DNA of 64,000 nt, from positions 147,501 to 211,500 of the forward strand of contig VCJN01001326.1 in NCBI GenBank assembly GCA_006384855.1, in the 5' to 3' direction. Shown here piece by piece: positions 1 through 64,000 of the stretch (positions within the stretch are counted from its first letter, which is position 1; each line of letters opens with the position of its first letter). The DNA is from Tetraselmis striata. Lineage: Eukaryota; Chlorophyta; Chlorodendrophyceae; Chlorodendrales; Chlorodendraceae. The notes under the pieces are model-generated. The model made no database searches. It saw only the letters and a program-made list of their open reading frames with translations, and was not told the DNA's origin. Position numbers and translations under genes: made by a program.

Positions 1-200
1 TGGGCGAATCCGGGCCGTCGTACACCGGGCTGGTGGGTGAATCCGGGCCGTCGTACACCGGGCTGGTGGGCGAATATATCGGGCTGCCGATAAAACCCGG
101 GGCATATCTTGGGCTGTCGGGCGGGCTGCCGACGACGTAATTCGGGTCGTACACCGGGCTGTCGGGCGAATACACCGGGCTATTACTGATAGGCGAATAA
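1..200. repeat. GC-rich short tandem repeat at left edge
   Basis: A 33-bp unit starting TGGGCGAATCCGGGCC is present twice in a row and then continues as degenerate copies built from GTCGTACACCGGGCTG and GGGCGAATACACCGGG until about 200. It runs off the left edge, so its full size is unknown. No coding content is evident. Confidence 0.75.
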
Positions 201-204
201 TCCG

Positions 205-1035
205 GGTTGGAGGGCGCATACGCCGGATGGTACACGCCGCGGTCGTCCCTGACGGTCCATGTCGGGTCCATCTCCATGTCGTGTGGGTCCATGAGCACCA
301 GGTTGACCATATGTTGCTGCCGTGAGGTGGTGACCCTGAATAACCGGCCGTGGCCGTCGTATATCGGGGAATGTGGCGATGGGTATTCATGGTGGTAACG
401 TCCCGCGGCCCATCGATAGGGGTGGTAAGAGTATGTTGGCAGGCCCATCCTGATGCAGTGAGTGATGTCGGCCGAGTGCAAGGGTGTCTAAGGTCGAAAG
501 CGACGGCCGCGGAAACGAGTCTCAACTATTGCTCGCGGCACTGCAGAAGTTAAAACACTAGCTAGCGCCGAACGGCAGTATCGAGACTACACAGGTGAGG
601 TGTCAGAATACAGGCGCCCTTAGAGGCAACTGCATTCAACCTGTTGGTGATGAGTGTATTCTGGTGGCTAGGTAGTGGCGGCGCCTACTTCATCGCCACC
701 GGCTGACAAATGACATGCAGTCCCGCACTGATGCCGTGCTGAGCCTCCGCTGCTGGCACGCGCTGCTCTCCCGATGACAGCACGCAGCACGCGGCATTCT
801 GTGAAGTAGCGAAGCAGCAAGCGAGCGGCACTCTGCACCAAATAAATCGCACTTCACGCGACGGTAATAAATGATTTAGCGACAAATCGCTATAAATCTC
901 GGTATATTTAAAATTTCAAAAGTTCTAAATCGGACAAAGGCACATGACAGTATGGTCGCGTAAGGCGGGTGCTATACCCAGGACGTTGTTGAAATTGTAT
1001 CATCCGTGTAGATTCGGCGGATATTGTAGCGACCA
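205..1035. other. No recognisable gene
   Basis: Only short overlapping reading frames with no family signature are present on either strand. Nothing can be assigned. Confidence 0.5.
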
Positions 1036-1038
1036 TGG

Positions 1039-1305
1039 TCGGACTGCAGTATCTACTGCACTGCAGACTGCAGAAACTGCAGCCTGCAGCTAAGCTACTG
1101 CACTACAGCCTGCAGTACTTCCCGAAAAAGGGGTTGCAGTGCAGTTACCCAAAGTTCCCGAAATATATGCCCTTCACTATCCCGCCCTTCCCTATAATCA
1201 ACAATTTCAGGGCTACTATAACCTGCACTGCAACCTACAGTAATGCAGCCTGTTGATTGCAGCCTGAACTGCAGCCTGCCTGCAGCATGCAATACTGCAG
1301 TACTG
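1039..1305. repeat. CTGCAG-rich palindromic cluster
   Basis: About 265 bp contain many copies of CTGCAG and the related phrases ACTGCAG, CCTGCAG and TGCAGT, dense at both ends and sparse in the middle. Because CTGCAG is its own reverse complement, the two ends can pair with each other. It may be a foldback or MITE-like remnant, but no clear terminal repeats or target duplication were found. Confidence 0.5.
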
Positions 1306-2095
1306 CACTTACAGAAACCTAGAAACTAGAAATAACCCAACCATGATAGCGACAGAATTCGGCGGGAATAAGAGGTGTCTGGTAACAAAACACTTACGCG
1401 TACGACTCGTCTGGCCCAAGCTATGAATAACTCCGACTGTAACGCCGCTATGCATGTTGCGTCGCACATGATATGTATGAGGCACGCACGTGCATTGTAA
1501 CACTTGCAGTAATAAGATAAAAGTGGCGTAAAAACCACCACTGATCACACCGTGGCACCATTACACGCCGTGGGAGGTTAAACACCGCCATATCAAATAT
1601 ATTCATATACTTAAAAGCAACATGCGACGGGAGCTATCGGGAATAACGCTCGGAGCGTTGAACATGAACATGCGCGGGAACGAGAGGAGCATACAATGGG
1701 TCGAAAGAAGCATAGGAGCGCAAAGCTACACATGTAGCGGCGGGGGCGCAATCAAGGCTGACCAAACATAAGTGCGACGTCACACCGGGATACATGCCCA
1801 ACCCGCTACCACGGCACGCTACGCCACACCCCCGTTTTGTATTTTTCTGAAAGATACCAGCTATAACCTACCATTGCCTGAAAGGAGAACAACATGCCGG
1901 AGGGGGCGGGGGAGCTCGTACCTGTTGGAGACGTGGGCCCGCCCAAGCCAAAGAGAGGGGCGGCACCATGTATTATGCCGACTTGACCATATATAAGCCC
2001 CGACGAGGATGGGGACATAACCAGTTAAGGGAGGGAGTACCACGCCGTAGGCATCCACCAAGGGCAGATGTTATACTCCATTTCCCTTTAGCCAT
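1306..2095. other. No recognisable gene
   Basis: The sequence has mixed base composition and short frames on both strands without family resemblance. It is probably intergenic or the far flank of the retrotransposon that follows. Confidence 0.45.
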
Positions 2096-2326
2096 AATGT
2101 TCTGCTATACTAGCAGGTATTACCCCCCGCAAAGGTAGTACGACTACGCATCCGCGGAGTCGCTGTACATATTAGTATTGCGGGCGTAAATATTAGTAGT
2201 ATAAGGCCGAAGACTGTTCTGGAATCCTCTAGAGTTCTCTGACTCAAGCCTTACGTGGCTAACACAGCACCGGTATCCCATGACACCCGGCTAACATAGC
2301 ACAGGTATGACTATGACCTCGGCGGG

Positions 2327-2334
2327 TATAAATA
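2327..2334 (+). promoter_or_regulatory. Probable LTR TATA box
   Basis: TATAAATA sits about 150 bp before the inferred primer-binding site, where an LTR promoter is expected. Its use is inferred from position only. Confidence 0.45.
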
Positions 2335-2483
2335 CCGCCTCGGACAAGTCTACTAGGTAGAATTCAGAGACAGAACTATAACCCAGGAACCCCTGTAACC
2401 AGAAGAGATTGGCCATACTTTCTAAATCCTTCCGCTGCATCCTAAAGGGCCTAAAGAACAGGCTTAAGCTAGAGCCTAACACT

Positions 2484-2495
2484 TGGTTTCGGAGC
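2484..2495 (+). other. Probable primer-binding site (tRNA-Met-like)
   Basis: TGGTTTCGGAGC differs at two positions from TGGTATCAGAGC, the usual initiator-tRNA-Met primer site of plant-type retrotransposons. It lies 2 nt after a CA that would end the 5' LTR and 25 nt before the gag start. Confidence 0.5.
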
Positions 2496-2520
2496 TTAGA
2501 CAGCGGTAAGCGACGTAAAG

Positions 2521-3507
2521 ATGGCTACACCAGGAGAGACGCCACCTGAGGACAGCGGAAGCTTTCCGGTAGCGGCCACTGCCGGCGAAGCACAGCCGAT
2601 TCCGCTTGAAGGAGGTCAAGAGGGCACGCAACCGACCCTCGCAAACATGATGAGCATGCTTCAACGACTAGCCGACCGAGTCGAGACTATGTCGACGGAG
2701 CAAGCGAAGATGCAAGATGTAGCACAAGCGACAACGGCGGCAACGGCGGAGATTCGCCGCTTGGACGAGTACGTGCGACAAGGCTTTAGTCATTTCGACG
2801 ACCGAGTGAACCGGAGCCGAGTTGTAGAGCAGCAGATGCGAGACCAGCTTCGTTCTGCCCGGACCAGCGACATGCCTTGGCTCATGCCGAGCGATGTGAA
2901 ACCAGCGAAGATCGAGAAGCTATCGACTACGAATATCGACGAGCTACGGAACTGGTTTCGTCATGCACGGGGTTACCTGAAATATCACAACGTAAACCCG
3001 GAGGAACCTCGTAGCGTGTACTGGGCATCTGGCTATTTTCACGGACCTGTATCCAAGTGGTGGTACGCGCAAGTGGCGAGTACGCACGACGAAATTGGCG
3101 GCGGTTTTACCGGTATTACACACATGGAGGCGGCACTAATCACCGAATTCTGTGGACGTACACCGGCGAAGCAAGCTCGTATCAATCTGGATCGCGCGAC
3201 ACAGCGGACTACAGTACAGAAGTACGCGAATTATTTCCGCGAGCAACTACTGGAGTCACCCCATCGTCACGAGGAAGATAATGTACATGACTTCCAGCGC
3301 GGATTGAAACCCCATATTCGAAAGGAAGTTGCCCTGAAAAACCCTAAGACCCTGGCAGAAGTTGTACATGCAGCTCTGGCTGTTCAAGCTGCAGAGCGGG
3401 AGACAGATGTGCACCGCGAGATCCGTCGCGAGCGCCTGAACATCATGGACGACGATGGCGACGACGACGAGCAGTACTACAGCAGTGCTGAGGGTGAGGC
3501 TACATAA
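2521..3507 (+). CDS. Retrotransposon Gag (capsid part)
   Basis: This encodes 328 residues of a Ty3/gypsy Gag, the structural protein that packages retrotransposon RNA in the cytoplasm. A coiled-coil-like stretch at about residues 40-95 precedes a capsid core (about 120-285) with the typical W-F, W-W and RFLxxF-like spacing, including KWWYAQV and a YANYFREQL segment. The C terminus is acidic. The frame ends with TAA at 3505-3507, but the same frame continues after the stop into a CCHC zinc knuckle, so the stop splits capsid from nucleocapsid. It could be a point mutation or a read-through site (the context is TAA CAA); mutation is more likely given the other lesions. The ATG at 2521 follows closely on the primer-binding site. 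Confidence 0.88.
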   Translation: MATPGETPPEDSGSFPVAATAGEAQPIPLEGGQEGTQPTLANMMSMLQRLADRVETMSTEQAKMQDVAQATTAATAEIRRLDEYVRQGFSHFDDRVNRSRVVEQQMRDQLRSARTSDMPWLMPSDVKPAKIEKLSTTNIDELRNWFRHARGYLKYHNVNPEEPRSVYWASGYFHGPVSKWWYAQVASTHDEIGGGFTGITHMEAALITEFCGRTPAKQARINLDRATQRTTVQKYANYFREQLLESPHRHEEDNVHDFQRGLKPHIRKEVALKNPKTLAEVVHAALAVQAAERETDVHREIRRERLNIMDDDGDDDEQYYSSAEGEAT

Positions 3508-3681
3508 CAAGAAGACGACCTGTTGATGGCGCGGCGATTGACCGAGGAGGAGTTTGAGAGATATAAGAAGGAAGGTCGCTGCTTTATCTGCAGGGCGAAA
3601 GGTCATGTTGCGTCCGCGTGCCCGAGCAAGAAGAAGAAGATTTCCGAGTATCGACCCAGAAAGACCCGGCCGGGAAACTAA
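3508..3681 (+). pseudogene. Gag nucleocapsid, CCHC zinc knuckle
   Basis: This continues the gag frame after the TAA at 3505. It encodes a basic stretch and a perfect CX2CX4HX4C knuckle (CFICRAKGHVASAC, 3580-3621), then a lysine run, and stops at 3679-3681. The knuckle would bind the element's RNA. The next frame (from about 3618) overlaps it in the -1 register across a run of AAG codons, consistent with either programmed frameshifting or an indel. Confidence 0.85.
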
Positions 3682-4748
3682 GACGCGAGTCGGCCGCGCG
3701 CGGCGCGCGACAGGGTGAAGGACTGTCCCCTAAAACGGCTCGCGAGACTACAGAAGTACAGCCCTCGTATCCTCGAACGACACTGAGGCCTGATTTCCTC
3801 CACAAGGATTTCAGCGACTGGATGGTACATCGCGAATTATTTCACAAGTACACGAAGAAATACGGACCCTGCGACCTGGACGGAGCTTGCGATTATGCCG
3901 GCATGAATTCTCAAGTTTCTGGTAGTTTTTGCTGTCCGACGCGCCCATTTCAGGAACAGGATCTCGGAGACTATCGGCGTATTTGGCTAAATGCCCCGTA
4001 TGACCGAATTGAAGAATTTTTGGGCCACTACCTTCGACAGAAGTTATTGCATCCGCATCTACGAGCAATTATTGTGGTCCCAAAATGGTCGCGTAAGCCG
4101 TGGTTTCGATTACTTAGAAATTTTCGTCTGGTGGATGAGTTGCCAGCGGAGACTTCTGTGTTTACGTGTCCAACAAACGATGGCATAGAAGGTGCGAGAC
4201 AAGATGTTGGCCCCACTCGATGGGCGACACAGATCTACGCTGACGTTGGCGCCGGCGTACGGTTTCTACCGCAGCACCTGAGAACCCCACCGAAGCATGA
4301 GTGGACGCACTCGAAGGTTCTAGTAACCGATGGAAGACGAGTGCTTCTGACTGTAGAAGACAGCGGACTGATTTGGTTTCCAGAAGGCAAGCGCGGCGAC
4401 ACGGACGCGACGCCGGAGACAACAGCAGTACGACGATTACTCGAGCAAACTGGGTACCGGGTACAGGAGAGCAATCTACGGTACCTCGGCACTCAGCGGA
4501 CGGGAGACAACCGGTGTCCTGTGTACCTGTATCGCGCTCGTCGTAAGACTGTACCTGCGAAGACCCCTTTGAACCGTGCACTATGGACAACCTGGAAGAA
4601 ATTATTGGAGGCACGAAGTACGGGTTATCTGGAGACGGAGACAGTACGCTACCACCCACTACGGTACGAAAGCTTCGGCGAACAAATTGATGAATATGTC
4701 AACCGTAACGTCCGACTACCTGGCGAAGACTCCACATCGCGTTTGTAA
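3618..4748 (+). CDS. Retrotransposon polyprotein segment: Dam-like methyltransferase fold plus Nudix-like box
   Basis: A 376-codon frame lies between nucleocapsid and protease, where Ty3 elements normally carry nothing of this size. Residues about 58-185 resemble the phage-type Dam N6-adenine methyltransferase family: a CDLDGACDYAG stretch, a FQEQDLGDYRRIWLNAPY stretch in which NAPY occupies the place of the catalytic NPPY/DPPY, and IIVVPKW after it. Residues about 231-310 read like a Nudix hydrolase domain, with FPEGKRG and then a degraded Nudix box, PETTAVRRLLEQTGY, where two catalytic glutamates of the REUXEE core are R and Q. Both active sites look compromised, so a structural or binding role, or simple decay, is possible. 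The last codons and stop come from the SINE inserted at 4747; before that insertion the frame ran on into the protease. Domain calls are from motif reading only. Confidence 0.7.
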   Translation: MPEQEEEDFRVSTQKDPAGKLRRESAARGARQGEGLSPKTARETTEVQPSYPRTTLRPDFLHKDFSDWMVHRELFHKYTKKYGPCDLDGACDYAGMNSQVSGSFCCPTRPFQEQDLGDYRRIWLNAPYDRIEEFLGHYLRQKLLHPHLRAIIVVPKWSRKPWFRLLRNFRLVDELPAETSVFTCPTNDGIEGARQDVGPTRWATQIYADVGAGVRFLPQHLRTPPKHEWTHSKVLVTDGRRVLLTVEDSGLIWFPEGKRGDTDATPETTAVRRLLEQTGYRVQESNLRYLGTQRTGDNRCPVYLYRARRKTVPAKTPLNRALWTTWKKLLEARSTGYLETETVRYHPLRYESFGEQIDEYVNRNVRLPGEDSTSRL

Positions 4749-4999
4749 AAGTAAAGTAAAGTTCGCCCCGGGACATCGGCCGAAGCCGCCCCAGCACTTG
4801 ACCTCGTGCGCCAACTGCAGTCGTAGGTCTGGCATAGCCCATAGACCATTGCCTCATTCGAACCCCGAAGGGCTAATGCATCAACCGAGTAAACCCGGGA
4901 CACGCCGGGCCGATATTGCCGAAGTACATCGGCCAGGAATCGAACCCGGTACCTCTCGCACACGAGACGACCGCTCTACCGAGCGGACAAGGGATGTAC
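4747..4999 (-). mobile_element. Full-length tRNA-derived SINE
   Basis: This is a 253-bp insertion flanked by a perfect 12-bp target duplication, CATCGCGTTTGT (4735-4746 and 5000-5011). Read on the minus strand, the 5' end is tRNA-like: an A-box-like GCTCGGTAGAGCGG and a perfect B box GGTTCGATTCC, typical RNA polymerase III promoter boxes. A tRNA-unrelated body follows, ending in repeats of ACTTT. It interrupts the retrotransposon polyprotein. Related copies lie at 60371-60577 (5' truncated) and 40885-40928 (only the last 44 bp). Confidence 0.9.
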
Positions 5000-5011
5000 C
5001 ATCGCGTTTGT

Positions 5012-5445
5012 GCAACGTATCTTCACCGAGTGGTACCCGACTACTGACTATTACTGGCGAATTGCGAGGACGACACTGTAAAATACTGGTGGACTCTGGT
5101 GCAACCGAAAATTTTGCGAGTACTGAATGGGTACAATTGCATCAGTGCCCTACAGTATCCGGAGGAAAACACCGTATAAAACTGGCGAACGGCAGTATGA
5201 GTACCAGTACCAAACGGCTGAGGAGCGAAGTACTTACCGTAGGAGCTTTCGACTATAAATTGGACGCAATAGTTACAGACCTGGAGAAATTCGACATTAT
5301 TCTCGGACAACCTTGGCTGGAAACAGTTAATCCTGACATCGACTGGACTGCTAAAATTATCAAACACCGGAAGACTGGACAACACATTGCTACAGCGGAA
5401 CAGTATACAGTACCTACGACGGTTTACCGCCTGGACGCGGCTTAG
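5012..5445 (+). CDS. Retrotransposon aspartic protease (retropepsin)
   Basis: This segment matures the Gag-Pol polyprotein. The catalytic DSGATENF motif begins at 5092, and the flap and C-terminal hydrophobic motif ILGQPWLE follows about 60 residues later, the usual spacing for Ty3/gypsy proteases. It has no start of its own: removing the SINE restores one frame from the Nudix-like region into this protease. A TAG at 5443-5445 ends it, immediately followed by ATG in the same frame and the reverse transcriptase, so protease and polymerase are separated by a single stop codon. Confidence 0.9.
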
Positions 5446-6631
5446 ATGGCGAAGGAACTGAGGAAGAGTCGCGGCGAGGAACTGTTTGCTGTTGCGGTAC
5501 GCGAGGTGTTCGATGCGGTAGCTGAGCTGCGCACGGACCAGTCGACCGAGTGGACCGAGGAGCTCAAGGAGTCCCTTATGGAGTTTGCAGACATCATCGC
5601 GGAGCCTACTGACCTGCCACCGGAGCGCGAGTTCGACTTTGAGATCAACCTGGAGAGTGATGAACCCCCCAAGGAACGAACGTACCGTATGTCACCAGCA
5701 GAGTTGCAAGAGGTACGGTCACAACTGGAGGAATTGTTGGCAAAAGGGTGGATTCGTCCGTCCAAGTCAAACTACGGCGCCACAATTTTATTTGTACGTA
5801 AGAAAGACGCACGGCACTCTGCGTATGTGTGTGGACTGCCGTAAATTGAATGATCTTACGAAGAAAGACCGGACCCCGCTTCCTCGTATCGACGAATTAT
5901 TGGACTCATTGCATGGTGCGACTACTTTCAGTACTCTGGACATGTACAAAGGCTACCATCAAGTACGAATTAAACCGGAAGACATCCACAAAACAGCGTT
6001 CCGGACACACTATGGACTCTACGAGTACTGTGTGTTACCTTTCGGGTTGACAAACGCCCCAGCTGGATTCCAGACCATGATGAACCGTGTTTTGAGCCCA
6101 TATCTCGGCAAATTCTGCGTGGTATACCTGGACGACGTGCTGATCTACAGCAAGACAGCTGAAGAGCATCTCGAGCACATCATATTGGTGCTACGGGAGT
6201 TGCAACGACACCACTTGCATATCAAGCTGTCGAAGTGTTCGTTCGGCCGTACTAGCGTGGAGTTTTTGGGCCATATCGTCGAAGCAGGACAGATCAAGAT
6301 GGACCCCCGGAAGGTGGAAGCAGTTCAACAGTGGCCCGTGCCGAAGACAATAAAGGACGTACGAGGTTTTCTCGGCCTTGCTGGCTATTACCGCAAGTTC
6401 ATCCATAACTTCGCGGCTATTGCGGCGCCACTACATGACCTGACGAAGAATCAACCGGAGTTTGTGTGGACGCCTCGTGCTGATGCAGCGTTTCGTGCAT
6501 TAAAGGACGCAATGGTACGAGCACCTGTACTGAGTATACCGGACACATCTGCGGACGCCCGTTACACATTGTATACAGATGCTTCTGGATTTGCAGTGGG
6601 AGCAGTGCTGCTGCAAGATCAAGGCTCATGA
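5446..6631 (+). pseudogene. Retrotransposon reverse transcriptase and RNase H start
   Basis: The N-terminal part (5446 to about 5810) carries the YRMSPAEL and GWIRPSKS motifs of Ty3 reverse transcriptases. A frameshift at about 5795-5815 moves the reading into the next frame, which holds the CRKLN, LDMYKGYHQV, PFGLTNAP and catalytic YLDDVLIYS motifs (YLDD at 6124-6135), then the connection and the first RNase H motif YTDASGFAVG. A TGA at 6629-6631 interrupts RNase H in frame. The enzyme would copy element RNA into DNA; this copy cannot make an intact protein. Confidence 0.93.
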
Positions 6632-7541
6632 CTTCGACCTGTCGCGTACCATGCACGCAAGATGAACAAACACGAAGTTCACTACCCGGTACATGAGCAA
6701 GAGTTGTTAGCGGTTCGTGATGCACTCATCAAGTTCCGATGCTACCTTGATGGAGCGGCGGGCTTTACGGTCATCACCGACCATGACACACTACGGCACT
6801 TCTTTCGCCAACGCGATTTGTCGACACGGCAAGTACGATGGTTGCAAGTGTTTGCGCCTTACCAACGACATATGGACATCGTCTACAAGCGAGGAGCTGC
6901 CAATCATGCGGACGCCCTCTCTCGGCGACCCGACTTGAAGGATGCGCTACAGAAGCTAGATCTGCTGAACAACTGGTCAGAAGACGAGGCTGACTGCGAA
7001 ATAAATTCAGTTTTATTTGCTATGGAGTCGCGACTACATGCGGACAACAAGTTTTACGACGAAATCAAGACCGCATATGACTCCGACGAGTACCTGAAAT
7101 TGCGGAAGGCTTTACCATCCTTGCTAGTACGTCACAGTAATGGTCTACTGTACGCCTACGGCTCCCGACTTTACGTACCAAATGTGGCGGACCTGCGACA
7201 ACGAGCACTGTACGAACTACATGACGCGCCTACTGCTGGACACCCAGGAGGACGACGACTACTGGCGCGTACTGTGGAACTGTACTGGTGGCCCCGTATG
7301 AAACAGACTGTCACTAACTACGTGTGACGCTGCCCTGCCTGTCAACGTACTAAGGCGGCCCGGCATAAGCCATACGGCTTACTTCAGCCCCATGACGTAC
7401 CGTCACGACCATTTGAGGTAATATCCCTGGATTTAATCTCAGATCTTCCGGAGTGCCAGGGGTATGACTCAGTAGTGATTTTCGTATGTCTACTGTCAAA
7501 GCGAGTTATTGCCCATGCTCCTTGTGCATACATGCTGCAGT
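6632..7541 (+). pseudogene. Retrotransposon RNase H end and truncated integrase
   Basis: The same frame as the reverse transcriptase resumes after the TGA. It covers the rest of RNase H (HEQELLAV, ITDHDTL, ADALSR) and the integrase N-terminal HHCC zinc finger; the second half of the finger, CPAC, lies just after another in-frame TGA at 7325-7327. The integrase core starts with ISLDLISDLP, carrying the first catalytic Asp, but the second Asp and Glu are missing because the element ends near 7541. Confidence 0.9.
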
Positions 7542-7544
7542 GAT

Positions 7545-8340
7545 GCTATCACACCGCCTGTGGAGCGACTGAAGTCCAAGTACAAGGACGGCCGCGTACA
7601 CAAGTACCGCTACGAGGTGGAGCAACGGGAGAGCCACGCCACCTATCGGCAGCACTTCAACGCGGTGGACATCAACAACAAGCTGAGTGTGGGCCCCCAC
7701 TTTGTTGCCACTGGCTGGGGCCCCCCGTAGTGTTGTGCTCCGGTTCTGGCTGTACACCGTTGCAGTGGCCGAATCCAACGCCTACCTGTGCTACACTTCT
7801 TTCACCAACAACAAGGACATGACGCGTCATGAGTGGAAGTGCGCCATGGCGGACGCGCTGGTTGCGGAGGGGAGGGCTGAGATGATGGGCTCTGCATCTG
7901 GCCTGCACAACACCTCGCCTGTCCCCCGCAGCCGTGCAACTACCCGCAGCTCAAAGAGCTCTCATTGCAGTGCTCCTAGTCCCTTTGATACTGAGACAGG
8001 TGACGGACCCTCTGGAGTGCCCCGCGCGTTTGATGAGGGCTGGCGCACAAAAGGCACCAAGCGCACAACTACAATGTACTCCGCTCCCATCCCTGAGAAC
8101 ACCCCCAGCAAGTTCAAGGATGGCAAAGAACGCGCCAAGCGTAGGCAGTGTGTGGAATGCCGCCGCAACCTGGTCCGTAGCATTTGCTCTGACTGCGGCG
8201 CCCCTGTGTGCTCATCCCTCTGCACCCGCCGCCCATGCTTCGCCAGGCATATTGCAGCCCACCTGCAGGCGGATGGATGGGCCAAGATTGGACCCGCCAA
8301 CCCTCCCAGCATCAACACCAACCGTGTACTGGACATGTAA
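7545..8340 (+). pseudogene. piggyBac-like transposase, C-terminal fragment
   Basis: This looks like the end of a piggyBac (DDE_Tnp_1_7) transposase. A stretch with HFNAVDINNKLSVG corresponds to the family's GVDxxD-type region. After a frameshift in a C run near 7720-7730 comes FWLYTVAVAESNAYLCYTSF (the usual hydrophobic helix) and a C-terminal Cys/His zinc-ribbon-like region, RRQCVECRR, then CSDCGAPVCSSLCTRRPCF and a histidine. It stops with TAA at 8338-8340. The N-terminal half and the first catalytic Asp are absent, and the left end abuts the broken Ty3 integrase directly. Confidence 0.72.
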
Positions 8341-9255
8341 ACTCATCCCTCTGTGTAATCCTATCTTTCTGGGCATTGATGGTTATCATTATATGAGTGT
8401 CTTGCATTTTCAGAAATATTTTACGTATTCTTTTTCATTTTTCTGTCTTTTGTCGATAATTTATCGGCCGCCGTCGACCCCGACGATGGCCGCCACCCCG
8501 CCCACTGTACCAACATCCCATCTTCCATGGCCAATATTGACCAAAAGGCCCGGGAATCATGGTGGTTTGGGTGCGGCACTCCCCCTAGGTGATAGAGGAA
8601 TCAGCGCATAAAGTTTTTCGCTGAGATTATCGCCGAAATCTGGCCGATATCCCGATTTTAGGGTTTCCAGATGACGGTCCAGAAACCCTGTCAGGGTTTG
8701 TACTCAGCTAGAGAGATGAGTTAGCATCAACATACTGGAAGGACGAGGAAAAACGATTAAACCTTGAGTGTGATATGGCCGGTCGACGACATGTAGCGAG
8801 AAACGGCCATATCTTCAACACATTTTTGGCTTCCTGCCACCACCTGCCCTGCCATAGGACCCAGGAAGCAGCTGCAATGGCACAAACCCCACCGATCCAA
8901 GCCCTAGAGTTGCCCTAGGTGTGGGCGGTCGGGCGTGGTCAATGGTACTCGTGTAAGGGTTGCATTCCTATTGGCTAGCCGTGTGGGTCAGGGCCGGGGT
9001 GCAGTAACCCGGGCGGCCCTATCTTTCAACACTTTCGACATTTCCGCCGAGCCCGCCCTCCTTGCTGTGCTCGCCGCTCTATCCGCCTTGGTACTGCGCC
9101 CCCCCCCCCCCCCCCCCCCTCCGGTTCTGAGTCCGCGAGCCCGTATGCTGGGCTGGGGGACGCTTGATAAGTGGGTGATGACGGCGGACGAGGGCGGGAT
9201 CTCGGGCCGGGAGGGGGGGGGCTGAACCTTACAAATTCGTAGCACCTACTTGCTA
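8341..9255. other. No recognisable gene
   Basis: This intergenic stretch has a short palindrome (AAACCCTGTCAGGGTTT, about 8682) and a run of about 19 C at 9101. No coding signal was identified. Confidence 0.5.
8354..8358 (+). terminator. TGTAA polyadenylation signal of the piggyBac fragment
   Basis: TGTAA, the usual poly(A) signal of chlorophycean algae, lies 14 nt after the stop codon. Confidence 0.45.
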
Positions 9256-10996
9256 CTAGTTCAGCCACTCGTCGTCCTGATCTATGTAGGCAGGGTTCAG
9301 CTCGTCCTCGCCCTGTTCCCCATCCTCCTTTTCCTCCTTCTCTATCTCGTCCTCGCCTTCCTCACTGTCGCTGCTATCAAAAAACGCGCATTTCGTCGCA
9401 CGCATCTTGGCGCTCGCGCGCACTTGAATCTTGCCATGCGGCGATCTTAGCGTCCGCAACCTTGACGTGGGCACCTAGCACACTTAGCTCAGCTTCAGCC
9501 ACGGCTTCGGCTAACTCTGTCTTGCGGCACTTGGCGTTCGCCGCCTCCTCCTCTGCCTTGTTTACTTGCTGCTCCTTCTTTTCTTCTGCCTTCGCTGCTG
9601 TCTCCAAGGCAGCGCCAGCCCTCTGCAAAGTTGCTGGCCTCACCTTCTTGGGTAGCTTGGGTTCGGGCAGGCCGCCTGCTGCAGCCTGCAAGGCTCCTTG
9701 GAGCGTTGCATGCGCGGGGTTGTCAGGGCTCTCTTCTGCGCTGAGGGTTGCAGTCAGCGCGCACTCCGCCGCAATAACCATGGTGTGCCCGCTGGATAAA
9801 AATCCACACATAAATGTAAGATGATAATTGCAAGTTTCTCATGCCATATTTTGAGCTGGTAGAAGTCGCTAAGTGCAAGCTAGCTTACTCACCTGAAGTT
9901 GTCAATGATCAGCAATATTTTGCCTGTGCGGCGTAGTTCCTCTGTGTAGGGCAGGAACACCGTCTCTACCCAGTAGTGGTAGAGGTCGCCGTCCATCCAC
10001 GCATTCTTCTGTGTTGTAAGCTCGGCGTCCCTCAGAATGGTGTTTGATAAGTCTAGCTTGTCCCACCAATCTGGCATGTTTTTCCCCTTCACAATAAAAA
10101 GAGGTGGAAGCTGTGTGCCATCAGCGACAATGACAGATAGGTTACTGATGGAGAACCGCGATGCGTTCTGCAACGTGTGTGTACGTTTGGCCCCCTTCCT
10201 GGTGATGACCCGCTCCACTCTCCCATCAGGTCTAAAAGAGGTCTCATCTAGATTGTAGATTCGGCTAGGATCTAGCGGACCATGTTCTTTCTCAAATTCA
10301 GCGATGGCATTGTATAGTGTGAGCATATCCTTTTCTGGTTACAAGCCATCGCTTGGGGTCAAAGCGGTCAGCTACCCGCGCTCGCAGCTCAGGGTGGCGG
10401 CGCATGAAACCGCGAAACCATTTTCTAGACATCTTCCCTCGTTTGATCCAGATCTTGGCGACAGGGTCTTTATCATAGCCACGGCTTTAAATGATGTCCA
10501 GTGCGTGCTTCTTGACGGCTCGCTCGCTTAGCGCCAGCCCACGGTCTGCCCGGATCAAGACGTACTTTGCCAGCGACGATTCGTCCTCACTGGTCATGGT
10601 TGTTGGTCGGGTTCCAGCAGCAACAACATGAGTCTTGCCCTGTTTCATAGCCTGTCTCGCCCTCTTGACAGCAGTGATAAGCGTCGTTCTGTTCACGCCA
10701 CAGCTCTTTGCAGCTTTGGCCGGCTTTTAGACACCATCAAGAACAAGTTTGACAGCATGCTCCAGCGCGCGCTTCGCCTTCTCACCGACGTTGTAGTCAC
10801 CTCGAGCGTTAGAGGGGTCACTCGACTGACTGAGGGGTTCTTTACGGGGTCGACCTCGCCCACGTTTTGCGTCGGTGGCGGCCTTGCGGGTTGCCGTCTG
10901 CTTCTTGGGTGGGCGGCCAGACGAGCGCGCTGAGAATTGTCCCGACCTTTCCCTCGTACGACCGCGCATCGCGGCGCGCGATGGCCCACCCGCCAT
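9256..10996 (-). pseudogene. Tigger/pogo-like DDE transposase with intron
   Basis: Read right to left: an N terminus with an AT-hook (KRGRGRPRKEP), a psq-type helix-turn-helix (AAKSCGVNRTTLITAVKRAR), a CENP-B/Tigger second DNA-binding region (KWFRGFMRRHPELRAR) and the DDE_1 catalytic core with IYNLDETSF and LLIIDNF. A clean 101-bp GT-AG intron (9892-9792) joins IDNF to SGHTMVIAA. The C terminus is coiled-coil and acidic, ending DDEWLN at 9256. In-frame stops follow the AT-hook region (near 10724) and the helix-turn-helix region (near 10484), there is a frameshift near 10330, and one extra T in a T run (9379-9384) breaks the tail. The third catalytic residue is not evident. It would mobilise a Tigger-type DNA transposon; this copy is dead. 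Confidence 0.82.
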
Positions 10997-10999
10997 CGA

Positions 11000-11470
11000 G
11001 CTGGCTGACTGGCGAGCCGGCTATGTCGTCCCCCAGGGACTTGGGCAGCCACGCCCCGCCTTGACCGACTACCACGCACGGCCTCTAAGCGGCACTACAA
11101 GGACGGTGGTGAGAGTTAGTGGCGACGCACGGCCACGTGCAGCCGGATGATTCGGATGTGTTTAAACGCGCGCCCGTATTTATTTTCCCGCGACCCGGAA
11201 AAAAATGCTGACCACCATCGCTTCACCCCTGCCTGGCACACACCAGGAAAGTCCATCGGGGGCGGCCCTCCGCCCTAAGGTAGCCCTACTCAAGGGCTAT
11301 CGGACGCGCCATAGACAGCTCCTAGTAGTGGCCTAACGGCTGGACAGCTAGGGCTTCTAGGGAAAGTGTTGAAAGATAGGGCATGTTGAAAGATAGGGCC
11401 TTTTCTCGCTATCTGTTTAGTGAACCCGGGTACACCAATCTAGCGTTAGCCTTATGTACATACCGCGGCG
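11000..11470. other. No recognisable gene
   Basis: This is the flank between the Tigger-like and MULE-like remnants. A GAACCCGGGTACACC phrase near 11422 resembles the core of the inverted repeat at 11471 but no coding sequence was found. Confidence 0.45.
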
Positions 11471-11501
11471 GTTATTAGGTTCATGATGAACCCGGTTCAC
11501 C
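11471..11501 (+). repeat. Left arm of a 31-bp inverted repeat
   Basis: This begins GTTATTAGGTTCATGATG and matches the reverse complement of 17412-17442 at 30 of 31 positions. The two arms enclose the MULE remnant and the 205-bp direct repeats. They might be terminal repeats of a 6-kb element, but no flanking target duplication is visible. Confidence 0.6.
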
Positions 11502-11757
11502 TGGAGGTTGTACAGTGGAAAAGTACTAATTACAAGAACTATCGCTAAGTACTGTAAGCGCCGCTAAAACTCGTCATCGTAGAGACGGGAGTATGCTGCG
11601 CGGTCCGGCGGCCGCGCCGCGCGCCGATGTTGAGGGCAACAGCGCCTGCCCGTCTGCCCGAGGGATGCCGGGCGCGCAAAGGACGGCAATCTCGCAAGAC
11701 GTCCGCACAAGACGACAGGTTGAGTTGCTGTCGCTGGGGACAAAGGACTCGCGAGCC

Positions 11758-14700
11758 TCACTCACACGGAGTGCCATATACGGGGCACAACCCATAGGTG
11801 GCGCGATGTCCCAAAGCATCACATGCCCCGCACTTGGCGGCCGTCCTTTTGCTGGTCGGCGGCCCAGCCAACGGAGGCCTCCGTGAAGCTCCTGTCGGAG
11901 GCTGCGACGTTACGCCGTAGCTGCTGGCCGCCTGGCTGCACACGGGGTCGGCAGCGTGTTGCTGCACTAACTCGGCCAAGGGTTGCTGCGACGGAGCTTG
12001 GCGGGTCTCCTCTGGCTGATGTGACGGGAGGCTGGACTCCGCCGAGGCCTCGGTATGCTGCCCAGGTCGGTTATTGCCTGCCTGCTCCCAGCTGTCGCCT
12101 TGCCCTGTCGCGTGAAAGTATAAGGTGGAGCCGTAGCCCGCGAGAGTTGCATACGGCGTTTGACGCCGAGGGCTCCCTAAGGCCTGCCCTTGTGCTGGAG
12201 AAGAGGGGGGTTGGCCACAGGGAGGTAAGCAATCTTGGTCCTGCACTTTGTCTTTTTGGAGGACAACAAAGGGGTTGCTGCGCCCATTGTTGATTGTGCA
12301 CTTGGTATAGATGACGTAGAGCGCGTGCGCTGCTGAGGCCGCGGATGTCAAATGTAGGTCCGCAAGTGCCTCTGTAATGCTGCTGAAGCGAGGAAGGCCG
12401 GCCAAGTCTGCGCCCCTCTCCAGCTCGATGGTGTGACCTGCACCATTAGGGCGCATGATTATGCTTCATACATTCCCAGAAATCGCACCCACATACTTGA
12501 GTACATGGGCGATGGAGGGCTATTGCACTTTCCATGCTGTTACTAAATAATCCGTACAACATATCCAAGGCAGAGGGGGCGCGGGCGGACGTCACATACG
12601 TATTTGGGGCGGTGCGCGGGGGCACGGGCAGGTGGACGCCAGATATATATTATCACGCTGGTGGTGAATTGATAAAGCCGGTGTGTGCCAGAGGCGCAGT
12701 GTACGTATTTGGGGCGATGCGCGGGGGTGCGGGCAGGTGGACGCCAGATATATACAACCACGCTGGTGGTGAATTGATAAAGCCGGTGGACGCCAGAGGC
12801 GCAGAATACGTATTTCGGGCGATGCGCGAGGGCGCGGACTGGTGGACGCCAGATATATATTATCACGCTGGTGGTGAATTGATAAAGCCGGTGTGTGCCA
12901 GAGGCGCAGTGTACGTATTTGGGGCGATGCGCGGGGGCGCGGACTGGTGGGCGCCAGATATATATATATAACCACGCTGGTGGTGAATTGATAAAGCCGG
13001 TGTGTGCCAGAGGCGCAGTGTACGTATTTGGGGCGATGCGCGGGGGTGCGGGCAGGTGGACGCCAGATATATATAACCACGCTGGTGGTGAATTGATAAA
13101 GCCGGTGGGCGCCAGAGGCGCAGTATACGTATTTGGAGCGGTGCGCGGGGGCGCGGACTGGTGGGCGCCAGATATATATTATCACGCTGGTGGTGAATTG
13201 ATAAAGCCGGTGTGTGCCAGAGGCGCAGTGTACGTATTTGGGCGGTGCGCGGGGGCGCGGACTGGTGGGCGCCAGATATATATAACCACGCTGGTGGTGA
13301 ATTGATAAAGCCGGTGGGCGCCAGACGCGCAGTATACGTATTTGGAGCGGTGCGCGGGGGCGCGGACTGGCGGTGGGCGCCAGATATATATTATCACGCA
13401 TGTGGCGATGGGCGTCGTGCAGGCAAGGGGTGGGGACTACCTGATGGGACGCATGGGCGGTCTTGTTTCATGTTGCAAAGGGCGACGCCGTAAATATCAG
13501 ATGCTTGGACCTGCTTCAATGCCTTGTTCAAAACATAGTTTGTCAGGTTGGAGCGCAACTTGTCGTTCACTGCGGGGATGACCGTCTTCGCAAAGTTTGT
13601 TGCCAGCTGGGGGTTCATGCTGGTGCGCGCATCGGCATGAACGGTTCTCGCTTCCTCCCACTGCTCATTGAGCAGCATTACCTCCCTAAGAAGCTTGTGG
13701 AGGGGAGTGTTCTTGCGAAGGTTGCGAAGGTGCCGCTTCATCAAAAAGTTTGGTGCTTTTCCGCGCTGCGTGGACCGGCATCCAGCAGTGAAGACACGTT
13801 GGCCCAGTACTTTGCATTGTCGGTCAGCTCCTTGTTTAGATACAATGCGCACTCGGGGTAGCATTGCTGTAGGGACTGATACAGCGCCTCGAATGCCCCT
13901 TCAGAAATCTGAGCACGCGCGATGGCGAAGTCCCTGGAGAGCTGCTTGTTGCGCTGGCCAAGGCGAGCAGCGAGATTCTTGCAAAGGTTCTTGTAAATGT
14001 GCCAGATGCGCCACTGGATGGATGCATGTCTGAACACCAGCTCAGCGGCAGCTGTTGCTCCAGGGTCAGCGTCGATGAAGATAACACCAAGGCAGATATC
14101 AGTGCCGCGTAGAAAGGTTTACTGCCACTCGTAGTCCACAGTCCCCTCACGTAGCGCCTAACCTTGCACGAGGCTGACAGTATGCCCATTCCTACGCAAA
14201 CGATGTATGTTAGTCACATGTGCATTACCGCATAAGCTTGTTTTCAACAAAGACAAACAATGGTGTGGCAACACACAATTGCATGCTAGGAACTTGTCCA
14301 GAGCCGTGACGAGGCCTAGGGCCCGAATTGGGTGGTCAGGTAGGTATTGTCGTGGATTAGCAAAGAAAGAATGTCTGCGGCTCACTTTCGTTGTTTTGGG
14401 AACATCCATAATAGATGTTTCAGCCTCTTCTTGCAGTCCACTATGTAAACCACCACCCACTGGTCGCCATGTCACTTGCTAGCAGGGTGGATAGCAGAGT
14501 GTGCGAATCATGTGTCTCACCCTTGGGCATGCCACCGATGTTCTTGATGTCCTTGGAATTGAAAGAGGTCAGCCTGCTCAGGAACGCCTGCCGGCATCGG
14601 TATGCTCTTCTCCAAACAGTAGCGAGTGCAGGAAAGAGGTAATTATGGACGTGTTTTCGAAGTTGTGTACCGCCTCGAAAGCGATCTGGCATATATGGTG

Positions 14701-14880
14701 CGCCGGTAACTGGCAAGTCACGCACAAACGGCACGACGGTAGCTCGGGATGGCGGCACGCCGGGTACGCACACTGCCCGCTGGGACGATCCGAGTCGTGG
14801 GCCATGATGAAGGCCACAATCGGAACCCACTCACGCAGCGGGCACGCGCGTAGGGGGTAGGCAAGAGTGTCGTCTTGGTC
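11758..14880 (-). pseudogene. MULE (Mutator-like) transposase remnant
   Basis: Pieces of a Mutator-like transposase run right to left in several frames. At 14440-14250 are KRLKHLLWMF and LIHDNTYLT, the usual start of the MULE catalytic core. At about 14090-13750 are the second-Asp region (FIDADP), RIWHIYKNLCKN and a helical segment ending AKYWAN. At 13860-13490 are more helices. The 105-bp minisatellite (12595-13400) then interrupts it. At 12456-11758 a Gln/Pro-rich tail ends in a zinc knuckle, CGACDALGHRATYGLC, as found after the SWIM domain in many MULEs. Numerous stops and frame changes show it is dead. The boundary at 14880 is approximate. Confidence 0.7.
12595..13400. repeat. 105-bp minisatellite, 8 copies
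   Basis: Eight copies of a unit with GTACGTATTTGG start near 12600, 12705, 12810, 12915, 13024, 13129, 13234 and 13338. The spacing is 105 bp except for one of 109 (an expanded TA run). Each unit holds CGCCAGATATATA and GGTGAATTGATAAAGCCGG. Since 105 is a multiple of three, long artificial reading frames appear on both strands; these are not taken as genes. It lies inside the MULE remnant. Confidence 0.93.
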
Positions 14881-15060
14881 AACGGATGCTCTATCGTGGT
14901 CTATGTCAAAGGGTAGTAGCGGGACACCGGCATGATGGCGACGTCTCCACCGAGCCGACCGTCGCGCGGCGGCAGCGCGCGCGAGCTACGCGCGGCGGCG
15001 AAAGGGGAGGGAATGTCGGAGGAGGAGCCCGCAGGGCGGAGGCGGAAAACGGGAGGGCGC

Positions 15061-15265
15061 TGCCGAAGGCAGCGAGCTGGAAGATGGCAGACGAGCTGCT
15101 TGTGGCTGTCCTAAGTAGCTCCCCGGCCGGGAGCGCAGGGCTCGCGGGCGATGGGGTAGCCCGTACCAAACCCCGATGGTAACGGCTTGAAACCACTACA
15201 GACCGTACGGGTCGCACTAGGACAGCTATAGTCCGTTAGGAAACCCCATAAACACGTTTAGATCA
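15061..15265 (+). repeat. 205-bp direct repeat, left copy
   Basis: This starts TGCCGAAGGCAGCGAGC and ends TTTAGATCA, and is almost identical to 17160-17364. The TG...CA ends are LTR-like, but there is no matching 5-bp duplication outside, no convincing primer site after the left copy and no purine tract before the right copy. A diverged, inverted third copy lies at about 44712-44885. Confidence 0.9.
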
Positions 15266-15271
15266 TTTCAA

Positions 15272-16792
15272 TCATGCATTCGAGTCTGGTTTTGCCAGTT
15301 TACACGCGGTTCGTTTACGACTGCGAGCGTGGGCAGTCGGCAGGCGTGCCGACCAGACGAAGGCGGAAGATGTCTTGAGTTGTAGAGGGGTCTCGCGCCA
15401 AGAGGACCTCGATCGAGGCGCAGGCGCATCAGACGCGGGCGGGAGATGTTGACGCCGGCATGACATAGGCCGGACGTGTCGCGGAATTAAGGCGCCGTCT
15501 CCCGACGGCGCCCTATAGTATTGGTTGCGCGCCATGGTGGCGTGCGGCACGAGCCGGAACTGCATGCCAGTACAAGCAGCATGGGTAGCAAAGCCCAAGT
15601 TGGCGACGAGCGCCCAGCAAAGCAGCGGCACAGGCACGAGTAGGACGAGTACAGCTGCGCGCACGAGCGCGCGAGCGCGCCGAGTACAGTCAGGTGAAGT
15701 ACTGCTGCAATGTACCCGACGCGATGGTAAATCGCACCATGTACCTGTACTGGCGATGCACGTTACGAGGAGTGGACACGCAACAACTCGCGATGACAGC
15801 GATGTACTGCTGCTGTCATCACCAGCGGTGGTTGTTTCGCCCCCTTGCGCGAAGAGCGGCGGGTGAAACGCACAACGCTGAGGGCGCGGGAATGTGGAAC
15901 CCTGTGTGGTCGTGCCGTGCCGGTTCAGGTGTGTCGGGGTCGGTTGTCGGCGACGTCGCAGAAGACCCGCCGACTCGGTTAGTTGTCGCCGTGGGTCTTT
16001 CTTCGCGGAGAGCGGTGAGCCGACCGCCGTTGCTGCACCAACGACGGCTCCTGGCCAACCCACAAAGCGTAGGCTTAGGATGATGCCACGAAACGCACAA
16101 GTCGCGTTAGGTGGCGGAGCTGTCCCCCGGCGGGCAGCTCGTGTAGTCACAGATGCGTTGCCGTGACGTTGGAAGCGGGTTGGCCGGCGTAGAGGCCCTT
16201 GTAGCCTATGCCGGCCCGTAACGATGCCAATGATGTCGGGGCGAGGGTGACGACGAGGCGGCCGCTGCTGCTGCACAAGCGACGGCCGCCGAAGTCCCAA
16301 ACCCAGAGTTGGCCAAGGGTAGTTACGTACACCACGAGACGCCAGGCACGCCAGGTGGTAGAGCTGCCCCCGGGCGGGCAGCTGCAGGTTGTCGTGGTCT
16401 TTGTGACGACGACGTTGGAGTAGGAGACGTCGGAGACGCATCGGCACGGGCCGCACAAACGCCTCCCACTGCGACCACAGCAAACGTTGCTGAAGCTTCA
16501 TTGGGGCGAGGGCAACGAGCCCTCTCAAAACACCGGCGCGTGAGCGGCGCCACCCATGTAACATGCCAATTACGCGAGTAGTTCCGGAAAACCACAGCAT
16601 GTATCGACCGTTGATGCCACGGCGCCCTGCTGCGAGGACACGGGGACTGGGTTGCAGTGTCTTGCGGGACAACAAGTGGTCGCCCCGACGACACGGACGT
16701 CCTCCTCCGTCCGCGCCGATTTGTTGCGGTGGGCGTAGTTGTCGTCGTTGACAACCGTGACGAGCAGCGGCCATGGTGCCGAGCGCGTCCAC
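15272..16792 (-). other. Long open frame of unknown nature between direct repeats
   Basis: An uninterrupted 506-codon frame fills most of the 1.9 kb between the two 205-bp repeats. It is Arg/Pro/Ala/Thr-rich, resembles no family I know, and several other frames in the same GC-rich stretch are also long, so the openness may be compositional. Diverged internal duplications of about 250 bp are present (similar phrases near 16030-16170 and 16270-16440). It could be cargo of a non-autonomous element or noncoding. Confidence 0.25.
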
Positions 16793-17159
16793 CTCACCTA
16801 AACCTCAAGAGTTGACTACTGCGAGAGGGCGCTCCACTGCGGGAGCCCCGAAGGCCTGTATTGCGACTCGACTTCGGGTGTTGAGGTTTAAACCCCCCCC
16901 CAACGGGGACCCCCCAGCTCCAATTCCTTGCCGTGCGCATCGCTACCCGAAAAACGTCCCAGTTGCAAAGCCAGGGCAAAAACCGGAAAACGACCTCGGG
17001 CGCACGAGTAGGGAAAACCACACTACCGAGGGGCTGTCTGTCGATGCCTGATGTTGTAACGCATGTGCGCGGCACGACGACTCACTACCGGGTGGATGAA
17101 CCTCGGTGCGGACTTGTTCAGCCTCAGTGACCCTCGCGCGCACAAGTACGCGAAGCCGC

Positions 17160-17364
17160 TGCCGAAGGCAGCGAGCTGGAAGATGGCAGACGAGCTGCGG
17201 GTGGCTGTCCTAAGTAGCTCCCCGGCCGGGAGCGCAGGGCTCGCGGGCGATGGGGTAGCCCGTACCAAACCCCGATGGTAACGGCTTGAAACCACTACAG
17301 ACCGTACGGGTCGCACTAGGACAGCTATAGTCCCTTAGGAAACCCCATAAACACGTTTAGATCA
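17160..17364 (+). repeat. 205-bp direct repeat, right copy
   Basis: This is a near-identical partner of 15061-15265 in the same orientation. Both copies contain the short frame MADELxVAVLSSSPAG. Confidence 0.9.
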
Positions 17365-17411
17365 AACATCAGTCAAAAGTACTGATTTTTGAATAACACA
17401 TAATGTACTGT

Positions 17412-17442
17412 GGTGAACCGGGTTCACCATGAACCTAATAAC
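17412..17442 (-). repeat. Right arm of a 31-bp inverted repeat
   Basis: This is the reverse complement of 11471-11501 with one mismatch. A TA-rich microsatellite (about 17450-17482) follows directly. Confidence 0.6.
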
Positions 17443-18097
17443 GTTTCCCTATATATATATATAGATGTGTACATATATATATATGTAGATAATTTTATCG
17501 ATGCGATTCAGTCGTCCACTGAGGATTACTAACACCTTTCTGCTTGAATGTAGGCTTTTTCCTTCCCCAGTACTTTGCGTGCATTCTCTGGACGCTCTCC
17601 CTGTAACCAAAAAGACAATTTATACTAACACCCTCGCGCGAGCCGCGCGGTTATTCGCGTCGCCCGCCGTCGTCGCCATCGTCGGCCGACGACAAAGAAG
17701 CGCCCTCCCCCCCCCCCCCCCCCCCCCCCACGCTCTGCCCCTTGTCGACGCGGCACAGAGCCGCTTGCACAGCCGCGACGAGCGCCACCGTTCCCAGATT
17801 GCCAGCGGCACGTAGCATCAACGGTGTCCCGGGGCCTGGCCAGCAGTTTTACCTAGCGAACGGACTGACGTCGGCAGGCGGTGCGGCGGCCTGGCACAGT
17901 GAGGGGACGGTACCGAGGCGGCCTGCTCGCTGGCGGGAGGCGGCACCACCGCTGCAACCGCCGGAATTCCGGTCACCACCGCGGACTGCACGGCGGATTC
18001 CTAGCAGCTGATGGGACGCAGTTGATACCTTGGGCGAGGAGCTTCAGGGCCGAGATACCAGGCGGGTCGCGAGAGCCGGGTCGGGGGCGGGGGCGGC
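17443..18097. other. Upstream region of the glycosyltransferase gene
   Basis: This contains TA repeats and a run of 21 C (about 17709-17729). It should hold the promoter and 5' UTR of the gene starting at 18098, but no specific element is recognisable. Confidence 0.4.
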
Positions 18098-20735
18098 ATG
18101 TCCTACACGATTAACCTCAGCAAGGCCGGCGCGCCGGGGGCCGCGTCCGCGCCGCTGGGGAGCCCGAGCAAGGATCACCGGTACAAGGTGCGCCCATAAC
18201 TATATCTGACCCTCTGTGAGCACTGCAGGCGTCGCTTGCGCTGGGGGGCGTACCCCCTGGACTGGAAGGCTCAACCGCAGAGCGCACACATGGTTGCTGC
18301 CCACTAGATGAGGCAGCGGCACTGGGTGGGTCTCTATATATGATTTATGGACATTTATACTGGTAGGCGGATGGTTCTGGCTTTTTGTGCCTAGTTGCTT
18401 ATTACCCCCCTCCAGGATACCTGAACGCGCGTCCATTTGCTTTGACAATCAATTACTGCGGCAGTGCTAACCCGGTGTGTCTGCTCGCCAGGGGAAACAG
18501 CCACGGAGCGCCGCCGCCTGGGTGGCGCTGCTGCTGCTCCTGGCGGGCGGGGTGTACGCGGTGGCGGTGGTGTCGCGCATGTACAGCAACCACCGGCCCA
18601 AGGTGCGCTGCGCCGTTAATGCCCTCCATGCAGCGGCGGACTCGTCCACCAGCACACACACGGGCTGCTCCATGACTGGGATCACACGGCGCTTGTGTAC
18701 ATGCGGCGGCTCGAGGCCACATGGCTGCGCACGGTGGATGATACCAGGTCACCGCGCCGCTGCTGCCGCCATGCCACAGGCGCTGGCGGAGGCGATTGTG
18801 CCGCGGCCAAAGGGGGCCGTCTACGAGTCGCGCGTGCATGAGTTCATAGCCGAGACAGGTGGGGGCAGGCAACCAGCTGGCAGCGGGGGTGACAATGATG
18901 CGCTGATGATAATGCGGGCATGATGATGGTGATGGGGATGGTGGTGGGGGCAAGGTGGGGGCGGGCCGCTGAGGCATTGGGGGGTGTGTCGGTGAGTACA
19001 GGCTGCGACCGCAACTTCTTCCTGGCGTGGACCACTGCAGCGGAGAGCTTCTCGCTGCGCTACCGGCGCACCATCGAGAGCACGCTCAAGTATCACCCCA
19101 CCGCGTGCCTCATCGTCTACTCGCCCACCCTGCCGGCGGACCACTTTCAGCGCTTCTGGGACCTTGGCTACAACATCATTGTGGAGCGCCCCAACGTGCC
19201 GTACTTGCTCAACGGGACGCCGGCAGAAGTGTGGTGAGCGGGCCGGCCGCCCCGCCTGCGCAAAGGGCAGCCATGCGCCCATCGCGGGGCGGTGCCTGAC
19301 AGGTGCCTTGCCGCCCGGGCACGGAGCGCAGGTACCGCAACATCGAGGAGTGGAAGAAGGGGCCCTACTTTTTCAGCCACATCACGGAGATCATCCGTCT
19401 GGCGTCGCTGTACAAGTACGGCGGGGTGTACTTGGACACCGACGTCATCGTCATGCGCGACCTCGGCAGCCTGCGCAACTGCCTGGGCACCGAGCTGGCG
19501 GGCAGCCAGGGCGAGGCCAAGATCCTCAACGGTGCGCCCGCCCGTGCCGCCCCACACCTCACCCCTCACGTTCGGGGCTCCATCACTTGCCAGCCAGGCC
19601 CAACACCTCCCTATGTACCTGTGTGCCCTCAAGACGGAGCCATGTTACAACTGTCCCCTGTGCCACTATAGCACACGGTATCCCACAACGTGGCTCTGAA
19701 TGGATGGCATGCACAAAGGCGCCATACTCCGCAGACCACACGCATAAAAGGAGACCTAGTACCCCATGAACAATCTCCTAGATGGCGTACACTTTGGGTG
19801 CGGCACCATGCCCTATCTTACCGTCTAGGCCTAGCATGCCCCCCCATTTAGAAGCTGCGCGACCCATGCTTTAGGAGCATTATATGCCACATTGCTCCAT
19901 CTGCAATCCCTTCTTCGATGGCGGGCAATTAGGCGCCATACAGAGCGCATGCAAATGGGGACATGCACCCCCCCCCCCCCCCCCCCCCCCCGTTGGCTGC
20001 GGCCCCATGCCTTATCTACTGGCTAGGCCTAGCATGCCCCCCTCGAGAGGCCCTGGCACCCATGGTTTAGGAGCCTTATGTGCGTTGGGACACGCAGTAC
20101 CCATCCCCAATCCCCCCGGATGGCATGCAATTTGGTGCCGTACTCGGCAGAGCACACTCCTGCTAGTGCATCCACCGCCGCGGGGTGGGCCCTGCCTGGC
20201 ACTGACGCCCGGTGATGCTCCGCAGGCGCGGTGCTGGCGTTTGACCGGGGCAGCCCCTTCATCTGGGAGGGCATGGTGGAGTTCAACACGACGTACCGTA
20301 TCGACTCGTGGGGCTGGAACGGCCCCGAGCTGGTCACGCGCGTCGCCAGCCGATTCCCACGCGGCCCGGAGCTGCGCATCCTGCCCACCATCGCCTTCTA
20401 CCCCATCCACTGGGCAAAGGTGCACATGCGCTCCTATGCACCGACGCCTCGCCGCTAGGGAGGGGTCGTGCACCGCCCACAGCTTGAGTCCGGCGATAGC
20501 ACCGTGCTCTGCGGGCCGCTGAGTGATGTATGTGCGTGTCCAGGTCAAGCGGTACTTCACGCTGGAGAATATGGAGGACCAGCACCGGGTGTGGCAGCGG
20601 ATGGAGGCGGGCACCTACCTGTTCCACTACTGGAACAAGGTCACGGTGAAGCTGACGCCGGAGAAGGGCAGCCTCATGTACAAGGTCCTCAACAACTACT
20701 GCCTGTTCTGCGACGAGACGGGTATGGACGGGTGA
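18098..20735 (+). CDS. Type II membrane glycosyltransferase with DXD motif (Gb3-synthase/OCH1-like)
   Basis: Seven exons splice in phase: 18098-18187, 18492-18602, 18780-18858, 19002-19233, 19332-19531, 20226-20419 and 20544-20735, giving 365 residues. A short cytoplasmic N terminus precedes a signal-anchor helix (about residues 46-62: WVALLLLLAGGVYAVAVV), as in Golgi enzymes. The catalytic domain has CDRNFFLAW, then the sugar-nucleotide and metal-binding motif LYKYGGVYLDTDVIV (DTD at 206-208), and ends with WQRMEAGTYLFHYWNK, the conserved segment of alpha-1,4-glycosyltransferases. It likely transfers a sugar from a nucleotide sugar to a glycan or lipid in the Golgi lumen; donor and acceptor cannot be told. 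All six introns are GT-AG. Start choice: the ATG opens the only frame that splices onto the membrane anchor. Confidence 0.9.
19690..20160 (+). repeat. Diverged tandem duplications in glycosyltransferase intron 5
   Basis: Three related segments share phrases such as GGCCTAGCATGCCCCCC (near 19829 and 20026) and TGGCATGCA (near 19705 and 20120). A run of about 21 C (19971-19991) separates the last two. They expand the intron between exons 5 and 6. Confidence 0.6.
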
Positions 20736-21981
20736 AGGCGCCGGCGGCCGGGAGGTCCATGCCCCGCACCGCAGCCGGCGCCTGTGGGGTGCCGCTTTAT
20801 AAATTTGAAATTTGGATTTCCTTACAACTCTGTTCCTGCTCAGTCTTTGATGCTCTTACGGCCATCTGTCTCCTGCCGGGCGGCACGAACCCACATAAGG
20901 CCCACTAATGAAAGTGCGCAGCGTGCAGCCCTCTGAAGGCCAGGTGCTCCATTCAATAAACAGGACATCAGGAAATGCGTGCATTTATCAATAACATCGG
21001 GTGGCAGGTAGCCCTTCGCACATTATTTGGTATGCTAATTATTGCCAGTCACAACCCACCTCCGAGGGATGGATAGTACTTTGAAGCGGTGAGGAAACAG
21101 TGGCAATGCACGCCCCCGCCGTGTGGGCCCCGCCAGGTGACCAGCTAGGCGGTACCCCCTACGATCCCGGGACAAAAGCCCAGATTGAGAGGTGCATTTG
21201 TGTTTTTGTTTCCTCTTCCCGATAGTTGTGACAATGCGCGGCCCAATAGGCATATGGTGCACCTCTCAATCACCGGCTGGTTGGATCACCAGTTGATCGA
21301 AATGCAATTTGTATACCACACTTTATTTGCCCCGCCCTCGCCTCGTTCAATAAGCCCCCCGCCCTCCGCCCTAGGCAGATTCCAAGGCGCATGATTTCCG
21401 TCATGCGCATCATGTACCTTATTCCATCGCTTCGGGTACGACCGCCCACCTTGAACACGCCTCATCCGCTCATAGTTGCCAATGCGACGGATGTTCAGGC
21501 TTTCGTCGAATAGTCGTGCGCCCAGGTCATCAGCTGCCTCCTGGTTGAGATGCATACCATGGCCTGGAGAAGCCTCCCCCACCTCGTGGTTGTGGTCGGA
21601 GGGCGGAGGCAAGCGGGAGACCCGGAAGCTCTTACGACTTTATTCCCGGGCGAGCCAGGCCAGCTGTCTTACAGCTCGACTACGTGTACCCGCAAAGGGT
21701 CGGCTGTACCCGTAGCATGTCGTCCTTTGAGGACCAAGTCCCAAAACCTAAGAGAGCGGTGTCCTCCAAGACCCGGAAAAGAGCCATGCGGATCAAGGGA
21801 GCTGCTGCGGTGGCGTTCACAATGTCATCTGCCACAACGTCCCCAGTGAACGCGGTAAAATAAAGCGCAATATCGAAGAGAGTGCCTCGCTACCAGCAGA
21901 GAGATATCCACACGAAAAACAGCCACGCCCCTACAGCACCACCCGGAGGGCCGGGGAGCGGAGGGGCCGGGGAGCCGGTGG

Positions 21982-22015
<34 letters not shown>

Positions 22016-22185
22016 CGACGCCACTCTCCCTTAGGTATGGGCCTGGCCTTCAAAGGACTGCATGCTATGGGCGCTGCCGACCCCTTGGGAGCAGGTCGGT
22101 GCCGCCAATCCCTCCCAGCTCCAGGATCAGGAGGGCCGGGAAATCCTCCAGCCCCGGCGCCGGCAGAGGCCCCCTTACTCCCCCT
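20736..22185. other. No recognisable gene; inverted repeat
   Basis: The 3' flank of the glycosyltransferase gene contains ATTCAATAAACAGG near 20950 but no TGTAA. A 14-bp inverted repeat, GATTGAGAGGTGCA (21183-21196) and its complement (21258-21271), could form a long stem-loop. A G run of about 28 lies at 21987-22014. No family resemblance was found in the short frames. Confidence 0.45.
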
Positions 22186-22189
22186 GCTT

Positions 22190-22716
22190 CATCCTCTGCT
22201 GCCCCTTCCGTTATCGTTAGCTGTTGGAATCCTTGAGTACTCCGGAGCTCGCGCAGATCTACAGCCCGGCCAACGCACTGGTCCAGAAATACCTATAGAG
22301 TCAGCAGCCGCGGACTCCCAGAAATACAGCACGACGCAAACGTCGCAATGCACCGCGGCAATGATCACCCGGTCTGTGGCGGCCCGCGGGATCAGCTCAT
22401 CCATGTACTGGACCAACTCCGCCAAGCTTGCGTAATCCAACGGCAAGGCTCCGCTCTCCATGTATCCCAGCTCAATCAGGTCACGCCTATAGCTACCCAT
22501 GTATTTGACGACGCTCACAGCCTACACTGCATTGGCGTGCTTGGGCACTCCCAGTTCACGCAGGGCTGTCGCCAGTTGATATCCCGGAGATGCAGGCCGG
22601 CTCCCGTCACGCATCGTCTTGCGCCCATGATGATGGCGATGCCAGTATTCGTCGAAGAATATTCGCACATTCCACTCGGCACAGGTCTCCGGGTAAGGAG
22701 TCAACGGCGGAGGCAC
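22190..22716 (-). pseudogene. Coding remnant of unknown family
   Basis: Two stretches share one frame (22716-22522 and 22518-22189) separated by a single stop codon. They read like real protein (FFDEYWHRHHHGRKTM; YRRDLIELGYMES; LAELVQYMDELIPRAATDRV), unlike the Arg/Pro-rich frames typical of chance here. The source is unknown; given the surroundings a transposon gene is plausible. Confidence 0.35.
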
Positions 22717-24102
22717 GGTGCTCGCCTAGGTCTCAAGCTCTTGCAGAATCCCGTAATGGCGCTGGGTGGTCACATACCTCTTGCAACGAGAAGCCACCCG
22801 CGCAGCGGAAGCCAGAGCAGCAGCCGAGTGAAGAGCAGCATACTGATGCACGGAAGCAGGGGCAGCCACCACAACAGAGAGCGGATAACGGCGCCTGCAC
22901 CACATCCCCAGTCGCTCACGCCCTATCTAGGGCGCCAAAAAGGCGCTGCGCTTCATCGCTCACATGGATTGCGTCTAGTCTTGACCGCCCTGGTAAGGCG
23001 AGGATTAGCAAACGGCAATGACACCCAGTCAGCCCCACACAGAAAATTTATAACGCTTTCTCCCGCCGTCCAGCCATATTCCGTACATATTCCAAGTCCA
23101 CCCACAAGGCAAGGCAGGCGACTAGGAATAAAGGGAAAATTATTGCAAACATCATCAATGCCGAAATGAACACCAAGAGGGCTAAAAAGCCTAAATTGGG
23201 GCATAATTGGGAAGATCTGTGAGTATTTTGGCAACAATTATCGACAGCAGTACATAGGCATGACAACCGCATCATGCCCTGGGGCCTCTAGCAGTGGCCT
23301 AGGTGGATTAGAGGCAGGAGTTGAGGGCAGATTATGATGACTCTAGGAAGGGTACTACACCGCCCCAACTAAGTCAGGGTACGGCATTTAGAAAATAAGA
23401 ATGCAGATCCCACATGACAAAGACGGGAACCTTGTGGGGAACACCACCAAATGCGAAGGAAAGTAAAAGTCGGGATTTATCCGACTGCGCAGGGGCGCCG
23501 GAGGAAAACATGTCTACGATCAAGTTAGGGGAATTCAGATCATTTAAACGACGGGATAACTCATGGTAGCCGAGGCATCTGCCAGCAACGACGGAGACAG
23601 ATTGCATTTATTTCGGAATTATGGAAATCTCCGGGTTCGGCAGAAAGGGAGTACACCGGGTTATTCAGACTTGGCTCCGTCAGGAGAAAACTGTCCGAAA
23701 AATACCTTCACATACCCTGTCAGCATCACTCAGCACCGCACTGCGCCACTGCGGAAGTGCGGAGGGCACCCAATCTAAAATTTGTTACATTTAACCCAGG
23801 ATTCGGAGGTTGCAGGATTTTAGTGCAAAGTTTTCGGCCACCATTTGAGCCGCCCACGCGCGTCGTGATCGCACAGCAGCAGCTCAGGTCGCCAACGAGC
23901 GTGACGATGCTGGTGAGCGCGGCAGGCTCCCAACGAATCCCGCACTCCGCCTGGTGCAAGCTGCCTGCTCACTCCTGCAACAGCCAAGTTCGGTTTAGAC
24001 GCGAGCCGCAACGCGCCCGCCGCGCCGTCCGCAGCGTCACTTCGTGGACCTCCTGGCGGCGGACCTGTGCGCCGTGTCTCGTTAATATTGACGTGGGACC
24101 CG
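22717..24102. other. No recognisable gene; upstream of Nup107
   Basis: Only short frames without family resemblance are present. The last few hundred bases probably include the Nup107 promoter and 5' UTR; a frame is open from 23757 to 24107 but its protein resembles nothing and the splicing phase favours the ATG at 24103. Confidence 0.4.
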
Positions 24103-26985
24103 ATGAGGTGCGGCGCGGGGCCCGCTGCTGCGGGGAAGGGGGGCGCAAAGGAGGGGGGCGGGGGGGGGGGGGGGGGGGGGGGAGGTTCTCACTGACTGAC
24201 TCCCTCCCCGCCGTTGTCTTCCACTGCAGCATACCTCCGCCGCCTACCGCGTGGTCGTCCCTGGCCGAGGTGCGCCCCCCGCTGGTTGCGGGTTTCCTTG
24301 CCGCTGAAAGCTGTCTCACACCTTGCAGACCCCCCCCCCCCCCCCCCCCCCCCCACCCTTCACACACCCACACACCACACCCACACGCACACACACACGC
24401 TGTGTTTCCCCGATGGTGCGACACACGGCGGACTCAGCGGAGGGGTCGTGACGTGCAGGATGGCGAGCCGGGGGGCGCCGCTGATGAGGCGATGCAGGAC
24501 AGCCAGCCCAGCCCCCGTACGCCCTGGAACAACCCGCTGTACCAGCTGGAAACCTCCGCGCCGGAGAGCTACCGGCAGCTGAACCCCACCTACACGCGCA
24601 CCCCCGCCACGGGCGCGCCCTTCATGGCCCCGGGGCAGACCCACGGCGCGACCGCGCGGCGCGAGCTGCAGGACACGCTGGGGGAGCAGATTGAACGGCT
24701 GCTGGAGGGGGGCGACCCGATCGAGGTGCTGCTGGGCCTGGAGTGGCTGAGCCACGAGTACGCCGGCGACCTACGGGACCAGGCCAGCACGCAACTGCAC
24801 CGCGCCGCGCGCCACATCTGCCTCAGGCACCCCCCCCCCCCCCCCCCCTCCCCCCCCCCCACTTCCCACTGCTCCCAACACTTGCAGACATACACACCCT
24901 CGCAAACTCCCAAGACTCCCGGCATGCGGCCCGGCGCTGACCCCACCGCCCCCCCAACCTCGCTCCCAGGTCGGAGGCAGAGGAGATGGATGGGGAGGCG
25001 GCGACGTGGTGCCTGCTGCGCCACCTGTTTGCCTCCGGCTCGGTGGCGGACGCGGGCCCGGAGCTGCCCCGCGTGGGGCTCGCCAAGACGCGGCGGCAGC
25101 GCGCGGCGGAGTGCATCTCATCGGACCACTCCCTCAACGTGGCGGCGCGCGTGGTGGCCTGGCTCGAGTGCCTGGCGTCGCGCTCCCTCGAGAACGAAGA
25201 CAGGCGGGCTCCCACCCCCCCCTTTTCCACCCAACCATCACATCCGCTGCCTGCCCTACCCTTCTGGGTGTGCATCCTTGCCCTGGAGCTTTGCGGCGCT
25301 GTTCTGTGTATGGCTGGAAGCGCTGAGAAGAAGCCATGTGTTCGTGTGTGTGTGGCACGCAGGCAACGGCCTGCCAGCACTGTGGCTTTTGCCGGCAGAT
25401 TTGCCGCACGCGAGAGCCTGTGGCGCGGCACCAGGAGCAAGGTGCGTGCTGGCACGACACCGTGTACCACGCATGCATTAAACTAAGGGGGGGGGGGGGG
25501 GGGAGAGAGCTCGTCCTCCCCCCCACCTACCCCCTCCCCTCTATCCCCCTCCGCTCCCAGTGCCTTTCTTCTGCTCAACGCTGCCGTTTGTGTGAATCTT
25601 TTGCGTGGCTCTGCCTGTCTATGCCGCTGGGCTGCATAGGTGGCCCGCGGCCTGGAGGGGGACCACATCGCGACGGAGCTGGACCCGGACGGGCCAGGCC
25701 GCCAGCAGCGCTCCCTGGACGCGGACAACGCCAAGGACGAGGAGCGCCTCATGGCGCAGTGCTGGAAATACGTGCGGTCAGGTGGGCGGGCGCCGCCGGC
25801 TGAGGCACCAGAGAGAGGGCGACCCAGCAGATGCCCCGACCCGGCACATCGCGTCTAGATTCGGCTGGTGTGTCGGACTCTTAGAAGCGTTGATCGATGG
25901 AGTATACGCTGACCTGCATGGATCGATGCGTCGCTGTTTGACATGTCAGACGGAGTGATGTCGACTTCAGTTATCACAGCCGACCAGCCCGTGTCACTTT
26001 CGGGCAAAGCGTCCATCTTTAGCTCTTAATCTGGGTCGATACCGGGACCCCCCCTCCCCCCCCCACCCACCCCCTCCCCCCACCCCTCTGTGCGTAGTGA
26101 CTGACACCTCTGCGTCCCAGGGAGGACGGCATCCATGTTGGAGCTGTGCGCCAAGTGCGGCCAGCCGTGGCGGGTGGCATCCCTCTCCGCCGGCTCCCTG
26201 TCAGGTGCTTTGACGCTGCCCCCCCCCCCCCCCCCCCCCCTCTCCTTTCACTCACCCTCAAGCTCTGGCTGGCGCTAACGGTGGCGGCGGCTTCGTGGTG
26301 GCAGGGCTGATCGCCTCCGTGTCGGAGGGACCCCTCTGCGACACCGCCAAGCAGCACACCGCCATGCCGGCCGAGGCGGAGGAGGGCCTCGGCGACGTGC
26401 ACTCCCTGCTCAGATGGAGCGCGTACCAGGCCTCGGAGCAGGCTGCCAAGGCCGTCGAGGCGACGGGCGGCGGCGCGGGCGGCGGCGACTACGAGGCCGC
26501 CGTATACGCCGCGCTCTGCGGCCACGTCTCCCGCATGCTCAAGGTGTGCAAGACGTGGGAGGACGCGTGCTGGGCGTACTTCCGCTCCTTCCTGGACGTG
26601 TCGGTGGATGGCCAGCTCAGCGCGCCGTCCGGCTTGGCGTACTTCCGGTCGGACTGGAACGTGGCGGAGAGCGAGACCTGCAGCATCCTGGGCCGCCACG
26701 CTCCGCGCCACCGCGACGGCGTCGCGGACTGCGCCAAGGCGCAGGCGGGCGCGGTGGTGGACGGGCAGTGGCCGCTGAGCTCCATGCTGGACGAGGTGCC
26801 GGGGAGCATCGAGGAGTGCTTCGTCAAGCTGCGGGTGCGGCGGCGCGCCGCATCACCAACCCCCCCCCCCCCCCCCCCCCCCCACCCCATCTGCCATCAT
26901 CCGTCTCTCCTTTCGGGCACTTATCGGGGGCTTCTCGGACCGTCAGCTTAAGCCGCCACTTTGACATCCTCTCTCTCCCTCCCCC

Positions 26986-27021
<36 letters not shown>

Positions 27022-28964
27022 TGGTCATCATGATACCAACTTCTATTCACCCGCCGGGTAGTCGCTGTTCTCCTCTGCCGCGTTTTCTGTCGCGGTATCG
27101 GCTACCACTCCTCAACTGACCACCTGTGCCTGTCTCCCAATGCATCTGCCCGCCACGTGTATCAGCATTCCGGTAGCAGCTGATGCACAGAACACCGCGG
27201 ATACGAGTGCGCATCAGATCCGCGTAATAAGGACGGCTCGGTCTCCGTCGGTCTGCTAGCGCGCCATGCCACGCGGACCTCGCCAGTGACAGATGTTCAG
27301 GCCTCCATCTTGAAGCTGATGGCGCCTGTGTCGGGTCACGTGCAGGCACACCACCTCCCCGCCGCGGACAGCCTCTTCAAGAGGTACCAGACCGAGATGA
27401 TCCTGGCGACAGCGCACGAGGACGGCAGCTTTGAGGACATGCTGAAGGACCTCTCGGTGCAGGTGACTTCCAGGGCTGCGCATACGGTCGCAAGTTGTGC
27501 ATTATGACATGCCTTACGGCCAGCCGCTCGCCCTTCCGTAGCACAAGTGCAATTGTGCCATAACTTTGCAAAATACGCTTTTGTTGCGCACATTTTTTGC
27601 TGTCCTTGTTGCTTTGCGTGACTGCATGTGGGCCTACCCTATATAGGCCAGGGTGACACCGTCCTTGGCGCCGCGGCGCTGTTTGCTGTCGGGGTACCAC
27701 ACTGCCAACATGATGGCAACCCATGTGTCATTGACACATATATTTACAACACTAGTGCTTGTGTGTCCCCTTATGCACGTGTGCGTCTTCTGTCCACTAA
27801 AGCTAGGTCGTGGCGTTCTGCATTATGTCAGACCTTACTTATGCGTCGGGAGTCATGCACAACCATGTTCACGAGGGGCCGGCAGTGAGCCCGCCGCCGC
27901 GTGCTCGCCACTGCCAGCGGGCGCATGTGGTCAGTCATGCGGGGGTAGCGCTCATCCCCCCCCCCCCCCCCCCCCCCCGCGCGCGCCCTCCACTCAGGTG
28001 CAGACGCACCTGCAGCAGGCGTTCTTCAGCGACACTGCCGCGGCCGACAAGCCGCCCGGCGAGAAGCCGCACCTGATCCGCTTCGCGGCGCACCTCGCCA
28101 TCCTGCTGGATGTGCTCGCGTCGCCGGACGGCCAGCCGCGCGACGACCTCGGCGCGCAGCAGAACGCGGTGAACAACCTGGTGCAGGTGCGCCTCTTCTC
28201 CCCCCCCCCCCCCCCCCGCGGGTCTTCGGGGTGCACTGCCAACGTGCGGGACAACAATGAGCGCGATCCTCCACGCGCCGATGAGCGCCCGGGGCTGAGG
28301 TGGCGCCCCCTGCGCGCAGTGCTACGTGGTGCAGCTGGTGGAGGAGCGGCAGCATCGGCTGGTGCCGCTGTACTGCTGCATGCTGCGCCCCCTGGTGCGC
28401 GAGCTGACCTACAACATCTACCTCAAGACGGTGGAGGCCGACACGATGGAGGACTGCCGCGCGGTGTTTGAGATCTCGCGGGACTGCTTCGACAAGCACG
28501 GCGTGTCGCGCGCCGGCGGCGCCGGCGTGGAGATGTACCATCTCGTGGCGGCGTACGCGGCGAGGGTGCTGGCCTCGTGCGACTCGAGCCCGCTGCACAA
28601 GGTCACGGCCACCAGGTGTGCCCGGCGCCCGACTACCGCTGCGATCAATTGCGCCGATGACGGCTGTCCCTCGGAGAGTGGTCCCTAATAGTTCCGATAA
28701 TGAGTTCCCCCCACCCCAACCCTCTCCAGGTGGCTGGCGTTTACCCCAGACACAGAGCCCCTGGCGGTGCAGCACGTGAACTCGCTGTGCCGGGGGCTCC
28801 TGGTCGGCGTGGACATCGCCCTGGCCAACCGCCTGGCCAAGAAGCTGTTTGACGACATCCTGCCGCCGGACCTGGTCGCCCGGTGAGCGCCCGCTGCGTC
28901 GCACCGCCCGATGCGGCATGTGATGCGGCACATCGCACCACCGCACGCGATGGGATGGGAAGCG

Positions 28965-29001
<37 letters not shown>

Positions 29002-29002
29002 C

Positions 29003-29091
<89 letters not shown>

Positions 29092-31250
29092 AGCGTGGCG
29101 CATTCCGTGAGCGGTTGACAGCACCCGGCCATAGCGCACATGGATCGCCCGGGCGGGGCCATGGCGTGCACAGGACCCAGCCTTAGCAAGAAGAAACATT
29201 CGTCACTTCATTGCAGCTAAGGGGATATTCAAATCCGGTATACCGTGGCGGCCCCCTACCGGCCACGCGCAGCGCGTCATCCACGCAGCCACATGCCACT
29301 GATTCACTTGTGCGCCCCCCCTTCCCCCCCCCCCCCCTCTCTGGCCTCCTCCTTCCCGCCTGCAGCGGCTCCAGCGCCGAGCTGGCCTGCTGGCACCAGT
29401 ACTTCAGCATCCAGGCGGAGCTCGAGGTGGGCCAACGCCGCAACACCGTGTCAACCTCCCGCCCCCTCCCGGCAGGGGGGCTGTTCCTCGCATCGCCCAG
29501 GCCCCGCGTGCGCGCTGAGCTGATGGCTTGCTGTGCTGGGTAGGATTGGGAGGCTCAGCATCAGTCGGCGGCGGCATCAGCGGAGGCCGGCGCCGCTCTG
29601 GCCGAGGTGTGTCTGCGCTCCCGGCCCGGCAGCTGTCTTGCCGATGCAGCTGCTGTGATGGTGCGGTGGTGTGGCGCTGCGGATGGACCAGTCCGCTGAC
29701 GGATGGCCGCACCCGCCCGCAGCTGGCCGCCAAGGCGCTCCGCATCTGCCAGGCCGGCGTGGACCTTGTGTCCGGGGGCTGGGTGCGCGGCGCAGGGCAG
29801 GACGCCGGCATGCCACACTGGCTCAGCATGGCGGTTGCGCCGTCCGAGCAGTTCGCGCCGCAGGAGGCCGAGTACCAGCTGATGCCCCATGACGTGCGCC
29901 CCCCCCCCCCCCCCCCAAACAACAATCCCGTGCGAGTGTGCGCTGCCTGGATGCGGACTGCGTTGGGTGCCAATGAGGTGATGAGAACACAGCGAGTAGG
30001 GAGCTGCCCTACCTGCCAGAGGCCGTGCGCCGACTGAACGATGGCGGAACTATAGAGAATGTCCGCATAGATTGCATGCAGGCTCACCGTTCTTGCCCTT
30101 GTACTACGAGGGATCGTGGGTGCATCCCGTAGTACCACGATTGTGCCTGCCACCATGTGCTGGCCGCATGGTCGCTCGCCATCAGCCGCCACCTCTCTGC
30201 CGATGTGTGGCCGCACGGTTCCGGGGTCGGTCGGGGCGCTGACTGCGGTGCGGTGCGCGCAGGTGGCCGCCCACCTGGCGACGCAGCTGCAGGAGCTGTG
30301 GGACGCGGAGCTCGGGCCCTGGGCCGCGCAGCAGCTAGGCGCGGAGGGCGCACTGGAGTTTTCCGCGCAGATCCTGGACGAGGAGGCGTCCCCCGTGCTA
30401 ATCGACATCCGCTGCGACGCCCAGGACGCCAACGCGGTGGCGGTGCGCACCCCCGCCTGCCTGGGGCCGGGAAGCACTCGGCGCCGCGCCGATAACGGGG
30501 CTGATGACGGCGCTGGCGCTGGCGGCGGTGTGCCTCCCGCCAGGTGGTCGGCGAGCTGGTGGGCGCGCTGCTCAAGGGGGAGGCCGCGGCGGGGTCGGGC
30601 CACCAGCTCCGCGGCCTCCGACTGTGCGCGCTGACGTTCGACGCGAGCGCCGCCCTGGCGCACGCGGTGTGCCGCCAGATCCTGGTTCCGCGCCTCCTGC
30701 TGCAGTGCTCCCGGCTCAAGATGGTGCGGCGCCCCCTCCGCGTCGCCCCACATGCAATGCTGACGCATCCTGCGGGAATATGCCTTTTCTCAAAGGGGGA
30801 AAGGGAGGGGGGGGGGCATGCTGACGTGTTGCTGTCGTGCTGGGTGGGGGGCCAGATCCATGCGGAGATCACTGGCCGCGGCGTCGAGGAGCCCGACATC
30901 GCCATGCTGGTGTCTGACCCGAGCACCGCCTGCCTGGAGACCTTCTCCACCACCGAGCTGCAGGTATGCCCCCCCCCCCCCCCCCCCCCCCCCCATTCTT
31001 CTTTCAGCTGTTTTCGCATTGCTGTGAAACAGCAATGATATTGTTCGAATTGGAGCTACCTCAGCATGCCCCCTCCCCCCCCCCCCCCCCCCTCCCCCCC
31101 CGGTGATATGTTGTTTTTGACCACCCTGCAACTTGAGCACGGCTCGCGGTTGCCAACCCTTGTGGCTGATGCTTGTGGCCGCAGGAGCTGCTAGAGACAG
31201 TGCGGCGCGGAAGTGTGGCTTCCTTCTCCGCCGCCACGCCTGCTGTGTGA
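24103..31250 (+). CDS. NUP107: Nucleoporin Nup107 (Nup84 family)
   Basis: Nup107 is a scaffold subunit of the Y-complex of the nuclear pore. Eighteen exons join in phase to about 1015 residues, similar to plant Nup107: 24103-24107, 24230-24269, 24459-24826, 24970-25203, 25363-25441, 25640-25781, 26121-26204, 26305-26834, 27301-27462, 27998-28186, 28320-28615, 28730-28882, 29366-29426, 29723-29893, 30263-30442, 30544-30723, 30856-30963 and 31185-31250. Diagnostic stretches: [28 protein letters not shown], then ATELDPDGP with [16 protein letters not shown] (exons 6-7, residues about 250-310), and [12 protein letters not shown] further on. The rest is alpha-helical. The start is inferred: the 5-nt first coding exon ATG AG gives the phase needed by exon 2. 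Exon 15 could instead end at 30436. Introns 3 and 4 appear to start with GC. Introns carry long poly-C tracts. Confidence 0.92.
28967..29090 (+). repeat. (GT)n microsatellite in Nup107 intron 12
   Basis: About 124 bp of nearly pure GT with two GTGC interruptions near 28995-29007. Confidence 0.97.
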
Positions 31251-32771
31251 TCAAATGGCGTACGGTGGCGGGTGGGCAGTTTATGCAACTTATTGCGTTA
31301 GTGTCTCTGGGATAGCACCGCCGTCTTAGGCTGTAGGAGTGTGCATCATAGCCTGTGCCGTTGGCCCCAACTTGCTGGTTTGGGCCGATGTAGTTTGGCG
31401 CTTTCTGTCCTGGCGGATGCATTAATCAACGGCGCTGTTTGACGTGAAGGCCGGCTGGGCATAGTTGACCTGGTGGCGTCAACTCCGCCGCAGTACCTCC
31501 TTGTTTTGCCACATGTGCAGGCTGAAGGGGTGGCGGGTGCAGCCAATGGGGATAGTACGGGCGGGTGCCTGGCTGGCCGCCAGCTGTGCGTGGTCAGGTT
31601 GGATATGTATCTTTTGTGGCTCATTGTACAATAGGGCTGCGGCGGGTAGTTACATATATTATAATCGTACTGTAGTGCTAGTAGTAGACGACCGCCTGCT
31701 ATATCGATTTGACGGCGGCGGATAATTGTAGAATCCCAATTCATTTTGTACAATTTATTAACATAGAAGCCGCGCTGCGGCGGTAGTGTCAACGGTCCGT
31801 CGTGTAGTGGGGAGCACGCTCTTGTAGTCTCGGGAAGGAGCTGTGCTGAAGGGGGGGGGGGGGGGGGGGGGGGATATCGTGCGACGTTGAGGTTGTTGCA
31901 CAGAGAAAGCGCCACGTCGCCGTGCGAGTATCGGTGGCGGCTTGCCGGCGTCGTGGTTCGGAGCAGTGAGAAGAAGCCCCCCCTCCCCCTCCCCCTCGGT
32001 TGTCGCTCTTCGACTCGAAAATAATCATTCGGAACAAGATGAGCTTTCCAAAGACAGGTACGGCAAGGGCAGGTATATTCTGCTTTCGGCAGCCGCTCTT
32101 CAGCAGCTACACTGCCGTTGCTGAGTCACGTGCAGCCGCCTTGCGTCGTGTCGACAGCAAGCAGGTTAGGCGGCGTCCGTTTCTGGGATGGTTTCGGATT
32201 GCCGGCGGCATCGCGAAAATTCGTCATCGAAAAGCCGATAGATCATGACAACGGCGGCGGAGGCGTCGCAACGCGCCGTGCCGCCGCGCTCCATCCGCAC
32301 CGTCGACCAGTGCCTCGACCGAGCTTCGCCGCATCGACACCCACGCGACGGCATAAGCTGTAGTAGGCTCTGATAGCCTGGTGCAAAACGAGGGATTCCG
32401 CAGACCATCGAAACCAGGGGCGCGTCCTCGCAGCAAGCCGCAACCGCACCGCTACAGCACCGGGTGTGGGTAAAGTAGCCACACTCAGTCCTGCTGCTCT
32501 CTGTTCTGCGCGACGAGCATCCGCCATGCGACGAGTGGACACGCACCTGGCGCGGCATCCGTTTCGGCTAGTCTGGTTATGGAGCGACGAGATCGCGCTT
32601 AATTATTGGCCGCGGTGCGCGCAGGTGTAATAACTATGTCGCGTCGCGCCTCGCGCGGTGCCACACCGTTCCGTCGCGAACCCAGAACGATCGGGTAGCT
32701 GCAAGTAGAATCCGTACCCGTAGCTTCAGCCCCGCGGCGCACTGTATTATTCTTAGCAGCCCCCTGTACAT
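31251..32771. other. Nup107 3' flank; no recognisable gene
   Basis: This holds the Nup107 3' UTR, a G run (31850-31873) and GC-rich frames on both strands between 31940 and 32640 that resemble nothing I know. No TGTAA signal is close behind the Nup107 stop. Confidence 0.4.
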
Positions 32772-33050
32772 GGCTGCTGACCGGCGGCGCCAGCAGGCGC
32801 TACCGGGACTGCGAGTATTATTTGAAAAGCCACCCCGTAGGGCTCCCTGGTCATCGCAAGATCCGAGGGCCCGCCACAACCGGCCACCCTGCTCATAAGA
32901 CCGCTCAGCTCCCTGCCGCACCCAGCCGGGCACGGGTCTTAGGGGTTCTCAGTGCCCACCACGTGGAGGCGGGGGTGGTGCCGCCTGGCCTGCCGCACCC
33001 AGGATCCTCCACTGCTCCTGGTGGGCCGCTGCCTAGTGGCGGGCGCCAGA
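32772..33050 (+). repeat. Dispersed repeat, copy 1
   Basis: About 280 bp, diverged but alignable with 57481-57755 in the same orientation. Shared phrases include ATTTGAAAAGCC, CGCAAGATCCGAGG, CCACAACCGGCCACCC, CGCACCCAGCCGGGCACGGG and GCCCACCACGTGGA. It is probably a non-autonomous transposable element; ends are approximate. Confidence 0.8.
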
Positions 33051-33164
33051 GTGTTCTGAGCTAGTTCATAGGGTTTCCTCCTTTCCTAATAATCGCTTTC
33101 CAGTTGCATGTGCTGCTGGAGCGGTACGGGCTACTAGTTGTACAACAGCATGCGCGACCTTTAT

Positions 33165-33708
33165 ATGATACAAGGTTATAATCCTTACATGACGCGGAGT
33201 TGGCTCGCCGCCCATCCATATTGTACCTTGAATTTGAAGTATTTTATTGATCTTAACCAATAAGAACATCCCCCATGTCTGGGTAGTAACCCGTTCTGCT
33301 GTAGTTTTTGCCTTGAACAAGTAGTGCAGGTGCTATAACCTTTATGATAAAGGTTATAATCCTTACATGACAGGTACTGACTGATGCGGAGTTGGCTCGC
33401 CGCCCATCCATATTGTACCTTGAATTTGAAGTATCTTATTGATCTTAACATTAAGAACATCCCCCATGTCTGGATAGTAACCCGTTCTGCTGTAGTTTTG
33501 GCCTTGAACAAGTAGTGCAGGTGCTAAAACCTTTATGATAAAGGTTATAATCCTTGCATGACAGGTACTGACTGATGCGGAGTTGGCTCGCCGCCCATCC
33601 ATATTGTACCTTGAATTTGAAGTATCTCATTGATCTTAACCAATAAGAACATCCCCCATGTCTGGATAGTAACCCGTTCTGCTGTAGTTTTGGCCTGGAA
33701 CAAGTAGG
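33165..33708 (+). repeat. About 191-bp tandem repeat, 3 copies
   Basis: The phrase GCGGAGTTGGCTCGCCGCCC occurs at 33194, 33386 and 33577, giving a period of 191-192 bp. The copies are nearly identical, with only a few substitutions and small indels. The array ends close to the TMEM209 3' UTR. Confidence 0.93.
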
Positions 33709-33863
33709 GTAGGTGCTGGCGCTTTTTTTTGCAGAGCGGGTACTCAATACCTCGCTGCCACCCGCACAGATGCTGCTCTGCAGCGGCAGCCGCTGGTGCA
33801 GGTGCGGAACACACTGGCACGCACGCTACGGCGCCACCGCGGCCAGCTTTCCATCGCCCACAC

Positions 33864-33868
33864 TTACA
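33864..33868 (-). terminator. TGTAA polyadenylation signal of TMEM209-like gene
   Basis: TGTAA on the minus strand lies about 100 nt beyond the stop codon at 33966, a typical position for the chlorophycean poly(A) signal. Confidence 0.6.
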
Positions 33869-33965
33869 GACTTCCAGCCAGTGAAATGGCAGGCGCGGGA
33901 CCCTATGGGTACAGTCCACGAGGCGCCGGGGGGGCTGTGCGGCTGGGCAACGGACGCCCCCGCGA

Positions 33966-36900
33966 TCACCACAGCCCAAACCAGTGCGTTTTGGCCACGT
34001 GCGCCGCCTCGTCGGTGTCCCCCAGCACCCAGGCCAGGTCCAGCTGGCGGCGGTCCAGGTGGTGGTCGCCCAGCAGCGCAAAGCGGTGCTTCTTGATGTA
34101 CTGCAGGAAGAGCAGGATGGCGTCGAAGACCGCGTTGGAGCCTGCGCGGCGGGCGAGTGACCGATCGGGCGCACCGCATGTCAGCCCGCCCGGCGGTGCA
34201 GCACTGGTAGAGACTGCCGGGCATACTCCCCAATAATTAGAGTCAGAAAAAGACTAAACCCTACACCTGTAAAAACCCTAAACACCATACTGCCGGCTTT
34301 ACGACGTCAACTTAATGCTGTAACGCCGCCGCGTTATTTGCGTTTCGGTCACCACTTTGGGGGCCCGCGATCTCAATGACCAGTGTTGCAGTGTATACCG
34401 GAAACTTTCAGCGGGTCCGCGCGGGTCCAAAACACAATGGATTCTCTTGCAGTAACGAGTTGGAATACACATGTGCGTGTGGGATTTGTGGCGTGCGTTG
34501 ATGCAGCTCACGAGATGTAGCGACTATAGGGCAAAGTCTTCTACTGTTCGCGCGCGGAGGGGGGGGGGGGGGTAAGAACGATACTATACATACCACCGCG
34601 ATCCCAAACTAGCGCGGTTCCGGTACCCGGTGTTCACTCATTGTGGCGTTGCTGCTATGAGTATGAATACTGTCCAGTGACTGTTGACCTAGTGTGGAAC
34701 GTACTTGTCCAGTGCATGCAACAGGGCAGCATGGGATCACTAAGGGAACTCTGCAATACCCCATGGTTTTCCGGTTCGGTCCCGCTTGATGGCGACATAC
34801 CATATGAGCGATTCATACGGGCTGTGTGTGGCACCCGGCCGTGGGTAGGGCATATGTCAGGGTCTGAGCCCTTGGAAACTAGGGTATCCATACCCTACCA
34901 TGTGGAGCGGCAACCTGTAGGGCACTACCGGTATGTCACTATGAAGTAATCTTCGAGGATATACAGATGCACCGGTACCACAGTTGCGATATTTGTTGGA
35001 GGGTTTTAGTGCTTAAAACCCTAAATCGCTAAGCCTGCAAACCCTTATATACCCTGTATACGACATGGCTGCGCCCAAATTACATTACAGACCGCTCCGA
35101 TTTGACGCCCCGAATTTAGGTGGATTCACCTCCGGCAGGAATTCGGCCTGATAATAATACATTACCTCAATGGTGAAATGCAGCGGTGCGCTCACCCTCA
35201 CCGAACGAAACCGCACATTGCACCGCCGGCGGGGGAGCGCTGCAGGGCACAATGAGGTGTCACCTGCGAGCGTGACGGCGATCTCCCCCTCCAGCAGCAG
35301 GGCGAAGTGCGGGTTGGCGGACGCCAGGGAGAGGCCCAGGATGGCCACGGCGCCCTGCGGCATATGGGGGCGGAGGGCAAGGGGGGTCAGCGGCGCCACC
35401 GCCATCCCTGGGTGGCGCATCAGCTGCCCCCTGTATCCAGGCGCGGGCGCATGAGTGTGAGCACAGGAGCGCGAGGAGGGTGGGGGGGGGGGGGGGAATG
35501 TGTGCCTTGTGGATGGACGCAGGGCGGACGGGCAGGATCGCCGCGTACTGCTCAGCCGGGCGCGTCGGCACAGCCCCGACGTACAGCGGTCCGGCGCTGC
35601 GCACAGGGAGGAGGGGGGGGGGGGGGGGGGGGGGGGGCACAAAAAGGGGCAGAGGCACGGTCAGGGCAGAAGAGAGGGCGAAAAGCCATACGTAATTGGG
35701 AAGATTGAGCATGCAAGGAATTTGTCGAATTTCAGACCGAATTCTTTTCCGAACGCAAAATTTCGCTCAAATTTCCACAGTTCAAAGTTTTCTCTTACTT
35801 TATCTAGAAAAGTTGAACGATGTAAATGACACACAGCGCATTCCACATCTGTGATCGAGGAGGTGGGGGAGAGGGGGGGTCACCGCGCGCCCTTGCTGTT
35901 GCCGGCGGCGCTGTGGAGGGGCCACTCCCAGCGGGGCGCCTCCACGTACGCGGAGAACAGGTAGAGCAGCAGCGCGCTGTCGGTGGGCAGCTCGTTGCTC
36001 CAGGGGCGCCCCGCAAAGCCGCCGCCTTTATTCCACTCGAAGGCCATCATGCATGTGCTGTCTGCGGCCGCCCCGCAGTGCCAGACGACGCCGTCAGTCC
36101 CCCCCCCCCCCCCCCCCCCCCCCGCCCCCACCATGGCAAAGGCAGCATTGCTTATGGTTTCGGAGCAGCCGTGGATATTTGGTTTCCGAATCAGAAGGAA
36201 ATGGTCCGGCACCGGCACGCCCAACATTAAGGGCCTCATTGCGCTCCGAAACCGGGTCATGTTGGGCTTCTGTTCTGGATCGCTATAGGCAACAGCCGAT
36301 AAAATACCGGTATATCTAATACACAGTCTATGTAAAATAGACAGCATAGATAGAGCATAGCGACCACATACTTATCATACAGTATGCAGATATGTGTCAG
36401 AACGGATAGTGAGTATAGGAGCAAAACATATACAGTTGTATCATCATATTGGTTTAGCGTTATGGTGTTGATCAATAAAATAATACGATGTACAAGGGAA
36501 GATTGATCATTTTCCGGCGCCTGGGTTTGGGAGCGGCGCGTCTCGCCTGCAAGAGCCCGCACTCTGGCGGCGATGTAGCCCCTCGGCGCGGCGGGCAGCA
36601 GGCCCTGGGGGTGGTTGCCGCTGAGAAGCCTGGAGAGGTGGGTGTACGCCATGACAGCCTGCGCAGCCAGCCCGCCAGGGGCATCATGGGCGGAAGGGGA
36701 CCGGGGCGGCCTTCGTTAAGGGTATGGAGAGCGCGGCAGCGCCGAGGGTGAGTGGGGGGAGGCACGCCGGCGCCGGCTGGGCGCGCGCACCGCACCTCGT
36801 AGCATGCGATGTCCGCCTGCGTGAGGCCCTGTGTGCGCTGCTTGCTGCGCAGGGACTCCAGGATCTGCGAGATGATCATCTGGTCATCCGCTTCCGTCTC

Positions 36901-37241
36901 GCCGTGAAGGTGCCGCACCTGTCGCACAGGACGCATCAGCGCGAGACAGCCTCCAATGGAGAACAGACCGGCGTCATTGCTAGAAATGGCGGCGGGCAGA
37001 CTGCCGATCGCGCATGCGGCTCGAGCCAGATGCGATGAGTCCAAACTGCCATGCCTTGCAGCGGGTAGCGGCGCAATGACCTCCCCCTGGGGGGGGACAC
37101 TGCCGGTAGTTTGGCGATGGCGAATTCGGTTTGCCATGTCGTTTGCATGGCGAATGATGGCGCATACGCCCAGCCCGTTAACGACATGCGTGTTCTCTCA
37201 CATGCTTCTATGACATGCATATTCACCCCCCCCCCCCCCCC

Positions 37242-37303
<62 letters not shown>

Positions 37304-37678
37304 GACAGTATAGAAACCCTTACGACGAGCCTCCAATCAAGCTTGCATGCAATCTTCAAGAACATTTGCTATGGCTCCACTGGAGTTTCGTCTGCATTCG
37401 ACCTCCGGCAGATAGGCCGGACAGGTTTGTATTTGGAAGTGTTTTTATTACCGCGTCCGTACCCATGCATATGCATGTATACATGCATATGTATGTATAC
37501 ACTGTACAACAAGTGTAGCGACGTGATGGTCTGCCGGGACTCGCGGCTGCTTGGCGGCTGGACCGCTGTTGTATACACGGCAAGTCATGAATGCGGCAAG
37601 AAGTATGGCCCTCCCTCCCTCCGTCGTGGGTGTCCCGTCAGGTCAGCCAGCATGATGGTGGGGGTGGTGGGTGGGTGG

Positions 37679-37709
<31 letters not shown>

Positions 37710-40402
37710 GGGACCTGGTTGGCGGGGGGAATCTGGCCCAGTTCCGTGAGGCGAACGCCCTGCCAGCCGACGCCTTGCGTGGCCGCCACGACATTGGACG
37801 CGGCGTTGTTGATGGCAACCACCAGCGGCTGCAGCACGTTGAAGGCCATCCACTCGCGGAAGCGCTCCGTCCAGATGTCCAGCGTCGCCTCGGTGATGCC
37901 CAGCCGGAGCAGCAGCGCGTGCAGCACCTCCTGCAGCGCGCGCCGCCACCGTGTCATCCACCCACCCCGCCCAGCACATCAGGCGCGACCAGGGTGGCGC
38001 CCAAGTCATGTCCGATGAGTTGCATTAAGTCCGCTTCGACCCGGCGCAACTTGACGCTACATCAGTACGCCGACCGCATTCAGGTTATACTCAACAGCGT
38101 AGCAGCACAGCGGCGTGTTCAAGTTGGAGAAGGCGGCCAACTGTTGCAACTATATCTCCCAATTGGTACGAGTCCCCAACTTCCCCAGCCATCACATCTG
38201 CCTGTGGCACCTTCCCCTGCGTGCGATTGGCACTGAACTCCTAAGATACCTTTTAATATCGTTCTTTAGCTGAAGGTGGCTTAGGGCACATGCGCGGCTC
38301 TGTTACACGCACGTGAGTAGTTCGGGTCACCGCATTCGCTTTACACACAGTTGAAAAATGTAACTCAACACGCGGTTACTCGCAACCCTGGGCGAAACCG
38401 CCGTGCAGCAAGAGGGGTGGCTGCTGTGCCGGGCGCGCACTGGCGGGCTGGCGGTGAGTCGCCCGTCCTCCCGCTGCACGCCGGCGCTGGAGCGCGGCTG
38501 CGGGCTGGGCCGGTACTTTGGGCGCCTCCAGGCCGGCGGGCAGCCCGAGCGGGGGGGTACTCCCAGGGGCGGCGCCGCCCGCGCCGCCCTTGAACAGGCG
38601 CATGGCCACGGGGGACGGCGACGCGGTGTTGCCCTGCGCGCAGCACCAGAAGGCAGGGCAAGGAGGGTGAGCCTCCTGCCCGGGCCCACAAAGGCTCGGC
38701 CTGGAGCATACGGAAGGGGGGGGGGGGGGGGGGGGGTTACCCGCAGGAAAGCGGAGCCGGGGTCGTAGGCCTCCACGTTCCTCGAGGACGAGATGGCGTC
38801 GATCTCAGAGTCTAGCTGCTTGAGGTAGCCGTCCAGGCTCTGCTCCGGCGGCGTCAGGTAGCTGCGCCACACGCAGACGGTAACGCGGAGTCGGGTCTCA
38901 ATACACCGCCCCACACCACGGGAGCCGCGTATCACAGCCCCGCAACAAGAGCCTCAGTTTGAGCTTGCGCCCAACCCATAGAAACCTTTTGCCCTAGCTA
39001 CGCTGCCGTTTGGCGTGTTCTTGACCTTTGAGGAGTAGGGCGGGTTTGTGTTCGCAGTGCTCTTAGTCCCGCGCTGGCGCCCGGCACTAGACCGCGCGGC
39101 ACCGCGCCCCATACTTTCGAAGCAGATGCCCCTCGCTACCCCGCCTTCCGGGTTTCACCTGCTGTGCTGCCCGTACGGCGACAGGCGGTGCGGGGTGATG
39201 CCGCTGTGCTGAGCACCGCCGCCGCCGCCGCGGCTGGAGTCCAACATCCGCTCCGGCGCGGAGTTGCCATGCAGGGGAGTCCCCCTCTGGCGCGGCGGGC
39301 GGTAAACAGGCATGCGGGGTCATGCTTCACGTGGGGGGGAGCATGGCGGCTGAGGGTGCTGTATGCGCTTGAATATGGAAGGTGGCCATGCCAACGTCTC
39401 CATGTGCCTTCTGGGTCGAGCTGCTAGGCACGAGGCGGTGCTCATGCTGCCTGACTCGGCGGGCGCCTCACCTGCGGCGGGCCCAGCGGCGGGGTGCCCT
39501 TGGGCGCAGCGGCGGCCCCGCGTGCGAGCTGCCCTGCGGCGGCTGCGCCTCCGGCTTGCGGGGGCCCGGGCGCCGGCTGCGCGCTCTTGGGAGGGAGCCC
39601 CACCAGAGCGCGCTGCTGCACGTTCAGCTTGGTCTCCCTGCGAGGTGGTGCGCAGACTGAGCAGGCCGAACACGTGCCACTGCATGGGTGGGGAAGGGGG
39701 GCCGGGGCAGGGTCGGGCCATCAGGCCAGGCCCCACCAGGTTTGTCCTGCGGATGACTCCTGGCGCGCGTTGGCGTAGTGGAGCACGGCGGCAACGAGCT
39801 GCGCCAGGTAGATGGTCACCGTGGCGGCAGGGACGAGGTGCAGGATGCCTGCGGTGCGGGCAGGCGGTGAGGAAGGACGATTCAGCAGCCTCCAAAGGAG
39901 ACAGGGGCTATGATTCGACAGACCCTGGGTGTGAATGATGGTGTGCGTGTATGTGTGTGTGTGCAAAAGGGGGAGGGGGGGGGGGGGGGGGGGGGTCGCG
40001 CTTATGGCGGCTACGCACCTGCGCCGAGGCCCTGCGGGAGATGCAGCAGCAGCTGCTGCCCAGCAAGCGCCAGTACGGAGTCCAGATACCTGCACCATGA
40101 GGAGGGGTGCATGCCCATCACAACCGACACATAACCCCTCCCCATGTGCCATCACTGCCGTCGGGCCGAGTGCGCCGCCACGCACACACACGCATGCATG
40201 CACGCACGCAATCCACGAAGTGCACTCACCCTGCGCGATAGGTGCCGTACGCAGCCAGCCCGGACACCAGCAGCCCCGCCAGCTCCTGCCCGGCGCGGGG
40301 AAGCTGCGGGCGGCGCAGGTGCGTCTCCACCTCCGAGGGCACCGCGCGCTGCCGCCACTGCCACCCGCCGTCGCCGCCGTCGTTGGGGGCGGCGGGCGCC
40401 AT
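33966..40402 (-). CDS. TMEM209-like nuclear-envelope membrane protein (cytochrome b561 N-terminal domain family)
   Basis: Fourteen exons join in phase to about 624 residues: 40402-40230, 40089-40019, 39848-39737, 39637-39472, 39286-39159, 38861-38741, 38633-38517, 37930-37715, 36918-36796, 36658-36547, 36061-35884, 35596-35506, 35354-35264 and 34141-33966. Two hydrophobic segments lie near the N terminus (about residues 36-58 and 84-107), then a Pro/Ala/Ser-rich linker. The C-terminal half carries family hallmarks: DIWTERFREWMAFNVLQPLV, YIAARVRALA, FEWNKGG with LPTDSALLLYLFSAYV, and NAVFDAILLFLQYIKKH. Animal TMEM209 sits in the nuclear envelope and binds Nup205; the same site is likely here. 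Exon 7's 3' end (38517) is the least certain junction. Introns 10 and 12 appear to begin with GC. It is convergent with Nup107. Confidence 0.88.
34145..35100. other. Large last intron of the TMEM209-like gene
   Basis: Intron 13 (34142-35263) is one of the larger introns of the gene. It contains less GC-rich sequence with a 102-codon open frame on the + strand (34641-34949) that reads protein-like (WFSGSVPLDGDIPYERFIRA) but matches no family I know. It may be an inserted element. Confidence 0.3.
37243..37295 (+). repeat. (AC)n microsatellite in TMEM209 intron 8
   Basis: About 50 bp of AC directly after a 17-nt C run. Confidence 0.95.
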
Positions 40403-40884
40403 GGGGGCGACGCGCGGGCTGATCCCCGCTCTCCCCCGCGACCAGGTCAGCTCAGGCAGTGGCAGGCGGTCTTCCCCTACCGGCTCAGGGCGGTGAGGTG
40501 ATGGGAGGGGGCCGAAGTGGCGCGGGATCCAGTGGGCCTGGGCGGCACTGGACTGTGGCGTCGCTGAAGGGCGTTGATGGCTGTCTGGTGGCTACGCGAG
40601 CGAGTGCCTGATGTGCGGTCGTCATCAGCACGTCAGCTGACATCGATATGCTCGCGGGAGCGGCTGCCGGCCCGGACCGGCTTCAACCAGTCGCTAGTGG
40701 CTGCTGCTGTGCGACGACTGCTTTTGAACTTTTGGTTACAGGGAGAGCGTCCGGAGAATGCACGACTGCTTTTCCTGCAATATTTATAAAACTAATGTAT
40801 GATACCAGTACTGTACTTTGCGACGACCGACCGCGTGCCGCCGCCGCCAAAACTGTCAGGCTGCGCCGGACAGTATCATAGCGC

Positions 40885-40928
40885 TTCGGCTTCGGCCGAT
40901 GTCCCGGGGCGAACTTTACTTTACTTTT
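40885..40928 (+). mobile_element. Severely 5'-truncated SINE copy
   Basis: These 44 bp match the 3' end of the SINE at 4747-4999 (GGCCGATGTCCCGGGGCGAA and the ACTTT-repeat tail). A perfect 13-bp target duplication, AGTATCATAGCGC, flanks it (40872-40884 and 40929-40941), which proves retrotransposition rather than chance similarity. Confidence 0.9.
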
Positions 40929-41021
40929 AGTATCATAGCGCAGCAAACGTTCGAATTACCATAATATTGTGGTACGTTCTGAGACACGCCGGTACGCGCG
41001 CGCGCTTATTGAAACAGCGCG

Positions 41022-41207
41022 TCTTATAGCCCGGGTGCAGGGCACGGGCGTGGGCCCCTGACGAGGGGCAGCCGAGTGGGAGGGGCAGGAGGATACGGTG
41101 AGGTTAAAGGAAGTGTGCAGCGCCCGCGCCGCCATGTAGCGGCGCGCGCGCTTGGCGGGCGCCGAGGATATTGCTATCGCTGCGCTAGTACTACTGTACT
41201 ATAATAG
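41022..41207 (-). repeat. 3' LTR of the copia-derived element
   Basis: This is nearly identical to 42405-42592, differing by a handful of substitutions and indels, which suggests a fairly recent insertion. Confidence 0.85.
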
Positions 41208-41398
41208 CCCCTCTCAAGCATAATTAGGCCGGTCATACAGTTGACTAGTGCCCATGCTTGTCTAAGCAGCAGGGTGTGAGTAGGTTCTGGCAGGGCTTTG
41301 ATGAGCCCATCCAATGGCGGCACCATTGAGCATGATGATAGCACCAGACTGAGAGCGCCGGTTGCTGGTGTCAGTTGCCCAGTTGGAGTCTCAGTAGA

Positions 41399-42361
41399 CT
41401 ACAAGGCGAGCCCCCCCCCCCCCCGGTTCACTGGCCCCGTAGGTGATGCCCAGGCCAGGGGTGCCTTTGAGATGGTTGAGCACGCATGAGGTGGGTCTTC
41501 TGCGGGGCAGACTGAAACCTTCTGAGCACGCTGATAGTGAAGGCGAGGTCCGGTCCGGTGCACATCGTGAGGAAGTTGACAGAGCCCAAGAAACCAGCAC
41601 CGATACGTTTCATGGTCCTCTCGGGGGAGCGGGGCCTTGTCGGTGGCGATGGCGCTGGCGGCATGGCGGCGACTGAAGGGATGGCGGTGTGCGGGATAGC
41701 GGCGGGCGCTGAGGTGACTGCGGCAAGTACGGGCTCCGGCTCCGCGGGGGCGGCAAGCGGCGGAGGCACGGGCTCTGGCTGCGCGGATGGCGGCGTGCCG
41801 GATAGCGGCGGGCGCTGAGGTGGCGGCGGCAAGTACGGGCTCCGGCTGCGCGGGCGTGGGCGGCGGCGGCGCGGGGGCTGCAGGCGGCGGAGGCACGGGC
41901 TCCGGCTGCGCGGGGGCGGCAGGCGGCGGAGGCACGGGCTCCGGCTGCACGGGGGCGGCAGGCGGCAGAGGCACTGGCTCCGGCCGCGCCGTCTCGTGCT
42001 TGAGAGAGACTCGGGGCAGGTCCAGTGCCTGCAGAACCGCGCGGCGGGCGGCGGGCGTAGTGGCAGCATCGTGCGCGGTGTCCCGCATCAGCGTGAGCAG
42101 CTGAGACATCACTTCGGCTGAGGCAGCTTGCTGAGTCTGCACGGCGTGTTGGGCCGCTGCAGAGCTGACTTGTCCCCAGGAGGCAGGGGATAGGGGGCCA
42201 GAGGATTGGCCGAGTGCGGGCCACTGGTTGGAGGATCCGCCTGCGTCTGGCGGCGGCACGGCAGGCATGAGGTCGGACATACAAACGCTCACGGAGAAAC
42301 CGGGCGACATGGCCAGGAGGGCGCGCCGTGCAGGCGGGCGCGGCGCAACGAGACGGAGCAC
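41399..42361 (-). CDS. Gag-like Pro/Ala-rich protein fused to copia pol remnant
   Basis: This is a 320-codon frame. Residues about 30-150 look like a normal soluble domain (SQLLTLMRDTAHDAATTPAA); residues about 150-205 consist of a PEPVPPPPAAPAQ repeat. The following Arg-rich part is likely out of frame, since the neighbouring frame there encodes the copia reverse transcriptase end (GFLGSVNFLTMCTGPDLAFT, with the TRPDIA-like motif) and then HLKGTPGLGITYG. Beyond a stop, to about 41280, the RNase H start DSNWATDTSNRRSQSGAII follows. The upstream part may be the Gag of the element. Confidence 0.6.
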   Translation of the reverse strand: MLRLVAPRPPARRALLAMSPGFSVSVCMSDLMPAVPPPDAGGSSNQWPALGQSSGPLSPASWGQVSSAAAQHAVQTQQAASAEVMSQLLTLMRDTAHDAATTPAARRAVLQALDLPRVSLKHETARPEPVPLPPAAPVQPEPVPPPPAAPAQPEPVPPPPAAPAPPPPTPAQPEPVLAAATSAPAAIRHAAIRAARARASAACRPRGAGARTCRSHLSARRYPAHRHPFSRRHAASAIATDKAPLPREDHETYRCWFLGLCQLPHDVHRTGPRLHYQRAQKVSVCPAEDPPHACSTISKAPLAWASPTGPVNRGGGGLAL

Positions 42362-42404
42362 ACAGCGGGGAGCGACGCTGTGAGGCTAGGAGGGCATCAT
42401 AACC

Positions 42405-42592
42405 TCTTATAGCCCGGGTGCAGGGCACGGGCGTGGGCCCCTGACGAGGGGCAGCCGAGTGGGAGGGGCGGGAGGATACGGTGAGGTAAAAGGAAGTGTG
42501 CAGCGCCCGCAGCGCCATGTAGCGGCGCGCGCGCCTGGCGGGCGCCCACTGGATACTGCTGTCGCTGCGCTAGTACTACTGTACTATAATAA
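42405..42592 (-). repeat. 5' LTR of the copia-derived element
   Basis: This is the partner of 41022-41207. Ends were set by where the two copies stop matching. Confidence 0.85.
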
Positions 42593-43195
42593 CGCGCTTG
42601 AAAAAAACTTACGATCGGAAACACTGCCAGTTTTAACATACAAGGTCGCTATATTGTCGGATCTCACGCCATATTGTCGGCGTGGTCATCGACGACGATA
42701 TACATGTCTGATATGAGTCCGAGATTGAAGGCTCCCCGTTTTATTCCACGCCCCCGGGACAGGACTGGCAGTGAAACCCTTGCAGCGTCTCTACGATGGC
42801 CGTTTCGGCAGCAATCCAGTTACGGAAAGCCCTGGGTGGGCGACGCTCCGTTATAGTCATCAAGCAAATTGTCGAGGCATTATGCAAGACTAATTGGAGG
42901 CCACCGACGGAATTTCCAACACTGTTGGATCACCGTCTAAAACACTGCCATGAAAATACCCGGCACATACCACGAAAGGTCCGCCCTAACCGTTTGGGAG
43001 ACGGCCCATTCGAGTAATGCAAGTTGGGGCAAGCCTCAACCTGCGGAGCAAAGCATTTCGGGAGTGCGATACATGTGCAACAAAGCAGGCAATGTGAGGG
43101 AGGGACCGACGTCCATAGCGGGAAAATTTTCTTATTCCCAGCAAAATCCAGGGCGCCGTGAAGGGAGGGGGGGACCCCGCCCAAAATAAAGGTAG
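42593..43195. other. No recognisable gene
   Basis: Between the copia element and the LINE 3' end only short frames are present. Confidence 0.4.
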
Positions 43196-44488
43196 TTAAG
43201 TCCTCGGGTGTTGACGCAAAAACCTGACTACCAATGAAAATCCCTGAACTCCGGAACTAACAACCCAAAAAATTATGACGGTGATACCCCCACCGCGGGC
43301 ACTCCACCAACATATGTTCGATAGTCCCAGATTCGCCACCGCCACATGCAGGGCGGTGTTCAAGGAACCGCTCAGGCATGGCATGTATCCGGGCCAATCG
43401 GTGGGCAGTGGGAAATATACTCGTGTGCGTAATTGTATCATATTAATGTGCAGCCACAACTCCCGGCGCGGGGACACCCACACCGTTATGTGGCAACGGG
43501 TTTGACGCATGAGACGCATGGACATATATATGCCCCAGGTTGTAGTGCCTTTAAACGACGCCGACGATTCGGAACGCGCCCACACCGATGCCTTTACTAG
43601 TTTAAAGACACCGCGCGCGGCTAGTGACCCCCACTCAAGGGGAAGGTGCGCCCCCTCAGCTAGCCCTACATTCGCCCTAGCTAGTCGATCTAACCTCCGC
43701 ACAGTCCCCGACTTCCACGTGTTAGTTAGGGCGCGCCCGACTTGGCTGATCTACTAAATGGGTTATACATGTTCAAGTCGGATGCTTTAAGGAACGCCCG
43801 AGCCCGTGCCGCAGCGGCCGTAGCCTCTATGGGCGCAATATCCAACTCCCGCATCATCGATGCAGTGGCCACCCCATGGGAGTTGTTACCCACCCCAATG
43901 AGGCACCGCAAGCACTGATCACAAGTACGGTTTGTAATTTATTCGCGCCGCTAGTTCTATCCATGGCCCATACTTCACACCCGTAAGTTTAAACCGGCAG
44001 TACACAGACTTTAACGACAGACACACGCACATTAATAGGAATTATGTCCCGTCCACCGACTAATACCGAATCGAGCGACTCAATGGCGCGCTTACCCTTA
44101 TTCTTCACCCGGTCGTCTACTATGTGTTGCATACCTAAATCCAACTTAATGACCGTACCCAAATACCTAGATTCATTTACAACCCGTACCCGTTCCCCCC
44201 CAAGCTGCCATTGGGCAGCTTGTTCGCGTATCGCGGTCTCGTCGGAATATCGGCCTAATGCCATCACTTCACACTTAAGTACCCCAAACCCCAGATAATG
44301 GTCCTCCGCCCACTGCGAGAAGTAGGCGAACATGATGGCATGCAGATTATGGAACGAGCATGTGATACGAACAGCGTCGTGAGCGTATAACTGACCTTGC
44401 ACCCTTTGTGGTTGCCTTGCCGCTAATGTTTCGGTGCACCGTGGTACATCACACCCTAGATGTTCTACCCCATCGAATATATCGTTAA

Positions 44489-46457
44489 GGCCTGGAAGAT
44501 TTTATCCGTTGTCTTTGGTGGCGATTTTGCTTGGAAAAAAGGGGGGGAGGGGAAATCTTCCTTTTCCGGAAAAAAAACTTATAGCCTAATAGTACTTTGA
44601 ACAGTACTCGTCGATGCCCCCGATGTCGTAGGCGACAGCGCCGGCGCACTCGACACCGGCACAGTAGCGGCTGATGGGGAGACAAACCGCCGCAATGCAT
44701 CCTCTAAGCTCTGTTTATGGGGTTTCAAGAACTAGTCAACTGTCCTATAGTGCGACCCGTACAATATGTTTCGGGTTTCAAACGGGTTTATTTTACCGGT
44801 ACCCTCCGGGCTGCCTTATCCCCCGCGAGCCTTGCGTCGGGCCTAGCCGGGAGGCCCGGGGAGCTACGTAGGACAGCCACCATCATCTCATATGCCCATT
44901 CATTGCCTTCCATATATCCGATATCCCTCCCCCCTATCCCACCACCACCAGCACCCGCCGCCCACACAAGGCAGCACCACTATATATGTACCTCTTGGCG
45001 TCACTGGCGGCGTGCGCCAGCATTTCCGTTGACGGCAGGACCGCAGTGCGGAACGTATGGATAAAGCTAGGCGCTCGGGAGTGGGGCGACAAGAACTCTA
45101 CGACGGACCAGCTGAATGAGGCAATCGAGGCCCACGCCCCCAACTACCACCCCCTGCTTGCTGACACCGATATCAAGATGGTGTATGTGCCTGGCCGGCA
45201 CCCGGCACGACCGAGGGCTTTCGCGAGACTGCATTGCGTTCCTGCTGCTAGAGGCAATCAGAGACACCCTGGCGTTCCTTGAGACGAGAACGGTTACAAT
45301 TAAGGTCGATTGCCAGCGCCCCGCTAGGTCTCGGCAAGCACCGCACAACCCGTTCCCGACGATGATGATGGCCAGCGCCGCCCCGAGCCCTGAGAGTCAT
45401 CACCGCCTCCCTACTCACAAAGTGCCTAGCTAGCGGCGCCCCGTTGTTTGCCAAAAAAACAGCAATACAACTCCCTGATAGACTGGCGAGAGTTAGAGGG
45501 CGTCGGTTGGTCGGCGGACATGGCTAAATCGGTCGGCTTCGACTTCGTCTTCGCCCTCCATCGCGCCTTGTTCCCTCTCAGCTCTCGTTCCAAAATTGCC
45601 GTTGTATATGGGGTATGGAAGCAGCTCTGCAAAGGGCCAGTCCCGCCGGACAAACGGTAGTTCGCGCAGTTCGCTGGGAAGAAGAAACTCGGACATAAGG
45701 CAAATCGGCCGAACGTTCCGAAGCTCGTTGGAGTACCTCAGTACCGCGCTGTCCGCAACGGTAATTGGGTCCAGAAGGGCAACTGGCCGAGCATCATCGC
45801 GTTGCTAAAAGCCCTGGAGCTCTCGCTATTTCGGTATGATGAGGACGGAGCGGCTCGGCAAGCAGCGCGACTATGACCTTAAGTCAAAACTGATGGAGGA
45901 GCCGGTACGGTCGGCCGACACGGCGTCGCATGTGGAGACCACCGAGGCGCTAAAAGCGCTGGCCACCAACCGCGATTTCTTAACCGACATGCGCTCGATT
46001 AGCCACCGGCTGCTGGACACCCCCGTCTATATATGCTGTCTCATATAGTCGGGCGGGTATGGGGTTGACAATGTAAACAACATTGTCATTTAATACATTC
46101 ATCTATGTGCCATATTCATCTATGTGCCGTGGTCTTCTATGCATCCTCCTGCATCTATATTAACGGCCTATTTGCTGCCCCAGCCTTGTCTACAGTACTG
46201 CACAAAGTACTGTCACAGTCCCCCCTTTTTTCACCTGAAGGTGGGGGTGCCCAATACCCATAGAAGTTCATCTATAACATGTTTTTAGTTGCCCTAGCTG
46301 TTCCTGCATGCTTACAAGGCACAAACATGATGTTTCCTTGTTATTTGTTTCATGGCAGTACTTTAGCAGTACTGCAAAGGAAGGAAGTATTTCCAAAGGG
46401 GGGGGCCCCCAAAAAGGGGGAGGGCCACCAAAGACAACGGATAAAATCTTCCAGGCC
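44489..46457 (+). mobile_element. Harbinger-like DNA element with 34-bp perfect terminal inverted repeats
   Basis: The ends GGCCTGGAAGATTTTATCCG... (44489-44522) and their exact reverse complement (46424-46457) are flanked by TAA on both sides (44486-44488 and 46458-46460). A 3-bp TAA duplication and GGCC termini fit the PIF/Harbinger superfamily. The insertion splits a LINE reverse transcriptase between ILFNIFI and NDIF, and removing it with one TAA restores the reading frame. No transposase is recognisable inside, so it is non-autonomous. The interior holds a diverged copy of the 205-bp repeat (44712-44885) and a coding remnant. Confidence 0.85.
45445..46048 (+). pseudogene. Unknown coding remnant inside the Harbinger-like element
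   Basis: Protein-like sequence continues across frame changes: SLIDWRELEGVGWSADMAK, then KLVGVPQYRAVRNGNWVQK and IIALLKALELSLFRYDEDG, then (shift near 45866) KSKLMEEPVRSADTASHV and RDFLTDMRSISHRLLD, stopping at 46048. An upstream piece near 45030-45300 (IEAHAPNYHPLLADTDIKMV) may belong to it. I do not recognise the family; it does not look like a Harbinger transposase. Captured host gene or cargo are both possible. Confidence 0.4.
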
Positions 46458-47405
46458 TAATAAATATGTTAAATAGTATGGGGGAAGCGGGGCGTCCCTG
46501 TCGGAGGCCACGCTCTATGGGCGGGATGGGGTCTGATAGTGTTCCCGGGGCCACCCCTGTCTTGATTCGTACCATACTATCTATGTATAAGGTTTTAATG
46601 AACGTAAGCATGTGACCCGTGACTCCTATGCCTTGTAGTTTTAGGAATACAAGCTCATGCGGTACGGTGTCATATGCCTTCCTAGAGTCAATAAAACCTG
46701 CGTACGTGGGTAGACCTGCCGCTTGGCGAAGAGCCGCGATATCGAACAAGCTGGGGACTTGCATGGGGCCCTCCTCATTATTTCCGCATAAAACCCGCTT
46801 GCCAACGGCGGATTATCTCTTTGCAGACGTCTTGCAAGCGTTGGGTAATTACGGTCATAAGGAGTTTCATAGCGGCACCCATATTCGAAATACCCCAATA
46901 GTTGTCCATATAACGGTTGAGTCGCCTTTCTTTGGCACCGATGATACTATGGCGGAGCTACGCCACTGCTGGGGGATACAGTTCTTAGTCCGTATCCTGT
47001 TAATTAATGCAAGCAATGCCTTGCCAAAATATGGCTATTCGGGGCGTATATCGCCAATTTTCAACTCCGCAGTCGCAGTCGCTAATCCCATCCTGCCCCT
47101 GGGCCTTATAATTTTTAAGCGCCTTAGAGCCTTGACTACCGGGTAATCCTTAGTCCTTCCCCTGTTACACGCCCAGTAATCCCGTTTAGTGCGGGGCGGA
47201 CAATGGGTGGCAACGTACCGGGGCGGTGTTCCCACGCCGCACGGTAAATCGCAACCCGTTGTGCTAGGGGGTGGAGGTCACGCAGCAGCTCCCGATAGTG
47301 CCGCGCCCAGCACGCATTGACTTCGCCCGGCTCGGTATGAAGTACCCCCGATACCGGATCGCGTATTGGCTGGTCGTTCGTGCCCTCGAATGAACCCTGC
47401 CCCTT

Positions 47406-49030
47406 ACGGAGAGAGCGCCGTTGTTGTTCATTATCCGCAAGCAGCAGCAGACGACAGAAATTCGGCCATCCTCATCCTCAGCAGGGGCAGCAGCAGGGAG
47501 GCTGTGCACACAGCGAGTGGTCGCCCAGAAAGGAGGAGAAGCTGAGACTCGGCTATAGCCTGTCTGGAGCTGACCCTGGAGAGAGTTACCATCGGGGGCT
47601 GATCCTGCCGCACCCGAAAGCTGCGGACAGCAGGTCTGCAGGTGCGGTTGAGCTGACCCGGAGGTGACATACGATGATGCCCTGGCGAGCGCCGGAGGAG
47701 AGCCGGCGATGCGCTGCGTAGCATCGATCGACTGGCAACAGCCCTCCATACCAGGCTTGATCAGGGTAATACCCCTCCACTCCCTAGGACGCGCGCCCAG
47801 CCTGAATGCTCCCTGGGTGCGACTCGCACCTATGCTGTTCGGTGAAGCTTCCGGACATCAGCAGGTGTAAAACAACACTGCCGCAAAGGTACTCTATGCA
47901 AAATGGTATATTCATGGTCTGGCACCGCCCCGCAGGCTCCCAGCAAGTAAACGAGCTCGAGCAGGTGATGGCTCAAAGAATTAGCATGGTGGGCAGCTCC
48001 TACCAGCTTGTCCAGCAGCTGTGCGAGGCGGTCTCGGAGGCCAACAGCCCCGCCGGGAGCAGCTGCACCATTGCCGCGCGCATAATGGGGCAGGCAGCCG
48101 GTCATGGCGGACGTGCGGCTGGGCGTGGGCATTCCGGCTCCAGGCAAGACGTATCCGGCGCCACCCTGCAGATCTGGCTGCCCACCCTTTCGCAGAAAGC
48201 GAGCTTTCCGAAGCACCTGCTGGTGAACTATGGCCGGGGCAGCGAGGCCGGTGCCGGCAGATGCGTCGGCCGCGGAGCCGCCCTTCCATGCGCGCTCCAG
48301 GTTCCTAAGATGTGTGGACGGGGATCCAGCCAGCCAGGGGAAGCGAGAGGGCGATGACACGCAAGGAACGCTAGCAGAATTCCAATGTGCCATGACCCAC
48401 ATCCCAGAAGGTCCCCACATAGCTCAGCAAATACAGGCGGCAGGTGTAGTCTGGACATCTCCGTCATCGCGTCACAGCACCCAAGAAGCGCAGGGCGCTC
48501 CTTGCAACTTGCTAGCACCATCAGGCTCAGCTGGTGACGGTGCCAAGTCAGGTAACGTCAGTTCTTATCCTCGTGCCCCATGGGATTCACTCTGCGGAGG
48601 CATCACCTCCCCGCGGGTGCTCGCTCCATGGGCAAGCATGGCCCTGATCGACCCACCTCATGACTGCGTCGTTTAGTCATAATATGCGGATAATGCCGCC
48701 CCCCATCGTCAGCACCGTATGGTGGAGTGGCGGCTGAATCTCACCTCTGAGAGGCAGGGTGGGTTCTTATCAGCAGCAGTCTTATTTCCGTCTCACTGCC
48801 CGTATAGTGTTTGGTATGTGTATATGCTAAAAAAGAAAATTACAATGCATATACAAATACGAATTTATGTAATATATAGACATATGACTATACATACATA
48901 TGTCTATACATATATATTTACATGCATAAATATATAAATACAAATGTATATCATTGGCACAAGTATTAAGTATTGGTGATTTCCGATATCGCCTTCTGCT
49001 GCTAGCTCATGTAATTATTTTGTTATATCA
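47406..49030. other. Intergenic with a possible exon
   Basis: No gene could be built. A + strand stretch at about 47945-48065 (NELEQVMAQRISMV, SYQLVQQLCEAV) looks protein-like and resembles the segment MVQRLCEEF at 49209 in the next feature, but splice sites linking them are unclear. An AT-rich patch lies at 48830-48970. Confidence 0.3.
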
Positions 49031-49153
49031 TTGGCACAAAGCAATACCCAACTACTGATGCCACCCGTGCTCCATTGCGCGGGTTCCGCTCTGAGCCACC
49101 CCACCGTTTCACGCGCTGCACAGCCCACGAAGAAACCGCCAACCCTGCACGGC

Positions 49154-49404
49154 CATCGGCGCTTGCTGCAGAGTCGGATGTTCTGGAGGCCATGCAGGCA
49201 GAGTGCGACATGGTGCAGCGGCTGTGCGAGGAGTTCCTGGCCCGTTCGTCAGGCGAGGCCCCGGGAGGCGACACCGACCAGCAGTCCAGGCGTCCGGAAG
49301 CAGGCTCGGCGGCGCCCGGTGAAGGACGCTCGTACAAGATGCCGAGCACCCTCCTCGACGCGCAGATAGCCACGGGAGACGCTGCCGCCGCTCTGCTGGC
49401 ATGA
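49154..49404 (+). CDS. Possible 3' exon of an unidentified gene
   Basis: After an acceptor-like TTGCTGCAG, an open frame begins SDVLEAMQAECDMVQRLCEE, continues with a Gly/Ser/Glu-rich part and ends KMPSTLLDAQIATGDAAAA with TGA at 49402-49404. The base composition fits the host exons of this window. The function is unknown and the upstream exons were not found with certainty. Confidence 0.35.
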
Positions 49405-49813
49405 ATCAGCGGTGCTGCATCAATGCGGTACGGTGATGTGGTGCCTTGCGCCCAGACGGGGGCGGAGTAGCGAGCGACGCGGGCGTCCGCAGACCTCGCC
49501 GCCTACTCGGAACGACGCATGATGCATGCCATGTCGCAGGATTGAAGGATTAATTGGGTCCGTGGGTCTCGCGAATAGTGATTTGTTTGGCACCATCGAG
49601 TGGGACGTCAACAGTCAAATTCACAGTGCAAGTGTAGTTTCCGGACAAATGTAATTTTCCCTCTTCGCAAGGGGGTCAATGCTACAGAGGCGGACCCAAA
49701 ACATGGTTGCGGCGAAAGACCGCCATGGGAACTGCAGTTAATGGTGCGAATGGGGCAGTGGTCGATGATAAGAGGATATTGGGAGAGAGGGGCGGGCAGC
49801 TAGATGCGTTGCC

Positions 49814-49818
49814 TTACA
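49814..49818 (-). terminator. TGTAA polyadenylation signal of the SAND/ePHD gene
   Basis: TGTAA on the minus strand lies about 62 nt after the stop codon at 49880. Confidence 0.65.
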
Positions 49819-49879
49819 GTTCAAGCAGTCAACACATGGCGGGCGTGGCGGGCATTTCTATGCAGAGACTAGCAAAGAC

Positions 49880-52800
49880 CTACTGCCTGGACGGCCCCGG
49901 CGCTGGGGTGGGCAGGCGAGCGTTTGCCGGGAGGGAGGGCGGCTGGCAGTGGCCGACGTCCCGCGGGGCACTGCCTGCCATCAGCTTGTCCGCCGGCGCC
50001 GTGGCAGCAGGGTGGCGTGCAGCTCCGTCCGCCGATGGGAACCGCGTCTGAAAGAGCACCGGCCCGCTGCCCGGCGGCTGCAGCGCCTCTCTCTGCCCAG
50101 CCGGCCCGGGGTTGCTCGGCGGCGGCGGTGCAGTGCGAGAGGCCACGCTGGGTGGGCTAGTCAGCGGGGGGATGCCGGCGCCCGGCGGGGCGGGGGACCT
50201 GGCCCGCATGCCGTTCTGGGCGGCGTCCGCCAGCGAGGCGCGCTTGGACCTCACCGGTGCGGGTGGCACTCCCACCATCGCATACAGCCCGCCGGTAGGC
50301 CCTGTCCCCGGCAACACCGGGACCGGCGGCATGCCGGGCTGCAACACCGCGACGGGGCGGCCGGGGGCGCCGTTTGGCACCTGCGGCTGCATCGGCAGCG
50401 GGGATGGCAGGGCGCCCTTCGCGCCTGGCGGGCGCGGCCTCTGCGTGCGGGATCCGGTGGTGCCCGGACGGATGGGCGGCTTGAAGTCGGCGCCCTGCGA
50501 TGCCACCACGCCAGAGAGCGGGACGGGCACAGGCGCACCGCCACGCACAGGGGCCGCAGCGGCCGGCTTGGACACCTGAATGGGCACGGCGGAGAGGTGG
50601 CGGCTCTGGGCGGCTGTACCAGCAGAGGCGGGCCTGCGGGGCAGCGGCAAGGAGATCGCCCCCCTGTCCCCTTCCGCATGCCGCTGCGCGGCGCCCATCA
50701 GAATGTCCGCCGCCAGCTTGTCCTCATCCTCCTCCACGGCGCTCGACTCAGTGCTCATGGCGCACGAGGACTTGCTGGCCGTGGCGTCGCTAGGGTCTGC
50801 CTTCAGGCTGAGGGAGCGCTCGGCGCTGCGCGCCGCTTCTTCGCGCGCTCGCAGGTGGATCTCGGCATGGTCGGAGCAGAAGGACGCCATGGTGTCCTCC
50901 TGCGCGGGGCACACATGGCGCGCCCCGTTAGGCGGATGTTGCGGATGGGAGCGCGGTGCATGTGAACCAGGCCTGCGGTTCACTGCACGTTGGGAGTGGG
51001 ATGACTGCTACTATCTCTGCAACCCGGGTATAGTCTGCCCATAGCATGCCGTCATTAGTCGCTATGTCTGGCGCATACGGTAGCACTCGCGCAGACAGAC
51101 GTGATCGCGCAAGACGTTTTGTGGCAATGTATATAAATAAAATCAGTAAAAAACTTAAATGACTTCGATTTGTATAAAAGAAAAAAACAATAAGGGACGT
51201 CACGGAATGGTGACATATAGTTAGTTGGATTGTTGGAAGGTCACACCAAAATTGGCTATGATATCACGACTCCATGATGAAAGTTGTATAGAGGGGAAGT
51301 CAACGTGGCACTGCATGGTAGAGCAATACGGTGGTAAGACACGCAGTGTGGCTGCATATCCATGTAACATAGAAGTTCCCCAGGATGGCGTTTGACGATG
51401 AACCCAGGTCGAAAGCGCAAGCACATTGCCCCTGGGCTGCACGGATTGACCCGCAGCGCATGGGAGCGGCGCCCGAGGTGGGCTCACCTCCAGCAGGCAT
51501 CCCGCAACACACGCACAGGGGAGGTGGTAGCTCTTGCGGCAGTTCTTTGCATGGCAGCCCAGCGTCGCGCCTCTCTGGCCGCACTCCGTGCACTTGATGC
51601 GCCGCCCGCGCCGCACCGCCTCGGCGAGGCCCTCCAGCGCCGTGGGCGCGCCCTTGCGGGACGCGCCCTTTGGCGCGGCCACCTCGCGCACCTCGGGGCA
51701 CCAGCGCGCGCAGGTCTCGTGCGCCCAGGCGTGCGTGATGGTGGACGTGCGGACCAGCAGCAGCTTGCCCAGCGGGCGCACCGCCTGCTCCCCGCCGTCC
51801 GACACATCGTACTCCACCACCTCGTCCTCCTCCAGCAGGCACAGCGAGCACAGGGTGTCAGGAGGGGCGCCATCCTCCGCGAGCTTGCGGTACCGCTCCT
51901 CCGCCTTGGCATGGCGCTTTGACAGCGGCTGAGCCGGGCCGGCGTCTGCAGTGTCCTTCTGCTCCACGCCGGCGCCGTTCTCCACCTTCACAGCACCGAG
52001 GACGCGAGGCCGCTTGCCGGACATGGCCTTCATGCTGTCTCCGCCGACCGCGTCAGCGGCTTCCACACCCGACCCATCCGCCTGGCTGCCGCCCTGGCTG
52101 GGCTCCAGGTGGGCGTCCAGGGAGGTGTCGGAGCACTGAGTAATGCTGCGCTTGCGCTGGCCGCGCGGCTTGCGGACAGCCTCCAGGCGAGGCGTGGATT
52201 CCACCGGGAGCTCCCCGCTGAACATGACACCTTTCACGCACACCTTCATGAAGAGAGACGCCCCGGAAGCTGACATTCGCCACTGCATGACCTCCGGCTC
52301 CTCGGGTGCCACATCACTCGTCATGTCCGTGGCTGCGGTGATGGTGAGCGCAGATGGCACGCGTGGCAGGAAGGATCGCTTTACGCGAGGAGCCTGATTT
52401 GCATCGTCCTCGCTGCCCTCCCCAGTCTCCGTTTCCCTCTTCCCCTCGGCGGCTTCCGCCTCGCGGGCCGAGCTGTCCCGCCTCTGCCGGCGGCGGATGC
52501 CATACAGGTTGATATTCCCCTTGAGCCACTCCGGCCTCCGCCGCACGCGCTGCGTCCTGTCGAGCAAGCCGGGGCGCACATCTAGCACAGATACCAGCCG
52601 GGGATCCGGCTCCTCCTCGTGCACGTCTGCGATGGCATCGCGTGGCATGTCGTCTGCGGCCACTTTCTCCACCTCGCGGGCAACCTGCAGAGCCTCCGCC
52701 TCCGAGGGTCCCGGGGTACCGCCGCGGGGGTCTCCGGCCGCCATCAGCTCGGTGGTGCGCTTGACCAGCTTTGGGAGTGGCGCCTGGAACTGGTCCCCCA

Positions 52801-53907
52801 CGCGTGAGACCTTGTGCTGCACTGGGGTGGACGGAACCTCGGGGTGCTGCAAGTGGTCCTTCTCCGCCACTTGCTCCTGCGTCAGTAGCCACCTTCGCTT
52901 CTCCGCGCCGTTTGGGGTCAGCAGGCCAGCAGGGATAGGGATGCCTGATCGCCCTGGACATTTCGGAATCGAGTCGTCAAATCAATGGCATGTCAGCTCC
53001 CACAACATTAAGGCGAACCCTTGAGCAGAGGGGCATGCCCTGACTTGGTTGTTATATGCACACCCATAGTGACTGGCAGCAGCAAGGAACCAAAGCCATG
53101 CAGCGCCGCCCTTTGATACCCCCGCACCGCACCTGCAGATTGCAGCTGGTCGTGAGCTCCTCCCGCGCGAGCCTCGTTCCCGCTGCTGGGCAGGTCCGGC
53201 GAGGCGCCCCACGGCCACGCCGCCCTGGGCTTGGTGCTGGCAGCGCTCTGCACCCCGCCGCTTGGCGCGCGTCCAAAGGTGGGCTTTGTCGAGACGCCAC
53301 CTGAGGCTACGTGGCATGGGGTACGGAATCAGCACAGTGGGATACGCCTGGGCAGAGACAAGATCAGTGGGCGGGTGCAAATGGTATCGACGGTTCCTTA
53401 GCAGAGCCGCGTGTTGAATATTAACGGAAGGCCCGCAGCAGCTTCAGCGTTGCTGTCGAGGCCGCCGCGAAGCGTCGAGCCGTCGAGAGGGGGCCGCCGG
53501 GGACGACGAGGAGGGGGTTCAAGCAGTGCCATCGCACCTCCTCTCCCACCTTTGACGGGCCTGGTCCTGCTGGTGAGGCCCTGGTCGTCGAGCCACTTGC
53601 CGATGGTGAGGATCCCGCCGTCGGGGTTGTGCGCGGGATCGTCTATGCGCACGCTGTACTTCCACTTTTTCGATGCGGCCATCCCAGCGTGCCGCTCGTA
53701 CTCAGTGGGGGTGTACACTTGCGGCCCACACTGGATCGACTTCCTCAGGCACGGGGGGCACTGGCACGCAAAGTTGGACTCGTCGATCAGGAACAGCGCC
53801 GGCACGCCGTTGCAGACCACTCGTACGCTCGGCTGGCCACTCGCCGGGTGGCCGCCCTCGGAGCCGCCGCCGCCATCGCAACTCTTCGCGACAACCTCCG
53901 AAGCCAT
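49880..53907 (-). CDS. SAND-like plus extended-PHD zinc-finger chromatin protein
   Basis: Four exons splice in phase with GT-AG borders: 53907-53538, 53300-53133, 52953-51488 and 50899-49880, giving about 1007 residues. Residues about 30-110 form a SAND-like DNA-binding domain: VVCNGVPALFLIDE, a CQCPPC pair, YTPTEYERHAG and SKKWKYSVRI, where SAND proteins have the TPxEFE and SKxWKxSIR motifs. Residues about 545-690 form an extended PHD finger: CSLC, THAWAHETCARWCPE, CTECGQRGATLGC, YHLPCA, completed across the last intron by FCSDH. The region between is charged and low complexity; the C terminus is Pro/Ala-rich. Such proteins read or organise chromatin in the nucleus; the target is unknown. 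The start is the first ATG ahead of the SAND region. Confidence 0.85.
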
Positions 53908-55680
53908 GCCGCCCCCCGCCGGACGAGCGATACGATCGCTCCTCGAGCGGAACCACGTGGCCCTGGTCGTTCCACAAGCCGCGGTTGGCTCGGGCACCGC
54001 GCTGCGGGGTGCCACGAACAACCCGGGGTTGGCTTTTCCGCGCGTGGTATTAGTAGTATTCGAGTGCGCGCGGGGACGAGACGGGCTGGGTCGACGCCGC
54101 GTCGCGGGGTCGGAGCAACCTCAACCGAGGCCAGTCAAGTCCGCGTCCAGGACGCAAGATGTCACCGCTACCGCAGCTAACGATACGCTACGGCGGACCG
54201 AGAGTTCGCGTCGGGCGGCGCCTGGTAACTGCTGCGACTGTGAATACTGCCGCGACCCCTCAGTGCTGGCTCGGGTGTGAGGCACTGCGGGCGGCCGAAT
54301 GTCGAGCGGGGCGGGCTACGACTGACAGCCGCCAAATAACAGCCGCGCAGCGGCAGCACGGGCAGGCGCGCTCCGCCGCCCGACAGGCGGCGGTCACAAT
54401 ATTCATCATATTTAGTATATTTACATCGGGGCTTTCACAAATATTCATCATATAATGCGGCTTCGTTCAAAATTACGGACCGTACCAGTACTCACGTATA
54501 TTGTATATTCATGATGTCACGCCTGCTTTATCTACAAGTAGCGCAGAAGGCCTCGTATATCGTCTCGCTTATTTGAATGCTGTTGACGGGCGACACTCGT
54601 ATATTTTACAGCCACATGGATGCTGCACGCGCGTGAATTTGTTACCATGGAGTAGTTTCCTACGATGTACCTAAATATTTACGCAACTGTATATTCGTAC
54701 GGATCGCCTGGCCGCCGCGCCGTTGTCGAATCGTCGCGTCACGAGCAGTACTCTATGTAGTTGTAGATGGCGGCAATTAGTATGTACAGGGCACATGTGG
54801 CGACTATATACCGCACATATAGCGGGCGCAGGCCAGCCCAGGGCGGGGGAGATTTAGAAAAATATATTTTAGCGACCCCATCTATTATTACAGGGTATGT
54901 AATAATAATAATACCTGTACATAATTACGGGTATGTCAGATTTCCCTAAGGCCCAGCCCCTGCTGGGGACCCCCAACCCCGTCAGAATTTCGTCCCCTGC
55001 CCTGGGGTTAAACTCAAAGGTGGGCCCATCCTTCTCCAATCCAAAAAATCCCAGCGGCCAGTTGCGGCGCGGGTTTTGCCTGTGCCCCCCCCCCCCCCCC
55101 CCCCCCCACACACACACAATTCAAAATGATGACAATCCTTCATATTAAATACAATAACATATATATACGGCAGGGAATTACTCTACTGCCACATGACCGC
55201 CGGGTGTGAGCATTGTAATGTCTATCGTTACATGTATGTAATAAAGCAATACACGGCAGATCGTTAACCAGAAAACCTGTAGCTAAAATACGAGGGACAC
55301 GGCGCACCTGGCGGGATGGTGCGTTGGTGCGTTTTGGTCACTAAGCGGATTCACACTAAATCGGGTAAGCACTTACATTATACAAGGTTGTGTATGTATA
55401 GCAATGTAGCACCCGTTTGTGGTGATATTCCTCGGCTGAAATCCGTTTTACAATATTGCGTCGTGTTGGGGTGTGTTCTGAACATGCGCCAAATATATTC
55501 GCGCGAGCCCGGATGCACTTCGGTAGCTCCACCCATCGCCGTGAGCGCTGATTGTGGGCGGTAAGGCTCCGCATCGGCCGTCGAGGAGTTAAATATCAAT
55601 AATTGATTCTATTCGAAAAGTAAAGATCGAGAACTAACTATTGATCTGGTTGTTCCAAATTTTCTGTGATTATTGAGCTC
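53908..55680. other. Upstream of the SAND/ePHD gene; no gene seen
   Basis: A GC-rich promoter-proximal part (to about 54400) gives way to AT-richer sequence. There is a C run of about 22 at 55086. No coding family was recognised. Confidence 0.45.
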
Positions 55681-55725
55681 GGAAAAACATTGGTGCACTG
55701 GTTATTCACTGCCCCATGCTTAATA

Positions 55726-55775
55726 TTGGTGCACCGCCGGCGAATTCCGGCACCTACGTATTGGCGGTGCACCAA
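55726..55775. repeat. Perfect 13-bp inverted repeat
   Basis: TTGGTGCACCGCC (55726-55738) and its exact reverse complement (55763-55775) are separated by 24 bp. Partial copies of the core GGTGCAC/GCGCACC lie on either side (55692 and 55798). It may be a hairpin or a small transposon end pair. Confidence 0.75.
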
Positions 55776-56159
55776 AGTAAACTATGTCCCAACTAGTGGC
55801 GCACCAGAGCTGATTAATGCACTAAAAGTTGTCTAGAATTATCCCTTGTCGCCCACCCATCCTAATAGGATCAGAACGCCATAATCCCGTCGTCATTATT
55901 GTTGGGCACTTCCGATTAAATGCTATGTTTTAGGTCTCGGATTTCCGGAGAAATTGGCGGAGGGGGGAAGGCAGAGGGTATTTCTTATCTCGAGGCAGAA
56001 CTTTACATTCAGCAGTTATTAAGCAGTCGCGTCGTAGACGGTTGGTGGGGCTGAGCTGGGCCACAAATCGCCGCATCGTCGCAAATTCTGGCGTTGCTAG
56101 CTACATGGACGCTGGTAACCCTGACCCGGATTTGAAGCACAAAACATGAGCCGCGAACC

Positions 56160-56590
56160 GTGAGCCAGGATTCACAGCCTGTTTGCGGGAGCAAACGGAG
56201 TTCATGGTTGGCGCATGCTCTTTCCATCAAGTCCCGCGGCGGCACCGCTTCGTGCCGTGCGTCGTCGAGGAGGGAGGGCGGTTGGGCGAGCACATGCTTG
56301 CCTTGCTCAAGGATCTGGCCGAGCCGTGGCCACATATCTACCATACCGGGCGTGGCGCGAGCTCTGGCCGGCCGTTATGGTCGCCTACTAGATACGGAAG
56401 TGGACAGCGAAGATATATCTTGCGTTTTACATGTTCCTCGCCGAATATCGCCGGTAGCCGCCCCCCGCTCATCGGCTTTGGCGGAAGGTTTTTTAGGCCG
56501 GTTGGTCGCCGCCAATTGCTAGCTAGTCTCCCCGCTCGCTCGGCTATGCGGCCCGGCACTAAGTTAGTCATGCTTATGAAATCTTAAACT
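56160..56590 (+). pseudogene. Possible retroelement coding remnant
   Basis: A 134-codon frame from 56183 contains RRHRFVPCVVEEGGRLGEHM followed by LALLKDLAE. I have an impression that F-x-P-x-V-x-E-x-G-G/R-x-L-G motifs occur at the ends of algal reverse-transcriptase-like proteins, but this is weak. Confidence 0.3.
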
Positions 56591-57480
56591 TGATACAAGT
56601 GAATCAAGTTTTCGTCTTGACAAGCTGTCTTTGCCGAGCATCGGGGAAGGGCCCGCCCCTGACCAAACCGCATAGGGACCGCTAAATTAAAGCGCGTACG
56701 GCGGGGCCTCAATAGGCCACGTGGGTACGTCGTAAAACATGTACCAATTTTCCATCGATTGTACGGTGCACTACGCGTGAGTCATACGGGGTTTATTACG
56801 CTCGTACAAGGGCGCTAGCCTGTAGCACTCGATAGCCCGGTTGCAAAAACCCGTGATTACGTGACCACCCGTTTATTATGCGCATGTTCCCGCCGTTGTA
56901 TTGTTCTCCCCCACAGGTCGCGGCCTGCTCCAACGTTGCGCTCCACCGGCCATGGACCAAGCAGCGAGGCCGCTCGGCCGTTGCGCTGCTGAAACCAACC
57001 CCCGCCTTGAGATGCTACCAAAGGTGCCCCTAGACTTCCTCGGAGTTCGGAGGTGAAGGCTGGGAAAACACCCTCCGTTCATCGTTGGTTGTATGCTTTC
57101 CGATCTTGTGCAGCACATTAGTGCCGGAAGATCGCCCAGCGTGCGGCAGCTACGTGCCCACGCTCTTGGCTGAGGTCACCGCCCGAGGGCGGCTTCCCGG
57201 GCCCCGCGCACGGTTGGATTTATTATAGCCACCACCGTGTAAGGCTGTGCCGAGTATTGTAACCCCCCCCCCCCCCCCCCCACGCACGTGGCGTTGGACG
57301 GGTCACACCGAAGCACAAAAACACAATTACATTTCGATAACCCTCTCGAGTAGGCTGCCCCTTCGCCGAGTCGCACATATCCACTTCCCCACCCGTCGGC
57401 GAATCTCGGCGAGGCCGACGCAAGCCGAGGTCATACATGCAATTATTTAAACCCCCCCCCCCCCCCCCCCCCGCACAGGG
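56591..57480. other. No recognisable gene
   Basis: This contains two C runs (57261-57281 and 57453-57472) and only short frames. Confidence 0.45.
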
Positions 57481-57755
57481 TTGCTGCTCGGCGGCGCTAG
57501 TAGGCGCTACCGCTTGGACTACCACTATCATTTGAAAAGCCCCCCGTGGGGTCCTTGGTCGTCGCAAGATCCGAGGACCCCCCACAACCGGCCACCCCGC
57601 CCAGCCCCCTCCCGCACCCAGCCGGGCACGGGTATAGCCTTAGGTATTACCAACGCCCACCACGTGGACGCGGGGTTGGTGCCGCCTAGCATGCCACGCA
57701 CCTAGGATCCTCCGCTCTTGGCGGGCGGCGGCGGCGGCGGGTGCCAGTGCGCTTA
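57481..57755 (+). repeat. Dispersed repeat, copy 2
   Basis: This is a diverged partner of 32772-33050, same orientation, with the same ordered phrases. The copy has extra GGC triplets near 57726-57740. Confidence 0.8.
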
Positions 57756-57899
57756 ATATACTAGGCTAACTTGTTCCTTCCACAATACTCTCCGTGCATT
57801 CACCATAGACGTGCTTTATTATTCCCTGTTGTAACCAAACCCATATTATACTACCGCAATACCGAGTTTTTCCGCCAAGTATAACATAACCGTAGCTCC

Positions 57900-60670
57900 G
57901 GTAGGGTTGGTCCCGATATATGGGCAGCCGCGCGCCACCGGATCCAGCCGCCATAGTGATGGGGGCTCGCCCTTGGATGGTTGGGCACCTAGCCGGGACC
58001 ACCCGTCGCCACTATCTACTATTTGGAACTTTGTTGATTGGGCGTTTAATGGTTGGCCCTCGGCCATTCTGAAGATCGATCGTGTGTTGTAGCCGGATAT
58101 AGGCTAGTGCGCTTTGATGTGTATTATCCCAAAGGGCAGGGTGCGCAGCATGCTGTCCGCGAGCGTTTACAATGTTTTGCATGCCGGTGGGGGTGGCACT
58201 TGTGCGGACACCGCTCGTACTGGGATCGCCACGGCGCCCGCCCTCCTCCAATTCTCCAACCCTTGCCCCCCCCCCCCCTTTTCCCCTCCTAGCATGCCCG
58301 ACCACATGCCACGCTTACTGTGAATGGGTTGTCCTCTAAGGTGGAGGATGTTAGCGCGTTGCTGATCGAGCGATCCATAGATGTAAGAGCGACCGATATG
58401 CGAGTGCGTTTTAATGGGTACTCCGATTACTTTTCGTTCGGAGACCGCTCTGCATCGGAACATGGGTGTTGTGTGTTAGTCCGATCGCCGTATCGGGCGC
58501 GGGCAGTCGCCGAGCCCCACCCATATGTTGGACCCGTGTCCGGGTGGTGTGGAGGGGGGGAAGGGGGGGGGGGGGGGGGCGGAGGGGGGAGGGGGGAGTT
58601 GCGCTGACCTTTCGGCCACTATATTATATTTATCTCCGCCTATTTACCCACCGGCTTACATGGGGAACTGTATCGGGACCACATGCGCGAAGAGTTGGCG
58701 CGGCTTCGTACGAGTTATCTATCCGAGGGCTTTGATCGTGTTGGTGGGGGGGGGGGGGGGGGGGGGTTGTTTTTGGAACAAGGATGACAGGAAGTTGGCG
58801 GCTCAATTTTGGCGTTGGCGGTACTTTCCCGGCGGTAAACCCATGTGGCGGGACGTGTTGGCGCGCGAACGCGGCACTTCCCGGAGGGGCAGCTACAACG
58901 TTCTCGACCACTTCATTGCATGATGCCCTTCCACCAAAGCCCCCTCCCCCCCTCGCCCTCAGCATGGGTGGACTACTCTTGGGACACCCCCTATCACTTC
59001 CATGTCATGTCTTCTTTCCATGTGGGCGCCCTCAGTGAGGATACCCGTCCACCTCCTCTGCATGATGAGCGTATGGCTACCAGCATGTCCATTCCCAAAC
59101 CGGCCCAGGGTGAATCTCCCTCGGAATGGCCGAAGCCGTTTCACGATTTCGTCACCGCTAATCCGTTCGCGGTTCTCGCCCCTATGGATGACCCGCATGT
59201 AGACGGCGGGCCCTCGGAAGTGGGGGGGGGGGGGGGGGGGGGGGCTAGCAGACACCGGCGCCGACCAATTTATCCAAGCAGTATGAATGTTACCAAGCCC
59301 ATACGCCGTAGCCTAGGGCCGCCGGTGCAGCGATATATCCTAGGAGCGCTTAGTGGTCGGCGCATGGTTTTATGGCGTGCCGGGGAACTAGGGGTCCTCG
59401 GGATGCCGCTTTAGCGGCATCGGCACATTATGATGTTGCACGGAAGGATGGGACTAGTACGTAATAACCGCCGCCGCGCGAGAGCAGAGCGGGCCGTGCA
59501 AAAAACGGTTCAGGTTTTTAAGAAGCGGGGTGGAAGACGGGAGTTCTGAAAGTAGGCGCGCTCTCTCCAGAAGTGGCAGTGTTCATTCTAGGGCGCGAGC
59601 GACACGCCCGTACGCGATCCGGTATCGGGGATAGATGATACTTCGTACCGAGCGCGGCGAAATCAATGCGTGCTGGGCACGGCACTATTGGAAGCTGCTA
59701 CGTGAAACCCACTCCCTAGCTAGCACAATGGGTTGCAATATACCGTGTGGCGTGGGAAATCCTCCATAGTGCCTCGCCGCCACCCATTGCCCCCGCACTA
59801 CACGGGCTACATGGGCTTATAGCATGGGAGGAACTAGTCAAGGCTCTGAGATATTTGAAATAATAATACGGCCCAGGGGCAAGATGGGATTATTGCGGAG
59901 GCTTTGAAATTTGCAATATGCGCCCCGAAGAGCCATTTTGTAAAGGCATTGCTGACCTTAATTAACGGGATTAACAAGACTACGAACTATATCGCCAGCG
60001 CAATGGCGTACTTCGGCAATAGTATCGGTGCCAAAAGGGCGACTCGACCTATAGATGGACACTTATAGGGGTGCTTTCATTAATATAGGTGCCAGTGTCA
60101 AACTCCTTGTGACCGTAACCAGCGCATGCATGACGTCTGGAAGGCTAAAGGGATAATCCGCCGTTGGCAAGCGAGGTTTATGCGGAATGAGGAGGGCCCA
60201 ATGCAAGTCGATAAATCGATAATTCGTCATGCAAGTCGATATGTCGCCAGCTTATCCGATATCGCGGCTCGTAGTCGCAAAGCGTAGATCGGTCTACCAC
60301 GTACACGGGATTTATTGACTTTATAAAGGCATATGACACCGTCGTATCGCCTCTTGATCACGAGCTTTTAAAAGTAAAGTGAAGTTCGCCCCGGGACATC
60401 GGCCGAAGCCGCCCCAGCACTTGACCTCGTGCGCCAACTGCAGTCGTAGGTCTGGCATAGCCCATAGACCATTGCCTCATTCGAACCCCGAAGGGCTAAT
60501 GCATCAACCGGGTAAACCCGGGACACGCCGGGCCGATATTGCCGAAATACATCAGCCAGGAATCGAACCCGGGTCTCATCACGAGCTTTTATCACTGTAT
60601 CTCATACCTCGTGATGAAAGCTCGTGATCACGAGCTTTTATTCCTAAAACTACAAGCCACAGGAGTACCG
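57900..60670 (+). pseudogene. LINE (non-LTR retrotransposon) remnant, second copy
   Basis: Order on the + strand: an apurinic-like endonuclease segment at 58320-58530 (NGLSSKVEDVSALLIERSID, then HGCCVLVRSPYRA), a linker at about 59600-59700 matching the one in the other LINE (RDPVSG, then CVLGTALLEA), and the reverse-transcriptase start at about 60120-60370 (RNEEGPMQV, FIDFIKAYDTV, HELL). A SINE sits at 60371-60577; LINE reading resumes after 60630 with LFLKLQATGVPE and fades near 60670. Several G runs and many stops are present. It is the same family as 43200-47405 and is inactive. Confidence 0.72.
60371..60577 (-). mobile_element. 5'-truncated tRNA-derived SINE in a LINE
   Basis: This is about 97% identical by eye to the SINE at 4747-4999 but lacks the first part of the tRNA-like head, ending just beyond the B box. 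The 14-bp duplication ATCACGAGCTTTTA flanks it (60357-60370 and 60578-60591). A third copy of that phrase occurs at 60627, beyond a small inverted segment, so a second rearrangement happened here. Confidence 0.9.
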
Positions 60671-60679
60671 GAGATAAAT

Positions 60680-61820
60680 TATGCTTATGTTCAATAATTT
60701 TTTATTCCCCTGCCTCTTGGATCGAGCGGAGAAAACGGAGGCGGTCCGAAATCTACCGCATTGTAAGCGATAAAAATACCGGTAGCACAGCGTTGTCAGT
60801 ACGAAATATGAGGCGTCCTCCTCCTCCTCATCCTCCTCCTCCGCGTGTGCTGCGTCTTCGTGAATGAAACCGTCATACGTTCGATATGTGCTCGTTTGAT
60901 TTCTAGGCGCTCGTACCACAGTCCGTAAAAATCCTGCAACTAAGACGAAATTATGGTGAATTATACCGGAAACATATTACGAAAATCACGAATGTCCTCC
61001 TCCTCCCTCCTCGCGTGCTCCGTCTTCGGTAATGAACCGTTGTATGTTCGGTATTCGGTCGTTTGATTTCACGCTACAAGTATGAGTGCGGCTTGTTTCT
61101 GAATGGACGCGCGTGTATTCTAGCCGAGGCACGGTTGATATTCGTCTGATACGCCAGCAAAATAACGCGGTTCCGCAGCGCGTTTTAACTGCTACTGATT
61201 CAACGAGATGTGCACTGTAGTACTAAAAATCAACAAACCAACGTGCAACCAAATCAACAAAGTACCGGTATGGTGTACCCGCCTCATGTCACTCACACAC
61301 TGTATACAGCCCCGCGTCTGCCGACCCGGGGCCCGGCGTCCGTCGACGGACGGGCGGCGGTCGAAGCACGGCGTCCGGCATCCAGTTCCGGTACACGCGG
61401 CGGGCTTGGCGTTTCGCGCCGTGCCCGCCCCGTAGACCTGACGGCCGGCCCGACCGGCGCGGCCTTGTGCGGGATGCGGGCCGCTTTTAGGCGGCTTGTA
61501 GTGCTGATCTTTAAATACAGTATAATCTAAACTAGTTTATGGGGTTTCCTCCCCTGACCTAATCCGCTTTTCGGCTACAAGTGCTGCTCAGTGGTACGGG
61601 AACTAGGCATCTGTCGTTGCGCCCCTTTTTTTGGGTGCAGCACGAGTAGACATAAAAGCAGCCATAACAGTTTAGCCTGCCACCTTCCAGTTTTCGCTGC
61701 GTTCCACGCAGCGATGTTAAAACTGTCTCGTAACCTCGTCTTAAGCAAGGTCACCCCAGGTTGTTCGAGACCACACCCGGCTCACCACCCGTGTGAGATA
61801 TTATCACCCGTACGCCCGTG
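60680..61820. other. No recognisable gene
   Basis: Two similar stretches share CGTCCTCCTCCTCCTC and a CGTGTGCTGCGTCTTCG-like phrase (near 60808 and 60990), suggesting a diverged duplication. GTTTATGGGGTTTCCTCC at 61537 matches the end of the 205-bp repeat family. This may include the left terminal region of the DIRS-like element. Confidence 0.4.
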
Positions 61821-61827
61821 CGTAACC

Positions 61828-62608
61828 ATGCCAGATGGAGAAGAACCCGTCGTTGAGCCGACGCTCGAGTCGCTATACGCAGATGTGAAGGCCCAGTCTA
61901 CATTACTGTGAGAACTTGCTACAGCGATGGCCCAATTGACGGCTCGTGAGCGCGTTGTTGATGGAGAAGGAGCACATGGTTCCGGTTCCGGGCAGCGCAT
62001 CGCGGGACAGCCGGCATACATGCAGCGGGGGGGCCGCATAGCGCCCCGACTTGCTAGAGCTAGCCCCGAGCGGCCGTGTCGGAGCAAAGTCCGTGAGTGA
62101 CGAGGATGACTACCTCGCGGTGCCAGAACTACTGCAGAGAGCAGAGTCTGGTTACGAGGCCGTTCGACCGGTCAGCCGAGTGCCTGGACTCTTCCCCCTA
62201 AGCGCCGACCTAACGAACGAGTACCTCAAGCAGGATGACCGGCGTCTGCCGGCCCAGGAGGAGTATCTATGGATGTCGTGTTTCGGCGCCCACATGGCCG
62301 CACTTTTCGTGGCTCTCGACAAGCTGTTGCCTTACGTCCCTGCTGCAAATCAGGACTTCACCCCCTACCTCGCGAGAGCTCGGAACCACGCCGAAGCCAT
62401 CGACAAGGCGTTTCGCTTTCGTTTGGCCTTTCTACGGAGGCTTAATGAGGTCAAGCGTGTGCACGGTGACCAAGGTGTTCTGGACGTGCTGCGAGCTCAG
62501 CACTTTCAGCGTGCTTCTGAGCATCTGGGTTCCGCAATTTTTGGGGACCTCATGAGGGACTACGAGCGTCGCGTCTTCGAGGCGACCGTGGCCAGCAGCG
62601 CCAAATAA
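61828..62608 (+). pseudogene. Gag-like protein of a DIRS/PAT-like retrotransposon
   Basis: Starting MPDGEEPVVEPTLESLYADV (stop TGA at 61909, same frame continues as AMAQLTARERVV), then a frame change near 62044 into 185 residues with DEDDYLAVPELLQRAESGYE, LPLSADLTNEYLK-like and LARARNHAEAIDKAFRFR, ending at 62608. An Arg/Gly-rich basic tail (GRGRGLRGRGGGRGRGRKG) follows in another frame to about 62710. The helical domain plus RG-rich tail suits a nucleic-acid-binding Gag, and the downstream tyrosine recombinase supports a DIRS-type element. Confidence 0.65.
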
Positions 62609-62710
62609 AGCAACCGCTACTGCCCGGGTGGCGGCAGCAGCTGCAGGTCGCGGACGTGGACTACGAGGACGTGGCGGTGGACGCGGGCGTGGTCGCAAAG
62701 GTGAGCACGA

Positions 62711-63185
62711 GTGACGGTGTGGGGCGTCTTTCGTCGGAGCTGCTGGAGCTTTGCGAGGCCACCTTTCGGTGACCGCCGCAAAGCGAACCCTTGCAGCTCA
62801 ACGGCGGGATGAGCGCCATGTGTCGGGACCTGACCCCCCCCGCCTTACAGACTTCATTTAGACCTTCCTCGGTGCGGCGCTTCTTACAGCTACAGCCGAG
62901 TGCGGCTCAACCATCCGCACACCTGCACATGGCGGCTCAACCAACCGCCTCCCATACCATTCCATCACTGCGTCCGTCGGTTGTTACACTGCGTGTCACA
63001 ACTGGTTCGCAACGACCAAGCTTCGCGCGTGTATGTTACGCGCGCGACATGCGCTACTAGCGCGAAGGGCGCGCGGGGCGGCCCTCCTACCTGAACCTAG
63101 CCCCGCAAACCCGTACTGGTGCTACTGCAAACCCGTCCAGCATCTACCGGCCAACCGCCGGGAACCTAACCGCTGCTGCCGAGTA
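62711..63185 (+). other. Spacer between Gag-like and recombinase regions
   Basis: Fragments of Ser/Pro/Ala/Gln-rich frames are present. Probably part of the same retrotransposon, with frames lost. Confidence 0.4.
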
Positions 63186-63195
63186 CTTTGCAAAC

Positions 63196-64000
63196 AGTAG
63201 TTGCACATCTGGAACTCTGTCGGTAAAACGACGCACTTACGTAACTGACGAGCTCGAGGCTGTCGCTCCCTGGGCTGCTTCATTGCGATCTCGACTGCAT
63301 GATGCTTTCGGCTCAGACGAGCTAGGACAACGGACACTCGACCTGTTCTCCAGCTCCCTCACCGCTCAGACTTTCAAGGGCTACGCCGGCAGACTGTCTC
63401 AGTTCGCGGAGTTCTGCCACGACTCCGAGAACATCAGCCCGCTGGAGGCGACCACTGCTACTGTCGTCCGGTACGTTGCCTGGATTGGCGAGCGAGGGCA
63501 CATTGGAGCTAAGTCACTGCAACCCTACATGTCTGCAATCAACACGCTCTTCGAGATGCACAACCTCGACCCAATCGCCAAGGACAGCCTACACCTCACT
63601 TCGGCAACGCGTGGGCTGATGTTGCGGCAGCACCGTCCGGAAACCGCCCCTTTGTGAGTTCCTCTGCCTGCTGATGTAGCTTACCGCTTCGTCACCAAGG
63701 CCGAGGTGATTGTGTCTGCTCCCACCCCAGAGTACCAACACGACTTCCGAGCCCTCGTGGCCTCGGTTGTCAACTTCATGTTCTTTGCCAGAGGACTTAC
63801 CGGCGTCTCCTGCCGAGTGCGGGATGTGCATGTCGACGATTACAACATTACCCTGCAGGTGCACCGCGAGAAAGGCCGCGCTGGCCGACGGGGACCCAAC
63901 GACCTGCGCGTACTTCTCCTTCCGGTGTCAGAGCACCCCCGAATTGCACGTCTCATGCACCACTTCATCGACAACGTACAGTCTGTCCCCTTGGTTACTG
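63196..64000 (+). pseudogene. Tyrosine recombinase, N-terminal part (DIRS/PAT-like), cut by the window end
   Basis: The frame reads KRRTYVTDELEAVAPWAA, then the SAM-like core-binding domain typical of tyrosine recombinases: SSLTAQTFKGYAGRLSQFAE, TATVVRYVAWIGERG, SLQPYMSAINTLFEMHNL. A TGA at 63655-63657 interrupts it in frame, and the catalytic domain begins after (DFRALVASVVNFMFFARGLT, then a VHREKGRAGRRG stretch). The catalytic R-H-R-Y set is not complete within the window. Such recombinases integrate DIRS-type circular DNA copies. Confidence 0.72.

Follow-up and report, generated by a model that had tools for sequence, protein, structure and literature searches.

A Ty3-type LTR retrotransposon of the green alga Tetraselmis striata bears a Dam homologue and then a Nudix homologue at the start of Pol, between the CCHC knuckle and the protease. 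This Dam-Nudix module is a property of the element family, and relatives of independent origin have it too. Of the two domains, Dam is more widespread and more constrained, with Nudix situated between Dam and the protease in one lineage. The module lies in a damaged copy of the element (2069–7511, + strand) within the whole 64,000-nt stretch of DNA analysed (the window).

The window copy and its family in the host genome

The window copy runs on the + strand from a 5' LTR to a truncated integrase, with interrupted frames, and is similar to another copy in the genome (C2863) from the 5' LTR onward, ending at 7511. The 5' LTR (2069–2481; TGTTAT...CTAACA) matches the LTRs of the C2863 copy, which are ~412 bp each and share 98.5% identity; no second (3') LTR was found across the window. 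Gag through the CCHC knuckle (2521–3621, knuckle at 3580–3621) was placed using Pfam and landmarks and contains an in-frame TAA (3505–3507). Within gag, positions 2521–3504 matched Retrotrans_gag at 25.2 bits (cut-off 24.1) and Ty3_capsid at 26.5 bits (cut-off 29.1). A putative -1 frameshift heptamer, GGGAAAC, is located at 3672–3678, just 5' of the gag stop codon. The open frame holding both domains (3567–4748) contains the Dam-like adenine methyltransferase domain (3789–4235) and the Nudix domain with its degenerate box (4236–4745), the border between them being approximate and set by alignment. Further downstream are a retroviral-type aspartic protease (5044–5442; RVP_2, 39.2 bits; DSGATE at 5092–5109) and, in interrupted frames, RT, RNase H and the integrase zinc-binding domain (5522–7327; RVT_1, RT_RNaseH, RT_RNaseH_2 and Integrase_H2C2).

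The window frame stops after Nudix because a SINE-like insertion of ~250 bp (~4747–4999, strand unassigned) splits Nudix from the protease. The insert is flanked by a 12-bp duplication, CATCGCGTTTGT (4735–4746 and 5000–5011), and is missing in copy L002, whose Nudix domain reads directly into the protease. By eye, the insert with its duplications (4735–5011) includes minus-strand sequence resembling a tRNA; ARAGORN called no tRNA between 4700 and 5060, and Rfam gave no match at gathering score anywhere in the window.

The host genome comprises 224 Mb in 2903 contigs and has 63 chlorophyll a/b-binding matches. One of these, compared with PDB structures, scored highest against a Euglena LHCI chain when two domains were summed and, for individual domains, against chlorophyll a/b proteins such as 6kac of Chlamydomonas, which makes a green-algal host very likely. 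A search for intact copies, as recommended in the first-pass annotation of this DNA, was performed in this genome. It yielded 125 scored copies from 1129 candidates, the window copy included, with the others 94–97% identical to the window copy over Dam-Nudix. A 1539-aa Pol frame was present in 49 of the 125 copies, one of the 49 with a read-through stop. In the C2863 copy, gag encodes 386 aa and ends after the CCHC knuckle, and Pol follows the order Dam-Nudix-protease-RT-RNase H-integrase and also matches SH3_Tf2-1. Direct LTRs, a gag with capsid and CCHC knuckle, and the protease-RT-RNase H-integrase order are those of Ty3-type elements (Metaviridae). The integrase of this family matched rve and H2C2, and its Chromo match scored 16.4 bits (cut-off 25.1) as compared to 32.0 bits, above cut-off, for a second family (L039). 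No target-site duplication was seen for the C2863 copy.

The junction of gag and pol was also examined. In the C2863 copy, pol is in the -1 frame with a 34-nt overlap with gag, and GGGAAAC lies directly 5' of the gag stop. The heptamer and stop were found together in 29/29 pattern-matched junctions (40 loci inspected), these copies being near-identical. RNA folding downstream of GGGAAAC was no better than in shuffled sequences (z = 0.49). From its position, GGGAAAC is a candidate site for -1 frameshifting from gag into pol.

Domain assignments, motif states and selection

The first-pass annotation had read a phage-Dam-like layout followed by a Nudix-like box in positions 3789–4548. Both assignments are supported by profile comparisons. 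Window positions 3789–4250 matched Dam (PF05869) with E = 3.6e-6 and 27.2 bits, against a cut-off of 28.1, and the Dam domain of sister copy L032 scored 30.1 bits, above that cut-off. Positions 4251–4745 matched NUDIX (PF00293) with E = 9.6e-7 and 29.3 bits, above the cut-off of 21.1 and hence a Nudix superfamily score, and the Nudix domain of relative P0001 reached 42.0 bits (E = 1.2e-10), also above cut-off. As other members pass the cut-off of each family, the Dam and Nudix matches exceed chance. The Nudix domain was found to extend beyond 4548, to ~4745, so the borders are wider than those of the first-pass annotation. An hhalign comparison of the window-family Dam with an RNase H-linked retroelement Dam gave a probability of 98.8. 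The P0001 Nudix domain matched Ap4A hydrolase and RNA pyrophosphohydrolase. Across 49 alignment members, many of which are fragments, Pfam at E ≤0.01 matched NUDIX in five and Dam in 16. Relative P0055 scored only 21.1 bits for Dam in Pfam and lacked any NUDIX match at E ≤0.1, and matches in PHROGs were weak for both the Dam and Nudix kinds.

Structure prediction, likewise recommended at first pass, gave low-confidence support for the Nudix half of the region. An initial AlphaFold model, from a 12-row alignment, had a mean pLDDT of 39 and was set aside. A second model was built from 49 rows (i.e. the window sequence and 48 of 53 relatives, with P0043, P0048, P0050, P0052 and P0053 omitted); its mean pLDDT was 47, with the Nudix part alone usable and the Dam part of low confidence. 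The best eight Foldseek matches to this model were all Nudix proteins, the Foldseek/VIA rows spanning residues ~188–307 only. The structural matches thus add to the profile evidence for Nudix, within the low confidence of the model.

The Dam landmarks are a motif-I-like DLDGA (3873–3887), NAPY (3990–4001) and GPTRW (4209–4223), all on the + strand. NAPY occupies the place of Dam motif IV, (D/N)PP(Y/F), from which it departs at the second residue. The Nudix landmarks are WFPEGK (4374–4391) and RRLLEQTGY (4431–4457); the latter departs from the hydrolase signature GX5EX7REUXEEXGU, with the first and third of the three Glu ligands being Arg and Gln in the window lineage. Loss of two metal-binding Glu residues had been recognized at first pass, where both odd motifs were regarded as apparently inactive sites that might be due to decay of this copy or be a family trait.

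Motif states were counted in 38 host-genome copies, including that of the window, after alignment to L002, and in 53 relatives from the protein database, mostly short metagenome fragments; P0055 was retrieved separately and lies outside these counts. Motif IV was NAPY in 35 of the 36 readable own copies and NPPY in one, while DLDGA and the motif IV Asn and aromatic residue were retained in all 36. The box RRLLEQTGY was present in 35/37 readable own copies, the remaining two varying at other residues. Among the relatives, 16 of 24 readable sequences had NAPF (14) or NAPY (2), and the other eight all differed from one another. The full Nudix Glu triad was intact in one of 29 readable relatives, P0001; the middle Glu was retained in 27, the first in two and the third in one, so the first and third Glu are replaced in nearly all readable relatives. 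Decay of the window copy as the source of the odd motifs was therefore rejected, since own copies and relatives carry them too, and they are a family trait.

Some sequences had other Nudix boxes. P0001 has a complete REUXEEXGU, but Leu stands in place of the first Glu, that of GX5E. L079, an older copy in the host genome with pieces 73–83% identical, has RRISEKTGY. P0055, an independent 860-aa open frame whose identity to L002 is 64% in Dam, 53% in Nudix, 50% in the protease and 75% in RT, combines NAPY with RALLDGTGY, in which all three Glu are gone. Since P0001 among the 29 readable relatives retains the full triad, the Nudix signature is read as canonical once and then lost across most of the lineage along different routes, on the basis of these alignments. 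The label 'inactive' is fair for Nudix, with its first and third Glu replaced, but weak for Dam, because NAPY and NAPF retain the Asn, the last (third-position) Pro and the aromatic Tyr or Phe of NPPY, and because NPPY occurs in one sister copy and NPPF in another family. An N-x-P-[YF] sequence is motif IV in active adenine-N6 rRNA dimethylases.

Purifying selection, the check proposed at first pass, was assessed using 29 copies picked by protease DNA and not by Dam or Nudix similarity, with the window copy excluded. Variants in at least two copies were taken as mostly having passed through transposition. For these shared variants, nonsynonymous:synonymous (N:S) counts in the 29 copies were 1:7 in Dam (P = 0.0004), 5:7 in Nudix (P = 0.028), 0:7 in the protease and 5:12 in RT; for all 38 copies they were 2:7 (P = 0.0014), 5:10 (P = 0.0022), 0:9 and 5:17, respectively. 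The corresponding pN/pS values were 0.05–0.10 for Dam and 0.2–0.3 for Nudix, with the Nudix result in 29 copies marginal at a transition bias of 5 (P = 0.049). Singleton N:S counts in the 29 copies were 16:4 in Dam, 25:14 in Nudix, 2:5 in the protease and 24:33 in RT. Singletons thus appear neutral in Dam and Nudix, unlike those of RT and the protease, which argues against the module having been strongly constrained of late; RT was under more constraint. Shared and single variants differed in Dam (Fisher, P = 0.0019) and not significantly in Nudix (P = 0.2). Against L079, dN/dS was 0.17 for Dam, 0.39 for Nudix and 0.28 for the protease part. These comparisons indicate purifying selection that is clear for Dam and weaker for Nudix, and we read the long-term identity constraint on Nudix as similar to that on the protease.

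Dam without Nudix in other families

A Pfam search of the host genome gave at least 122 Dam matches (best 150 of 777 candidates scored), which were set beside at least 150 protease matches (best 150 of 741 candidates scored). At least 20 Dam-protease pairs were on the same strand with Dam 345–414 bp upstream of the protease, and no other Dam-protease arrangement within 2.5 kb occurred among the matches listed. In family L039/L040, Dam (motif FINPVY) is followed by protease, RT, RNase H, integrase and chromodomain, with no match to Nudix. In family L086/L087, a Dam with WLNPPFE closely precedes the protease and leaves no space for Nudix in the 851-bp stretches read. L039 and L002 are 41% identical in protease-RT (492 aa compared), and their Dam domains are 26% identical (141 aa, E = 1e-10).

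As Dam occurs without Nudix in these two families, the domains were probably acquired separately rather than as one unit, and Dam is probably the older partner, judging from this distribution. The first-pass description of a side-by-side module thus holds for the arrangement, in that both domains adjoin, and probably not for a joint gain. Trees of Dam, bearing on single or multiple capture by Ty3 elements, did not settle on one topology. With 21 selected rows, the Ty3 Dams did not form one group, being separated from the rest by a single branch in 19% of bootstrap replicates; with 16 of these rows they grouped (100%), with a non-discriminating AU test (p = 0.51) and long branches flagged.

The module was also searched for in other collections. 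Pattern searches gave 21 matches in viral_contigs and 52 in GTDB genomes, none confirmed as the module, and tblastn of phages with P0001 gave a single weak match, to Nudix only; all relatives, P0055 included, were from the protein database. As to the source of Nudix, P0001 showed only weak similarity when compared with six Nudix loci of the host genome (best E = 1.7e-4). A higher-scoring Nudix locus, C633, was considered as a family member and rejected as unrelated to the family.

Several other Dam-bearing frames were observed. RNase H-Dam frames are also present in the host genome; L033, L035, L037, L038, L042 and other 696-aa frames have the order RT-RNase H-Dam with NAPF as motif IV, so the window-type departure from NPPF occurs in a second retroelement lineage. 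L017, L019 and L021 are free-standing 193-aa Dam-like frames with NPPF (46.9, 45.9 and 43.5 bits, respectively) that the tree places at a distance from the Dams of retroelements. In L039 (972–1094; C31 of the host genome), gag and pol share one frame split by a TGA in AAATGACGG, a context that would suggest stop-codon readthrough in place of the frameshift of the window family.

Candidate functions, precedents and flanking sequence

The best explanation, to which we give an even chance, is a Pol-linked adenine-N6 methyltransferase acting on the cDNA or RNA of the element, together with a Nudix pseudoenzyme. Frameshifting by -1 at the terminal GGGAAAC of gag would yield Dam-Nudix in Pol amounts, the element protease would excise it, and the particle would carry it along with RT. 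Given its position between the gag end and the protease, the module would be translated solely within Gag-Pol and would be present in particles while reverse transcription takes place. Dam would then methylate N6 of adenines in nascent cDNA or genomic RNA, and the methylated new copy could escape treatment as foreign or gain an active-chromatin mark. In Chlamydomonas, 6mA is reported to recur periodically about the starts of transcription (PMC6245762), from which a methylated newcomer might resemble active chromatin. The Nudix domain probably began as a nucleotide- or RNA-end-cleaning pyrophosphohydrolase beside RT, comparable to the dUTPase of other retroelements, and in the window lineage may be a pseudoenzyme retained for binding, folding or processing. 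Tentatively, and with considerable doubt, a self-marking lineage can be proposed in which the Pol methyltransferase writes 6mA on particle cDNA and the former hydrolase is now a selected pseudoenzyme. Insertions would then arrive with an active-chromatin mark in an alga with 6mA near active promoters, and the Nudix pseudoenzyme would correspond, in a retrotransposon, to the dUTPase-like domains of retroviruses that function although non-catalytic.

Both domains could be non-catalytic, serving as nucleic-acid or nucleotide binding and spacing modules that aid RNA packaging, RT processivity or protease release, a reading that holds a substantial minority of our confidence. Such modules would fit NAPY or NAPF in place of NPPY in 16/24 readable relatives, NPVY in L039, and purifying selection despite a Nudix Glu triad that is intact in only 1/29 readable relatives; there is also a precedent in the inactive lentiviral dUTPase-related domain that is still needed (PMC4261571). 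Retention of DLDGA and the motif IV Asn and aromatic in 36/36 readable own copies, canonical NPPY in L032 and NPPF in L086/L087, and the stronger constraint on Dam than on Nudix argue instead for a catalytic Dam. At the opposite extreme, Dam would methylate and Nudix would hydrolyse oxidised or unusual nucleotides or RNA ends via a rearranged metal site. The full REUXEEXGU of P0001, its matches to Ap4A hydrolase and RNA pyrophosphohydrolase, and the middle Glu in 27/29 relatives are compatible with two active enzymes, but this is unlikely given Arg and Gln at two of three ligands in 35/37 readable window-lineage copies and the lack of all three Glu in P0055.

Selection and gene order weigh against the module being a functionless passenger of a successful element, which we consider very unlikely. 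Neutral-looking singletons in Dam and Nudix and a Nudix signature eroding along several routes are as a passenger would have them, but amino-acid changes are depleted among shared variants, dN/dS is 0.17 for Dam and 0.39 for Nudix, P0055 retains its frame with identity at a protease-like level, and the Dam-protease order holds in 20/20 pairs among the matches listed. Least credible of all is a misassignment, with the region adopting a different fold. The window Dam score is slightly under the Pfam cut-off and the model has low confidence over Dam; against this are members of each family above cut-off, the hhalign probability of 98.8 to an RNase H-linked Dam and eight top Foldseek matches that are all Nudix. 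Selection seems to have retained both domains, which points to possible chemical marking or protection, by elements of this kind, of the DNA copies they make. Loss of Nudix metal ligands with continued selection against amino-acid change resembles the inactive yet needed dUTPase-like domains of retroviruses.

Capture of accessory domains by Ty3 elements is already known; as far as searched, the Dam-Nudix combination, and Nudix itself, appear undescribed. The comparisons that follow rest on parts of the cited papers. DIRS1-like retrotransposons have an RT-RNase H-MT order with a Dam-type methyltransferase, the MT function being unknown (PMC3266345); they share a homologous Dam in Pol with the window family (hhalign probability 98.8). 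In DIRS elements, however, Dam comes after RNase H and a tyrosine recombinase is present, whereas the window-family Dam precedes the protease and is accompanied by a DDE integrase, direct LTRs and Nudix. KnitGypsy-Dnmt3 of Klebsormidium is a Ty3 element with a cytosine methyltransferase (PMC5890265), and is thus similarly a Ty3/Gypsy-captured methyltransferase under purifying selection; its enzyme is of DNMT3 type, unrelated to Dam, and Nudix is unmentioned in the parts covered. According to the same parts, retrotransposon cytosine methyltransferases methylate DNA de novo and cDNA self-methylation has been proposed. PosPlaTy3-3 of Postia placenta, a Ty3 element, likewise has a nucleotide-metabolism domain at the Pol amino terminus (PMC2864245), but this is a dUTPase of different fold and family, with no methyltransferase mentioned in the passages covered. 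The dUTPase-related domain of bovine immunodeficiency virus, non-catalytic and needed for replication (PMC4261571), is also a nucleotide-enzyme homologue inside a retroelement polyprotein; having another fold and belonging to an animal lentivirus, it is a precedent only. Ty3/Gypsy elements of orchids that carry an AlkB-type m6A demethylase (PMC9289625) have similarly captured an N6-adenine methylation enzyme, but one for the opposite reaction, in a separate ORF outside Pol.

The sections of PMC6338049 covered place DAM in DIRS, and cytosine methylases in DIRS as well as Ty3/Gypsy. One sentence there gives both methylase kinds for the 'Ty3/Gypsy and DIRS clades' jointly, so a Dam-bearing Ty3 element may already be on record. 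Within the partial coverage of open-access PMC literature, no description was found of Dam before the protease of a Ty3 element or of Nudix in a retrotransposon polyprotein. Enzyme domains captured by retroelements are often of unknown role, the DIRS Dam being a long-standing example. In a single algal genome, three families have Dam at one fixed position, ahead of the protease, with open frames in many copies, which makes the question of whether retroelements methylate their own DNA directly testable.

Sequences 3' of the element were also inspected. A 217-aa open frame with a cysteine-rich end (7687–8340) lies immediately 3' of the truncated retrotransposon and had no Pfam match at E 0.01. 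A DDE_1 (PF03184) transposase fragment is present on the minus strand at 9889–10338 (36.9 bits), and a tandem array with a period of ~105 bp occupies 12538–13347.
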